DNA from: Gemmatimonadota bacterium
GTDB taxonomy: Bacteria; JAAXHH01
Assembly (NCBI GenBank): GCA_026702745.1
Contig: JAPPBT010000016.1
Coordinates: 1-52,180 of the forward strand
Length of the DNA: 52,180 nt
Direction of reading: 5' to 3'
The translations under genes were made by a program, and so were the position numbers. Shown one piece after another: positions 1 through 52,180 of the stretch. Within the stretch, counting starts at the first letter, position 1. Each line of letters begins with the position of its first letter. The notes under the pieces were generated by a model. That model was not told the origin of the DNA, ran no database searches, and worked only from the letters and a program-made list of their open reading frames with translations.

Positions 1-1529
1 GATACCGAAGATTCCGGACCGAAAAATCCGGCCAGCGTGTCCTCCGATGCGGAAAACCCCGAGAGCCGATATTCCCACTGCGCGGACATACTGAAGCGGT
101 CCCTGGACCGGTACCGCATGTACAGCCGCAGATCGTGTTCGGGCTTCAATCCGGACCGGCCGCGTCGCTCATAGCGGGCTCGCCACTGGACCCGGGCCGG
201 CGTCCGCCAGGCCACCTGTCCCCGCCAGGTATCCAGCGGAGCGGACCCGGTGGTCTGTCTTTCATCCATGTCACGGCGCCACACTCCGGAGGCTATGACA
301 CCGCGCCCCATTCTGCGGCGAAACTGTAGGGTGTTGCGCCGGTACAATTCCAGGTAGGTCAACCGTGGTTCCACGCTCAATTGAAGCGTAGTGCGGCGAT
401 CCGGCCGCCAGCGCAGTAGCAGGCTCTGCCACGACCTTTCCGACTTTTCTATCAACCTGGCATCGGGCTGGCGGTGGAAAGTCAGCCCACCTTCCACGCC
501 CTCCATGCTCCAGACCATGCCTCCCTGAACGGTCTGGTAACCCTTGTCGTCGATGGCCAATTCACCGAACAGGTTCGTGCCGCCGTACAGGAAGTCCAGG
601 TCCGCGCCCACGCGCAGGCTTCCTTCAGACTGAAGGACCGAGATGCCGACCAGTCCACTATTCCGGCTCCAGCCGATGCGGCCCCCTGGTTCCCAATTTC
701 CCGAATCGGCCCGCGAAAGCATCCCCGTCAGGCGAAAACCTCGACGGTCGATCTGCAGCGCTGCGCCGCGCCGGGCACCGGATGCATAGGTCGTCCGCAC
801 GGGCCGCAGGCCACGGATGCGGCGTTTCACCGACGCGCTGAGACTGGCCGTGGAAGGCCGGATCGAATGGCTGCGCCATATCAGTCCCTGCCCGAAATCC
901 ATTTCAAAGTATCCGAGTAACAGTCTGCGGGAAGTAGCCGAACCGCCGAAATCCACGTATCCGGACCGCCACTGGGTTTCGCCGCCCCGGTCCCGGCGTT
1001 CGCCCCGGCCACCCAGCTTGAACCTGCTTCCAAGGCCGATATCCGCCTGCATACCCAGGATGCCGTTTCCCGGCGTGTCGGGACGGTCTGTGCGGCTTCG
1101 CGCCAGGCGCAGTCGCCCGGTGGTCTCGAAACTGGGATCGTCCCCTGCGCCGCCTCCTGCCGCGCGAACGAAGGGACTGATCCGGGAAACAAGGGCAGGC
1201 GTGAAACCTTGAACCCGTACGAGTTCCCCGGCGTTGCCGAAGGGTCCGTGCCTTTCACGCCAGGCCACGATCGCGCCGGCGAGGGCCGGCGTGATCCACG
1301 GAAGTTGTTCCAACTCGGTACGGCCCGACCGGTTGATATCGAGCGGGTCGCGCCGCAGGGATACCAGCAGTGCGATGTCCTCCGGATCGATATCGGCGGC
1401 TTCCCGGTCTATCAGTGCATCGATCGAATAGTCCAGATCCTGGGCCGCCCGCTCTTCAGGCAAGCCCATCATCGCCACCAGGGACGTGGCGGCCAGCATG
1501 CGCCATATCGGTTTCATGAACAGGCGCAT
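1..1529 (-). CDS. Helix-hairpin-helix/beta-barrel envelope protein, partial
   Basis: The frame is open from an ATG at 1529 to the window edge, so the C-terminus (beyond about 509 residues) is missing. I found no stop in this frame. A short hydrophobic segment at residues 11-22 looks like a signal peptide. Residues about 62-110 (DINRSGRTELEQLPWIT, then WRERHGPF) form a classic helix-hairpin-helix of the ComEA type. The rest is rich in alternating polar/hydrophobic stretches and Arg/Gly turns, as in outer-membrane beta-barrels. The ATG begins one base after the stop of the PorV-like gene, so the two are translationally coupled. Helix-hairpin-helix motifs normally bind DNA, so joining one to a barrel suggests surface DNA handling, but that is inference. 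A second in-frame ATG at 1517 is possible. Confidence 0.75.
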   Translation of the reverse strand, partial: MRLFMKPIWRMLAATSLVAMMGLPEERAAQDLDYSIDALIDREAADIDPEDIALLVSLRRDPLDINRSGRTELEQLPWITPALAGAIVAWRERHGPFGNAGELVRVQGFTPALVSRISPFVRAAGGGAGDDPSFETTGRLRLARSRTDRPDTPGNGILGMQADIGLGSRFKLGGRGERRDRGGETQWRSGYVDFGGSATSRRLLLGYFEMDFGQGLIWRSHSIRPSTASLSASVKRRIRGLRPVRTTYASGARRGAALQIDRRGFRLTGMLSRADSGNWEPGGRIGWSRNSGLVGISVLQSEGSLRVGADLDFLYGGTNLFGELAIDDKGYQTVQGGMVWSMEGVEGGLTFHRQPDARLIEKSERSWQSLLLRWRPDRRTTLQLSVEPRLTYLELYRRNTLQFRRRMGRGVIASGVWRRDMDERQTTGSAPLDTWRGQVAWRTPARVQWRARYERRGRSGLKPEHDLRLYMRYRSRDRFSMSAQWEYRLSGFSASEDTLAGFFGPESSV

Positions 1530-1530
1530 C

Positions 1531-2346
1531 TCAACCGAACTCCATGGTAAGGGAAAACCGGTGCGTGATGCCCAGCAGGGCGTGGGACGAGAGGGCATAG
1601 TCCGTTTTGACCCGTCCCATCGCCAGGCCCAGGCCGACGTAGAACAGGGAAGGATCGGTGGTCAGACCGGCACGTACCGTAACGGACTCGGCCAGGCGAA
1701 ACTCCTGGCCCACTCGCGTGGTGTAGCCATGACGCGGATGGCGGTCGAGCTGGAAGGAAACCGTCAGACGGTCCCCCGTCCTGCTCAAGCCCGCCTGGAT
1801 GATGCGGGGGCTTTCCGCGGCGGAACCGGTCTCCGAGAAGCGGCCGACGGCATGGGCCATCGCGCCGAGACGAAGTTCGAAGGGGAGATCCAGGAGGATG
1901 CCCGCGTCCATCGCAACGGCGGAAGCGCCATCGTAGTTTTTAATGGAAAGGCTTAATCGGCGCAGGGCGAGCCCCGCATGGAACCGCCTGCCGATGGAAC
2001 GTCCGTAGGAGAGACCGAAGATACTTTCCCGGTACAGCGAGCTACCCAGTCCGTGATAGAACAGGCCGAAATGCCCGAGACTGGTCGGCGCGATGGCGGA
2101 GACGGCCAACTGAGCCAGTTCTTTCATGCCGAAGAGCCGCGTATAGTAGCTCGTCAAGGCAAGCCGGCCCACCCTGGGCGTACCGCCCGGGTTCAGGAAG
2201 GACGCTTCGGCGTCGTCCGCGACGGCCACGAAAGCGCCCGCCATGCCGACGGGTCTGGCACCGGCGTAGACCGGTTCGAAAGCACTCCATGCCGTTCCCG
2301 GCGTCGCGAGTAACAACAAAAGCGGTAGAATCAGAGATCTTTTCAT
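1531..2346 (-). CDS. PorV/PorQ-like outer-membrane beta-barrel protein
   Basis: The 271-residue protein starts with a signal peptide (KRSLILPLLLLLATPG, likely cleaved after AWSA). The mature part opens with GARPVGMAGAFVAVADD followed by SFLNPGG. This is the hallmark N-terminus of the PorV/PorQ/UPF0164 outer-membrane family, whose members are barrels that often support secretion or surface assembly. The start at 2346 is chosen because GGGAG lies five bases upstream; an ATG at 2358 would place that site inside the gene. It is co-transcribed with the helix-hairpin-helix protein. The family call is good, but the exact role is unknown. Confidence 0.75.
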   Translation of the reverse strand: MKRSLILPLLLLLATPGTAWSAFEPVYAGARPVGMAGAFVAVADDAEASFLNPGGTPRVGRLALTSYYTRLFGMKELAQLAVSAIAPTSLGHFGLFYHGLGSSLYRESIFGLSYGRSIGRRFHAGLALRRLSLSIKNYDGASAVAMDAGILLDLPFELRLGAMAHAVGRFSETGSAAESPRIIQAGLSRTGDRLTVSFQLDRHPRHGYTTRVGQEFRLAESVTVRAGLTTDPSLFYVGLGLAMGRVKTDYALSSHALLGITHRFSLTMEFG

Positions 2347-2475
2347 TTTGGCTCCCATGTGAAGATGAACTGTTGAGTGACCGCTTCAATGCGGCATATC
2401 TCAACAGTCGGAAGCCGTTTCTGAAATCTCGTTTTCTACCGCAAAAAGTCGATCCCAGTACGTCCCACTCTCGTG

Positions 2476-2503
2476 TTGACAGAGACCTCCGATCCCGTAT
2501 ATT
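2476..2503 (+). promoter_or_regulatory. Sigma70-type promoter of tRNA-Arg(TCT)
   Basis: A perfect -35 TTGACA (2476-2481) is separated by 16 bases from TATATT (2498-2503). The expected start near 2510 lies just before the tRNA at 2515. It matches the layout of the promoter at 5131-5159. Confidence 0.75.
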
Positions 2504-2514
2504 GAAGGTGGTTC

Positions 2515-2588
2515 GCCCCAGTAGCTCAGTTGGACAGAGCATCGGACTTCTAATCCGAGGGTCGCAGGTTCGAATCCTGCCTGGGGTA
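2515..2588 (+). tRNA. tRNA-Arg (anticodon TCT)
   Basis: A full cloverleaf can be drawn. The acceptor is GCCCCAG paired with CTGGGGT, the D-arm is GCTC/GAGC, the anticodon stem is TCGGA/TCCGA with loop CTTCTAA, and the T-arm is GCAGG/CCTGC with TTCGAAT. The anticodon TCT reads AGA/AGG arginine codons, which are rare in GC-rich genomes. The 3' CCA is not encoded directly after the discriminator A. Confidence 0.95.
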
Positions 2589-2725
2589 TACCAACCTCGC
2601 ATCTTCCGGGATTACCGGGCTTCGACTAACTATCTCTCCGATCATACCGCTTGAACCTAGAGATGAAATCCCGGGGCGTCGTTTCATCCGGCGAAGACAA
2701 CGACCCCTCCTGAGCACACCAGTCC

Positions 2726-3745
2726 TCACGAATCCTGCGATTCGCTGGCGGTATACTCCCGAACCGTGCGTTTTCTGGTGTCCCGGAGCGATACGACCCG
2801 GGTTCCGTTGATCGATTCGTTGTCCGGCAGCGCCGTTTCGCCTTTCTCCTTGCCGGTCTGTGCCACACTCTTCACCGACTTCAGGATATCGCTGCCCGAA
2901 ACGGCCTCGTGATCGGCATCGTAATAGTCGTACCAGGGCAGGCCGGATTCGGTATAGTATTGGGCCGTAGGCGGTTCTATGGGCGGACGCTCACCGGTTA
3001 TCGCCATCCACTGGGCCGAATTGGCGATGGTAATGAAACACCGGACGGGATGCCGCTGGTCCCAGGCATCCAGGCCATAATCGTCCTCGTAGATCTCCTG
3101 GCGCATCCGGCCGCCGGGCGCTAGTCCCATGCCCTCATCCTGGGGACTTTGCATTTCCATCAGTTTCGGGTAGTTCGATGGATATTGTCCGTCCCGCGCC
3201 CTCATCGCTTCATAGCGCTCCGCCTTCATGGGATAGGCCGTTATCTGAAGGCCGCCATGCTGCGCCGAGCCCGTCAACTGCTCTTCGACCGTGTACCCCT
3301 TGCCCAGCGGCATGGCCACGAACTGGCGGATCACGCCTTTTTCTACGCAATACCCATCAAGCCACGGTTGTTCGGGCAATACCAGGTAGTCTTGCGGATC
3401 GGTATTCAGATAGTTTATCCAGTCTTCGCCAGTGACCGCGCAGATTTTACCGGTCGCGATCTTCAATGCAAAAGGATAAGCATGGTAGCCGTCGAAGTTC
3501 AGCCACATCGCTTCGGCCTGGAACATCGGCATGATCACACCACCCCTGCGGCCCCACGTGTTCGGCAGGCGATCCGCGTAGTCATCCAGGTGGCGCAGGG
3601 GAAAACAACCCAGGCCCGGGGGCAAGGGGTAATCCTGCCCATCGTCCGGGATGCGCAGCGTACGCTGAAAGGAGATCGAACACCGTGCATGATCGTGGAC
3701 TTCCGGGCATTGTATTTCCAGCTGGTCGTGCTCAAGGTATATCAT
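2726..3745 (-). CDS. Conserved-looking protein of unknown function (XRE partner)
   Basis: I do not recognise a named domain in this 339-residue protein. It has no signal peptide, membrane segment, HExxH or other clear catalytic motif. The N-terminal half is rich in aromatic residues and Pro and reads like a compact globular domain (RTLRIPDD, PLPPGLG, PMFQAEAMWLNF). The C-terminal tail of about 50 residues is polar and probably flexible. The start at 3745 is fixed by a perfect AGGAGG six bases upstream; an in-frame ATG at 3769 would translate through that site. It lies 13 bases after the XRE regulator and is surely in the same transcript, so it is the effector or target of that regulator. Related XRE regulators are often paired with ImmA/IrrE-type peptidases, but no such motif is present here. 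Confidence 0.75.
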   Translation of the reverse strand: MIYLEHDQLEIQCPEVHDHARCSISFQRTLRIPDDGQDYPLPPGLGCFPLRHLDDYADRLPNTWGRRGGVIMPMFQAEAMWLNFDGYHAYPFALKIATGKICAVTGEDWINYLNTDPQDYLVLPEQPWLDGYCVEKGVIRQFVAMPLGKGYTVEEQLTGSAQHGGLQITAYPMKAERYEAMRARDGQYPSNYPKLMEMQSPQDEGMGLAPGGRMRQEIYEDDYGLDAWDQRHPVRCFITIANSAQWMAITGERPPIEPPTAQYYTESGLPWYDYYDADHEAVSGSDILKSVKSVAQTGKEKGETALPDNESINGTRVVSLRDTRKRTVREYTASESQDS

Positions 3746-3758
3746 CACTTTCCTCCTG

Positions 3759-4112
3759 TTACCATTCACCGTCCCGCACTTCGCGAACTATCCTGAGGAT
3801 GGCGTGATCGGGAGTCTCTTTCATCTTCCGGATCAAGTCTGCGAACAACCTCGGCCGCTTGCGGATGATCTCCTGCAGATCGCTCGACACCTTGCCCGCC
3901 AGGGCCAGCAGCACGTCCGGGTCCTCGCCCAGATCCCGTGCCAGCTTGAGCGTCGTGGCCTCGGAAGGCGGCGCCACATCGCCGCGCTCGATCTTGCTCA
4001 GGTAGGCCGGCTCGACCTCGATGCGCTGCGCCACCTGGCGCAGGGAGTAACGCCTGTCTTGCTTCCGCAGGGCCTCGCGGCGGGAACGGATGTGTTTACC
4101 AAAATGTGTCAT
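3759..4112 (-). CDS. XRE-family transcriptional regulator
   Basis: The 117-residue protein has an N-terminal Cro/CI helix-turn-helix at about residues 21-60: LRQVAQRIEVEPAYLSKIERGDVAPP, where YLSKIERG is the recognition-helix signature. It continues into LARDLGEDPDVLLALAGKV and a charged helical C-terminus that probably mediates dimerisation. It heads a two-gene operon with the unknown 339-residue protein. A near-consensus promoter ends only six bases before the ATG and no Shine-Dalgarno is visible, so the mRNA is probably leaderless. An inverted repeat flanking the -10 suggests autoregulation. Family assignment is firm; targets are inferred. Confidence 0.92.
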   Translation of the reverse strand: MTHFGKHIRSRREALRKQDRRYSLRQVAQRIEVEPAYLSKIERGDVAPPSEATTLKLARDLGEDPDVLLALAGKVSSDLQEIIRKRPRLFADLIRKMKETPDHAILRIVREVRDGEW

Positions 4113-4147
4113 ATGTTATATATAGTACACATTCAGGCACTTGTCAA
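4104..4147 (-). promoter_or_regulatory. Promoter and candidate operator of the XRE operon
   Basis: On the minus strand, a perfect -35 TTGACA (4147-4142) is followed after 17 bases by TATATA (4124-4119). The start codon at 4112 falls where transcription should begin, implying a leaderless message. The arms ATGTGT (4132-4127) and ACACAT (4109-4104) form an inverted repeat separated by 17 bases. They straddle the -10, with arm centres about two helical turns apart, as expected for a dimeric repressor site. The promoter is seen directly; the operator role is inference. Confidence 0.6.
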
Positions 4148-4196
4148 GCCTCTTTGATAAAAAAGTTCCGAAGAAACACCGGTTTGTACGTATTAG

Positions 4197-4225
4197 TTGT
4201 TAAATAGTCCTTGAAAGCGTAATAT
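4197..4225 (+). promoter_or_regulatory. Possible promoter of the 4265 beta-barrel gene
   Basis: TTGTTA (4197-4202), a 17-base spacer and TAATAT (4220-4225) match the -35 and -10 at four of six bases each. The expected transcript start near 4232 gives a short leader to the ATG at 4265. It lies back to back with the XRE promoter. Confidence 0.35.
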
Positions 4226-4264
4226 CGATCCATCTGGATTTCCACATTGGAATCAGGCACAAGG

Positions 4265-5113
4265 ATGAGTCGTAACATGGGGTGCTTACGAAATCTGAAG
4301 AAAACGCATGGAAAACCTGTCACACGGGCCGCATCATCCCGGCCAGGCACAGTGCGGTGTGGCTGGCGTATGCTTGCTATTGCACTCGCTTCACTGATCA
4401 CCGCCGCGGGAACCACGCAAGCCCAGGAAAACCCGATCGGTTTCTACATCGGCGTATTCTCGGGTCCGGGTATAATGGACGTCCGATCCACCGACATCGA
4501 CGGTTTTACGGGATCACAAGGCGTCCCCGGGCAGACGTTCGAGTACGACGATTCCGGATTCCCGGCCGGTGTCGTGGCCGGGCGGCACTTTCATCTGGGG
4601 CGTCTACCGATCCGAATCGAAATGGACGGAACGTTCGTCGGACTTCCGTCGGCATCCCGGCAGATGGACCCCGTCGGAATGGACGAAACGGCCACGTCGG
4701 ATCTGCGTTGGGTCGGTACGGCGCGCATAGGCATTCGGAAGCCTTTCGGGCGAATCGGCGTGTTCCTCGACGGCGGCGTGTCGATTGCCGGCATATCGAA
4801 TTCGTTCATCGATCTCGACCCGGGAGCGGACGGACGGATGGAGGTGGATCTCGACGATTCATTCGACGATCAGTTGACGCGCGTCGGGTGGGTCTTGGGC
4901 TCAGGAATCGAGATGCAGGTGACCGGTGCGTGGAACATCCGCTTCGAAGGCCTTTACGTGGATACAGGAGCAACTGACCACCAGGCCCCGAACCGGCTTG
5001 GCGTCAACGCGGGCATTTGCGGACCCGCCGGTCTCTCGAGCCCTTGCCGCTATAGTATCGATCAACGGTTCGCCTTCCTCCGTCTTATCCTCGTTCGCAG
5101 TCTGGGCCGATGA
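4265..5113 (+). CDS. Outer-membrane beta-barrel protein with signal peptide
   Basis: A hydrophobic segment MLAIALASLITAAGTTQAQ followed by ENPIGFYIGVF is a signal peptide with cleavage after AQA. The mature part of about 220 residues shows repeated aromatic-ended strands (RIEMDGTFVGL, RWVGTARIGI, IGVFLDGGVSIAGI, NIRFEGLYVD) and ends in strand-like FLRLILVRS. This resembles eight-stranded OmpA/Omp25-type barrels. The start is uncertain: TTG 4247, ATG 4265, ATG 4280 and ATG 4370 are in frame. ATG 4370 would begin directly at the signal peptide, while earlier starts give a long basic n-region. The gene is single, with its own likely promoter at 4197-4225. Function beyond membrane location is unknown. 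Confidence 0.7.
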   Translation: MSRNMGCLRNLKKTHGKPVTRAASSRPGTVRCGWRMLAIALASLITAAGTTQAQENPIGFYIGVFSGPGIMDVRSTDIDGFTGSQGVPGQTFEYDDSGFPAGVVAGRHFHLGRLPIRIEMDGTFVGLPSASRQMDPVGMDETATSDLRWVGTARIGIRKPFGRIGVFLDGGVSIAGISNSFIDLDPGADGRMEVDLDDSFDDQLTRVGWVLGSGIEMQVTGAWNIRFEGLYVDTGATDHQAPNRLGVNAGICGPAGLSSPCRYSIDQRFAFLRLILVRSLGR

Positions 5114-5130
5114 ATGGCCGCTTGATTTCG

Positions 5131-5159
5131 TTGACATCATACCGCCCAATGCGTATATC
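5131..5159 (+). promoter_or_regulatory. Sigma70-type promoter of tRNA-Arg(TCG)
   Basis: A perfect TTGACA (5131-5136), a 17-base spacer and TATATC (5154-5159) lie 27 bases before the tRNA at 5187. The architecture matches the promoter of the other tRNA-Arg gene. Confidence 0.75.
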
Positions 5160-5186
5160 GAATGCTGGCCTCAGTGGGTTCCCCGT

Positions 5187-5260
5187 GCGTCCGTAGCTCA
5201 GCTGGATAGAGCAACTGACTTCGGATCAGTAGGTCGGGGGTTCGAATCCCTCCGGGCGTA
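5187..5260 (+). tRNA. tRNA-Arg (anticodon TCG)
   Basis: The cloverleaf has acceptor GCGTCCG/CGGGCGT (the first pair G:U), D-arm GCTC/GAGC, anticodon stem ACTGA/TCAGT with loop CTTCGGA, and T-arm GGGGG/CCCTC around TTCGAAT. Anticodon TCG reads CGA arginine codons. CCA is not encoded. It is the second tRNA-Arg within 2.8 kb. Confidence 0.95.
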
Positions 5261-5341
5261 TTCTCTTCTTCGACTTCCCCATCTGTAGTATGGACTGCAG
5301 GGCATCGGTTCCAGAGTATCGATGGCCGGAAAGGCGTATCC

Positions 5342-6427
5342 ATGGACCGCATCAGGATCGGCGTGGTCGGCTGCGGCGCGATCGCCCAGATCCAACACCT
5401 GCCCAATATCGCCGAGCTTCGAGACCGTTACGAACTGGCCGGACTCTGCGACGCTTCCGCGAAGCTGGTCGACTTCATCGGCGAAATGTACCACGTACCC
5501 AAACACAGCCGCGTCACCCGGTACGAGGACCTCCTGGGCATCGACCTGGACGCCGTGCTACTCTGTTTCGCCGACCCCAAGACCGAAGCGGCCGTCGCCG
5601 CGCTGGACGCGGGCAAGCACGTATTCATCGAAAAGCCCATGTGCTACTCGGTGCGGGAAGCGGACCGGATCATCGGGGCCGCCGAGGCTTCGGGCAAAAC
5701 GCTGATGGTGGGGTACATGAAACAGCACGATCCAGGGTACCGTTTCGCCCGGGACGAGGTGCTTGCCATGCCCGATATCCGCTTCATTCAGGCCAACCAC
5801 CTTCACTGCGGCAACGACCGGCACCTGAGTGAATACACGCTGTATGCTTTCGACGACATACCGCCGGACGTCATCGAGGATACGACGAAAAGAAGGGAGC
5901 GCGCCGTCCAGGATGCCATCGGCGACGTGCCGGAGGCCGCACGAAGGATCTTTTTCTCCCTTTCCGGCAGCATGATCCACGACATCAGCAGCCTGCGGGG
6001 CCTCTTCGGTCCGCCGGACCGGGTGGTCAGCGCCGAAGTCTGGCGCGGAGGAACGAGTGTGACGACCGTGCTGGCCTACGAGAACGACGCGCGGTGCGTG
6101 GCGTCCTGGACCAGCCTGCCCGAACTCCACGATTTCCGGGAGACCCTGGAAGTCTTTGGTGCGGGGCGCCGCGTGGGCATCCGGTTCCCCACGGGGTTCG
6201 ACCGGGGACTGCCGTCGCCGGTCACGGTGATGGGCATGGACGGCGAACAGCCCTGGAAGAAGGAACTCGTGGTCAACAAGCAGAACGCCTTCAAGCTGGA
6301 GCTAGTTCATTTCCACGATTGCGTCGTGAACGGGAAACCACCCGTCACAGACGGTTACGGCGCGCGGCAGGACCACGCGCTGTGCCGCGACATCGTTCAC
6401 GCCTACCTGCGAGCGAATCCATCATGA
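5342..6427 (+). CDS. Gfo/Idh/MocA-family NAD(P)-dependent oxidoreductase
   Basis: The 361-residue protein has an N-terminal Rossmann fold with GCGAIA at residues 10-15 (GxGxxA) and the diagnostic E97-K98-P99, whose Lys takes part in hydride-transfer catalysis in this family. The C-terminal half is the alpha/beta substrate domain. Such enzymes oxidise hydroxyls of sugars, inositols or sugar acids. A purine-rich ribosome site (GGAAAGG) precedes the ATG. The stop overlaps the next gene's start by four bases (ATGA), so it heads the 5342-8585 transcription unit of oxidoreductase, isomerase and transporter. The substrate cannot be told from sequence, but inositol or a related polyol is suggested by iolD downstream. 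Confidence 0.9.
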   Translation: MDRIRIGVVGCGAIAQIQHLPNIAELRDRYELAGLCDASAKLVDFIGEMYHVPKHSRVTRYEDLLGIDLDAVLLCFADPKTEAAVAALDAGKHVFIEKPMCYSVREADRIIGAAEASGKTLMVGYMKQHDPGYRFARDEVLAMPDIRFIQANHLHCGNDRHLSEYTLYAFDDIPPDVIEDTTKRRERAVQDAIGDVPEAARRIFFSLSGSMIHDISSLRGLFGPPDRVVSAEVWRGGTSVTTVLAYENDARCVASWTSLPELHDFRETLEVFGAGRRVGIRFPTGFDRGLPSPVTVMGMDGEQPWKKELVVNKQNAFKLELVHFHDCVVNGKPPVTDGYGARQDHALCRDIVHAYLRANPS

Positions 6428-7356
6428 AAATCGTCTTCTGTACCCTCACGCTGAGTGGCTATCGTTCGCCGGAAGCCGCGGAACGGGGTTATCCCCTCGC
6501 CGAAGAACGAAAGCCGGTGTGGGACTGGCTCGTACGCCACGGATTCGACGGGATCGACCTGGGCGAGACCTGGTTCAATTTCTACGACGCGCCGGACGAC
6601 GCACTCGTCGAACTGGGCGAGGAGGCGCGGAGCCACGGACTCGAAATCGGCGGGCTGACCGTGCTGCGGAAGATCATCACCTGGCCGGCGCCCGAGGAGG
6701 TCCGGGCGACGAACCGGGGCTTGCTGTACAGGGCGGTGAAGGCGGCCCAACTCGCGGGCGCGCCGCTGGTCAACATGTCCATCTCGCCCCAACCCTGGGA
6801 AGTGGGCGTGCGCGAGCAGGACCTCCGGGGGCAGTCCGATCCAGTGGGCAGCAGCATGCGGGCGCGGGACGAGGACTACGAAGAGGCCGCCAGCGTGCTG
6901 CGGTCACTGGCGCGGGAAGCCGAACCGGAGGGCACCGAACTGACCCTGGAACTCCACCAGAACAGCATCGTGGACACCCCGGAGGGTATGCTGCGGCTGA
7001 TCGACCTGGTCGGCCATCCCCTGATCAAGGCGAACCCGGATCTCGGCAATTTCTACTTCGCCTACGCGACGCCCGAAGGCGGATGGGACGACGTGTGCCG
7101 CTTGCTCGCGCCCCACACCAACTTCTGGCACGTCAAGAATATCCAGCGGATCTACTTCCAGGAAGAAGACCGCGCCCAGCACATCAACGCGCCCCTGGGC
7201 GAAGGCATGATCGATTATCGCCGGGCACTCCGGATCATGCGGGACGGCGGCTTCGACGGGTACATCAGCATCGAGCTGGCCACCGGAGCCGATCCCTTCA
7301 ACGCGATCCTGTCCGGCAAGCAATACCTGGACGAAATGATGCGGGACGAGATTTGA
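6424..7356 (+). CDS. Sugar phosphate isomerase/epimerase-type TIM barrel
   Basis: The 310-residue protein reads as an AP-endonuclease-2-like TIM barrel. Candidate metal ligands are spread along the barrel: TLELHQN, NPDLGNFYFAY, FWHVKN and ISIELA near the C-terminus. The Glu, Asp, His and Glu at these strand ends match the usual ligands of xylose-isomerase-like isomerases and epimerases. Its start overlaps the oxidoreductase stop and its own stop overlaps the transporter's TTG, giving two tightly coupled junctions. With the oxidoreductase it probably carries out successive oxidation and isomerisation of one imported sugar. An IolE- or IolI-type reaction is possible, but the exact chemistry is not readable. 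Confidence 0.88.
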   Translation: MKIVFCTLTLSGYRSPEAAERGYPLAEERKPVWDWLVRHGFDGIDLGETWFNFYDAPDDALVELGEEARSHGLEIGGLTVLRKIITWPAPEEVRATNRGLLYRAVKAAQLAGAPLVNMSISPQPWEVGVREQDLRGQSDPVGSSMRARDEDYEEAASVLRSLAREAEPEGTELTLELHQNSIVDTPEGMLRLIDLVGHPLIKANPDLGNFYFAYATPEGGWDDVCRLLAPHTNFWHVKNIQRIYFQEEDRAQHINAPLGEGMIDYRRALRIMRDGGFDGYISIELATGADPFNAILSGKQYLDEMMRDEI

Positions 7357-8585
7357 AACTGAACTTCTTCCAGATGCTCGCCCTGATGGGACCGGGGATC
7401 GCTGTCGCAGCCACGGGAGTGGGCGCCGGGGACATGATTTCGGCCACCAATGCCGGCGCGAATTTCGGCACGGTGCTGCTGTGGGCCCTCGTCTGGGGCG
7501 CCGTGCTCAAGTTCGCCCTGAACGAAGGAGTCGGTCGCTGGCAGCTTGCGACGGGCACCACACTCCTGGAAGGCTGGGTAAAGCGCCTCGGCAGGCCCGT
7601 CCAGTATTTCTTCCTGCTCTATCTCCTCATCTGGTCCTTCCTGGTCGGCGGGGGACTGCTTTCGGCCTCCGGCATCGCCGGCCACACGGTTTTTCCAGGG
7701 CTTTCGGTTGCGCAGTGGGGGGTCATCCACGCCCTGGCCGCGTGCGTCATGGTCTGGGCGGGCCGTTTCGGGTTCTTCCTGACCGTCATGAAGGTGCTCG
7801 TCGGCCTGATGTTCGTAAGCTTCCTGATCAGCGCCTGGGCCCTCCGCCCCGATCTCGGCGACCTCCTGCGCGGCATCGCCCTGCCGAGTGCGCCGTCGGG
7901 TTCGGTGGTCGCCGTTCTGAGCGTCCTGGGCGGCGTGGGCGGCAGCCTGTCGGTCATGTGCTACGGGTACTGGATCCGGGAAGCCGGCCGCGAGGGCAGC
8001 GAGTGGCTCAAGGGCATACGGATCGATCTCGGCGGCGCCTATATCCTGACGGGGTTCTTTGGCATAGCCGTCATGATTCTCGGCGCGCAGATACGTCCCG
8101 AAGCCGTGGGCATCGATATCGTCCTGGGCATGGCGGACCGGCTGGAATTGGCACTGGGACCCTTCGGGCGGTGGTCCCTCTACCTGGGCTTCTGGGCCGC
8201 GGTCATCACCTCGGTGCTGGGGGTCTGGCAAGGCATCCCCTACCTGTTCGCCGATTTCATGGCGCTGTTCAAAAGGGCGTCCAGCGAGGCCCGGGAGGCC
8301 ATGGTCCGGACCGATTCCCGGTACTACCGCGGGTTCCTGCTGTTCCTGACCTTTCCGACCATGGTCCTGCTGCTTTTCGACCGGCCGGTTTCCATCGTCA
8401 TCATCTATACGGTGGTCGGCGCCTTCTTCATGCCGTTCCTGGCCGGCACCCTGCTGTACATGAACTCGAAACGTGAATGGGTCGGAAACCTGAAGACGGG
8501 GTGGCTGCTGAACGTACTCCTCGTCCTCGCACTGGTCCTCTTCCTGTATCTCGGCGTAAATCAGTTGATCGACGCCGTGGGTTGA
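7353..8585 (+). CDS. Nramp-like membrane transporter with altered metal site
   Basis: The protein of about 410 residues has around 11 hydrophobic helices and aligns by eye with Nramp/MntH transporters from TM1 onward (LMGPGIAVAATG, then NAGANFG and ATGTTLLEGW). The TM1 metal-binding DPGN is replaced by GAGD (residues 24-27). The TM6 MPH motif reads M202-C-Y. The metal-ligating Asp and Asn are therefore absent, so classic manganese or iron transport is doubtful. The gene is coupled to the sugar isomerase: TTG 7353 overlaps its stop. ATG 7374 is a reasonable alternative start. The context suggests transport linked to the sugar pathway, or a different cation. Confidence 0.8.
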   Translation: MKLNFFQMLALMGPGIAVAATGVGAGDMISATNAGANFGTVLLWALVWGAVLKFALNEGVGRWQLATGTTLLEGWVKRLGRPVQYFFLLYLLIWSFLVGGGLLSASGIAGHTVFPGLSVAQWGVIHALAACVMVWAGRFGFFLTVMKVLVGLMFVSFLISAWALRPDLGDLLRGIALPSAPSGSVVAVLSVLGGVGGSLSVMCYGYWIREAGREGSEWLKGIRIDLGGAYILTGFFGIAVMILGAQIRPEAVGIDIVLGMADRLELALGPFGRWSLYLGFWAAVITSVLGVWQGIPYLFADFMALFKRASSEAREAMVRTDSRYYRGFLLFLTFPTMVLLLFDRPVSIVIIYTVVGAFFMPFLAGTLLYMNSKREWVGNLKTGWLLNVLLVLALVLFLYLGVNQLIDAVG

Positions 8586-8691
8586 CCCGGGCGATCATTC
8601 GGCCGACCTTGAGATTAGGCGGCCGGTCCTCGCGATCTTGCGGAGCACCCGACCCCGGCGATCGGTCGATCGATGAACCGGAGCGGCGGCC

Positions 8692-9855
8692 ATGGCCTCG
8701 AAAATCGGCATCGGCATCATCGGCATGGGGTGGATGGGCATGGTACACGGCCGCGCCTACCACCAGGTCCGGCAGCGCTTTCCCGAAAGCGTGCTGTTAC
8801 CGCAACTGGTCGTCTGCGCCGACGACGTGGCCGCGCGATGCGAGCAGGCCCGGGACATGCTGGGATTCACCAGGACCACGACGGACTGGCGCGAAGTCAT
8901 GGAAGACCCGGACGTATCCGTGGTCAATATCACCGCGCCGAACCATCTCCACCTGGACATGGTCCGGGCCGCCGCAGCGGCAGGCAAGCATATCTTCTGT
9001 GAGAAGCCCGTGGGTTGCTCCCCCGCGGAAACGGCCGAAATCGCCCGGACAGCCGCCGAAGCAGGCGTGCTGAGCTGGGTCGGTTACAACTACCGGTGGG
9101 CGCCGCTGGTGCAGCATACGCGAACGCTTGTCGCCGACGGTGCGCTGGGCGACCTCACCCACTATCGCGGCCGGTTCTTCGCGGGCTACGCGAGCCATCC
9201 CGACGGCGTGCTCTCCTGGCGCTTCCGAAGAGAGGATGCCGGGAGCGGCGCCCTGGGCGATCTCATGTCCCACGTCGTCGACATGGCCCACCTCCTCGCG
9301 GGTCCCATCAGACGCGTGGTGGGGCAGAAGGCGCTGATCATCGAAGACCGGCCTGTCGCGCCGGCCGGCGAGGGAACCCACTTCTCCGTCGGGACCGGCG
9401 GGCAGCGCGAACCCGTGACGAATGAAGACTACGCCGGAGCACTGGTGGAGTTCGAGAATGGCGCCCGGGGGACCTTCGAAGTCGACCGCGTGATCCAGGG
9501 AACGAAATGCCAGATGGCCTTCGAGATCCACGGCACGAGGGGCGCGGTCCGATGGGACTTCGAGCGCATGAACGAACTGCAGTGGTACACGGTCGACGGT
9601 CCGCAGGACGGGTTCGTCACGCTGCAGAGCGGCCCGGCCTATCCCGGGCATGTACACTTCAACCCCGGGCCGGCCGTGGGACTCGGATACAACGACCTCA
9701 AGGCGATCGAGACCTCTCACTTCCTGCAGTCCATCGCGGCGGGCAGGCAGGGCGAGCCCGGCTTCAGTGAAGCGCGGGCCGTGGCCGAGGTGCTGGCCGC
9801 AGTGGAGCGCTCCTGGTCGTCCGACCGATGGGAAACGGTGCAGGAAATCGGCTGA
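8692..9855 (+). CDS. Gfo/Idh/MocA-family oxidoreductase
   Basis: The 387-residue enzyme has a Rossmann GMGWMG at residues 11-16 and the catalytic E104-K105-P106. It keeps the C-terminal domain with a YNYRWAPLVQH segment and a long insertion, typical of inositol/sugar dehydrogenases. GGAG sits eight bases before the ATG. It follows the transporter by 106 bases and precedes iolD by 92, in the same direction. It is the likeliest inositol-dehydrogenase-like (IolG-type) partner of IolD, but the family is too broad to assign a substrate. Confidence 0.9.
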   Translation: MASKIGIGIIGMGWMGMVHGRAYHQVRQRFPESVLLPQLVVCADDVAARCEQARDMLGFTRTTTDWREVMEDPDVSVVNITAPNHLHLDMVRAAAAAGKHIFCEKPVGCSPAETAEIARTAAEAGVLSWVGYNYRWAPLVQHTRTLVADGALGDLTHYRGRFFAGYASHPDGVLSWRFRREDAGSGALGDLMSHVVDMAHLLAGPIRRVVGQKALIIEDRPVAPAGEGTHFSVGTGGQREPVTNEDYAGALVEFENGARGTFEVDRVIQGTKCQMAFEIHGTRGAVRWDFERMNELQWYTVDGPQDGFVTLQSGPAYPGHVHFNPGPAVGLGYNDLKAIETSHFLQSIAAGRQGEPGFSEARAVAEVLAAVERSWSSDRWETVQEIG

Positions 9856-9947
9856 GTTACCTGGCGCCGGCTATCGACTGATCGATCGCGGCCGGCCGGC
9901 ACCGCCCGAATCGACCGGGACCAGGTATCTAAACGAAGGAGCAGATC

Positions 9948-11837
9948 ATGGCATATCCCCACGATAAGGTCCGCCTGACCACGGCGCAGGCGGTGGTCAA
10001 GTACCTGTCCGTGCAGTACAGCGAGCGCGACGGCGTGGAGCGTCGTTTCATCCCCGCCATATTCGGCATATTCGGCCATGGGAACGTGGCCGGGCTGGGC
10101 CAGGCCCTCTTCGAGTACGGACAGGACCTGACCTACCACCAGCCCTGCAACGAGCAGTCCATGGTGCACACGGCCTCGGGATACGCCAAGGTGAACCACC
10201 GCATGGCCACCATAGCGTGCACGGCCTCTATCGGTCCGGGATCGACCAACATGCTGTCCGGCGCGGCCACGGCCACGATCAACCGCCTGCCCGTGCTCCT
10301 GCTGCCGTCCGACTACTACGCCACCCGGTACCAGGGTCCGGTGCTGCAGGAACTCGAGCACCCGGTGTCAGCCGAGGTGAGCGTCAACGACTGTTTCCGC
10401 CCGGTCAGCCGCTTCTTCGACCGGATCAACCGGCCCGAACAACTGCTGACCGCCCTGCCGGAAGCCATGCGCGTCCTTACCGATCCGGCGGATACGGGCG
10501 CGGTGACGATCTCGCTGCCCCAGGACGTGCAGGCCCACGCCTACGACTACCCGGCCCACTTCTTCGAGAAACGGGTGTGGCGCGTGGAGCGCAGGCCGCC
10601 GACGAAAGCGCGAATCGCGGAGGCGGTCGAGTTGCTGAAAGGGGCGAAGCGGCCGATGATCATCGCGGGTGGCGGCGTCCACTACTCGGAAGCCTGGGAC
10701 GCCCTCGCGGCCTTCGCCGAGACCTGCGGCATCCCCGTGGGAGAGACCTTCGGCGGCAAGGGCGCCATGCGCGAAGCCTCGGACTGGGCGATCGGCGGGT
10801 TCGGCGTGACCGGCACACCCGCAGGTGCCAGAATCGCCGCCGAGGCCGACCTGGTCATCGCCGTGGGGACGCGGCTGACCGATTTTTCCACCGGATCGCA
10901 GTCGGTCTTTGCGAATCCCGACGTCCGGTTCATCGGCATCAATGTGGCTGGCCACGACGCCTACAAGCAGGGCGCCCTGCCGGTCACGGCCGACGCCCTG
11001 GAGGCGCTGACCGCCCTGGCCGAAGCCGCAAGGGAAGCCGGCATCCGGCCCGACGACACGTACAAAGCGGAGATCGGCCGCCACATGGACGCCTACCACA
11101 GGTCGCTGAAAGAAGAAGTGTACGTCGACCATCCCGGTGAGGCCATGAGCCAGGCCCGGCTCATCCAGACCCTGAACAGCGAAGCCCGGGAAGGCGACTG
11201 CGTCATCGCCGCCGCCGGCAGCCCGCCGGGCGACCTGCACCGGCTGTGGGACGTGACGGGCGGCGCGGCCTGTTACCTGGAATTCGGCTATTCGTGCATG
11301 GGCTGGGAACTGCCGGCCGGACTGGGCACCCGCATGGCCGGGACACACGACGAAATCTATGTCTACATCGGCGACGGGACCTACCTGATGAATCCCACCG
11401 AACTCATGACCGCCATGCAGGAGGGCCTCAAGGTGACCGTCGTCATCTCCGAGAACCACGGTTACCAGATCATCCGGGCCCTGCAGATGGCCCGGGCGGG
11501 CCGGTCCTTCGGCAACGAGTTCCGCGGTCGGGACGCCGGTTCGGACCGTCTCGAAGGGGAATACCTGGAGATCGATTTCGCGGCCAACGCCAGGAGTTTC
11601 GGCGCACGGGCGTGGCACGTGAAGTCACCGGACGAGCTGCAGAAGGCGCTCCGGGAAGCCCGGGCGGAGACGCGGGCCTGCGTAATCGTGTGCGAGACCG
11701 AGAAACACCGCTACCTGCCGCCGTCCGACGTATGGTGGGACATCGCTTCCGCCGAGGCGACCAACGATCCCATGACGCGGAAACTACGCGAAGGTTACGA
11801 GGCCGAACGGCGCACCAGCCAGCGGTTCCACTACTAG
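9948..11837 (+). CDS. iolD: 3D-trihydroxycyclohexane-1,2-dione hydrolase (IolD-like), ThDP-dependent
   Basis: The 629-residue length is normal for IolD, which opens the inositol ring by hydrolysing 3D-(3,5/4)-trihydroxycyclohexane-1,2-dione to 5-deoxyglucuronate. It shows the three-part ThDP-enzyme layout. The N-terminal pyrimidine-binding domain carries the catalytic Glu in CNEQSMVH. The middle domain is Rossmann-like (IAGGGVHYSEAW). The C-terminal domain has GDGTYLMNPTEL, the Mg/diphosphate-binding GDG...N motif. The opening LTTAQAVVKYL and the FGIFGHGNV stretch are characteristic of IolD rather than acetolactate synthase. A strong AAGGAG lies six bases before the ATG. Another hydrolytic ThDP enzyme on a related cyclic polyol remains possible because iolB and iolC are not in the window. 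Confidence 0.9.
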   Translation: MAYPHDKVRLTTAQAVVKYLSVQYSERDGVERRFIPAIFGIFGHGNVAGLGQALFEYGQDLTYHQPCNEQSMVHTASGYAKVNHRMATIACTASIGPGSTNMLSGAATATINRLPVLLLPSDYYATRYQGPVLQELEHPVSAEVSVNDCFRPVSRFFDRINRPEQLLTALPEAMRVLTDPADTGAVTISLPQDVQAHAYDYPAHFFEKRVWRVERRPPTKARIAEAVELLKGAKRPMIIAGGGVHYSEAWDALAAFAETCGIPVGETFGGKGAMREASDWAIGGFGVTGTPAGARIAAEADLVIAVGTRLTDFSTGSQSVFANPDVRFIGINVAGHDAYKQGALPVTADALEALTALAEAAREAGIRPDDTYKAEIGRHMDAYHRSLKEEVYVDHPGEAMSQARLIQTLNSEAREGDCVIAAAGSPPGDLHRLWDVTGGAACYLEFGYSCMGWELPAGLGTRMAGTHDEIYVYIGDGTYLMNPTELMTAMQEGLKVTVVISENHGYQIIRALQMARAGRSFGNEFRGRDAGSDRLEGEYLEIDFAANARSFGARAWHVKSPDELQKALREARAETRACVIVCETEKHRYLPPSDVWWDIASAEATNDPMTRKLREGYEAERRTSQRFHY

Positions 11838-11926
11838 CGATAGTTCCGCGACGCCACATTTAACGCGCTTGCTTCGCCGCGCTCACGATGCGGCGTCCTA
11901 AGGGAGAAGGATATGAGGAGGATTCC

Positions 11927-12811
11927 GTGAACATCCGCATCGGCAGCGCGCCGGATTCCTGGGGCGTCTGGTTTCCCGACGATCCGAGGCAGACTCCGTG
12001 GCGGCGATTCATGGACGAGGTGGCCGAAGCCGGCTACACGTGGATCGAGCTGGGGCCCTATGGTTATCTGCCCACGGAGATCGACCGGCTGCAGCGGGAG
12101 CTTGCGGCGCATAACCTGAAGGTGACCAGCGCCTTCGCCATGGGGAACCTCGAGGATCCGGACCGCTGGCACGAATTGGAGCAGCAGGTGTTGGGCGCGG
12201 GAGAACTGCTGGCCGCCACCGGCGCCGGTTTTCTCGTCCTGATCGACGGGACCTACTCCGACCTGTTCACCGGCGAACTGATCGAACCCCGGACCCTGGA
12301 CGACGAAAACTGGCGGCGCCTTATCGACACGACCCACCGCGTGGCCGATCTCGCCCGCAGCTCATTCGGACTCCATCTCGTGTTCCACCCCCACGCGGAG
12401 ACCCACGTCGAATACGAGGAACAGATCGAACGCTTCCTGGCGGATACAGACCGCGGGCGCGTGTCGCTGTGTTTCGACGTGGGCCACCACGCCTACCGCG
12501 GCGGAGATCCGGTGGCCTTCCTCGAAAAACATCGCGACCGGATCCCCTACCTCCATCTCAAAAGCGTGGATCCGGAGAAACAGCGGAAGGTGGAAGCCGA
12601 GCACATCCCCTTCGCCGACGCGGTGGCCATGGACCTGTTCTGCGAACCTTCGGTGGGTCTGGTCGATTTTCCGGCACTGCTTAGGCTGCTGAAGCGCATC
12701 GACTACGACGGTTACGCTATCGTGGAACAGGACATGTATCCGGCGCCTTTCGACAAACCCTTCCCGATCGCGAAGCGTACGCTCGAGTATTTGCGGGAAA
12801 TCGGGTTTTAG
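11927..12811 (+). CDS. IolE/sugar isomerase-like TIM-barrel protein
   Basis: The 294-residue protein opens with IRIGSAPDSWGVWFPDDPRQ, typical of xylose-isomerase-like proteins found next to inositol genes. IolE/MocC members dehydrate 2-keto-myo-inositol. Candidate metal ligands are Glu in WIELGPYG, His in LVFHPHAETH, Asp in CFDVGHHAY and Glu in AIVEQDM. The start is GTG 11927 because a perfect AGGAGG stands five bases before it; an ATG at 11888 would put that site inside the coding region. It follows iolD by 89 bases, so a dehydratase or isomerase step directly before IolD is a sensible inference, though sequence alone cannot separate IolE from IolI or IolH types. Confidence 0.85.
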   Translation: MNIRIGSAPDSWGVWFPDDPRQTPWRRFMDEVAEAGYTWIELGPYGYLPTEIDRLQRELAAHNLKVTSAFAMGNLEDPDRWHELEQQVLGAGELLAATGAGFLVLIDGTYSDLFTGELIEPRTLDDENWRRLIDTTHRVADLARSSFGLHLVFHPHAETHVEYEEQIERFLADTDRGRVSLCFDVGHHAYRGGDPVAFLEKHRDRIPYLHLKSVDPEKQRKVEAEHIPFADAVAMDLFCEPSVGLVDFPALLRLLKRIDYDGYAIVEQDMYPAPFDKPFPIAKRTLEYLREIGF

Positions 12812-12813
12812 CT

Positions 12814-12859
12814 ACGCGGCGGGCCTTACGAACGGCGATTCCAGGGACGCGGCGGGCCT
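12814..12859. repeat. 13-bp direct repeat after the iolE-like gene
   Basis: ACGCGGCGGGCCT occurs at 12814-12826 and again at 12847-12859. It lies between two convergent genes; no hairpin with a T-run is present. Confidence 0.6.
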
Positions 12860-12874
12860 GATCTACAGGTCCGG

Positions 12875-13351
12875 TCACCCGGCTCGAGCCTGCCGCCTTC
12901 GCATCGCCCCCGGCAGCCAGATGAACAGCGTACCCAATGAGACGCTCCAGACCGATCCGGCGAGGAAGGTGCCCCCCGCAACCATGGCGCCGTTCAGAAT
13001 GGTCATGACCGGTCCCTCATCATCGAAAACCCTCACGAAGTTCTGCGGTGAGAACCGTCCGTGATCCAGGCCTGCGAATAACGCGGTACTGTAAGAAACC
13101 AGGTTTGGAATGAACCAGACCAGGAATACCACGACGAGCAGCGACCCCGCCACCCGCCTCCAGGCCAGATGGTCCCACCTGCCTTTCAGACCGTAGTAAA
13201 GGTACGCCAGGGGCATCAGGAAGTACACGCCGATGAACATGGACTGTTCAGGCGCGACGAAATCCAGCAGCAGGCGCGTCGCCGCGACGATCCAGCCGAA
13301 GAAAACGAGCCCGCGGATGTCTGACCAGAGCGACGGTTGATCCGATGTCAT
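12875..13351 (-). CDS. Small integral membrane protein, unknown
   Basis: The 158-residue protein has four hydrophobic stretches (around GLVFFGWIVAATRLLLDFV, MFIGVYFLMPLAYLYY, VAGSLLVVVFLVWFI and MVAGGTFLAGSVW). Loops are short, and the C-terminus is basic (AMRRRQARAG), suggesting a cytoplasmic end. No family was recognised. The start at 13351 is supported by GGGAG eight bases upstream; earlier in-frame ATGs at 13369 and beyond are possible. It lies 72 bases after rmlC on the same strand and may share its transcript. No functional link can be read. Confidence 0.6.
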   Translation of the reverse strand: MTSDQPSLWSDIRGLVFFGWIVAATRLLLDFVAPEQSMFIGVYFLMPLAYLYYGLKGRWDHLAWRRVAGSLLVVVFLVWFIPNLVSYSTALFAGLDHGRFSPQNFVRVFDDEGPVMTILNGAMVAGGTFLAGSVWSVSLGTLFIWLPGAMRRRQARAG

Positions 13352-13423
13352 AAAGGTTCTCCCATTCATTGAAGCATGCATTACGCCGTGGTACTGCTGT
13401 TGCACGACGACATTGCTGCGCGT

Positions 13424-14053
13424 TCAGTACATAAAGTTCGAGGACCGTGCATCCGCAAGCCAGCCGTTCAAGGTAAACGCGTCCCGGTCCTTTTCGGACA
13501 GGATGGGTTCTCCCGTGACGATCTCGTCGAATGCGCGCTTCATCGCGCGATCGCAAAGCGACCAGTCCAGGTCAGTTGCCAGGGGCGAAATGCCGGCCTC
13601 GTTGCCGGGGCTGTACTCCCCGCTGCACAGGTACTCCAGGAGGCAGTCGGTCAGGCAGAAGAAACCGTGGGCGAAACCCGGCGGCACCCAGATCCACTCG
13701 GCATGATCCACATCAGGTTCTTCCGAAATATCACGTGCAACGATCTTGCCCAGGGTGGGCGAACCCAGCCGGATATCGAGTGCCAGGTCCACAATGCGGC
13801 CCCTGACGGCGCGGACCAGTTTTCCCATGTGGGGGTTCCACTGGAAATGGAGGCCTCGGACCACGCCGGCGCGGGAGAAACTCTCGTTGATTTGTAGAAA
13901 CCGGACATCGCGGAGAAACGCCGTCTCCGGGTTGCTGGAAAGATCCCCCAGCCGGTAGGACTCGGTGAAGTACCCCCGGTCATCCCTGAAGCGGCCGAAG
14001 CGCACTACTTTCAACTCGGGGATCACGAGGGATTCAACGGTTTCGATCTTCAA
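13424..14053 (-). CDS. rfbC: dTDP-4-dehydrorhamnose 3,5-epimerase (RmlC-like)
   Basis: The 209-residue cupin fits RmlC, which epimerises C3 and C5 of dTDP-4-keto-6-deoxyglucose for rhamnose in LPS or capsule. Typical segments are FRDDRGYFTESYR, the catalytic-His region RGLHFQWNPHMGKLVRAVRG, and WVPPGFAHGFFCLTD. The TTG start at 14053 has AAGGAG six bases upstream. Longer in-frame starts would extend through that site into a non-conserved sequence. No rmlA, rmlB or rmlD is adjacent, so the pathway partners are elsewhere or this enzyme serves another deoxysugar. It is divergent from the PhyH gene at 14253 across a 199-base spacer. Confidence 0.88.
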   Translation of the reverse strand: MKIETVESLVIPELKVVRFGRFRDDRGYFTESYRLGDLSSNPETAFLRDVRFLQINESFSRAGVVRGLHFQWNPHMGKLVRAVRGRIVDLALDIRLGSPTLGKIVARDISEEPDVDHAEWIWVPPGFAHGFFCLTDCLLEYLCSGEYSPGNEAGISPLATDLDWSLCDRAMKRAFDEIVTGEPILSEKDRDAFTLNGWLADARSSNFMY

Positions 14054-14252
14054 GTGCTTCTCCTTTCTTGAGCGTTCGTACGCACGCTGAAGATAGACCG
14101 GTGAGGAAGATCCGGGCAAGGAGGAAATCCTGCGTGCTACACCGTCATGCCTGACACCGTAAGTCCGTCGCGCTTGACAGCGTCGGATCGTTGCTGTTGA
14201 TTCCCGAATACACCAGCGCCACTATCCTGAATCGAGAAGAAAGAAGTCACGA

Positions 14253-14975
14253 ATGACCGCAGAATCCGGTCCCACCCCGACGGAATGGAAACAGTGGGAG
14301 GAACAGGGATATCTCGTCTTCGAGGACGCGATTCAGGGCGATATGCTGGAGCGCCTCCAGAAGGCTTTCGACCACTGGGCCGCCGCCTGCAAATCAGATT
14401 GGTTGGACAGGGTCGCCCGGGGGGAACTCGCGGCGACCTATTTCGACATTCCCAACGTGCTGGAAAAGGACGAGGTCTTCATCGACATCCTCGACCAGCC
14501 GCGTTACTTCGAATTCGTGAGGGCCTTTACCGAAGACGACATGATCTTCATCGGCGAGCAGGTCCGGACGACGCCGATCTGGCCCATGGGTTACACGGGA
14601 TGGCATCCCGACGTCCCCCCGGATCATCCGCTCCATATCAAGGTGCAGGTCTATGTGGACGACGTCGAGCGCGGCGGCGGGGAATTTGCCTACGTCCCGG
14701 GCAGCCACCGGCCCGGCGCGGGGCCCTACCCCCGCGTAAAGAACCTCGAAGCCATGCCCGGCCACAAGCGGTTTCCGGGCAGTGCGGGAACGGCCATCAT
14801 GTTCAATACCTACGGATGGCACGTGGCCATGCATAACCAGACTGGAATCCCGCGTAAGTCGATCATCCTCACCTACGAAAAGCGTACGCCCGGGAAGATC
14901 GATCCCGATAGGTACGCCCACCTTGCCCCGTCGCTGAACACGCCGGACCGGCGCCGGTTTTTCGGGTTATCATAA
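14253..14975 (+). CDS. Phytanoyl-CoA dioxygenase (PhyH) family protein
   Basis: The 240-residue protein is a cupin-fold Fe(II)/2-oxoglutarate oxygenase. The iron-binding HxD is in GWHPDVPP. The distal His is probably in YGWHVAMHN, followed by RKSIILTYEKR carrying the 2-oxoglutarate Arg. YVPGSHRPGAG is the typical turn between them. It heads a three-gene run with an amidohydrolase 12 bases downstream and DUF3500. A TTGACA at 14174 with a weak TTGATT 17 bases later is a possible promoter. Bacterial PhyH proteins hydroxylate varied small molecules, so the substrate is unknown. Confidence 0.88.
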   Translation: MTAESGPTPTEWKQWEEQGYLVFEDAIQGDMLERLQKAFDHWAAACKSDWLDRVARGELAATYFDIPNVLEKDEVFIDILDQPRYFEFVRAFTEDDMIFIGEQVRTTPIWPMGYTGWHPDVPPDHPLHIKVQVYVDDVERGGGEFAYVPGSHRPGAGPYPRVKNLEAMPGHKRFPGSAGTAIMFNTYGWHVAMHNQTGIPRKSIILTYEKRTPGKIDPDRYAHLAPSLNTPDRRRFFGLS

Positions 14976-14987
14976 GCAGGGAGCCGC

Positions 14988-15887
14988 ATGCCACGTATCG
15001 ATGCCCACGGTCACGTATTCGCGAAGGTGACCCGCGAGTTTCCGAGAGAAGCTGGTGGGAGTACGCCTCCGGAACGGGAGGAAACGGTCGAAAAGCTGAT
15101 GTCCTACATGGCCGCCAGCGACATCGACCAGGCCATGTTGGTACAGATCGGCGGCACGAGCGTGGCGCAGCACGCCTACCTGCTCCATTGCCTCAGGTCT
15201 TATCCCGATCGCTTTCTGGGCATCGGGCTCATTCCCGAACCGGTCTACGGCGCGCCGGAGGAGCACATGGACCGGTTGACGGACGGAACGGGGATCGTGG
15301 GTTTTCGTCTCGGCATGGTCGGCGGCCCCCCGGATCCCTTTGATCCCGTAGACGTACGCACGTTCACGACCTACCCCATCTGGCGGCACGCGGCGGCGAA
15401 AGACCTCGTCCTATGGCTGTACGTGCGGGCGGAGGACGCCCACCTGATCGCCTGGCTCGTCGACGCCTTTCCCCAGGTGCGCGTCGTCATCAACCACCTG
15501 GGCATCTGTCCGGGACTGGGCAAGGGCCGAACGGACCAGTGGGGACGGCCGCAGATCGACATCGTGCCGTACAATCCGGCCTTTCACACCACGCACCGGC
15601 TGAGTACCTACGAAAACGTGACGATGAAACTGTCGGGCCACTACGCCTTCAGCAAAGAACCATACCCCTACCCCGATCTGGCGGGATGGCACAGGAACTT
15701 CCTGGGCACTTTCGGAGCCGACCGGCTCATGTGGGCCACGGACTTTCCGTGGATCTACGAGGAGCCGGGGTACGACAAGCTGGCGCATCTGATCGAAGAG
15801 ACCATGCCCGAAATCAAGCCCCATGAGTACGAGGCGATCATGGGCGGCACGGCCAGGCGGTTCCTGCGCTTTCCGGATCTGAAGTGA
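14988..15887 (+). CDS. Amidohydrolase 2-family metal-dependent hydrolase
   Basis: The 299-residue TIM-barrel protein begins with IDAHGHVF, the HxH metal ligands of strand 1. Further ligand candidates are RVVINHLGICPG on a middle strand and WATDFPWIYEEPGY near the C-terminus, where the Asp is the usual catalytic base. These are the marks of the ACMSD/LigJ-like amidohydrolase group, which hydrolyse lactones or decarboxylate. GGGAG is placed just before the ATG. It lies 12 bases after the PhyH gene, suggesting that the hydroxylated product is then hydrolysed or cleaved. The family is certain, the substrate unknown. Confidence 0.88.
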   Translation: MPRIDAHGHVFAKVTREFPREAGGSTPPEREETVEKLMSYMAASDIDQAMLVQIGGTSVAQHAYLLHCLRSYPDRFLGIGLIPEPVYGAPEEHMDRLTDGTGIVGFRLGMVGGPPDPFDPVDVRTFTTYPIWRHAAAKDLVLWLYVRAEDAHLIAWLVDAFPQVRVVINHLGICPGLGKGRTDQWGRPQIDIVPYNPAFHTTHRLSTYENVTMKLSGHYAFSKEPYPYPDLAGWHRNFLGTFGADRLMWATDFPWIYEEPGYDKLAHLIEETMPEIKPHEYEAIMGGTARRFLRFPDLK

Positions 15888-15932
15888 TACGGATCGCAAC
15901 ATTATGCGTCTACGTTCCGATCGGAGACCAAA

Positions 15933-17018
15933 ATGAGCGACGAGCATAACGGTTTATTGACTAACGCACACATCCAGGCCCTGGTTCAACGGATGGGAGA
16001 AGCGGCCGCCAGTTTCACGGCCGTCCTGGCCCCGGATCAGCGGGCGAAAGCGCTCTTTCCCTTCGAAGACGATGACGCACGCACCTTCTGGGACTATGTG
16101 CCCCTGGCGCGTAAAGGCCTGCCGCTCGGGGAGATGGACCGGGGACAGCGGCGCCGGGCCCTGCAGTTCGTGGCCACCGGTCTGAGCGGAACGGGTTACG
16201 CTACGACGACGACCATCATGGGCCTGGAAGCCACGCTGGATGCCCGGGAGGGATGGTCGTCGGGCAACTGGCGGGATCCTTCCGATTACTACGTGTCCCT
16301 ATTCGGCACGCCATCGGACCGCGATCCCTGGGGCTGGAAATTCGAGGGGCATCACGTTTCCATCAACTATACCATCGCCGGGGGGAAGATCGTCGCGCCC
16401 ACGCCCTTCTTCTTCGGGGCGAATCCGGCATCGGCCGCGCTCAACGGCGTCAGTGCGCTCCGGCCCCTGGGCAACGTGGAAGACCTGGCGCGGGAACTGG
16501 TGCGCGCCCTGGACGAAGAACAAAGGCACAACGCGCTGATCGCGGCGGTTCCGCCGGGGGACATCGTCACGGTGAATCAGCGATTTATAGAGGAAAACAG
16601 GGAGAAACCGGACCGGCTGGCCCGAACGGACGTGCCCTATGATGTGGTGCGGTATACGGAAACGCCCCGCGGCCTCGCCGGGGCAGGCATGAACGACGGG
16701 CAGCGGGAGATACTGGAGACCCTCATCGGCGAATACATTCAACGCATGCCCGACGCCGTCGCCGAGATCGAATCCGACCTGTTAAGGAAGCACGGCGTGG
16801 GCGACGTCCACCTGGCCTGGGCGGGCGGCCTGGAAGCCCGGCAACCCCACTACTACCGCCTGCAGGGCGGACGGTTTCTGGTGGAATACGACAACGTGCA
16901 GAACGACGCCAACCACGTGCACACGGTATGGCGCAACCCGACGAACGACTTCGGCGCGGACCTGCTCGCCCACCACTACCACACCGCGCACGACCACGGG
17001 GTGGAACACCGCCACTGA
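15933..17018 (+). CDS. DUF3500 family protein
   Basis: The 361-residue protein has the DUF3500 layout: FPFEDDDARTFWDYVP near residue 45, the mid-region DRDPWGWKFEGHHVSINYTI and the C-terminal FLVEYDNVQNDANHVHTVWR. The many conserved His and Asp residues (HHxS, NHVHTVWR, HHYHTAHDH) look like metal ligands, but the biochemical role of the family is unknown to me. GGAG precedes the ATG by about six bases. It closes the PhyH-amidohydrolase run, separated by 45 bases. The C-terminal HHYHTAHDHGVEHRH is strikingly His-rich. Confidence 0.85.
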   Translation: MSDEHNGLLTNAHIQALVQRMGEAAASFTAVLAPDQRAKALFPFEDDDARTFWDYVPLARKGLPLGEMDRGQRRRALQFVATGLSGTGYATTTTIMGLEATLDAREGWSSGNWRDPSDYYVSLFGTPSDRDPWGWKFEGHHVSINYTIAGGKIVAPTPFFFGANPASAALNGVSALRPLGNVEDLARELVRALDEEQRHNALIAAVPPGDIVTVNQRFIEENREKPDRLARTDVPYDVVRYTETPRGLAGAGMNDGQREILETLIGEYIQRMPDAVAEIESDLLRKHGVGDVHLAWAGGLEARQPHYYRLQGGRFLVEYDNVQNDANHVHTVWRNPTNDFGADLLAHHYHTAHDHGVEHRH

Positions 17019-17101
17019 TCGGGTGGCGTGATTCCCGGACGTGGCCCGATCGGATTTCCTGAAGAGCTCTCGGGGGAAGCGGAGCGCCGGCGGACGCGGA
17101 T

Positions 17102-18046
17102 TCAGTACCCTTTGCGCTTGTCGATCACGCTCTTCAGCGTACGTCCATCCAGATAACGACGCAGGTTCTCGCAGAACAGGGCCACGCACCGGCCGTCCCG
17201 GTTGGGAGAACCCCCTGCGGTATGGGGCGTGATCACCACGTTGTCCATCTTCCACAGCGGATGGTCGCCGGGCAGCGGCTCCTGGGGCACCACGTCCAGG
17301 CCCGCGCCGCCGATCCGCTGGCCTTCCAGCGCTTCTAGCAGGGACGCTTCGTCGACGATCCTGCCCCGGGTGACGTTGATCAACAGCGCGTGATCCGGCA
17401 TGCGGGCGAAGGCGGTCCGGTCGAATAATCCATCCGTCTCCGCCGTCAACGGCGCGCAGACGGACACGACGTCCGACTGTTCCAGGAGGGCGTGGAACCG
17501 ATCCATGCCCCAGCAGGCTTCCACCTCGGGCGGCACCTCCACGTCCTCCGGATCCACGGCGACGACGCGCATGCCGAAGGCGGCCGCCCGCCTGGCCAGT
17601 TCACGGCCGGTCCCGCCCAGACCCACGATGCCCATGGTCCGGTCCACCAGTTCCCACGAGGCGTCGCGGATGGGCCAGCGCGGATCCCAGCCCGGATTGC
17701 GGATCGCGGTGTGGATGCCCCGGGTCAGCGCGAGCAGAAGTGCCATGGCGTGGTCGGCCAGGTGCACGCCCACGAAGCCCTTCGCGCTGCATAGCACCAC
17801 GTCGCTCTCCACCAGTTCGGGATAAAGCAGTCCGTCCACGCCGGCGCCCCAGCTCTGGATCCAGGCGAGCTTCCTCCTTCGCGCGAAGAGGGCCCGGGTG
17901 ATCTCGCCGCAGACCACTTCGATCTCCGGCATGACGGCCAGCGCCTCCTCTTCCGAATCCACACTTACCACCCGTACTTTCTCGTCGACCTGGCGGATCT
18001 CGTCGACGAGGGGTTCGATCAGATTCATCCTGAGCAGGACATTCAT
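17102..18046 (-). CDS. D-2-hydroxyacid dehydrogenase family protein
   Basis: The 314-residue protein is an NAD-dependent 2-hydroxyacid dehydrogenase. The cofactor site is GLGGTGRELARRAAAFGMRVVAVDP. The catalytic triad candidates are Arg in INVTRGRIVDEASLLEAL, Glu near the following helix, and His in VVITPHTAGGSP. Members reduce or oxidise 2-keto/2-hydroxy acids such as glyoxylate or phosphoglycerate. GAGGTG precedes the ATG. It lies 25 bases downstream of the ankyrin gene and probably shares its transcript. Confidence 0.88.
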   Translation of the reverse strand: MNVLLRMNLIEPLVDEIRQVDEKVRVVSVDSEEEALAVMPEIEVVCGEITRALFARRRKLAWIQSWGAGVDGLLYPELVESDVVLCSAKGFVGVHLADHAMALLLALTRGIHTAIRNPGWDPRWPIRDASWELVDRTMGIVGLGGTGRELARRAAAFGMRVVAVDPEDVEVPPEVEACWGMDRFHALLEQSDVVSVCAPLTAETDGLFDRTAFARMPDHALLINVTRGRIVDEASLLEALEGQRIGGAGLDVVPQEPLPGDHPLWKMDNVVITPHTAGGSPNRDGRCVALFCENLRRYLDGRTLKSVIDKRKGY

Positions 18047-18071
18047 GGCTGCACCTCGGGGGAGTCGGGAA

Positions 18072-19205
18072 TCAGGTTCGTTTCTTGAGATAGGAAGCGC
18101 TCTTCCTGGCTATTTCGAAGGCAGTTTTTCCGTTCCTGTTACGCACGGTCGTGTCCGCACCCGCGGCGAGCAGTGCTTCCGCGGCCTCGGCGTGTCCTTC
18201 GTACGTTGCGCGATGGAGCGGAGTGCGACCTTTGCGATCCTGCGTGTTCAGGTCGGCGCCGGCCGCCGCCAGCAGCTTCACGGCCTCCGGACGGCCGCTT
18301 TCGGCCGCAAGCTGCATGGACGTGCGATGGGCGTCGTTTCGAGCATCGACCTCGGTGCCGTGGTCCAGCAGCCACTGCAGACTTTCCAGCGAACCCGCCC
18401 TCGACGCCCAGTGCAGGGGAGTCATCCCGTAGGCGCCCGTCGACACGGCATGTTCGGGATCGGTAGTCATGATCGCCTCGAGACGGGCGATGTCGTCCAT
18501 TCCCGCCGCCGCGCAAGCGTCGTAGGCCGCGCCGTCCTCGATGAGCATGCGGGCGACTTTACGCTTGCCCCGGTTCCTGGGTGCATCGTCGTCGCCCCAG
18601 CGTCCCGGGGCCACGGCCTCGTGCAGGGACGTTTCGCCCCGCTCCCCGTTGCCCTTGATCGGCAGTTCGTGGTGTATCCCGACGCCGTAATCGATCAGGA
18701 GGCTGGCGACCAGGGGAAACCCGCCCCAGGCAGCCCAGTACATGAGGGAAAGGTTCGCGGGCCAGCCTGTATGGGGTTTTTCGACGGACACCGGTGTGGC
18801 ATCCGCCGCGCCCGAAGTGAAAACGGCTTCGAGCGTATCGACGGAACCCGCCCAGGCCGCTTCGTGGAGTACGTTGTGGGAACGGGTATCGATGTTGAAG
18901 GGCACGCCGCGATCAAGCAGAAGCGATACCGCGCCTCCACAGCCGCGCATGCCGACAACGACGGTAAGCAGGTAGGCGCCGATGCGATTGAGTACGGTCG
19001 GGTTTTCGGCAAGGATCGCGTTCATCCGCGACAGATCCGGCCGGCCATCCCATCGTCCCGGGTCCGGTCCGGTAGCGGCTTCGATGAGTTGCGCTTCCGC
19101 CCGGGTAAGCTCCGGCAACTGCGCTTCGCGAAGGAACCAGTTTCCGAGGAACAGTTTGATGGCTGGACTGTCGCGCACCACGCCTCCCGCAGCCCTGTTG
19201 CGCAC
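18072..19205 (-). CDS. Ankyrin-repeat protein
   Basis: The 377-residue protein ends in at least three clear ankyrin repeats (GMTPLHWASRAGSLESLQWLLDHGTEV, then a variant repeat, then GRTPLHRATYEGHAEAAEALLAAGADT). Weaker repeats lie in the middle (HNVLHEAAWAGSVDTLEAVF and LSLMYWAAWGGFPLVASLLIDYG). Ankyrin arrays bind proteins, and no catalytic domain is visible. There is no signal peptide. It begins with GTG 19205 and follows DUF899 on the same strand, with the 2-hydroxyacid dehydrogenase 25 bases downstream. The start is not well fixed because no clear ribosome site was seen. Confidence 0.85.
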   Translation of the reverse strand: MRNRAAGGVVRDSPAIKLFLGNWFLREAQLPELTRAEAQLIEAATGPDPGRWDGRPDLSRMNAILAENPTVLNRIGAYLLTVVVGMRGCGGAVSLLLDRGVPFNIDTRSHNVLHEAAWAGSVDTLEAVFTSGAADATPVSVEKPHTGWPANLSLMYWAAWGGFPLVASLLIDYGVGIHHELPIKGNGERGETSLHEAVAPGRWGDDDAPRNRGKRKVARMLIEDGAAYDACAAAGMDDIARLEAIMTTDPEHAVSTGAYGMTPLHWASRAGSLESLQWLLDHGTEVDARNDAHRTSMQLAAESGRPEAVKLLAAAGADLNTQDRKGRTPLHRATYEGHAEAAEALLAAGADTTVRNRNGKTAFEIARKSASYLKKRT

Positions 19206-19248
19206 TGCAGCGACCGCTGAAGCATGAACCCCTTAAACGGGCTAGCCG

Positions 19249-19851
19249 CTATTCGAGCAGATTGGCGCCGCCATCGTCCATCTTCTCGGGCAGGCGCCAG
19301 TAACGGTACTGCGGTGTCCATTCCGCTTCGCCGAGACCCGCAAGGCCCAGCAGGCTCCAGAGGGAGCAGTACAGGTCGCCGGGGCCGAATACGCAGCTGT
19401 TCTTCCGCAGTACCTGGTCGCCCTGCCGTTCGTAGAGCACCGCACCGGGCATGTTCTCCACGCCCGCCATTACCGTCTGTTCCACGATATACGCGCCGCC
19501 CCCGTGGGAAGCGAGTCGAAAGCGCCAGTTCCGTGAATTGGCGAAGTCACGCTGCAAGGCGGGGGGATCGCCGGAAAGGAGCACGACGGACACGGCGTCC
19601 TCGAGATGGGCCAGCATGCCGTTGAATCCATCTGCCCACAGCGTACAGTAACGGCAGCCCTGTCCCATGTTGTGGATGGCCAGCAGGCGGTCGCGGCCGG
19701 CGAAAAGGTCGAGCAGGGCGATCTCTCCGGTCAGGGTGTCGAACTTGTACTCCGGAACCGGCCGGGGAGCGTTCTCGCGCCGCAATTCGTTCAACTTTGC
19801 GGTGAGTTCGAAGATTTGCCGTTCAAGGGCAACGATTTCCTGCTCGGACAC
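19249..19851 (-). CDS. DUF899 thioredoxin-like family protein
   Basis: The 200-residue protein begins with a coiled-coil-like helix (SEQEIVALERQIFELTAKLNELRR) and continues with a thioredoxin-fold segment. MGQGCRYCTLWADGFNG holds Cys-x-x-Cys. DAVSVVLLSGDPPALQRDFA and the C-terminal WTPQYRYWRLPEKMDDG follow. This matches DUF899, whose members resemble redox-active thioredoxins but have no settled function. The GTG start at 19851 is preceded by AAAGGA; a longer in-frame reading to 20073 would run back into the alcohol-dehydrogenase gene in another frame and is rejected. Confidence 0.82.
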   Translation of the reverse strand: MSEQEIVALERQIFELTAKLNELRRENAPRPVPEYKFDTLTGEIALLDLFAGRDRLLAIHNMGQGCRYCTLWADGFNGMLAHLEDAVSVVLLSGDPPALQRDFANSRNWRFRLASHGGGAYIVEQTVMAGVENMPGAVLYERQGDQVLRKNSCVFGPGDLYCSLWSLLGLAGLGEAEWTPQYRYWRLPEKMDDGGANLLE

Positions 19852-19863
19852 GCGTATTCCTTT

Positions 19864-19903
19864 CGTCAGAACCGGTCGATGACCGTCAGAACCGGTCGAT
19901 GAC
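19864..19903. repeat. 20-bp tandem duplication across a stop codon
   Basis: Two exact 20-base copies (19864-19883 and 19884-19903) are followed by the first three bases of a third. The right copy contains the stop and last five or six codons of the alcohol dehydrogenase. The left copy repeats them just downstream, creating a second, unused end of the gene. Confidence 0.9.
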
Positions 19904-20926
19904 CGTGACGCCCGTCTGGCTGAACCGGCCCATGGCTTCCAGTTCGGAGCCGGCCTCTTCGAGCGCGACGGTCTTGCCGACCAGGCGGCCGGGCTGCAGC
20001 GCGCCGGAGGTAACCATGCGCAGCAGGTCGGGAAACCGGTGGGCCGGCATGCCGTGGCTGCCCACGATTTCAAGTTCCTTTGCGATGACCGCGTTCATGG
20101 GGATCGGGACGTCGGCCTCGTCTGCCAGGGTCAATCCGATCTGCACGTGGCGGCCCCGCTTACGCAGGCACCGGATGGAATTGCGGCTGGTGATTTTGCT
20201 CCCGAGGGCATCGATGGAGACCACGGCGCCGCCGCCTGTCTTCTGCCGAATCTCCCGCACCACGTCGGAACTCGTCTTTGCGTTCACCGTCATCCGTGCG
20301 CCGAAGTCCCTCGCCAGCTGCAACCGGGTCTCGTCGATGTCCACGGCGACCACCTCGGCCCCCACGGCCGCAGCGATCATGGTCGCCGACAACCCGACCC
20401 CGCCGCATCCGTGTATGGCCACGAAATCGCCGCCGGTGACCCGGCCCTGGTCCACCACCCCGCGGAACGCCGTCATGAACCGGCAGCCCAGGCTTGCGGC
20501 CTCGACAAAGTCCAGGTCATCAGGGAGGCCCACAACATTCACGTCGGCGTAGGGCATGGTCACGTAGCCGGCGAAGGCGCCCCAACCGGTAAACCCCGGC
20601 TGGTACTCATTGTCGCAGATGTGGTGATGGCCGGCCAGGCACTGTTCGCAGGTGCCGCATCCTCCGCAAAAGGGCACGGTCACCCGGTCGCCGACCTGCC
20701 AGTTGCGCACCAGGCTGCCCTTCTCGACGACCACGCCGGCAAATTCGTGACCCGGTACGTGAGGCAGCTTGATGGATGGGTCGTGCCCCATCCATCCATG
20801 CCAGTCGCTCCGGCAGATCCCGTTGGCCCTTACCTCGATTACGACGCCGTCCTCCGACGGCACGGGATCGGGAACTTCCCGCACCTCGAGGGGTGATCCG
20901 AAGGCGTCCATTACAGCGGCTTTCAT
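19886..20926 (-). CDS. Zinc-dependent alcohol dehydrogenase (MDR family)
   Basis: The 346-residue protein is a medium-chain dehydrogenase. Catalytic-zinc candidates are Cys in GICRSDWHG and HE in VPGHEFAG. The structural zinc loop has four Cys in CGGCGTCEQCLAGHHHIC. The nucleotide site is HGCGGVGLSATMIAAAVGAEVVAVD, whose Asp predicts NAD preference. ATG 20926 is preferred; a TTG immediately upstream is possible. It lies 34 bases upstream of DUF899 on the same strand. The substrate is probably a polyol or short alcohol. Confidence 0.9.
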   Translation of the reverse strand: MKAAVMDAFGSPLEVREVPDPVPSEDGVVIEVRANGICRSDWHGWMGHDPSIKLPHVPGHEFAGVVVEKGSLVRNWQVGDRVTVPFCGGCGTCEQCLAGHHHICDNEYQPGFTGWGAFAGYVTMPYADVNVVGLPDDLDFVEAASLGCRFMTAFRGVVDQGRVTGGDFVAIHGCGGVGLSATMIAAAVGAEVVAVDIDETRLQLARDFGARMTVNAKTSSDVVREIRQKTGGGAVVSIDALGSKITSRNSIRCLRKRGRHVQIGLTLADEADVPIPMNAVIAKELEIVGSHGMPAHRFPDLLRMVTSGALQPGRLVGKTVALEEAGSELEAMGRFSQTGVTVIDRF

Positions 20927-21048
20927 CAAGCAGTCCTAAGACTTGGCGGGCGTTCCGGTGACTGATGGGCCTTCGGACGTACCCGCCTCGTGAATCTGAT
21001 TGGTTGACTATGAAATCGGCACGACAGGCAGAACTGGAGACGCCAGAC

Positions 21049-21849
21049 CTAGAGACGCCAGACCACCAGGAACTGGATGGTGTTTTCGTCGTCGTCCGTG
21101 CCGATTTTGTTTCTCCAGTACTGGTACTCGAATCCAAGCAGCAACTGATTGGGTTCGCCAGCAGCGGCCCGGCCGATGTCCCAGACGAACTGCGGCTGTG
21201 CGAGAATCGACGCGTCGTGCCGGCCGCCGAGTTCGTTGGACCGGCTTCCGATATATTCCGCGTGACCCATAAAGGCAAAGGAATGCTGGCCGATATCAAA
21301 AGGGGCGGCCCAGTTGACGTCGAACATGAAACTGTGCCCTTCCTTCGGCGCACCGCCCTTTGCCACGCCGAAGTTCTGGTCGATATAAGCCGTGAGATCG
21401 GTGTTCAGGAACAAGAATCCCGGGATATCCCAGGACGCCCTGAATCCAGGCAGAAACTTGAACAGTTTCGCGTCGCCGCCCATGTTGATTCCCCCAATGA
21501 TCGCCAGGTCGGCAATAAGTCCAAGACTGGCATCGGACTGCTGCATTTTGCCGATACTGAGCGTCGGATACCACTCGGCGTAGAAATCACGGTCGTTGAA
21601 TCCGTCCGTCTCCCGGTCGATTACATAATCGAGAAAGAAGAAGCTGTCCCCGAGCTTCCATTGGGATGCCTGCTGTACGGTGAGCACCAGGGACTGTACG
21701 CTCTTTTGCGCGAAGGGATTCCTCAGCTTGCCAGCCTGCAGGTGGAATTCGGTCTGGGCGGAGGCCGTGAGCACCGTGGACGCCGCAGCCAACGACATGA
21801 TCGTCCATACCGCGAATCGTTTGATACTGCTGTAGACGCTACACTTCAT
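21049..21849 (-). CDS. Tsx-like/DUF5020 outer-membrane protein
   Basis: The 266-residue protein carries a signal peptide (RFAVWTIMSLAAASTVLTASAQ). The barrel-like body has DSFFFLDYVI, DFYAEWYPTLSIGK and LLLGFEYQYWRNKIGTDDDE motifs and a C-terminal aromatic strand. This resembles the Tsx nucleoside-channel and DUF5020 family of 12-stranded outer-membrane channels. Start ATG 21849 has AAGGA upstream. The apparent open frame runs further upstream only by crossing the PhyH gene, so it is ignored. It may supply nucleosides or similar solutes. Confidence 0.78.
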   Translation of the reverse strand: MKCSVYSSIKRFAVWTIMSLAAASTVLTASAQTEFHLQAGKLRNPFAQKSVQSLVLTVQQASQWKLGDSFFFLDYVIDRETDGFNDRDFYAEWYPTLSIGKMQQSDASLGLIADLAIIGGINMGGDAKLFKFLPGFRASWDIPGFLFLNTDLTAYIDQNFGVAKGGAPKEGHSFMFDVNWAAPFDIGQHSFAFMGHAEYIGSRSNELGGRHDASILAQPQFVWDIGRAAAGEPNQLLLGFEYQYWRNKIGTDDDENTIQFLVVWRL

Positions 21850-21923
21850 CCCTTTGTCCTTGTCCGGAGACGACCGCCTCCCGTTTCTTTCGAATATTGA
21901 CCGGCAGGAAGTATCAAGTTCGA

Positions 21924-22799
21924 TCAATCTTCCCATCGGTCGGGATTGATCCCCGGCGCCTCGCTCTTCATCCCCTTCGGCTTGTGCGGTTGCTGCCAGT
22001 CCAGGCCGGTCGTGTTCAGGCTCTGCAGAAAGGGCCTGGCCTGTGCGGGTGCGGCGGCGACGTCGTTGGGATCCCACTCTTCCATGGGCTGGACAGGTCC
22101 GGACCAGGCCGGCCGATAGCCGAACTGGATCAGTTCCCGGGGTACCGTGTCGCGGTTCGGATGGGTGCCGTGAAAGACGTCCTTGGGAATCACCAGGGCC
22201 GATCCCGCTTTCGCGCAGAGGGTCACCTCCTGGGGATGGGACTTGTAGCGCACATACGGGTTGCCATGGGCGTGAAAGGACAGGTGCGAACGCGGCACGA
22301 CCCGGAACGGCGCCCTTTCCGGCGGCAGATCGTCCAGGTAGTAGAGTACGCGGACCAGACGCGGCGAACTGCCTTCGTAGCTGAAAATGGAGGAGCCGTA
22401 GGGCTGGCCGTCCGTATGCATGGAAATGGGCGGGGAACCCGACAGGGTCCGCGTGAACAGGCCTCGCGTAAACACGATTTCCGGTCCCATCAGCGCCTCG
22501 AGGAACGAGATCATGGGCGGATGCCCGATCAAGGCGCACATGGCCGGACTGCGCCACTGGGCTTCCAGGCAGTAAGTCTGGCAGTCGCTGTAGTCCTTGC
22601 ATTCCATGGGCACGGCGGCCAGTTCGGCCTTCAGACGCGCGATGTGGCCGGCGTCGAGCATGTCGGGAAGATGCACGTAGCCTTCGACCTCAAGGTGACG
22701 GATGCGCTGGGCCGTCGTGAATGACCCGAAGTCCGTCTCGTCGACGTGCATGAATCCGATTTCTTCCCGGGGATCGATTTGGACCGTGGCGCTTTCCAT
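21924..22799 (-). CDS. Phytanoyl-CoA dioxygenase (PhyH) family protein
   Basis: The 291-residue oxygenase shows the iron ligands HxD in ISMHTDGQPYG and a distal His in VFHGTHPNRD, followed by Arg in PRELIQFGYRPAW. The RVVPRSHLSFHAHG turn is typical. The N-terminal IRHLEVEGYVHLPDML is the standard PhyH opening. AAGGAG stands before ATG 22799. It is a single gene 75 bases upstream of the Tsx-like protein and probably co-transcribed with it. The C-terminal tail, rich in Pro, Lys and Asp, extends past the fold. The substrate is unknown. Confidence 0.88.
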   Translation of the reverse strand: MESATVQIDPREEIGFMHVDETDFGSFTTAQRIRHLEVEGYVHLPDMLDAGHIARLKAELAAVPMECKDYSDCQTYCLEAQWRSPAMCALIGHPPMISFLEALMGPEIVFTRGLFTRTLSGSPPISMHTDGQPYGSSIFSYEGSSPRLVRVLYYLDDLPPERAPFRVVPRSHLSFHAHGNPYVRYKSHPQEVTLCAKAGSALVIPKDVFHGTHPNRDTVPRELIQFGYRPAWSGPVQPMEEWDPNDVAAAPAQARPFLQSLNTTGLDWQQPHKPKGMKSEAPGINPDRWED

Positions 22800-23036
22800 G
22801 ATGCGCTCCTTGATGACCGATCGTCTGCTATCGTGGTGTCTGTGGAAACTATATGCTCTGCCTTATCATTTTCAAGCGTTTTCCGCGCACAGTCTGCGAC
22901 CGGTAGTCCGTACGTAGTCCTTGACCGGTCGTCCGCGCTGGCCTGAGGATTGCCTCGCCGCGTGTTATGCCCGGGTACCCGCCTGGTGCAAGCCGTGGGC
23001 CAGCCATGTGCCAGCAAGGTTACGAGCTTTCCTGAT

Positions 23037-24155
23037 TCACGCTCGCGCACCGAAATGCCGCCGCACGAAATCCCAGGCCGGCTTCTTGAAGAACCGGTGT
23101 CCGCCTTCACCGACGGCCAGCTCGCATTTGTCAGACGCACCGGCGACCGCGTAGACGGCCTTAAGCCGGTCGAAGGCGGCGTGGACGTGGTCGATCGGGA
23201 AGATGGGGTCGTGCCGGCCGGCAATGGCGCAGAAGGGGCGGGGGGCGATCAGACCGGCCACGTCGAACATTTCTCCCAGCCTCAGCAGGCCGGGCACGTA
23301 GTTGCATTCACAATGGTGGATCGTCCCGATGCTGCCCACGAACGTGCAGAAATAGCACCCCGGCATGGAGAGGGCGATCCGAGTGTCGCAGGCCGAGGCG
23401 AAGAGTGATATCGTACCGCCGCCCGAGTTGCCCGTGATGGCAATGCGGCCGGCGTCTACGGGCAGATTGACGACCGCCCAGTCGATCAGGCGGGAAGTGT
23501 CCCACACCCGTTCGCCGATGGGCGTTCTACCGAGCAGCAGGTCGTGGACGAGCTGGTCGCGGCAGGAGTGTATTTTGCCGGCCTTGATGTCTTTTGCGGT
23601 GCGTGTTTCCCCGAAGGCGCGCGTGGTCGGCGCGATGACGATGTAACCCTCCTCGGCGGCCGCCTGCCGGGCGATGTCGCGCTCGCCTTCCATCATGTGC
23701 GCCTCTTCCGCCGCGTCCCGGGAAATGCCGACGTAGATGTGGGGGTGATTATGGCCATGAGGCACGAGGACCAGGGGGAGCTTCCCGCCACGGTCCATCC
23801 CTTCTTTGCCTGCCTCTTCGGGCGTCACACTTTTCGGCAACAGGAGGTAGAATGGCAGCGGCACGGTCGGTTCAACCCAGAGATACCAGCGTTCCCGGAC
23901 ATGACTGCCCAGGTCGGTAGATTCCAGCCGCTCCGCCTTCGGCACGTGACCCGAAAGGTCCGCTTCCATGTTGTCCAGGCCCAGGACTTCCCGCAGTTTC
24001 GGGCGAAAGGCGGCCTGCCAGGCGGACAGGCCTTCCGGGTCCGTCGCCCTGAAGGCGTACGTTCCTGATACGTTTTCATACAGGGCATTCAAATGAGTTT
24101 TCTGGTCATAGGGCTTGACCAGGCCGGCCGTCAGTTTTCCAGTACGGTTATCCAT
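23037..24155 (-). CDS. Alpha/beta-hydrolase, acetyl-xylan-esterase-like
   Basis: The 372-residue protein has the hydrolase fold. The oxyanion region is LVLVPHGHNH, the nucleophile Ser is in ITGNSGGGTISLFA (GxSxGG), the acid is in CAIAGRHDPIFP and the general-base His is in VGEGGHRFFKK. The order and spacing fit acetyl-xylan esterase/dienelactone-hydrolase-like enzymes that cut ester bonds of sugars or lipids. No signal peptide is seen. GGAG sits six bases before ATG 24155; a longer in-frame reading lacks support. It is transcribed ahead of the PhyH/Tsx genes after a 237-base gap. Confidence 0.85.
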   Translation of the reverse strand: MDNRTGKLTAGLVKPYDQKTHLNALYENVSGTYAFRATDPEGLSAWQAAFRPKLREVLGLDNMEADLSGHVPKAERLESTDLGSHVRERWYLWVEPTVPLPFYLLLPKSVTPEEAGKEGMDRGGKLPLVLVPHGHNHPHIYVGISRDAAEEAHMMEGERDIARQAAAEEGYIVIAPTTRAFGETRTAKDIKAGKIHSCRDQLVHDLLLGRTPIGERVWDTSRLIDWAVVNLPVDAGRIAITGNSGGGTISLFASACDTRIALSMPGCYFCTFVGSIGTIHHCECNYVPGLLRLGEMFDVAGLIAPRPFCAIAGRHDPIFPIDHVHAAFDRLKAVYAVAGASDKCELAVGEGGHRFFKKPAWDFVRRHFGARA

Positions 24156-24305
24156 CATATTCTCCGATGCTCTTTGCGAAGACTTGATCCGTGGTGCGTG
24201 CGATGCGTGCTGATTCACGAAGCGTAGGTGCCGTGTCCCGTGGTGTGCCGGAGCGTCAACGATCCGTGGAGCGCGTGTGACTCGCACCCTCGGTCTGCCA
24301 GCGTG

Positions 24306-25670
24306 TCAACGATACCCGAATATCAGCGGAAAAACAGCCACGACAAAGGCCGCCCATACGGAAAATACGGGGAGATAGTCCGTCTGCCAGCGTTCCACGG
24401 CAGAGAACGGCGCCCGCCTTCGCAGGAATCCGATGTACAGGCGGGCTGTCCACGCCAGGTTGACGAACAGGATGATGTTCAGTCCTATAGCCCACATTCG
24501 GTTCGGCGTGACCCCGAAATCGCTGATGCGAGACGTCATGGCCGCCAGCACGAGGACATCTACGACCAGGGCGGCTGAAATGAGCGCGATCTGCAGGCTG
24601 TCAAAGACGCCAGGCGGCGCCACGGGGTCTCTTGCCGAGACCGAATACAGTACGAGACCCAGGACGACGATGAGCAGCGCGTCGAAGGCGATCAGCATCT
24701 CGCGTTGCACGTCGATCCCTCTGCCGGTCCATACCAGGACCGCGAGAAAGGACAGAAGCATTAATGTGAATAGCGGCGTGAAAATCCGCGTGAGCACCGG
24801 CGCCACCTGCTCGATGGCGCCCTGCCCGGTATCCACGAGCCAGGCCGCTACGACAAACGCGCCCATCGCCCCGCACGGAATGATCCACGATGCGACGGCC
24901 CATCGCAGGTTCACGCCCAGGGCGTTGAACACCGTCAGCGTTATGCCGGTGAGCACGCCGCCGCCCAGGGCGATGAGTACGTACAGGATGAAGAGCTGCC
25001 CGCTGAACCGCACGAAATCCATGCGCAGACCGCGCGTCCGCCAGTCTCCCCCGGCGTATGCGAAGCCCACGACGAGCCACAGGGCGATGGGCACATGCAG
25101 CGTGGTGAGTATCGCGGTGTCGCCGCCGGGTTCGATGGGAAAGACGTTACACAGCAGCATGGCCACGAAGAAAGGCGGTATCAACCAGCCCCACCGGACG
25201 AAGTCCATCCCGCGTTTCCAGGCGAAATACACCGTCACAAACGGAAACGCAAAGAAACTGATGTTCAGCGCATAGAACTGGTTGACGTCATCGTCGTCGA
25301 ATGCGTAGCCGAACAGCGCGGGGACCTTGATCGCCAGCGCCGCGCCGGCGGCCAGACAAAGGACGAAGACGAATTCCGTCAGCCGGTGCCTGGCGATCCG
25401 AGGGGCGGTGGCTGGTTCGTCTGCTGCAGCACCCATCAACTGCGCCGCGTGATCCTGGACGAAAGCACGTGTCACCGCGTCGTCGCTGCCGACCCGCCTA
25501 ACCGCGACCTGAAAGGCTTCTTCGGCCGAGAGACCGAACCGCAGCAAATCGCCTGCCTGGACCCTCAGCTGTACTTCGAGCGCATCCAGTTCGGTCGCCT
25601 GAAGCGTTCCGTGCCGCTCCACGTAGACCCGCCACCGCGCGATCGCGTTTTCAATCTTGGATTCGTTCAA
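24306..25670 (-). CDS. Permease-prefix-domain multi-pass membrane protein
   Basis: The 454-residue protein opens with about 75 soluble residues (QLRVQAGDLLRFGLSAEEAFQVAVRRVGSDDAV) resembling the permease prefix domain. About ten hydrophobic helices follow (from LTEFVFVLCLAAGAALAI to FSVWAAFVVAVFPLIFGY) without a recognised transport motif. Such prefix domains are usually fused to MacB/FtsX permeases, and here the C-terminal part looks like a DUF4153-type region instead. The start is TTG 25670 with a weak AGGA upstream; no ATG is available in frame nearby. A role in small-molecule or peptide export is possible but unproven. Confidence 0.7.
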   Translation of the reverse strand: MNESKIENAIARWRVYVERHGTLQATELDALEVQLRVQAGDLLRFGLSAEEAFQVAVRRVGSDDAVTRAFVQDHAAQLMGAAADEPATAPRIARHRLTEFVFVLCLAAGAALAIKVPALFGYAFDDDDVNQFYALNISFFAFPFVTVYFAWKRGMDFVRWGWLIPPFFVAMLLCNVFPIEPGGDTAILTTLHVPIALWLVVGFAYAGGDWRTRGLRMDFVRFSGQLFILYVLIALGGGVLTGITLTVFNALGVNLRWAVASWIIPCGAMGAFVVAAWLVDTGQGAIEQVAPVLTRIFTPLFTLMLLSFLAVLVWTGRGIDVQREMLIAFDALLIVVLGLVLYSVSARDPVAPPGVFDSLQIALISAALVVDVLVLAAMTSRISDFGVTPNRMWAIGLNIILFVNLAWTARLYIGFLRRRAPFSAVERWQTDYLPVFSVWAAFVVAVFPLIFGYR

Positions 25671-25763
25671 GATCCTGGCCCTGGGGAATTGGATATCCCG
25701 TAACCATGCGTTACTCCGTATTGGATGCTAACGCAGAGCGCCATGCAATGTTCCGGGACGGAG

Positions 25764-26966
25764 TCAGTTTATACCCGGCGGATCGCCGAGATCAGGTACC
25801 TGAAGCAGGGCTCCCCCGTGGAGCGCGGACTCATGGGCCGTCAGTCCGGGCAGCATGTACCGGGCCGCGTCCCAGACGTTGTTGGGGGGCGTTGTGCCGT
25901 TCACGCAGGCCATCACGAAGTCGTCGACGAGGAACTGGTGGCTGCCCGCATGGCCATTGGGCAGCCCGGCGAAAGCCTCCGGTAGCCGTTCGACGGGGTG
26001 CAAAGCGGAAACCCCGAAATGGGTGCCGTCAGACGCAGTCACCCTGTCCATTGGATCGCTTCCCATCGAATCGCTTCCTTGCACGGGTTGGCCGGTGCAG
26101 TTGAGCAGGTCGTCGAGGGGTTCCACATGGGTCCCGTCTTTTTGAAGCCACGACGCACCGGCGGCGGTCTGCTCAAAGCCGCCTTCGGTCCCCTGCAGGC
26201 CCATGCGCACGCATCCTGGATGGCCCACGCGCCGGAACTCGTTGATGCGGCAGACGCTCCCGTCGGACATGCTGAACAATGCACTCTGGTTGCTGAAGGG
26301 ATTGTTCCAGTCATTGGCCCCGTAAATCCCGTCCTCGTGGGCGTCTCGATATCCCTGGCAGGATACCCGGGTCATGCGCGCGCCGGTAACGGATATGATC
26401 TGACTCGTCGAATGTGTTGGGTAGTACATGGGCGGGATGCCGGCCGTCTCCCTCCAGTTCTCGCCACCGCGCCATCGTGCCACGTCGTAGAGGCCGTGGT
26501 CCCAATCATGGTAGTACTCCGCCTGGCCGTAGACGATCCGGCCGAAAGCGCCCCGGGCGTACTGTTCCCGGCAGTACAGCACGCCGGGATAATAGTAGCT
26601 GGTCTCGCCGAGCATGTAGACCGCGCCCGAAGTCCTGGCAGCGGCCACCAGGTTTTCGATTTCGGCCACGCTGATCCCCGGCGGCACGGCCGAGTACACG
26701 TGTTTACCGGCTTCCAGGGCCTGGACGGCCTGGGGACCGTGAAGCCAGTTCTGGGTAAAGAGACACACGGCGTCCACGGCGGACTCGCAGAGGGTATCGA
26801 GGGAGGGACTGGAGTCACTGATCTGGAAACGGGCAGCCGCAAGCGCCCTTTTTTCGTCGTCCAGGTCGCACAGCACCACCCTACCGACCTGTGGATGCGC
26901 CTTGAACAGGGGGATGAACGACTGCGAGAAAGCACCCGTGCCGACAATACCGACCTGAAGCCCCAT
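25764..26966 (-). CDS. Gfo/Idh/MocA-like protein lacking the catalytic EKP
   Basis: The 400-residue protein has the Rossmann glycine site GIVGTGAFSQ and the overall Gfo/Idh/MocA length. The EKP motif is replaced by HVYSAVPPGIS, so the catalytic Lys is missing. The C-terminal domain holds YYHDWDHGLYD and a HSTSQI region. GAGG lies five bases before ATG 26966; GTG 26972 is an alternative. It is 60 bases upstream of a hydrolase-lipoprotein gene's stop on the same strand. A non-redox or altered-mechanism role, such as glycoside processing by an NAD-dependent lyase-like enzyme, is conceivable but unproven. Confidence 0.85.
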   Translation of the reverse strand: MGLQVGIVGTGAFSQSFIPLFKAHPQVGRVVLCDLDDEKRALAAARFQISDSSPSLDTLCESAVDAVCLFTQNWLHGPQAVQALEAGKHVYSAVPPGISVAEIENLVAAARTSGAVYMLGETSYYYPGVLYCREQYARGAFGRIVYGQAEYYHDWDHGLYDVARWRGGENWRETAGIPPMYYPTHSTSQIISVTGARMTRVSCQGYRDAHEDGIYGANDWNNPFSNQSALFSMSDGSVCRINEFRRVGHPGCVRMGLQGTEGGFEQTAAGASWLQKDGTHVEPLDDLLNCTGQPVQGSDSMGSDPMDRVTASDGTHFGVSALHPVERLPEAFAGLPNGHAGSHQFLVDDFVMACVNGTTPPNNVWDAARYMLPGLTAHESALHGGALLQVPDLGDPPGIN

Positions 26967-27025
26967 GTCCACCTCATGACTTTCCCAGACGCGCCTGGAG
27001 GCCGCCTCGTTAGCCGTTTCCCGGC

Positions 27026-28486
27026 TTATTCGCCACTTGTTCCGAGGAGATTGCGCAAGAACGCCACGGCACGGGGAATCGCACTCGGCATTGACGTGAT
27101 TTCGTGCGTTGCACCAGGATAGATATTAGACTCAAACTCTGGCGGTCCGCGACCGATCTCCGCCATGGCCCGGATCATGGATTCCGCCTGGGTGACGGAA
27201 ACCACGCCGTCCATATCGCCGTGGTGGATCTGCAACGGGGGCATATCCTCCACAAACAGGACGGCTGACCGGCGGATAAGCGCCAGCCGGGCATCCTGGA
27301 GCGTTACGTCTCCGGTCCACCAGGGTACGAGGTACGTGGCGCGCAGGTGTTCGACGCCGGGCAGATCGACGGTCACGCCCCTAACCAGCAGACTGGCGAT
27401 GCCCCGCGCCCATTCGTTCTGGAAATCCGTCGGTCCGAAGAACGAGATGACGCCCGCGATACGCTCGTCCCGGATCCCCATGAGCATGGCCACGCCGCCT
27501 CCTCTGCTGGCGCCCACTGCGAAGTACCGGCCGGTCTGGGCTTCCGGAATCGTTTCCATGGTGAGGTTGACCAGCCCCAGCGCGTCGTCCACGTCGCGGT
27601 CCCACGGACTGGCCGGACCATCCGACAACCAGGACCGGTCATCGTATCTGAGTGGTTCGTCGCGGAACGAAGGGATCACGTAGACGAAGTCGCCTGTCAT
27701 TTCACCGAGGGCGACGGTCAATATCAAAAGCATGCTTTCCACCGTCACGCCGCCGTCGCCACCATGGGCGTATACCAAGATGGGGAGTTCCCCGGCGCCG
27801 GCACCGTCAGGCACGATGATGGCACCGAAATGGCGCAAACCATCGACCTGGTGCGATACGACCCGCAGGCTGGTCGGATGTTCGCCCATGTTGTAGACTT
27901 CTTCAAGCTCTACCATCCCACCGGCCGCCGAGAAGTCCCGCGAGGCCCAGTCGGCACGGACCGCCGACAATTCGTCCTCCTCGGCCGGGGCGAACAGGAC
28001 GTCGAGCGAGTCTTCCACGGAGATCGCGTGACCGCTCACGTTTGCGGTCGCGCTCGAAGCGGTAACGGTCAGCGTCTGCAGTCCGGTCGTCGAACCCAGC
28101 GTCCAGTGGGTGGCGGCCATGCCGTCCGGGCCGGTTCCGACGGTTGTCGGTTCGGTAACGCCGTGGTTGGGAGAGAACAGGACGAGTGCGCCGGACAGGG
28201 GCTGTGCTTCCTCGTCGAGCACCTGGACCACGACCGGTTCCCGCAGGCTCGATCCGGCGAGCGCGCGCTGCCCGTCGCCGGAAACGACGTTTATCCTGGC
28301 GGCCCGGGGCGGATCCACGGGATCGGGCGACGTGGGGCCGTCTCCGCCGCAGGCAACCAGGACGGCCAGCGAAAGGAGCAGCGTGACCGGAGCAAGAATG
28401 CGCAGGCGGAAGCCCGCTGATCCGATGCCTGTCGATCCGGGGCTGGAGATGGATGCAGACCGCGATGGATTCTCAAATGGGCGCAT
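27026..28486 (-). CDS. Lipoprotein with Ig-like domain and alpha/beta-hydrolase
   Basis: The 486-residue protein has a lipobox LAVLVACGGD after a long basic n-region, so it is probably a lipoprotein. Then follows a Big-1-like Ig segment (INVVSGDGQRALAGSSL, ALVLFSPNHG, TLTVTASSATANVSG). A C-terminal hydrolase domain has ILVYAHGGDGGV, nucleophile Ser in VGASRGGGVAML and catalytic candidates Asp in HHGDMDGVV and His in YPGATHEITS. This is the S9/dienelactone type. The start is uncertain (GTG 28510 or ATG 28486). A surface esterase or peptidase is the sensible reading. Confidence 0.8.
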   Translation of the reverse strand: MRPFENPSRSASISSPGSTGIGSAGFRLRILAPVTLLLSLAVLVACGGDGPTSPDPVDPPRAARINVVSGDGQRALAGSSLREPVVVQVLDEEAQPLSGALVLFSPNHGVTEPTTVGTGPDGMAATHWTLGSTTGLQTLTVTASSATANVSGHAISVEDSLDVLFAPAEEDELSAVRADWASRDFSAAGGMVELEEVYNMGEHPTSLRVVSHQVDGLRHFGAIIVPDGAGAGELPILVYAHGGDGGVTVESMLLILTVALGEMTGDFVYVIPSFRDEPLRYDDRSWLSDGPASPWDRDVDDALGLVNLTMETIPEAQTGRYFAVGASRGGGVAMLMGIRDERIAGVISFFGPTDFQNEWARGIASLLVRGVTVDLPGVEHLRATYLVPWWTGDVTLQDARLALIRRSAVLFVEDMPPLQIHHGDMDGVVSVTQAESMIRAMAEIGRGPPEFESNIYPGATHEITSMPSAIPRAVAFLRNLLGTSGE

Positions 28487-28720
28487 ATGCTGGTTCGGCG
28501 GAAAGTGCACAGGTATGTAAATAGCTTCGTACCGTACGGTGTACGCCTGGTATGTCGGCGGGCAGGTAATTTACGGTTCGGGCACGAAGATAGAAAGCAA
28601 CAATTACCGTAGCCGGCAAAATTGTTGTGTTTTTTTAGTAATCGACCCTTGTAACCCGTTTGTTGCGTGCCTATCAACCTGTGTGTTGTACGCCTTTCAA
28701 GCTGCGTGTTGCGCGGTAAT

Positions 28721-29920
28721 CTAGGAAGTAACGCTCGAGGCCGGAATGCGCCGGAGCCATAACAGGCACGCTATGCCCGCCATGGCCAATACGCCGTTGA
28801 AACTGAATACCAGAATCCACGCAGACTGCACGCCGGAGAGGTCGAGAATCGATCCCGCGACCACCGGTGCGCCGGTTCCCACGACGAACCCAATGAAGGA
28901 CTGCACGGCCTGCGCGGAACCGACCAGGTTCCTCGGGGCGAGTTCCGTGACGGCCGTCGAGTAGATGGCGGAATCGGCCGCCGTGAAGAACCCGTAAAAG
29001 AAACCCAGCGCAATAAGCCAGGCAATAGGAAGTCCCACCAGCCACCCGGCGAGAAAAGAACAGAGACCGCTTACCGCGAAGATCAAAGTGGCCGTCCTGT
29101 TTCGCCCGAACCGATCCGACATCCATCCGCCCAACAGCACGCTGAAAATGCCCGTCATGAACATGAATCCGGCCAGGGTGGCGGCCCGCGATGCTGAGGC
29201 TTCCGAATCAAATCCCGTCATCATGAGTGCGGCGACGAGAAGCAGCGGCAGCCACAGGCGGGCCACGAAGAGCTCGGCGGTGTGCAGCGCATAGGCCATG
29301 ATCACCAGCATCAGCCGGCGGTCACGAAGCGGCGCGAGGGACAGCCAGCCGACCTTCCCGCGGCCATCTTCGATTTTCGTCGAACCTGCACTCCGTCCTG
29401 AAACCAGAAATGCTGCGATAGCGATGCTTCCCAGACCGGGCAACGTGGTCGTTAGAAAAGCTGGCTCCCATCCGTCCAACCAGTCCAGCAAGATGCCCAT
29501 GAAAACATACGAAACAGTCGTACCGGCGTAACCTGAGCTCACGAAGACGCCGACGGCCGTGGCCCGTCTACGGCCGGCAAACCGGTGCGACGCCAGGCGG
29601 ATACCTGTGATGTAGACACAGACATGGCCGACTCCGTAGGCGAATCGCAACAGGCACGCGGTCCACAGCCCCTCGGCCAGAATAGGAAACAGGAATCCGC
29701 TGCACGCCGTCAATACAGCACCAAAAAACAGAATCCGAAATGGATTGAACCGATCGGTGAAAGGTACAAGGAGCAGAGACGAAACGGCATAGCCGGCCAG
29801 GTACGAGGAAAAGATCACGCCCGACTGTGTGTTGTTCAGTCCCCACGCCTCGCGAATGAAAGGAAGGGAAGCAACGTAGCTGGACGAGGACAGCAGGATG
29901 AGAAATAGTGTGGAGCTCAA
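28721..29920 (-). CDS. Major facilitator superfamily transporter
   Basis: The 399-residue protein has about 11-12 hydrophobic helices and MFS features: SSYLAGYAVSSLLLVPFTDRFNPFR after TM2, and the repeated loop LLGGWMSDRFGRNRT at the start of the second half. It probably moves a small solute using the proton gradient. The only start is TTG 29920, which seems to cut into helix 1. The reading frame continues open upstream (AWLAGLSS...) for about 30 codons, but without ATG, GTG or TTG. No substrate can be read. Confidence 0.82.
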   Translation of the reverse strand: MSSTLFLILLSSSSYVASLPFIREAWGLNNTQSGVIFSSYLAGYAVSSLLLVPFTDRFNPFRILFFGAVLTACSGFLFPILAEGLWTACLLRFAYGVGHVCVYITGIRLASHRFAGRRRATAVGVFVSSGYAGTTVSYVFMGILLDWLDGWEPAFLTTTLPGLGSIAIAAFLVSGRSAGSTKIEDGRGKVGWLSLAPLRDRRLMLVIMAYALHTAELFVARLWLPLLLVAALMMTGFDSEASASRAATLAGFMFMTGIFSVLLGGWMSDRFGRNRTATLIFAVSGLCSFLAGWLVGLPIAWLIALGFFYGFFTAADSAIYSTAVTELAPRNLVGSAQAVQSFIGFVVGTGAPVVAGSILDLSGVQSAWILVFSFNGVLAMAGIACLLWLRRIPASSVTS

Positions 29921-30110
29921 TCCCGCGAGCCAGGCTACATCCGGTCCTGCGGTTGTGTTGGGCCGGGTGTGTCGAGTAAGGAATGGAAGATTAGGTGAAA
30001 TTGGTCCGAATCACTTAATGAGTAGCTATTCGTAAAGGTTCAGATTGAGGTACGCCCGCCTCAGTACTCTCTGCAATTTCCATTGGCTTGGATTATGGCA
30101 TTAACAGTTT

Positions 30111-30734
30111 CTAGGTGATAGCTAACTGTTCAGAAATAACACCAGCTAAACCGGGATACTTCACCTCACACCGACCTGTTACCTCTTTCACCAACTTTCT
30201 CAGAGGTTCGAGCCTTATTGTTTTCTGCAATTCCAACAACCCGTTGATGCTGCATGTTCTGATGACGTAGAACGACCACTGATCTAGAATGAGGGGATCT
30301 GGATTTAGATCAGCTGGATCACCAAGAAGGCAGAAAACATATGCGTCACTGCGACGTTCAGGTGTTTCAACACTTTCAGATCTATTTGAAACGGGATCCC
30401 AGAACCACTTTCTAGGTGCAATATCAAATCTAATCTCGGACGGTTTATCTTGAGGCCAACTCTGATAGTAAGCTGCACTCTTAACTTCTATTTTTTTCTT
30501 GTCTTCGGTCTCCAGATCATACCATCCCCACTCAAGGCGAGGAGAATGGTTCACCCCCAAGACTTTGGCAACAAGAAACTCCGCTATCACGCCCCGCTGA
30601 GCATTACTCAGCAGATCGGAGCCTGACCATTTCCAGTAATCACACAACGAAAATCCGGCCGATTCATCTCTTACTTTGAAGGTTTCTCTACATGACCTTA
30701 ATCCAGGTGAATGACCAAAGTTCGCTGTTTTCAT
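30111..30734 (-). CDS. PD-(D/E)XK nuclease-like protein, second gene of pair
   Basis: The 207-residue protein shows a plausible PD-(D/E)XK site. Glu52 lies in RGVIAEFLVAKVLG, Asp73 in GWYDLE, Glu83-x-Lys85 in IEVKSA, and a following Gln91. This order (helix Glu, Asp, ExK, Gln) resembles Holliday-resolvase and restriction-endonuclease folds. Trp residues cluster around the site. It begins four bases after the other nuclease-like gene and has no membrane or signal sequence. Base composition is visibly lower in GC than the flanks, suggesting transfer. I do not know a named family. A role in defence is inference. Confidence 0.65.
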   Translation of the reverse strand: MKTANFGHSPGLRSCRETFKVRDESAGFSLCDYWKWSGSDLLSNAQRGVIAEFLVAKVLGVNHSPRLEWGWYDLETEDKKKIEVKSAAYYQSWPQDKPSEIRFDIAPRKWFWDPVSNRSESVETPERRSDAYVFCLLGDPADLNPDPLILDQWSFYVIRTCSINGLLELQKTIRLEPLRKLVKEVTGRCEVKYPGLAGVISEQLAIT

Positions 30735-30738
30735 GAGC

Positions 30739-31848
30739 TTAACTTCTATTCTTCATAGTTTGGGTGTGCGCGTTTATCAGTTCGGCAACCCTCTTGATTC
30801 GACCCACCACTGCTTCTAACACCGACTCATAATCGACCCCAACAGGAAGTGGAATCGGAACAACCACCTCATCAACTTCGTTGTAACATTCCTTTGGATC
30901 CGAATGTTCAAGCGACACAAGTGCCTTTCGAGTCTGATCCAGTCTGATCGACGAATCCGACTTCCATTGTTCGAAGATTAGCCAAATGGGAGTATCGGGA
31001 TAGGAACCCTTAGCCCATCGAACAGAGTCAACGCCAAGCCAGACTCCAGCACCGGCAATTCGAAGGTACCTACCATATCCCCGATACCTCGGTGTGATTC
31101 TTAGCCCTGCTAAATCAGCATGTTGACACTCTACCGAACGGTTTGTCGCATCGTTAATCAGTTGCCGTAAACCACGTAAACGTCGTGGAAACTCCGGTCC
31201 GAGTTCTTCCATCCTGAGCGGCGGGAATCCACTCTCGTCGATCCGGTTGACAAATCCCTGGAGTTGCCCGATCTCATCGATCATGTCTAAGTCGTTGGCA
31301 TTCTCCAAGTGATTCAGCAAACTCTGCCAACTAATCAACATGAGGTATTTCGTACCGTAATCATCCCTGCTTACATTGGCACTCTTGAATTCGGTTGAAT
31401 TCATAAAGATACTGATCGAACCATAGGTGCTTGCCAGACGCCTCAATTCGGTCCAGAGGGATTCGATCCTGGAAATTGGCACGACGAACAGGAGCGCTTT
31501 TTCCGACGGCAGCCGTTTTAGGTATGCGATCGGCTGATTGCCGGTCAGTCCAGCCCAGAACTTCTCTTCGATGATCAGGCACTCGTTGCTGTTTCCATCA
31601 AATCCGACCAAGTCTGGTCGCGTCCCTTCCTCGCCGCCAACCTGTGTCCGGACACTGACTATTTCTCCCGTATTCGTACCGCCGCCCTTCATAAGGTATT
31701 CCAAGACCCTCCGCGCCGACGCGGACTTCAGAATGTACCCTAGTGCTTCAACAGCGACATCCTCGTGACGCGATGACAGCATCCAGGCAAGATGGGCTAG
31801 CAGTGAATCATCGTTTACCATTTTCGCCACTATCCGGTCCCCTTCCAT
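30739..31848 (-). CDS. PD-(D/E)XK superfamily nuclease (PDDEXK_4-like)
   Basis: The 369-residue protein holds a well-formed nuclease site: Pro78-Asp79 in RPDLVGFD, Glu94-Glu-Lys96 in LIIEEKF, and Gln105-P-I-A-Tyr109. The last matches the QxxxY motif of RecB-like PD-(D/E)XK nucleases. The N-terminal helical part (HLAWMLSSRHEDVAVEALGYIL) and the C-terminal part (residues 190 onward) look like specificity or partner-binding regions. ATG 31848 is chosen over TTG 31872 because the candidate promoter leaves only nine bases before the latter; no Shine-Dalgarno is seen for either. It is transcriptionally first of a two-gene, low-GC unit. Confidence 0.72.
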   Translation of the reverse strand: MEGDRIVAKMVNDDSLLAHLAWMLSSRHEDVAVEALGYILKSASARRVLEYLMKGGGTNTGEIVSVRTQVGGEEGTRPDLVGFDGNSNECLIIEEKFWAGLTGNQPIAYLKRLPSEKALLFVVPISRIESLWTELRRLASTYGSISIFMNSTEFKSANVSRDDYGTKYLMLISWQSLLNHLENANDLDMIDEIGQLQGFVNRIDESGFPPLRMEELGPEFPRRLRGLRQLINDATNRSVECQHADLAGLRITPRYRGYGRYLRIAGAGVWLGVDSVRWAKGSYPDTPIWLIFEQWKSDSSIRLDQTRKALVSLEHSDPKECYNEVDEVVVPIPLPVGVDYESVLEAVVGRIKRVAELINAHTQTMKNRS

Positions 31849-31887
31849 GGTCGTAGATATGGTTTCACCCAATACAACATTTAGCCA

Positions 31888-31916
31888 ATTTAAAACGTTC
31901 TCTCAACACTTTTCAA
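31888..31916 (-). promoter_or_regulatory. Candidate promoter of the nuclease pair
   Basis: On the minus strand, TTGAAA (31916-31911) is followed after 17 bases by TTAAAT (31893-31888), five and four matches to the -35 and -10. The predicted start near 31881 leaves about 33 bases before ATG 31848. Confidence 0.4.
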
Positions 31917-31959
31917 CGATTACATTGCATGCATAAGCTGGACCGAAAAGAGGCGGACT

Positions 31960-32526
31960 ATGGCTGAACGCAAGAATCCGGACGAGACCTACCTGGCCCT
32001 GCTGCGCGGTATCAATGTCGGCGGCAAGAACATCATCAAGATGGCGGATCTTCGGAGCTGTTTCGAGGCCGAAGGCTTCCTCGATGTCGCTACCTATATA
32101 CAGAGCGGGAACGTGATCTTCCGTTCGCCTTCCATCGGGCTCAGGACCTTGACGAAGAAAATCGAGGAGACACTTTCTGCGGCGTTCGACTACGAAGCGA
32201 GCGTCGTGATGCGCTCAAGAAGGCAGATGCGGGCAGTGGTTTCCGATGCACCGGCGGGTTTTGGAGAACGGCCGGAGACATATCGCTATGATGTTATCTT
32301 TGTGAAGGCGCCGCTCACGGCAAATGCCGCCATGGAGAACGTCCCGACCAGGCCCGGCGTGGATGAAGCCTGGGTGGGCAGCGGTGTGCTCTACTTCTCC
32401 AGGCGTATCGACCAGGCTTCGCGGAGCTATCTAAGCCGTCTCGCGTCAATGCCCGTGTACCAGCGCGTTACCGTCCGCAACTGGAACACGACGACCCGGT
32501 TGCTTGAGCTTATGGAAAAGGACTGA
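31960..32526 (+). CDS. DUF1697 family protein
   Basis: The 188-residue protein matches DUF1697 throughout: YLALLRGINVGGKNIIKMADLRSCFEAEG at the start, YIQSGNVIF in the middle, and the C-terminal VYQRVTVRNWNTTTRLLELM. The function of the family is unknown to me. GAGG lies six bases before the ATG. It is divergent from the nuclease pair across about 110 bases and is probably a resident chromosomal gene bordering the lower-GC island. Confidence 0.9.
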   Translation: MAERKNPDETYLALLRGINVGGKNIIKMADLRSCFEAEGFLDVATYIQSGNVIFRSPSIGLRTLTKKIEETLSAAFDYEASVVMRSRRQMRAVVSDAPAGFGERPETYRYDVIFVKAPLTANAAMENVPTRPGVDEAWVGSGVLYFSRRIDQASRSYLSRLASMPVYQRVTVRNWNTTTRLLELMEKD

Positions 32527-32575
32527 ATCCCGGTTAGTTGTTCGACGTTGTTCGACGTCGTTCAAAGGCGAGTCG

Positions 32576-33004
32576 TCAATCCGAGCCGCACCGTCCATTT
32601 CTAAACACCAGAACCGGCTGGTTGGGAATCGAGCAGTCGGAAACGTACCCGTAGAGCCCATTCATCTCGGCTTCAAAGGCATTGTATTCCGCCAGCCGGT
32701 TGGCCAGTTCCGTGGGATCGGTGGATGAGGCGGAGTAAACGATGTACGCCCATGGACCGCCGCATGGTTTGGAACCAATGGCCGCGCTGCGACAGTCTGC
32801 AATCGAAGCCCCCGCAGCGTCGCCGATGAGCGCGTCGATTTCCTGTCGCATCTTCTCAAGCTGTGCACGGTCGCCTTCCTCAGTCCGCTGTTCCTCCTCC
32901 TCGACTGGCTGTTCGCCATTGTTGTCAGGTGCAACGACAGGATCGCGGTCGTCACACGCAAGGAGGAAAAACGAGATCCATAACACCGCAACCAGGTATC
33001 GCAT
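32576..33004 (-). CDS. Small lipoprotein, unknown
   Basis: The 142-residue protein starts with MRYLVAVLWISFFLLACDD, a short signal peptide ending in the lipobox LLAC. A very acidic linker (QPVEEEEQRTEEGD) and a helical segment follow. The mature domain has four Cys (around ADCRSAA, SKPCGG, SDCSIP and GRCGSD), probably forming two disulphides in the periplasm. AAAGGA is five bases before ATG 33004; a longer frame upstream is not supported. It is convergent with DUF1697. No family was recognised. Confidence 0.72.
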   Translation of the reverse strand: MRYLVAVLWISFFLLACDDRDPVVAPDNNGEQPVEEEEQRTEEGDRAQLEKMRQEIDALIGDAAGASIADCRSAAIGSKPCGGPWAYIVYSASSTDPTELANRLAEYNAFEAEMNGLYGYVSDCSIPNQPVLVFRNGRCGSD

Positions 33005-33238
33005 GGTTTTCCTTTCATAGAACACAGACAAAAGCCATACTTCCCACTTTGGAGAACGTTTCAATTCGCGAACGGTTCCCCTTCCGAATCCGTCGAGTTA
33101 CATTGCTGGCGACTTCATTATCTAACCGTCCGGGTGACGTTTTTTCATTCGATACAACGTGTGAATCCCCCGGATAATTTATATAGTAGCATCAACACCT
33201 TCAGTTCTCGAGTTCCGTAACAAAAAGGAGATCGCACC

Positions 33239-34396
33239 ATGCAACAGTACCGGGTCGCTATACTGGGCTGCCGTGGCCGGGGCACGGCAGCGGGCCGCGC
33301 GTACCACCAGCATCCCCGCACCGAGGTTGTGGCATTATGCGACCTTGTGCCCGAACTGCTGGCGACCCTCGGCGACGAACTCGGGGTTACCGCTCGTTAC
33401 GACGATCTCGACCGAATGATCGAGGCCGAGGGCCCGGACATCGTCGCCATACCCACGGGCACCGAGTTCCACTATCCGCTGGCGATGCGCGTGCTGGAAC
33501 ACGGCGTCCACATCGACATAGAAAAGCCGATATGCACGACCCTGGCCGAGGCCGACGCGGTGTTGGCCAAGGCCGCGGAGAAAGGGGTGCAAGTGGCCGT
33601 GCATCACCAGGGGCGCACCGGCGGCGCGCTACGAGCGGTCAAAGCGGCGATCGCCGAGGGCCGGATCGGCGACTTGCGCTTTGTGCAGGGCAGCGGCAAA
33701 GGCTACTACGGCGGCTACGGCCTGATGAATATCGCCACGCACTCGCTCAATGCCATGCTCGGCGTGGCCGGGCCGGTGCGAAGCGTGCAGGCCGTGGCCT
33801 TGACCGATGGCCGTCCAATCACGCCCGAAGATGTGGTGCCGTCGCCGAGTGGCATGGGTTACATCTCCGGTGAACACTTGACCGCGGCGCTTGCCTTTGA
33901 ATGCGGGGTTTCGGGTGTCCTCCTGCAGCACCGCTTTCCCAAGATGGATTCAACGGCCTATATGATCGAGATCTACGGCACCGAGGGCAAGCTCTACTGG
34001 AAGAGCGGTGCCCCTTGGTTTTTATCCACGCCGCACTTCGCTCCCGGCCAGACCGAGTGGCAACCGCTCGCTCCCATCGTGCCGGAGCACTACGATCCGG
34101 CCGGTCCGGCTTCCGTGGAGGACTACCAGTTCGCCGATGAGTACGTGCAGGCGCTCGACGAGGATCGCGCACACGAGTGCTCGGGTGACGCCGGCCGCCA
34201 CGTGCTGGAGATACTGATGGGGATTTTCGAGTCAGGCGCGCGCGGTCGGCGCGTGGATCTGCCGCAAGCCGAACGCGATCACCCGCTCCTCCGCTGGCGC
34301 GAGGAACACGGCCTGGGCTTGCCCGATCCAATGCCGCGTCCCTATGCGGAATGGCTCGCCGCGGAAGACGGGCGTTTGGGCCGGACCGCGAGCTAG
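33239..34396 (+). CDS. Gfo/Idh/MocA-family oxidoreductase
   Basis: The 385-residue enzyme has the glycine site LGCRGRGTAAGRAY and the catalytic E95-K96-P97. The substrate domain includes HHQGRTGGALRAVKAA and a GGYGLMNIATHSLNAM stretch with the usual His/Asn candidates. AAGGAG is eight bases before the ATG. Its TAG stop interlocks with the stop of the facing amidohydrolase at 34393-34396. It is one of four family members in the window, and which sugar it oxidises cannot be read. Confidence 0.9.
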   Translation: MQQYRVAILGCRGRGTAAGRAYHQHPRTEVVALCDLVPELLATLGDELGVTARYDDLDRMIEAEGPDIVAIPTGTEFHYPLAMRVLEHGVHIDIEKPICTTLAEADAVLAKAAEKGVQVAVHHQGRTGGALRAVKAAIAEGRIGDLRFVQGSGKGYYGGYGLMNIATHSLNAMLGVAGPVRSVQAVALTDGRPITPEDVVPSPSGMGYISGEHLTAALAFECGVSGVLLQHRFPKMDSTAYMIEIYGTEGKLYWKSGAPWFLSTPHFAPGQTEWQPLAPIVPEHYDPAGPASVEDYQFADEYVQALDEDRAHECSGDAGRHVLEILMGIFESGARGRRVDLPQAERDHPLLRWREEHGLGLPDPMPRPYAEWLAAEDGRLGRTAS

Positions 34397-35568
34397 TCGC
34401 CGGGGTTTCCGACAAACCCGCCTCGTCCCTTCCCGGCCAACCTGCCCACTCCCATGATCCGCGCCATATTGCCACCGAGGATCGCCACCATCTCGCCCTC
34501 GTCCAGGAACGGGCAGTAGCGCCTCACATAGTCCAGGCTCTGGCGATAGGTCCAGTGCAGCAGCACGATGGGGATGTCCGTTCCCCACAGGATGCGGTCG
34601 GCGCCGAAACGATCGACCATTTTCTCCAGGACGGACCGCATCTGGGGCATGGGGTAGTCCCAGCGCGACTGCAGGAACACGGCGAATAGGACCTGGATGT
34701 GGAAGCGGGGGTGGTCCGCGGGCGCGGCTTCGTACACTTCGTCGGGGACGTTCAGCCGGTCGCGTTCGGCAAACATCCGCCAGGGGAATCCGTGCGTCAC
34801 GATCACGTCGACATCGGGAAATCGCTCCATCCAGGTACGCAACGGACGTAGCTCTTCGATGTATGCGGACTGCGATCCGACCGCGCCGAGGGTGAAAAAC
34901 ACCGGTATATCCAGGCCGGCGACCGCTGTCCAGAACGGGTCGAAATCGGGCCCGGTCCATTCGGGCGATAGGTCATAAAGCGGCCGGTGAAAGGGCGCGA
35001 ACTGAAGGCCTGAAAGCCTGTGAACGCGGATCGCCCGTTCCAGTTTCGCAATGGCCTCGTCGGTCCTGTCGGGGATCCACCACTCAGGCACCTGGACCAG
35101 TCCCTGGATCCGCTCCGGGTAGCGGCGGCAGCATTCCGCGATGTAACCGTCGTCGAGCCCCATGTAGGGCGTGCGGTGCAGGAGGGCGCGGTCGACGCCC
35201 GCGTAGTCCATCTCCGCCACCAGGTACTCCACGGGAAAGGAGAAGTCCTCCGTCCACGGCGGCAGGGCCTGCTTGACATAATCCACGCCATCGACCGTCC
35301 ACTCGGCCAGGCCATGTTTTCCGGTGCGGAAGTCCGCGTCCCGCAGGCCCTCAAAGCGCCAGGGACGATCGGGGTCGTAGAGCCCCGTGGCGTCGGCTGG
35401 AGCGTCGGCCGTTGCGTCGGCAGGCGCGCGGTCGCCGCGCCGCCAGACGGGTTGCTGCCGGGCCTGGGCCATGAACAGTTGCAGATGGCGCCGGAATTCG
35501 GCACGATCGTCGAAGCCGTCGATTTCGCGCGGTGGAGGAAAGCAATAGGCGTGTCCGTCGTAGATCAT
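34393..35568 (-). CDS. Amidohydrolase-family metal-dependent hydrolase
   Basis: The 391-residue protein has the amidohydrolase-2 TIM-barrel fold: DGHAYCFPPP in place of the strand-1 HxH (only one His is clear), middle-strand VIVTHGFPWRM and the C-terminal ILWGTDIPIVLLHW with the catalytic Asp. A 12-residue low-complexity stretch, ADATADAPADAT, sits near residue 53 and is likely an insertion loop. It faces the Gfo/Idh gene with overlapping stop codons. The reaction is unknown; the altered HxH makes a bound-metal change possible. Confidence 0.82.
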   Translation of the reverse strand: MIYDGHAYCFPPPREIDGFDDRAEFRRHLQLFMAQARQQPVWRRGDRAPADATADAPADATGLYDPDRPWRFEGLRDADFRTGKHGLAEWTVDGVDYVKQALPPWTEDFSFPVEYLVAEMDYAGVDRALLHRTPYMGLDDGYIAECCRRYPERIQGLVQVPEWWIPDRTDEAIAKLERAIRVHRLSGLQFAPFHRPLYDLSPEWTGPDFDPFWTAVAGLDIPVFFTLGAVGSQSAYIEELRPLRTWMERFPDVDVIVTHGFPWRMFAERDRLNVPDEVYEAAPADHPRFHIQVLFAVFLQSRWDYPMPQMRSVLEKMVDRFGADRILWGTDIPIVLLHWTYRQSLDYVRRYCPFLDEGEMVAILGGNMARIMGVGRLAGKGRGGFVGNPGD

Positions 35569-35758
35569 TTAAAGCCTCGGTAGTTCACCTGGAATGGACC
35601 TTCGAATCCCTGGAAGACGCATAATGAACAGGTATGGTTGCGAGACCGCAACTTCATTCCCGCTTGTCAGTTCTGAATGGACTTGACGGAAAATTACCAT
35701 GGCGTTAAGGATGTTGGACGATTGATTGCGACGGACAACATGCGGAGGGATCATTAAA

Positions 35759-36544
35759 ATGCCAGCACATCCCACGGACGCCGAACGCTTCCTATTCGAC
35801 ACGAACGGTTACCTGGTGCTGGAGGATTTCCTTCCGAATTCCCTGGTCGACGCGCTCAACGCCGCACTGGAGCGGACGATAGCGCACCGCCGCGCCCCAG
35901 GGTTCCATCGAACGCACGAGCCGGCCTTCTCCGACAAACTGGATTCGGCCAATGCGCGGGTCATGCACCTGCTGGCCGAAGATCCGCTCTTTCTGGACAT
36001 GCTCGACTACGAGCCGATGATGGAATATGTCCGCGGTCTGTTCAACGAGATGCCCCACCTGCACTCGACCGACGCCATCTACGAGATCGAACCCGAAGAG
36101 CACCACGGAAAAGGCTGGCACACGGACGGGATACAGGACGGGTTTCGCGACTTCCGGCCGCACATCCCGCTATTGCAGTTCAAGGTGGGGTACTACCTGA
36201 GTGACATGACCGAACCCGACCAGGCCAACCTGACGCTGGTACCGGGCAGCCACAAGTCCCTGGTCGAGCCGGACGGGAAGAACGGCATGCCCGGTGCCGT
36301 GCAGGTCTGCGGACGGCCCGGTACGGCCGTGCTCTTCCACAACGGGGTGTGGCATTCGGCCGGCCCGTTCACGCGCCACGGGGGCAAGCGGGTGATCCTC
36401 TACTACGGCTACGAACACCCGTGGATGCTGGCGTGCGCGGAACAATGGCGGTACGACAGGGATTTCCTGAACAGCCTGACGCCCCGGCACCGGCGCTTCT
36501 TCCACGGTTTCGTATTCGATCCGCCTGAGTACCGCTGGGGTTGA
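35759..36544 (+). CDS. Phytanoyl-CoA dioxygenase (PhyH) family protein
   Basis: The 261-residue oxygenase opens with FLFDTNGYLVLEDFLP, the standard PhyH N-terminus. Iron ligands are HxD in GKGWHTDGIQDG and His in GVWHSAGPFTRHGGKRVILYYGY, where the Arg after the distal His would bind 2-oxoglutarate. ATG 35759 has GGAGG ten bases upstream. Its stop is directly followed by the LRR lipoprotein gene, whose longest in-frame TTG start (36541) overlaps it; they may be co-transcribed. The substrate is unknown. Confidence 0.88.
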   Translation: MPAHPTDAERFLFDTNGYLVLEDFLPNSLVDALNAALERTIAHRRAPGFHRTHEPAFSDKLDSANARVMHLLAEDPLFLDMLDYEPMMEYVRGLFNEMPHLHSTDAIYEIEPEEHHGKGWHTDGIQDGFRDFRPHIPLLQFKVGYYLSDMTEPDQANLTLVPGSHKSLVEPDGKNGMPGAVQVCGRPGTAVLFHNGVWHSAGPFTRHGGKRVILYYGYEHPWMLACAEQWRYDRDFLNSLTPRHRRFFHGFVFDPPEYRWG

Positions 36545-36573
36545 GCCGACGCGTCTCGCAACGGAATCGGACC

Positions 36574-39500
36574 ATGAGGTTTCTTCTCGTTCCGGTCGTC
36601 CTCTCGATCATCATTTATTTGTCGTGCGGCAGGGAAAACCCCACGGGTCCGCCGCAGGCGGCCAGCATCACGATATCGCCCTCCGAGACCGAGTTGGACG
36701 CAATCGGCGCGACCGTGCAGTTCACCGCGTCGGTCCGGGACGGGAACGATCGGGTGATTGCGGACGCGGCCGTGACGTGGACCAGCGGAAACACCGAAGT
36801 GGCCAGCGTGACCCACGAGGGCCTGGTCACGGCCCGGAAGAACGGTTCCACGGTCGTCACGGCCGTTTCGGGGCCATTCCATGCGAACGCCAGCGTCACG
36901 GTATCCCAGGCGGTCGCTCGCATCGAGATCGCGCCCGCCAGCGTGATGCTGACGATGACGGAGAGGATTCTGCGCTTGGACGCCGTGGCGAAGGACAGGA
37001 ACGGCAACCCGGTGCCCAACGCGCGGCTCATTTGGGCCAGCAGCGATCCTTTCGTCGTCTCGGTGAACGCCCTGGGAGACCTCGAAGCATGGTCGAACGG
37101 AAACGCCCGGATCACCGTATCTACTGGGGATGTATCGACAAGCGTGGAAGTCACGGTCTCGGGTTTCCGACCGGATGCGCTGGACCGCGCCGCCCTGGTG
37201 GCCCTGTTCAACGGCACCGGCGGACCGGGTTGGACGCTCGCCACCAACTGGTCGAGCGACGCGCCTCTCGACGAGTGGAAGGGAGTGACGACCGACGCCG
37301 AAGGAAGAGTGATCGAATTGGCGCTCGATCGGAACGGTCTGGAGGGCGCGTTTCCCACGGAACTGTTCCGGTTGGAAAGGCTCAGGTCTCTCTCACTCCT
37401 GGGCAATCGGTTGACCGGGAGCATACCCCCTGCAATCGGACGGCTGGCCAGTCTGGAGGTGCTGGAGGTTTCCTATAACCGGTTGACGGGAAGCATACCC
37501 CCCGAAATCGGACGACTCGTCAGGCTCAGGGTACTCGGCGCCAGAGGCAATAATTTCTCACACGGACCGTTGCCCATGGCCATGGCCAATCTCGGCAATC
37601 TCGAAAGACTGAGGCTTGATAGAACGTTCCTGTGTGCACCGCTGGACGCGGTCTTCCAGGCGTGGCTCGGTGCTATTGACGACGTGGAAGTGGACAACTG
37701 CGAGGACATGGAACGGAGCGCGCTGATCGCTTTGTACAACGCGGCGGACGGGGGGAACTGGACCGTACGACGTAATTGGCTCACCGCCGCGCCCCTGAGC
37801 GCCTGGCACGGCGTCACGACCAATGACCTGGGTCAGGTAACAGGGCTGGACCTCGAGGACAACAATCTTAAGGGAACGCTGCCGTCCCGGCTGGGCGATC
37901 TCCGGTCTATGAGGGTATTGGACCTGTCGAACAACTCCGGGCTGTCGGGACCGCTGCCTGCGTCGCTGGTTGGTCTAGGCCCAACGGTCCTCAGGTTGGG
38001 CGGAACGAGTCTTTGCGCGCCGCCCGACCCCGCCTATCAGGCCTGGCTGGCCACCATCGGGGACATACGGGTCGACAACTGTCCCTCCACCCTCGGCCCC
38101 GACCGGATGGCGTTGACCACGTTGTACGGCGAAACGGGCGGCGCGTACTGGAAGGAGGCCGCCAACTGGCTCAGCGAAGCGCCGTTGCGAGACTGGCACG
38201 GCGTCGAGACCGACGCCGAAGGGCATGTGATCTCCCTCGACCTGGGGTACAACAACCTCAAGGGGCGGTTGCCTTCTGAACTGGCGCTGATGGACAGGCT
38301 GGAAACGTTGCGTCTTATCGGCAACGGCCTGGCGGGGCACATTCCACCGGAATTCGCGCGCGTTGATCGACTCGTCGCATTGGATCTCTCGGTGAACCTG
38401 CTGACGGGCCCCATTCCACCGGAACTGGGACAACTGGAAAACCTCTCCGTCCTCGATCTCTCCGCAAACGGGTTGACCGGTGCCCTCCCGGCCGAACTGG
38501 GACGACTCGACCGACTCACCGACCTCGATCTCGGGCTCAACCGGTTACACGGACCCCTTACTCCGGAATTGGGCAACCTCCGCAGCCTCGAGCGACTCAC
38601 GCTCTCCTCCAACGAGTTTACAGGCCCCGTTCCAAACGAATTGGGAGGACTTGCAGCGCTCACCGTCCTCAACCTCTCCGTCAATGGGCTGACGGGCGCC
38701 GTTCCACCCGAATTGGGGCAACTCCGAGACCTCGTCACACTCGACCTCGCTAGAAACGGGCTGACGGGCCCCGTTCCCCCGGAACTGGGACAGCTGGCAA
38801 GCCTCGAAGAACTGGATCTCTCCACCAATGCGTTGACGGGCCCCGTCCCACCCGAACTGGGACATCTGCCAAACCTCGAGGAACTGAACCTTTCCACCAA
38901 CGGGCTGGCGGGTCCCGTCCCGACGGAATTGGGAAGACTGGCGAACCTCGTCACGCTGCGCCTGGCGTCGAATCGGTTGAGCGGGCCGGTCCCGTCCGAA
39001 CTGGGAGCGCTCGGGAAGCTCAAGACGCTGAGTCTCTCCCACAACGCCGGGCTGTCGGGGCCGTTGCCGCGCACGTTCCTGGGCCTCGACCTGGCCTCCC
39101 TGCTGCTGGCCGGCACGGGACTTTGCGCGTCCCGGGACGCCGAGACCCAGACGTGGTTGCTGGATATAGACGAAAGGCGCGTTTCCGGCTGCGGCGACGC
39201 CGTCGCGCGCGTTGCGTCGGCGTATCTCACGCAGGCGGTGCAGTCCCTCGATAACCCGGTGCCGCTGGTTGCCGGCAAGCCCGCGCTCCTTCGCGTCTTC
39301 TTGACGAGCGGCGGCATGGCCGACGCCAGGCGGCCGCCGGTACGCGCAACGTTCTACCAGAACAATCTTCCGGTGTACACGGCCGAGATACCGGGCGGAG
39401 ACTACAGCCTTCCGGACCGTCCGGAGGAGGGAGACCTCGCGGCGTCATCCAACGCCCATATTCCGGCCTATGTCGTTCGACCGGGCCTGGAAATGGTGAT

Positions 39501-40662
39501 AGAAATCGGTCCCGGCAGCACACCGGATTCCGCTTCGGACGCCGGTCGCCGCCTGCCGCCTGCCGGACGGCTGGCACTGGAGGTGGCGGAGGTGCCGCCT
39601 CTCGACCTCACCCTGGTCCCGTTTCTGTTGATGTCGAATCCGGATTGGACGCTCGTGGACTACGCCGCGGGCCTGTCGTCGAATGACGAACTGTTCAGGA
39701 TGACCCGGGAAACGCTTCCGGTAGGTGATTTCCACCTGAACGTGCGCGAACCCGTGTGGACTTCGGTGGCATCCGAGGCGAAGAACACCATATCGATGCT
39801 GGTCGAGGTCTTTGTGGTCCGCATCCTGGACGGCGCACCGGGACACTATATGGCTATCCTTCCCGCCAGCGAACGCGTGGGCGTCGCCGTCATTCCCGGT
39901 AGCATCGGCGTGTCGGCTCTGAACGGATTCACCATAGCCCATGAACTCGGACACAACATGAACCTGAGGCATGCGCCGTGCGGCGGACCGTCCGGGCTGG
40001 ACCCCGACTATCCCTACGTCGACGGGACGACCGGCACATGGGGCTACGACATCCTTTCGGGATCGCTGGTGTCGCCGCAAAGCCACGACCTGATGAGTTA
40101 CTGCCCTCCCGGATGGATCAGCGACTTCCACTTCGTCAAGGCGCTGGTCTATCGGCGGTCCGTAGAAATGTCCGTTCCGGCGGCGCGTGCCGTTTCCGCT
40201 ACCAGCCTGCTGCTCTGGGGCGAAGTGAACGACCTCGGAGAAACTGTCCTTCATCCTGCTTTCACGGTCGAAGCCCCGCCCCTCCTGCCGGAGACCGGCG
40301 GTCCGTATCGTCTCGCCGGTGAAGACGGAGCGGGGAACACGCTGTTTGCGTTGTCCTTCGGAACGGCGGAAATCGCGGATGGAGCCGGGAGCGTTTTCGC
40401 CTTCGTGCTTCCTGTCCAGACGGACTGGCTCGATCGACTGCAACAGATCGCGCTGACCGGTCCGGAAGGGGTGATGACGATAGATCGCAGCGGAGGACCG
40501 GCCGCCGCGATCATGTTGGACCGGACGACCGGAGCGGTCCGGGGTATTCTCCGGCACTGGTTCGACCAGGGCGGCTCTCCGACCTTCGCCCGGCGCGTGC
40601 TGCCGGATGGAGATTTCGAAGTCCTGGTCAGCCGCGGCATCCCGGATTCGAATCCCAGGTAG
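36574..40662 (+). CDS. Giant lipoprotein: Ig-like, LRR and metzincin domains
   Basis: The 1362-residue protein begins with a signal peptide and lipobox YLSC (Cys18). Two BIG2-like Ig repeats lie at about residues 28-190. Three blocks of plant-type leucine-rich repeats follow to about residue 870, each introduced by an LYN/LYG...NWL...WHGV cap, with repeats of the form LDLSxNxLTGPVPPELG. The C-terminal third holds HELGHNMNLRH (H1123-H1133), the zinc-binding metzincin motif, and a Met-turn DLMSYC about residue 1174. The order suggests a surface-anchored binding array delivering a peptidase to a target. The repeats are nearly identical, hinting at recent expansion. Start 36574 is preferred because it begins at the signal peptide. 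Confidence 0.88.
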   Translation: MRFLLVPVVLSIIIYLSCGRENPTGPPQAASITISPSETELDAIGATVQFTASVRDGNDRVIADAAVTWTSGNTEVASVTHEGLVTARKNGSTVVTAVSGPFHANASVTVSQAVARIEIAPASVMLTMTERILRLDAVAKDRNGNPVPNARLIWASSDPFVVSVNALGDLEAWSNGNARITVSTGDVSTSVEVTVSGFRPDALDRAALVALFNGTGGPGWTLATNWSSDAPLDEWKGVTTDAEGRVIELALDRNGLEGAFPTELFRLERLRSLSLLGNRLTGSIPPAIGRLASLEVLEVSYNRLTGSIPPEIGRLVRLRVLGARGNNFSHGPLPMAMANLGNLERLRLDRTFLCAPLDAVFQAWLGAIDDVEVDNCEDMERSALIALYNAADGGNWTVRRNWLTAAPLSAWHGVTTNDLGQVTGLDLEDNNLKGTLPSRLGDLRSMRVLDLSNNSGLSGPLPASLVGLGPTVLRLGGTSLCAPPDPAYQAWLATIGDIRVDNCPSTLGPDRMALTTLYGETGGAYWKEAANWLSEAPLRDWHGVETDAEGHVISLDLGYNNLKGRLPSELALMDRLETLRLIGNGLAGHIPPEFARVDRLVALDLSVNLLTGPIPPELGQLENLSVLDLSANGLTGALPAELGRLDRLTDLDLGLNRLHGPLTPELGNLRSLERLTLSSNEFTGPVPNELGGLAALTVLNLSVNGLTGAVPPELGQLRDLVTLDLARNGLTGPVPPELGQLASLEELDLSTNALTGPVPPELGHLPNLEELNLSTNGLAGPVPTELGRLANLVTLRLASNRLSGPVPSELGALGKLKTLSLSHNAGLSGPLPRTFLGLDLASLLLAGTGLCASRDAETQTWLLDIDERRVSGCGDAVARVASAYLTQAVQSLDNPVPLVAGKPALLRVFLTSGGMADARRPPVRATFYQNNLPVYTAEIPGGDYSLPDRPEEGDLAASSNAHIPAYVVRPGLEMVIEIGPGSTPDSASDAGRRLPPAGRLALEVAEVPPLDLTLVPFLLMSNPDWTLVDYAAGLSSNDELFRMTRETLPVGDFHLNVREPVWTSVASEAKNTISMLVEVFVVRILDGAPGHYMAILPASERVGVAVIPGSIGVSALNGFTIAHELGHNMNLRHAPCGGPSGLDPDYPYVDGTTGTWGYDILSGSLVSPQSHDLMSYCPPGWISDFHFVKALVYRRSVEMSVPAARAVSATSLLLWGEVNDLGETVLHPAFTVEAPPLLPETGGPYRLAGEDGAGNTLFALSFGTAEIADGAGSVFAFVLPVQTDWLDRLQQIALTGPEGVMTIDRSGGPAAAIMLDRTTGAVRGILRHWFDQGGSPTFARRVLPDGDFEVLVSRGIPDSNPR

Positions 40663-40848
40663 CGAGGGTTGCCTGCCGAGGCTCCGGCAGCCCGTACAAA
40701 AAACCGTTTTTGGGAATCGCGTAATAGGGTATTATGATTAGGGTATAGCCCGGATCGGTCGTTTCGTCCAGATCGGGGATGCCGTCGAGACCGGTCCCTG
40801 TGTAAACCCGGTTCGACCCGGATCGACCCGGATTCCAACCCCTGTTCC

Positions 40849-41832
40849 ATGAATTTCGTACTTACTCTGGCCCTGACCGCCGTCTGCCTGGGTGGCGAGA
40901 CCTTCTTCCACGCGCCACGGACCTATCTGGGAGAGCGGGCTTTCTCGCTGCGACTTTCCGATGAGCGGGTGGCTCACGGCCACACCCTATTACTGGAGTG
41001 CATCCCTGACAGTCCCGGCGAGGAAGCCGGTCGCGATCTCGCCGAGGTAGCCGGTCGCGCAACTGATCTGACCATTTCGACGGGTGCCCGGATCCATCGC
41101 CTGTATCCTCATCCAACCGCGCCTGACGGTGTCTTGTTCACCCTGATCGGCATTCCCTATCGCGCGGCACCGGGACCGGATACCGTGCACGTGGAATGGA
41201 CAGAGAGCGACCGCGTCTTCGGTCGGGAACTGCCCTTCGCGGTCGTCGCCGGTCCGTACAGGTCGGAACAAATCCGCGGCGTGCCGCAGAGCCGGGTCAC
41301 GCCCTCAGTCACGGACTTCCGGCGCATAGCGCGGGAACAGAAGATCATCGCCGCGGCGTACGAGGCTGTACGGGACACGGTGATGATGGAAGACACGTTC
41401 CGTTATCCCGTGGAGAAGAAGACTATCACCAGTCCGTACGGGACTCGAAGAGTGTTTAACGGACAGCTTCGAAGCTACCACGGCGGCCTCGACCTGCGGG
41501 CCTACGAAGGCACGCCCCTTTACGCCGCCCAGTCCGGCGTGGTCAAGTTGGCGCAGGACCTGTTCTATTCGGGCAACCATGTCCTCATCGAACACGGCAT
41601 GGGCATTCACACCGGGTATTCACACATGAGCCGGCTGTATGTGAAAGAAGGGGACGAGGTGTCCCGGGGTCAACTGCTGGGACTGTCGGGATCCACGGGC
41701 CGGGTGACCGCCGCGCACCTGCACTGGACGGTGAGCGTGGACGGCGTGGGGGTCAGTCCGCTCCAGTTCACCGAGATCCTCGCCATGCTGTACCGGAAAC
41801 CCGTCGAGGTACGTAAACCGAATGACGGCTGA
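40849..41832 (+). CDS. M23-family (LytM-like) peptidoglycan endopeptidase
   Basis: The 327-residue protein has a signal-like N-terminus (MNFVLTLALTAVCLGGE), a beta-rich middle, and a C-terminal LytM domain with the metal ligands HxxxD (YHGGLDL) and HxH (AAHLHWTV). The VLIEHGMGIHTGYSHMSRLYVKEGDEV stretch between them is typical of M23 family. It probably cuts peptidoglycan cross-links in the periplasm. It ends 11 bases before the next gene, so the three genes 40849-45540 are likely one unit. No ribosome site is clear at the start. Confidence 0.88.
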   Translation: MNFVLTLALTAVCLGGETFFHAPRTYLGERAFSLRLSDERVAHGHTLLLECIPDSPGEEAGRDLAEVAGRATDLTISTGARIHRLYPHPTAPDGVLFTLIGIPYRAAPGPDTVHVEWTESDRVFGRELPFAVVAGPYRSEQIRGVPQSRVTPSVTDFRRIAREQKIIAAAYEAVRDTVMMEDTFRYPVEKKTITSPYGTRRVFNGQLRSYHGGLDLRAYEGTPLYAAQSGVVKLAQDLFYSGNHVLIEHGMGIHTGYSHMSRLYVKEGDEVSRGQLLGLSGSTGRVTAAHLHWTVSVDGVGVSPLQFTEILAMLYRKPVEVRKPNDG

Positions 41833-41843
41833 ACGGGGTTGTC

Positions 41844-43661
41844 ATGCGATCGAAGATCTGCCTGTTGCTCCCTGCTTCTTTGGTGATGTTTGCCGTCGCC
41901 CTGGCGTCGGACGTTTCTTCCGATGGGCCCGGGCTGCCTGGCCCACATGAGTGGTCCGGTTCCTCCAATCACTCGCGGTCGCACGGAGCACCCGGTTCCT
42001 CAGAACGATCCGGGCCATCCGGGACGCCCGGCCAGGTAAACTCCGTCGGCGTGACGCTGCCTCCGGACGCCGCGCCGCCCTCCCTGCAGATCCTGCGCAC
42101 CTTCGAGCTGAACAACCGGTACATGGACCGGGCCACGTCATCTTACCAGAAGTCCTTCGGGTTCGCCCTGACGAACGAGCCCCTCAGCCGGGTCGACCGA
42201 GATTTCAACCTGGTGCCCGCCGCGGCCACCCACTGGGAGGTGACCGAAGACGGCCGGACCTGGATCTTCCACCTCAGGAAGGACATGGAATTCGGCGACG
42301 GCAAGCCCGTAACCGCCTACGACTACGCGGACACGTTCCGGCGTTGGGCGGACCCGGACATCGGCTTCGATTTCGAATGGTATTACCGGCCTATCAAGAA
42401 CTGGGGCGCTGTCGTCGCGCGCAAGATGCCGCTGGACTCGCTGGGCGTAGAAGCGCTGGACCCCCACACCATCGCTTTCACGACCACGCGGCCCGCGCCA
42501 TTCGCACCGCATTTACTCAACTACAGCTGGGTGACACCCACCCACCAGTTCGAAAAACACGGGGCCGCATGGTCCACCAGACCCGAAACCCACATCGGGT
42601 ACGGACCCTACCGGCTCAGGGAATGGACGATCAACGACCGCATCGTCCTCGAACCGAATCCCGTCTACCCCGGTCCCAGCACGCCCTACCTGGAGCGGAT
42701 CATCGCCCGGTTGTACAACGCCGCGGCCCAGCCGCCCTTTCTCGCATCCTACGAGGCGGGGGAGGTCGACTACGTCCTGTTGAACAATCCGGCCGAAATC
42801 AACCGGGTCCGGTCCGATACGGTGCTGCGACGCCACCTCAACACCTATACCAATTTCACCACGTACTATCTCTTCATGGATACCCGCGTTCCCCCCTTCA
42901 ACGACCTGCGCGTCCGCCAGGCGATCAGCCACGCCATCGACCAGCCGGCCATCATGAGATCCGCCCTCAAGGACATCGCGGTGCCTGCCGTATCCATGAT
43001 GCCGGCCGGATTCCCCGCCGCCCGTCCCGATTCGCTGGCACACATTCAACGGTACGATCCCGATAGGGCCCGGAAGTTACTCGCGGAAGCGGGTTATCCC
43101 GACGGCAGGGGTTTCCCGGAAATGTCCATGTGGTTGCGCGGCGAGGCCTACCTGAGGAAAGTGGCCGCCGAGGCCATTCAGGCCATGCTGAAGCAGAACC
43201 TGAATATCGAGGTCGAGGTGCTGAACGTGGAACGGAAGGTCTACACGGAAGCCATGAACGCCAAGGAAATCCCCTTTTCGATGATTGCCTATGGATGGGA
43301 CTACCTGGACCCCAGCAACCTGCTCAATCTGTGGCTGTCCCGCGGCCGCCATCCGTGGCGAAACGACCGGTTCGAGGAACTCGTCGAACAGGCCAACCAC
43401 CTGGTGGGCGATCCCGGCCGCCGAACCCAACTCTACCATGACGCGGAAGAGATCCTGGTCCGCGACGTGGGCGGCGTGTTCCTCTGGCACGACCTGGTCA
43501 ACGAGATGTGGCGGCCCTATGTCCGCGGCGAAGCCCTGGAACCGAACGAATCGGGATACAGGGCCTGGCGTGGAAACCAGATGCTGAACCTGATGACGAC
43601 GATATATATTACAGAGGAAGTATCCAGGGGAACGACGTCGCGCAGGCCGGCCGGACGCTGA
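41844..43661 (+). CDS. Peptide ABC transporter substrate-binding protein (family 5)
   Basis: The 605-residue protein has a signal peptide, a 40-residue Ser/Gly/Pro-rich linker (residues about 25-65), then a family-5 (OppA/DppA-type) binding fold. Landmarks are FELNNRYMDRA, the AATHWEVTEDGRTWIFHLRKDMEF peptide-binding region, RQAISHAIDQ and WRPYVRG. It is the first of two tandem paralogues. The linker is unusual and suggests a lipoprotein-like or surface spacer, although no lipobox is seen. The matching permease and ATPase genes are not beside it. Confidence 0.88.
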   Translation: MRSKICLLLPASLVMFAVALASDVSSDGPGLPGPHEWSGSSNHSRSHGAPGSSERSGPSGTPGQVNSVGVTLPPDAAPPSLQILRTFELNNRYMDRATSSYQKSFGFALTNEPLSRVDRDFNLVPAAATHWEVTEDGRTWIFHLRKDMEFGDGKPVTAYDYADTFRRWADPDIGFDFEWYYRPIKNWGAVVARKMPLDSLGVEALDPHTIAFTTTRPAPFAPHLLNYSWVTPTHQFEKHGAAWSTRPETHIGYGPYRLREWTINDRIVLEPNPVYPGPSTPYLERIIARLYNAAAQPPFLASYEAGEVDYVLLNNPAEINRVRSDTVLRRHLNTYTNFTTYYLFMDTRVPPFNDLRVRQAISHAIDQPAIMRSALKDIAVPAVSMMPAGFPAARPDSLAHIQRYDPDRARKLLAEAGYPDGRGFPEMSMWLRGEAYLRKVAAEAIQAMLKQNLNIEVEVLNVERKVYTEAMNAKEIPFSMIAYGWDYLDPSNLLNLWLSRGRHPWRNDRFEELVEQANHLVGDPGRRTQLYHDAEEILVRDVGGVFLWHDLVNEMWRPYVRGEALEPNESGYRAWRGNQMLNLMTTIYITEEVSRGTTSRRPAGR

Positions 43662-43755
43662 AGTTGGCTGATTGAGCGTTAACGGGACCGTGCTTGCGAC
43701 TTCACTCATCTACGTGTAGTTGCTCACGGCTTCACTCATCAGATCGGTCCGCTGC

Positions 43756-45540
43756 ATGGGCATGCCATCAAACATCAGAATACGGGGTATTCTCGCCTTC
43801 GCGGTTGTATTGACAGGTTCGGCGGCGCTCCTGTATGTCACGCTGTTGGGGGCCGCCGTAGCCGACCCATCCAGCCAGGATGGACCGGCTCAGGTCAATT
43901 CCGTGGGCGTCACGCTTCCCCCGGACGCCGCGCCGCCTGAGCATCAGCACCTGCGCACCTTCGAATTGAACAACCGGTTCATGGACCGGGCCGTTTCCTC
44001 TTACCAGAAAGTCTTCGGTTTCGCCATTACGAACGAACCGCTGACCCGGGTCGACCGGGACTTCAACCTGCTCCCCGCCGCGGCGACCCACTGGGAAGTG
44101 ACCGAAGACGGCTTCACGTGGATCTTCCATCTGCAGCGGGACCTGATTTTCGGCGACGGGCGGCCCGTAACGGCCTACGACTACGAGGCATCGTTCCATC
44201 GGTGGGCCGATCCGAAGACCGGGTTCGATTTCGAATGGTACTACCGGCCCATCAAAAACTGGGGAGATGTCGTGGCCGGCCGCATGCCCCTGGACTCGCT
44301 GGGCGTCGAAGCGCTGGACGAGCACACCATCGCCTTCACCACGACCCAGCCGACGCCCTACGCGCCGGAGCTTTTGAATTACAGCTGGGTGACCCCCACC
44401 CACCTGTTCGAGAAATATGGCCCGGCCTGGTCGACCCGGGCCGAGACCCACATGGGCAGCGGTCCCTTCCGGCTCAAGGAATGGACCATCAACGACCGCA
44501 TCGTCCTCGAGCCGAGTCCCACGTACCGGGGCCCCAACAAGCCCTACCTGGAACGCATCACGGCGCAACTCTTCAACGCCGCCGCTCAACCGCCGTACCT
44601 CGCAGCCTATGAAGCCGGCGAAGTCGACTACATCGTGCTGAGCAACCAGGCCGAAATCAACCGCGTCAAATCCAATCCCGCGTTGGAGGACCACCTGAAC
44701 ACCTACGTGGATTTCCAGACCTACTATCTACTGATGGATTCCTACAACCCGCCCTTCAACGACCGGCGGGTGCGCCGGGCCTTCAGCCACGCCGTAGATC
44801 AGGCTTCGCTCATGAGTTCGGCCCTGCGGGATATCGCGTTGCCGGCCGCCGCCATGTCGCCGCCGGGGTTTCCCGCAGCCAACTCCGAAGCGCTGGCTTC
44901 CATCCAGGCCTACGATCCGGTAATGGCGCGTAACCTCCTGGCGCAGGCTGGTTATCCCGATGGTGAGGGATTCCCGGCCGTGAGTATTTGGCTGCGGGGA
45001 GAAACCATCGTGCACAGCACGGCCGCCGAGGCGGTCCAGGCCATGCTGAGGCAGAATCTGAATATCGAGGTCGGGGTGCGGAACGTGGAAAGGAAGGTGT
45101 TTACGGAGACGATGAACGCCAAGGAACTCACCCTGGCGCTCATCCCCTACCGCTATGACTACGTCGACGCCAGCAACCTGCTCACGTTGTGGTTGTCGAA
45201 CGGCAGGCATCCCTGGCATAACGCGCGGTTCGAAGATCTGGTGCTTCGGGCTAATGTACTGGTGGGAGATCCGGACCGACGCGACGCGTTATACCAGGAA
45301 GCGGAGGAAATCCTTGTCCGCGACGTGGGCGGCGTGTTCCTCTGGCACACCCTGATCAATGAAATGTGGCGGCCCTACGTGCGCGGTGCGGCGCTGGAGA
45401 CCAACAAGTGGGGGTACAGGGCGTGGCGGGGCAACCAGATGCTGAATCTGATGCCGACCCTGTATATATCGGAAGAAGTCCAGGATGCGGCCCCGAAGAA
45501 AGAACCCACCGGCTTCTGGGACTGGCTGACCACCCGGTAG
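43756..45540 (+). CDS. Second tandem peptide-binding protein (family 5)
   Basis: The protein of about 594 residues is a close paralogue of the preceding one: both share QVNSVGVTLPPDAAPP after the signal region, the same AATHWEVTEDG and WRPYVRG blocks, and the same ends. The Ser/Gly linker is missing and the signal region is shorter. Start ATG 43756 is preferred; TTG 43720 and ATG 43762 are in frame. A 95-base gap with a short repeated CTTCACTCATC separates the copies. Two paralogues may bind different peptides or work as a pair. Confidence 0.88.
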   Translation: MGMPSNIRIRGILAFAVVLTGSAALLYVTLLGAAVADPSSQDGPAQVNSVGVTLPPDAAPPEHQHLRTFELNNRFMDRAVSSYQKVFGFAITNEPLTRVDRDFNLLPAAATHWEVTEDGFTWIFHLQRDLIFGDGRPVTAYDYEASFHRWADPKTGFDFEWYYRPIKNWGDVVAGRMPLDSLGVEALDEHTIAFTTTQPTPYAPELLNYSWVTPTHLFEKYGPAWSTRAETHMGSGPFRLKEWTINDRIVLEPSPTYRGPNKPYLERITAQLFNAAAQPPYLAAYEAGEVDYIVLSNQAEINRVKSNPALEDHLNTYVDFQTYYLLMDSYNPPFNDRRVRRAFSHAVDQASLMSSALRDIALPAAAMSPPGFPAANSEALASIQAYDPVMARNLLAQAGYPDGEGFPAVSIWLRGETIVHSTAAEAVQAMLRQNLNIEVGVRNVERKVFTETMNAKELTLALIPYRYDYVDASNLLTLWLSNGRHPWHNARFEDLVLRANVLVGDPDRRDALYQEAEEILVRDVGGVFLWHTLINEMWRPYVRGAALETNKWGYRAWRGNQMLNLMPTLYISEEVQDAAPKKEPTGFWDWLTTR

Positions 45541-45644
45541 GTCCCAGCGGGCGTCGCCAGCGAATTCGCGGGACGCGGCCTTCCTCGTCGTGACCTCACC
45601 TGATCCCCGGGACGCTCATCACCGAGTGCCAGGTCCGGTCCCGA

Positions 45645-46319
45645 TTACGCCGCGGCTTCCTGCACGATGCGCCCGTCGAAGAGACGGATGATCCGGTGGG
45701 CGTGGTCGGCCAGCGTCTGGTCGTGGGTCACCATGATGATGGTCGTGCCCGCCTCGTTGAGGCCGCTCAGCAGTTCCATCACCTCGGCGCCGTTGGCCGA
45801 GTCCAGGTTACCCGTCGGCTCATCGGCCAGGATCAGTTTGGGGTTGCCGATGACCGCCCGCGCCACGGCCACGCGCTGCTGCTGGCCGCCGGAGAGCTGC
45901 TGCGGGAAGTGGTTCCGGCGGTGGGGGATCTGCATGTGCTCCATGGCCGCGTCCACCCGCTCCTTGCGCTCCTGCTTCGAGGTGCCCAGATAGATCAGCG
46001 GCAGTTCGATGTTCTCGTACACGGTCAGTTCGTCGATCAGGTTGAAGCTCTGGAAGACGAAGCCGATGTTGGCCTTGCGCAGGTTGGCCCGCTGCCGCTC
46101 GGAGTGGCCGGACACTTCCTGGTCCAGGAAATGGTATTCCCCGCCCGAAGGGTTGTCGAGGAGGCCGAGGATGTTGAGCAGGGTGGACTTGCCGCAGCCC
46201 GAGGGGCCCATGATCGCCACGAACTCGCCCTGGTCCACGGCCATGGTCACGTCGTTCAGCGCCGTCGTCTCCACCTCTTCGGTCGCGTAGAGTTTCTTGA
46301 GATGCTCGGTCCTGATCAT
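45645..46319 (-). CDS. ABC transporter ATP-binding protein (MacB/LolD type)
   Basis: The 224-residue ATPase has Walker A GPSGCGKST, Q-loop FQSFN, signature LSGGQQQR and Walker B LILADEPTGNLD, with His in THD. The ETTALNDVTMAVDQGEF opening places it with MacB/LolD-type ATPases, which energise lipoprotein release or efflux across the envelope. GGGAG precedes the ATG by six bases. It follows the periplasmic adaptor gene by 23 bases on the same strand. No membrane permease gene follows here. Confidence 0.92.
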   Translation of the reverse strand: MIRTEHLKKLYATEEVETTALNDVTMAVDQGEFVAIMGPSGCGKSTLLNILGLLDNPSGGEYHFLDQEVSGHSERQRANLRKANIGFVFQSFNLIDELTVYENIELPLIYLGTSKQERKERVDAAMEHMQIPHRRNHFPQQLSGGQQQRVAVARAVIGNPKLILADEPTGNLDSANGAEVMELLSGLNEAGTTIIMVTHDQTLADHAHRIIRLFDGRIVQEAAA

Positions 46320-46342
46320 GGTTTGCTCCCGTATTGTGATGA

Positions 46343-47677
46343 TTACTGCAAGACCAATCTTTCCATGTCGCCGAAGTTGTCGTACATGGACGTGATGACC
46401 GTTTCGCCCTCTTCTAAGCCTTCGAGGACTTCGAAGTACTGGCTGTTCTGCCGGCCGAGCCGGATCTCCCGCCGCACGGCGAACTCGCCCGTGGGGTCCA
46501 GCACATAGATCCAGCGCCCGCCCGTCTTCTGGTAGAAACCGCCCCGGGGCACCTGCATGGCGTCGGCCAGTTCGCCCAGCGCGATGCGCACCTGCAGCGT
46601 CTGGCCGCGGCGGAGCCCCTCGGGCATGCCTTCGGGGAACACCATGTCCGCCTCGAACTGCCCCTCGATCACCTCGGGGTACACCCGGCTGATCACCAGG
46701 TCGTAGGTCCCGCCCGCGAAATCGAAGGACCCGGACTGGCCGGAGCGGATGCGGGCGATGTAGTGCTCGTCGATGGCCGCGCGCACCTTGAACTCGTCCT
46801 CCACGTCGATCTGTCCCAGCCGGTCACCGCCGGGCTTGGACTCGCCCACTTCGGCGATGAGCGAGGACAGGAGTCCCGTGATCGGCGCGCGGATCGTCAG
46901 GTTCTCCTCGTTCTGCTTGATGAGTTCCAGGTTCAGGCGCAGCCGGTCGATCGATTCCTCGAGCTGCTGGATCTGGATCGTCTGGAAAAGCGAGTCCTGG
47001 TGCAGTGTCTCGACGGTGACGTCCCGCCTGCGCGTAAGGTACTCCAGGTTGTCCTTTGCCTCGTCGTAGTCCTGCCGCGAGGTCAGTTCCGCCTTGAACA
47101 TCTCGTCCTGGCGCGCATGCTCCCGCTCGGCCTGGCGAAGCCAGTATTCGGTCTCCACCAGTCCGGCGCGCATGCTCAGGCGACGCTGCTCCATGGTCAC
47201 CCGCGTCTCCCGGAGCCGGTTCACCTCGCGGAAGAGCTCGGCTTCCCGCTGCATGACGCTGAGCTGCAGGTTGGCGTTGGACAGCCGCAGGATGGGCGTG
47301 CCTTCCTCGACGTGGGAGCCCTGCTCCACGTAGACCTCTTCCACCCGCCCGCCTTCCACGGCGTCCAGGTAGATCGTCGTAAGCGGCATCACCGCGCCCT
47401 GCTCCACGATGTATTCGAGGAAGGGGCCGTGGGTCACCGGGGCCAGGGTCAGCTTCTCGGCGTCCACGTTCAGCGAGGACGGATTGACGCTGAGCAGCGC
47501 GTAGGCCCCGAAGGCGATCACCGCTGCCGCCAGGCCGCCTAAGGCGATCCGGCGCGGCGTGAAGCGCTTCTTCTCGATCCGGCGGTCCATGGTGTTGTCC
47601 TGCTCACGCTGCCTTTCGGCGGTGAACATGCCCACCAGGCCCTTGGATGCTTCGCCGTTTTGACGCTTGTCGCTCAT
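46343..47677 (-). CDS. Periplasmic adaptor (HlyD/MacA-type) protein
   Basis: The 444-residue protein has one N-terminal helix (RRIALGGLAAAVIAFGAYALLS), the lipoyl half-motif GRVEEVYVEQGSHVEEGTPIL, long coiled coils (residues about 140-260) and a C-terminal barrel region (ADMVFPEGMPEGLRRGQTLQVRI). It links an inner-membrane transporter with an outer-membrane factor. With the ATPase gene it makes a MacA-MacB-like pair, but the MacB permease is not encoded nearby. The start is probably ATG 47677, though 47590 (MDRR) is possible. Confidence 0.9.
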   Translation of the reverse strand: MSDKRQNGEASKGLVGMFTAERQREQDNTMDRRIEKKRFTPRRIALGGLAAAVIAFGAYALLSVNPSSLNVDAEKLTLAPVTHGPFLEYIVEQGAVMPLTTIYLDAVEGGRVEEVYVEQGSHVEEGTPILRLSNANLQLSVMQREAELFREVNRLRETRVTMEQRRLSMRAGLVETEYWLRQAEREHARQDEMFKAELTSRQDYDEAKDNLEYLTRRRDVTVETLHQDSLFQTIQIQQLEESIDRLRLNLELIKQNEENLTIRAPITGLLSSLIAEVGESKPGGDRLGQIDVEDEFKVRAAIDEHYIARIRSGQSGSFDFAGGTYDLVISRVYPEVIEGQFEADMVFPEGMPEGLRRGQTLQVRIALGELADAMQVPRGGFYQKTGGRWIYVLDPTGEFAVRREIRLGRQNSQYFEVLEGLEEGETVITSMYDNFGDMERLVLQ

Positions 47678-47682
47678 GCGCT

Positions 47683-48714
47683 TTAGCCCAGAGTGGTCGC
47701 CATTACCCAGAATGGCTTGTCACCTACGTTATAATCCCGTAGCGGATGCAGGCTTCCGTCGGAGAGGTCCACGCGATAGGCCGTCATCACGCCCGCGGCT
47801 TCACCGGCACAATAGAGAAACCGGCCATCCGGATCGACGTTGAAGGACCGTGGACTGGCCGGAACCGAAACGTGCCCGAAGGCGCTCAGCGCGCCGTCGG
47901 CCGCAACGTCGTATCCCACGATGCTGTCATGCCCCCGGTTGGAGGCATAGGCCCACTTCCCGTTCTGGTGCACTTCCACGTGGGCAGTAGCCCCACCCTC
48001 CGCCCAGTCTTCGGGCAGGGTCGATACGTTCTGGAAGATCTCGAGGGTTCCGTGATCCGCGTCGAAGTGGTGGGCCGTCACCGTATTGCCCTGTTCGTTG
48101 ACGATGTACGCCACGTCACCGCCGGGCCGGAAGCAGATATGGCGGGGGCCCGTTTCATCGTCCGGAGGACTCAGTACCGGGGGTGCGTTAGGGGTCAGCT
48201 GGCCCGTTTCCGCGTCGAATCGAAACTGATTGGTCTTGTTGGTGGGACAGACGTGGGGGACGATCACGTACCGGTCCTCGACCGCCAGGCAGACGGCATG
48301 AGCCTTCTCGCCCGTGTTGATATACTGCACAAGCTCGCCGATCGCGCCGTCCCCTCCCAGCCGGTGCACGGTGATGCCGCCGCCCCCGTAGTATACCGTC
48401 AGCAGGAACCGGGCGCGACGGTCGGTAACGAGGTGCGCGGGGATCTCGATGCCCGTATCCACCTTGTTGACGAGGGAGAGTTCGCCGGAGTCCGTGTCCA
48501 GCCGGTAGGACGCGAGCGTGGTGGATTCCACGTGGGCGTTGTACATGAGATTGCCCGCCGGATGCAGGCACAGCGCCCCGGACGGACCGTGGGCGTCGCT
48601 GGTGGACCGCAGGGTCAGGGCGCCCGTCTCCCGGTCCTGGTCGTAAGCCTTCACCTGCTCGTCGCCGGTTAGCGAGACGAAAACAACGGTGCGTCCGGAC
48701 GGGGAATCAGCCAT
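47683..48714 (-). CDS. Lactonase family seven-bladed beta-propeller protein
   Basis: The 343-residue protein has repeated blades with SLTGDEQVKAYDQDRETG, GPSGALCLHPAG, GPRHICFRPGG, PRSFNVDPDGRFLYCAGE and similar turns, as in 6-phosphogluconolactonase (YbhE)/Pgl-like lactonases. These hydrolyse sugar-acid lactones. AGGAG precedes the ATG. It ends five bases before the adaptor gene's start. Its role may be the pentose-phosphate lactone step, or a lactone of the catabolic pathways. Confidence 0.88.
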   Translation of the reverse strand: MADSPSGRTVVFVSLTGDEQVKAYDQDRETGALTLRSTSDAHGPSGALCLHPAGNLMYNAHVESTTLASYRLDTDSGELSLVNKVDTGIEIPAHLVTDRRARFLLTVYYGGGGITVHRLGGDGAIGELVQYINTGEKAHAVCLAVEDRYVIVPHVCPTNKTNQFRFDAETGQLTPNAPPVLSPPDDETGPRHICFRPGGDVAYIVNEQGNTVTAHHFDADHGTLEIFQNVSTLPEDWAEGGATAHVEVHQNGKWAYASNRGHDSIVGYDVAADGALSAFGHVSVPASPRSFNVDPDGRFLYCAGEAAGVMTAYRVDLSDGSLHPLRDYNVGDKPFWVMATTLG

Positions 48715-48845
48715 GCTTTTCCGATCTCCTGTTTTTAGTTAAAGACTACCGTAACGGGTAAGACTTCAAAATATACTCCGAGGTTGCGTCCTCAAAGTGT
48801 ATTTTGGATTTAAGATGCCCGTCGCTGTTACCGTACCGCACGCCT

Positions 48846-48895
48846 GGCAGGGCGGCGGGCAGGGCGGCGGGCAGGGCGGCAGGCGGGGCGGGCAG
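48846..48895. repeat. G-rich 12-bp tandem repeat upstream of lpxB
   Basis: GGCAGGGCGGCG occurs in three near-exact copies (48846-48881) followed by a degenerate stretch to 48895. Runs of three and four G make a G-quadruplex possible. It lies in the leader of lpxB if TTG 48944 is the start. Confidence 0.8.
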
Positions 48896-48943
48896 AATCC
48901 AGCGGGCCTGGTACGCCGGGTTCAAACCGAGGAGTCGAAGCCG

Positions 48944-50305
48944 TTGCGGATTATGATTATCGCCGGCGAAGCGTCGGGTGAGATGCACGGAGCGGGAGTC
49001 GTGGCCGCGCTCAAGGCCAGGCGACCGGAAACCGATGTATTCGGCGTCGGCGGGGAACGCATGGAGCGGGCCGGCTGCGCGCTGGTCTACCACATCGAAC
49101 GCTTCTCGGTCATGGGTCTTACCGAGGTCGTCCGGCATCTGCCCTTCATTCGCCGGGCATTGCGGCGGCTGGACGGGCTCCTCGAATCCCGGCGTCCCGA
49201 CCTGGTCATCCTCATCGACTATCCCGACTTCAATCTCCGCCTCGCCCGCAAGGCGCGCAAGCGGGGCATACCCGTCCTATACTACATCAGTCCCCAGGTC
49301 TGGGCCTGGAGGCCGCGGCGGATCCACGCCATCGTGCGTAACGTGGACTGCATGGCCGTGGTCTTTCCATTCGAAGTGGAACTGTACGAGAAAGCCGGGG
49401 GTAACGTGGTCTTCGTCGGCCACCCCCTGCTGGAGGTGCTCGAAAGCAGGCAATCCAGGACCGAATTTTGCGAATCCGCGGGCCTCGATCCCGACCAACC
49501 GATCATCGGGATGCTGCCGGGCAGCCGTGTCATGGAAGTGGAACGCATGCTGCCCGCGATGGCGGGAACCCTGAAGTCCGTCCAGCAGGAACTACCCGGG
49601 ACCCAGGGCGTCATCGGACTGGCGCCAACCGTCTCCAGGACCGACTTGACGGCGTGTCTCGCGGGGAATGCGGACCTGGAAGAAGACGCAGGGAGGGTCC
49701 CCGTGGTGGAAGGAAGCACCTACGAGGTCATGCGCCACGCCGACCTGTTGCTCGTCACGTCGGGAACGGCAACCCTGGAATCCGCCTGCTTCGGCACGCC
49801 CCTGCTGGTCCTCTACCGCATGTCCCGCCCGTCCTGGTGGATCGCCCGCCGCCTGGTCAGCATACCGGACATCGGCCTGGTGAACGTGGTCGCGGGAAGG
49901 CGAATCGCTCCGGAGTTTCTCCAGGACGACGTCGAACCGGAATCGCTGTCGCCCGTGGTCATGGAGCTGTTGAAGGACCCGGCGAAACGGCAGGCCATGG
50001 CACGCGAACTCCGGGAAGTACGAAGCCGGCTGGGAACACCGGGCGCATCGTCGCGCGTCGCCGATCTGGCCCTGGACATGGCGGGCGGCACGGGCGAGCA
50101 TCAACCGGACGATGAGGAAAGCGGGCCGCTCGGGGAAAGTGGACCCCGCGAGGAAAGCGGACCGCTCGGGGGAAGTGGACCCCGCGAGGAAAGCGGGCCG
50201 CTCGGGGAAAGTGGACCCTGCGAGGAAAGCGGGCCGCTCGGGGAAAGTGGACCCCGCGAGGAAAGCGGACCGTGCGGGGAAGGGAAAGCCGATGGCGGGC
50301 ATTGA
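48944..50305 (+). CDS. lpxB: Lipid-A-disaccharide synthase LpxB with a repeat tail
   Basis: The 453-residue enzyme forms lipid-A disaccharide from UDP-diacylglucosamine and lipid X at the inner membrane. It starts with RIMIIAGEASGEMHG, where Glu replaces the usual Asp, and has VILIDYPDFNLRLA and PQVWAWRPRRI. VMRHADLLLVTSGTATLE supports GT19 membership. TTG 48944 has GAGGAG nine bases upstream; ATG 48797 would add a G-rich low-complexity stretch. The last 65 residues come from a 36-base repeat and are not part of the conserved fold. The stop overlaps the next gene by 14 bases. Confidence 0.88.
   Translation: MRIMIIAGEASGEMHGAGVVAALKARRPETDVFGVGGERMERAGCALVYHIERFSVMGLTEVVRHLPFIRRALRRLDGLLESRRPDLVILIDYPDFNLRLARKARKRGIPVLYYISPQVWAWRPRRIHAIVRNVDCMAVVFPFEVELYEKAGGNVVFVGHPLLEVLESRQSRTEFCESAGLDPDQPIIGMLPGSRVMEVERMLPAMAGTLKSVQQELPGTQGVIGLAPTVSRTDLTACLAGNADLEEDAGRVPVVEGSTYEVMRHADLLLVTSGTATLESACFGTPLLVLYRMSRPSWWIARRLVSIPDIGLVNVVAGRRIAPEFLQDDVEPESLSPVVMELLKDPAKRQAMARELREVRSRLGTPGASSRVADLALDMAGGTGEHQPDDEESGPLGESGPREESGPLGGSGPREESGPLGESGPCEESGPLGESGPREESGPCGEGKADGGH
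50117..50280. repeat. 36-bp tandem repeat at the lpxB 3' end
   Basis: Four copies of a 36-base unit start at 50117, 50153, 50189 and 50225, with a partial fifth. Each unit is itself two related 18-base halves (ESGPLG and ESGPRE in the lpxB frame). The unit has no stop in any frame, so the flanking reading frames run through it on both strands. Confidence 0.9.
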
Positions 50306-50951
50306 AAGCCCCGTATATACTCTGATCGGAAAACTGAGCGCCGGCGCCATTGGTCTGCTTGGAAGGTCGCTCACCATCCACAGGATCGGCGCGGAGTATC
50401 TTGAGCAAGCCCGGGAAGGCGGCGGGCAGGTGTTGTACGCCTTCTGGCACGAGGGCCTGCTGGTGGCCACCTATGCTTTTCGCCGGCAGGGAATTCAGGT
50501 ACTGGTGAGCCAGCACCGGGACGGTGAGTTCATTGCCCGGGCTATCGAGTGCATGGGATACGGGACCATTCGAGGATCGTCTACCCGGGGCGGAACGCGC
50601 GCCTTGTTCCGCATGGCGGCGGTCGGTGCGGCCGGAGACGACCTGGGGGTAACCGTGGACGGTCCCCGGGGTCCCCGTCTCCAGGTCAAACCGGGCACGC
50701 TGATCATCGCCGGGAGGTCCGGCCTGCCCATCGTGCCCTTCGCGGTCGCTTCGCACAAGGCGTGCTTGCTTTCGAGCTGGGACCGGTTCATGGTCCCACG
50801 CCCCTTTTCCAAGACGGCGATCGCCTTCGGAGAACCCTTGACCGTACCCGCAGACGCATCGGTCGAGCGTCTCGAACCCTACCGGGCCGAACTACAGAGA
50901 CGCCTGTTGGAAGCGAGGGAAACCGCCGGACGAAGCCTGGACGCGTCCTGA
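50292..50951 (+). CDS. DUF374 lysophospholipid acyltransferase-like protein
   Basis: The 219-residue protein has the DUF374 pattern: YAFWHEGLLVATYAF with a candidate catalytic His, LVSQHRDGEFIARAIE, GSSTRGGTRALFRM, DGPRGPRLQVKPGTLIIA and GLPIVPFAV. Members transfer acyl chains to lipid A or phospholipids in the membrane. ATG 50292 is the start; an upstream extension to 50112 is only the lpxB repeat in another frame. It overlaps the lpxB stop by 14 bases, showing coupling, and is followed 39 bases later by the KDO transferase. Confidence 0.85.
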   Translation: MAGIESPVYTLIGKLSAGAIGLLGRSLTIHRIGAEYLEQAREGGGQVLYAFWHEGLLVATYAFRRQGIQVLVSQHRDGEFIARAIECMGYGTIRGSSTRGGTRALFRMAAVGAAGDDLGVTVDGPRGPRLQVKPGTLIIAGRSGLPIVPFAVASHKACLLSSWDRFMVPRPFSKTAIAFGEPLTVPADASVERLEPYRAELQRRLLEARETAGRSLDAS

Positions 50952-50990
50952 TTACCCGGCAGATTCGTGACGAAGCGACAGGTCCCTGAC

Positions 50991-52180
50991 ATGGTCTTTG
51001 TCTATACTTTACTGTATTCCGCGCTGACCGTGCTGCTCTCGCCGGTCCTGGTCTGCCTGTCCATCCTGGACCGGTACGGGATGCGCCAGCGGCTCGGTCA
51101 GCGGCCCCTCGTACCCGACGGAGAAAACCGGCCGGTAATCTGGTTCCACTGCGCGTCCGTGGGCGAAGCCACCGGCCTGGCGGCCGTGATTGGAGGATTC
51201 GCGAAACGCCACCCCGGTTACCAGGTGCTGGTCACCACGATTACGGAAACCGGTCTGGACTATGCCAGGAAGCACGTACCCCAGGCCCGGTACTTCGGAC
51301 TGGCGCCCCTCGACGCGCCTTTCATCGTCCGTCCGGTGTTCAGGCGGGTACGCCCCCGCGCGCTGGTCCTGCTCGAAGGCGAACTCTGGCCCGGCATGCT
51401 CGGAGCGGCTGCCGCTCATGACTGCCCCGTGGCCCTGGTCAACGGCCGCATGTCGGATCGCAGTCTCGCGCGTAACCGTTTCGTGAAGCCGCTGTTCAGG
51501 CACATGCTGCGGCAGTTAGCCGTCGTAGGCGTCCAGCATGCGCTCGACGGGGAACGGTTCATAGCCTTCGGCGCGGTCCCCGGCCGGGTCCGCGTGACCG
51601 GGAACGTCAAGTCCGACCTGGCCGCCGATCAGAAGGACCCCGGGCGGGAAGCGCTGCGCCTGGAACTCGGCCTGTCCGCGTCCGAGCCGGTCATCATGGC
51701 GGGTTGCCCCCGGCCCGTTGAAGAGGAACGCGCCGTACTGGCGGCCTTCGTACGCGTACGGGAACGGTATTCGGATGTAAAGATGATCTGGGCGCCCCGG
51801 CACCTCCGGCGCATACCCCCGGCCGAGCAGATGCTGAAGGCGGCCGGCCTGCAGTTCGCCCGTCGGACGCGGATGGATGGAGCACGCGGGGTAGGCGGTC
51901 ATGACGGTGGGGGTGATATGGACGGTACGGGCGATCCGCTCGCCACGGGCGATCCGGTCTCCAGTCACCTCGACGTGATCATCCTGGACACTATGGGCGA
52001 ACTGGCGGTCATGTACGCCGCCGCGGACATGGCCTACGTCGGCGCCACGCTGGTTCCCCTCGGCGGCCACAACCTGCTCGAACCCGCGGCATGCGGCATT
52101 CCGGTCCTCTTCGGCCCCCACACCGAGAACGTCCGGGCGAGCGCCGCGGCCCTGCTGCGGACCGGGGGCGGCAGGGTCGT
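50991..52180 (+). CDS. waaA: 3-deoxy-D-manno-octulosonic acid transferase (KdtA/WaaA), partial
   Basis: The open frame runs from ATG 50991 off the window end (396 codons, C-terminus missing). The GT30 layout is clear: an N-terminal membrane anchor (YTLLYSALTVLLSPVLVCLSIL), VIWFHCASVGEATGLA, LEGELWPGML with the catalytic-Glu region, and the C-terminal half GGHNLLEPAACGIPVLFGP with nucleotide-sugar contacts. It adds KDO to lipid IVA at the inner membrane, so lpxB, acyltransferase and waaA form a lipid A assembly run. A Gly/Asp-rich insertion (near residues 300-325) departs from the usual sequence. Confidence 0.9.
   Translation, partial: MVFVYTLLYSALTVLLSPVLVCLSILDRYGMRQRLGQRPLVPDGENRPVIWFHCASVGEATGLAAVIGGFAKRHPGYQVLVTTITETGLDYARKHVPQARYFGLAPLDAPFIVRPVFRRVRPRALVLLEGELWPGMLGAAAAHDCPVALVNGRMSDRSLARNRFVKPLFRHMLRQLAVVGVQHALDGERFIAFGAVPGRVRVTGNVKSDLAADQKDPGREALRLELGLSASEPVIMAGCPRPVEEERAVLAAFVRVRERYSDVKMIWAPRHLRRIPPAEQMLKAAGLQFARRTRMDGARGVGGHDGGGDMDGTGDPLATGDPVSSHLDVIILDTMGELAVMYAAADMAYVGATLVPLGGHNLLEPAACGIPVLFGPHTENVRASAAALLRTGGGRV

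Follow-up and report, generated by a model that had tools for sequence, protein, structure and literature searches.

Genes A and B, which lie side by side in a Gemmatimonadota bacterium, are probably two independent, solitary accessory nucleases that have been stacked in a genomic hotspot, with B probably restricting foreign DNA alone; we give this reading a probability of about 0.6. The two genes are not a fixed two-part system, and each family persists separately. B is a member of a widespread family that still lacks a name, and it behaves as a single mobile gene, which is encountered on plasmids and in an integron and also next to the integrase of a prophage.

A variable slot with two nuclease genes

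The window is the whole stretch of DNA that was analysed, i.e. 52,180 nt from contig JAPPBT010000016.1 of assembly GCA_026702745.1. As the preliminary description stated, it contains two intact, adjacent ORFs on the minus strand, separated by 4 bases. Gene A (30739..31872, TTG start at 31872) encodes a putative PD-(D/E)XK-type nuclease of 377 aa, and gene B (30111..30734, ATG start) a predicted solitary PD-(D/E)XK nuclease of 207 aa with a PvuII/BisI-like fold. They occupy an AT-rich slot (29921..31959), bounded on the left by a conserved MFS transporter gene (28721..29920, minus strand) and on the right by a DUF1697 gene (31960..32526, plus strand) that is conserved in 12/12 genomes of the genus; both family names are from the first reading of the sequence.

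The preliminary description was also right to place the genes in an AT-richer island. The GC content over A and B is 48.6%, compared with 62.4% for the window, and a lower value is seen in only 32 of 2521 segments of the same length (20-base steps), the lowest of which begins at 29680, overlapping the pair. Third-position GC is 0.55 in A and 0.42 in B, against 0.71-0.81 in four flanking genes. Comparison with the orthologues in a congeneric genome gave dN/dS values of 0.20 for A and 0.19 for B; since both are under purifying selection, they appear to be kept, working genes. A separate promoter had been proposed as well, but for the promoter-like sequence TTGAAA-18-TAAATT (31916-31887, minus strand) 2 matches were found where 2.1 are expected by chance, and the proposal is not supported.

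Flanked by the MFS and DUF1697 genes, the slot is a hotspot for accessory cargo, the contents of which vary among the 12 genus genomes. Two genomes have A and B, one has A alone, and one has A together with an exonuclease/endonuclease/phosphatase-like (EEP-type) gene. The remaining slots hold EEP-type genes with or without a small toxin-antitoxin-like pair, other genes, or, in genome G005, 340 near-empty bases. In two of the slots (L038, L042) small RelE/HigB-type toxin-like genes are located beside the EEP-type gene, with an HTH antitoxin in G002. The combination of A and an EEP-type gene was considered as a true pair and rejected, as it occurs only in G004 and, distantly, in G262, which is too few.

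A second hotspot in the genus, next to an alcohol-dehydrogenase-like gene, carries differing B alleles in G002, G003 and G011 (loci L047, L048 and L050). Two further nuclease-like genes were noted directly before B: in G011 one for a 154-aa protein that contains a D...Q-x-K motif (L050:6785-7249) overlaps the start of B from the upstream side, and in G002 one for an HsdR-N-like protein (L046:6496-7632) lies just upstream.

Gene B and its mobile family

The active-site evidence that B is a PD-(D/E)XK nuclease is strong, and catalysis is predicted from it. In an alignment of 96 sequences from about 17 phyla, the active-site stretch (30462..30581, minus strand) has five fixed residues: E52 (30579-30581), D73 (30516-30518), E83 (30486-30488), K85 (30480-30482) and Q91 (30462-30464), apart from one row with an X at E52. 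These are exactly the residues, and the numbers, given in the preliminary description. Further positions that are invariant in B and 95 relatives are N44, R47, G48, R66, W69, W93, W153 and F155.

The predicted structure of B (pLDDT 92, pTM 0.87) has a restriction-endonuclease-like core, and the top 25 fold matches in the PDB are all PD-(D/E)XK nucleases, although none has an E-value below 0.001. They include PvuII, NhoI, Eco15I, SfiI, EcoRV and the SPARDA nuclease (E 0.014 and up). Foldseek scores are weak (E above 0.01, TM 0.27-0.47), and such modest values fit a separate family rather than a known one. Searches of PDB sequences with A and B, both as single proteins and as profiles, gave nothing meaningful.

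B has no match above threshold in Pfam, NCBIfam, PHROGs or PADLOC. The sole match among the PADLOC 2.0.0 defence models is the methyl-directed model mREase_II (E 0.03), which is also weakly matched by 20 of 74 B relatives (best 3e-4). The relatives from public genomes considered here are the best 80 of 144 stretches, among which is a contig of the congeneric genome G004. The distribution of B is patchy (10/384 genomes). Bacillota, Actinomycetota and Pseudomonadota plasmids carry relatives, as do Faecalibacterium phages; in phage FP_Brigit, B sits between a repressor-type gene and a large serine recombinase. In the B tree, the sequences of the genus require two label changes, and some short branches unite bacteria of different families; within the genus, B is placed at several sites.

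Mobility is also seen in Vaginella massiliensis (NZ_LT593747.1; L090, L091, L092), where three B units that are 99-100% identical are located within 31 kb. Each unit is 0.85-0.89 kb long and has B as its sole gene, with an imperfect palindrome at the end that has ...AAC and GTTA ends; versions of this attC-like palindrome recur across the locus. A tyrosine recombinase gene lies about 3 kb from the closest B copy and is divergent from the array, and its product scored under the cut-off of the integron integrase model TIGR02249. With attC-like repeats round single-gene units and an integrase heading the array, the locus is, by its layout, a Bacteroidota integron in which B is a triplicated cassette.

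A crude attC scan of all B loci was clearest for the loci of Vaginella, Gilvimarinus and one Actinomycetota MAG, and found nothing after the B orthologue in G010 (L015). Because a second attC scoring of the B loci showed no excess over shuffles, cassette status is claimed for Vaginella only. An Rfam search of the attC-scanned loci returned tRNAs only. As leads only, attC-like hairpins were seen right after B in Gilvimarinus (L107:8559-8620, z -2.9), on a Pseudoalteromonas plasmid (L004:6547-6608, z -2.1) and in the Actinomycetota MAG (L121:8553-8645, fold z -8.2). The integron integrase of Gilvimarinus lies on a different contig from B.

Gene A and the question of a pair

That A carries a PD-(D/E)XK active site is a reasonable conclusion from its motif and predicted structure; its fold is less certain than that of B. 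The motif named in the preliminary description is real and invariant in 12 sequences, but its numbering began at an ATG 8 codons late. Counted from the TTG start, PD79, E94-E-K96, Q105 and Y109 become D87, E102-E-K104, Q113 and Y117, with D87 at 31612-31614, E102 at 31567-31569, K104 at 31561-31563 and Q113 at 31534-31536 in an aligned active-site stretch of 31534..31614 (minus strand). The predicted core (residues 36-131) consists of a helix, three strands, a helix and a strand, and an extra C-terminal part (about 230-377) is conserved among relatives. In the fold comparison A gave weak matches, to DrdV and YaeQ (E 0.017-0.03), amid unrelated folds, with a pTM of 0.52 and scores below those of B.

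Close relatives of A are confined to its own genus and distant ones are sparse (8/384 and 12/290 genomes). Nothing above threshold was found for A in Pfam, NCBIfam or PHROGs, and PADLOC 2.0.0 gave zero matches. No A was found by tblastn in plasmids and phages or in scans of viral contigs, and a scan of genome contigs using A alone returned nothing. In G603 a 112-aa piece of A (L172:7295-7633) appears to be a decaying copy. In G262 (L149:1512-7287) A is preceded by genes for an AAA-ATPase and a protease-like protein and followed by an EEP-type gene, which distantly resembles the EEP-type gene found beside A in the slot of G004.

Adjacency of A and B was found in two genomes only, the present one (G000) and G010 of the same genus, in which the gap is 11 bases and order and strand are as in the window. 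Two more genus genomes have A in the same slot with no B adjacent to it: in G004 A and B lie on different contigs, and G001 contains A but lacks B. Among about 99 B loci, A is also present solely in the congeneric G010, the other 98 or so being without it. Conversely, there is no B near the A loci outside the genus, nor anywhere in 14 genomes with a match to A, some of which are weak. Strictly, it does not hold that the two genes never co-occur elsewhere, since G010 carries the pair, but their recurrence is confined to one genus.

The preliminary description favoured a two-nuclease restriction or anti-phage unit. In such a unit A and B would be co-transcribed and act jointly, and one enzyme might, for example, cut what the other nicks. 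The small gaps, the shared order and strand, the purifying selection on both genes and the presence of B in 3/4 of the A-bearing genomes of the genus would all agree with such a unit. The separation by contig in G004, the presence of A without B in G001, and the many B loci and non-genus A loci that lack the partner argue against it, however, and we regard a joint system as distinctly unlikely. It is possible that B was lost ancestrally from beside A elsewhere.

Proposed function and comparison with known systems

The neighbours of B include McrBC-, HNH- and AAA-type genes according to Pfam, and Mrr- and DUF262-like genes by reading. Near B 266 PADLOC families were matched (124 proteins), against 110 farther off in the same loci (105 proteins); the control is a rough one, and the excess is a rough sign only because the models overlap. 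No fixed partner gene of B was found, as its neighbours do not cluster. In accordance with the earlier remark that a methylase or helicase partner is missing, a motif heuristic detected a methylase-like ORF within 1.5 kb in 0/99 B loci; by the same result, B was rejected as a type II restriction-modification system.

We propose that A and B came to adjoin in the variable slot and probably share one transcript, but need not act together. B would be a metal-dependent endonuclease, probably a PvuII-like dimer, that cleaves double-stranded DNA and might cut incoming phage or plasmid DNA. Because no methylase accompanies B, the host would be spared if B required a mark or structure missing from host DNA. 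The chemistry of A may be as in B, with the C-terminal part selecting the target. As B moves without a partner, with plasmids, prophages and an integron as its carriers, it is a fair candidate for single-gene anti-phage defence, and its mobility makes such a role plausible.

There are two other explanations. B (and A) might serve DNA repair or the life of mobile elements, such as the maintenance of a cassette, prophage or plasmid, rather than defence. Repair nucleases are among PD-(D/E)XK proteins, and B is found on plasmids, in an integron and beside the integrase of a phage; yet its patchy distribution and shifting neighbours are unlike those of a repair gene, and its copies move without fixed element genes, so that this role seems unlikely. 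Alternatively, B might be an orphan type II restriction enzyme whose former partner methylase is elsewhere in the genome. The fold is nearest that of PvuII, the active-site spacing of which resembles the D-x9-E-x-K of B, but the lack of methylase-like ORFs within 1.5 kb by the motif heuristic, together with the copies that form B-only cassettes in one genome, renders this origin very unlikely. We prefer to regard A and B as independent nucleases, of which B probably acts alone.

A broader suggestion is more tentative, and we hold it at clearly less than even odds: that B founds an unnamed family of methylase-free single-gene nucleases, present in about 17 phyla of bacteria and archaea, that restrict foreign DNA by a mark or structure and travel as integron cassettes and as plasmid or prophage cargo. 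If B does restrict alone, the single-gene defences would gain a compact gene of many phyla that has no above-threshold match in any of the libraries scanned (Pfam, NCBIfam, PHROGs, PADLOC). The rule by which it tells self from non-self, whether a mark or a structure, would then amount to a new specificity for an enzyme. The pair itself offers a caution, in that adjacent nuclease genes in a hotspot may be no system. Family B, more than the A-B pair, merits experiment.

Among known families, the closest to A is PDDEXK_4 (PF14281), which gives sub-threshold or weak matches over the active site in 5/12 members of the A family (A and 4 of 11 relatives; best 1e-4). A itself scores 11.6 bits, under the curated cut-off of 22.3, and the model leaves its C-terminal part uncovered.

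For B, the top PDB fold is PvuII (3pvi, E 0.014), and both active sites are of the D...E-x-K type. However, identity to B is about 11% and the TM-score is 0.32-0.45, and whereas PvuII comes with a partner methylase, B has none nearby. NhoI and Eco15I, which are among the best PDB folds of B, belong to the BisI family of 5mC/5hmC-dependent restriction enzymes (PMC11347163, PMC4926085). B shares with this family its small size, a single-domain-type architecture and the lack of a methylase nearby, and the helix Glu, the Asp and the Lys are all in place. By analogy, this distant likeness and the missing methylase lead us to infer that B might be modification-dependent. The active sites of NhoI and Eco15I are Q-x-K (QVK/QIK) (PMC11347163), in contrast to E-x-K in 96/96 sequences of the B family; membership in BisI was rejected and B is not filed there because E-x-K is found throughout.

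According to a recent review, integrons are a reservoir of genes against phages (PMC12409362), which provides a lead and not evidence of what B does. B in the window, which follows A by 4 bases, is probably unlike the cassettes of such integrons; in Vaginella it resembles them, as the lone gene of a repeated unit with an attC-like end near a divergent recombinase.
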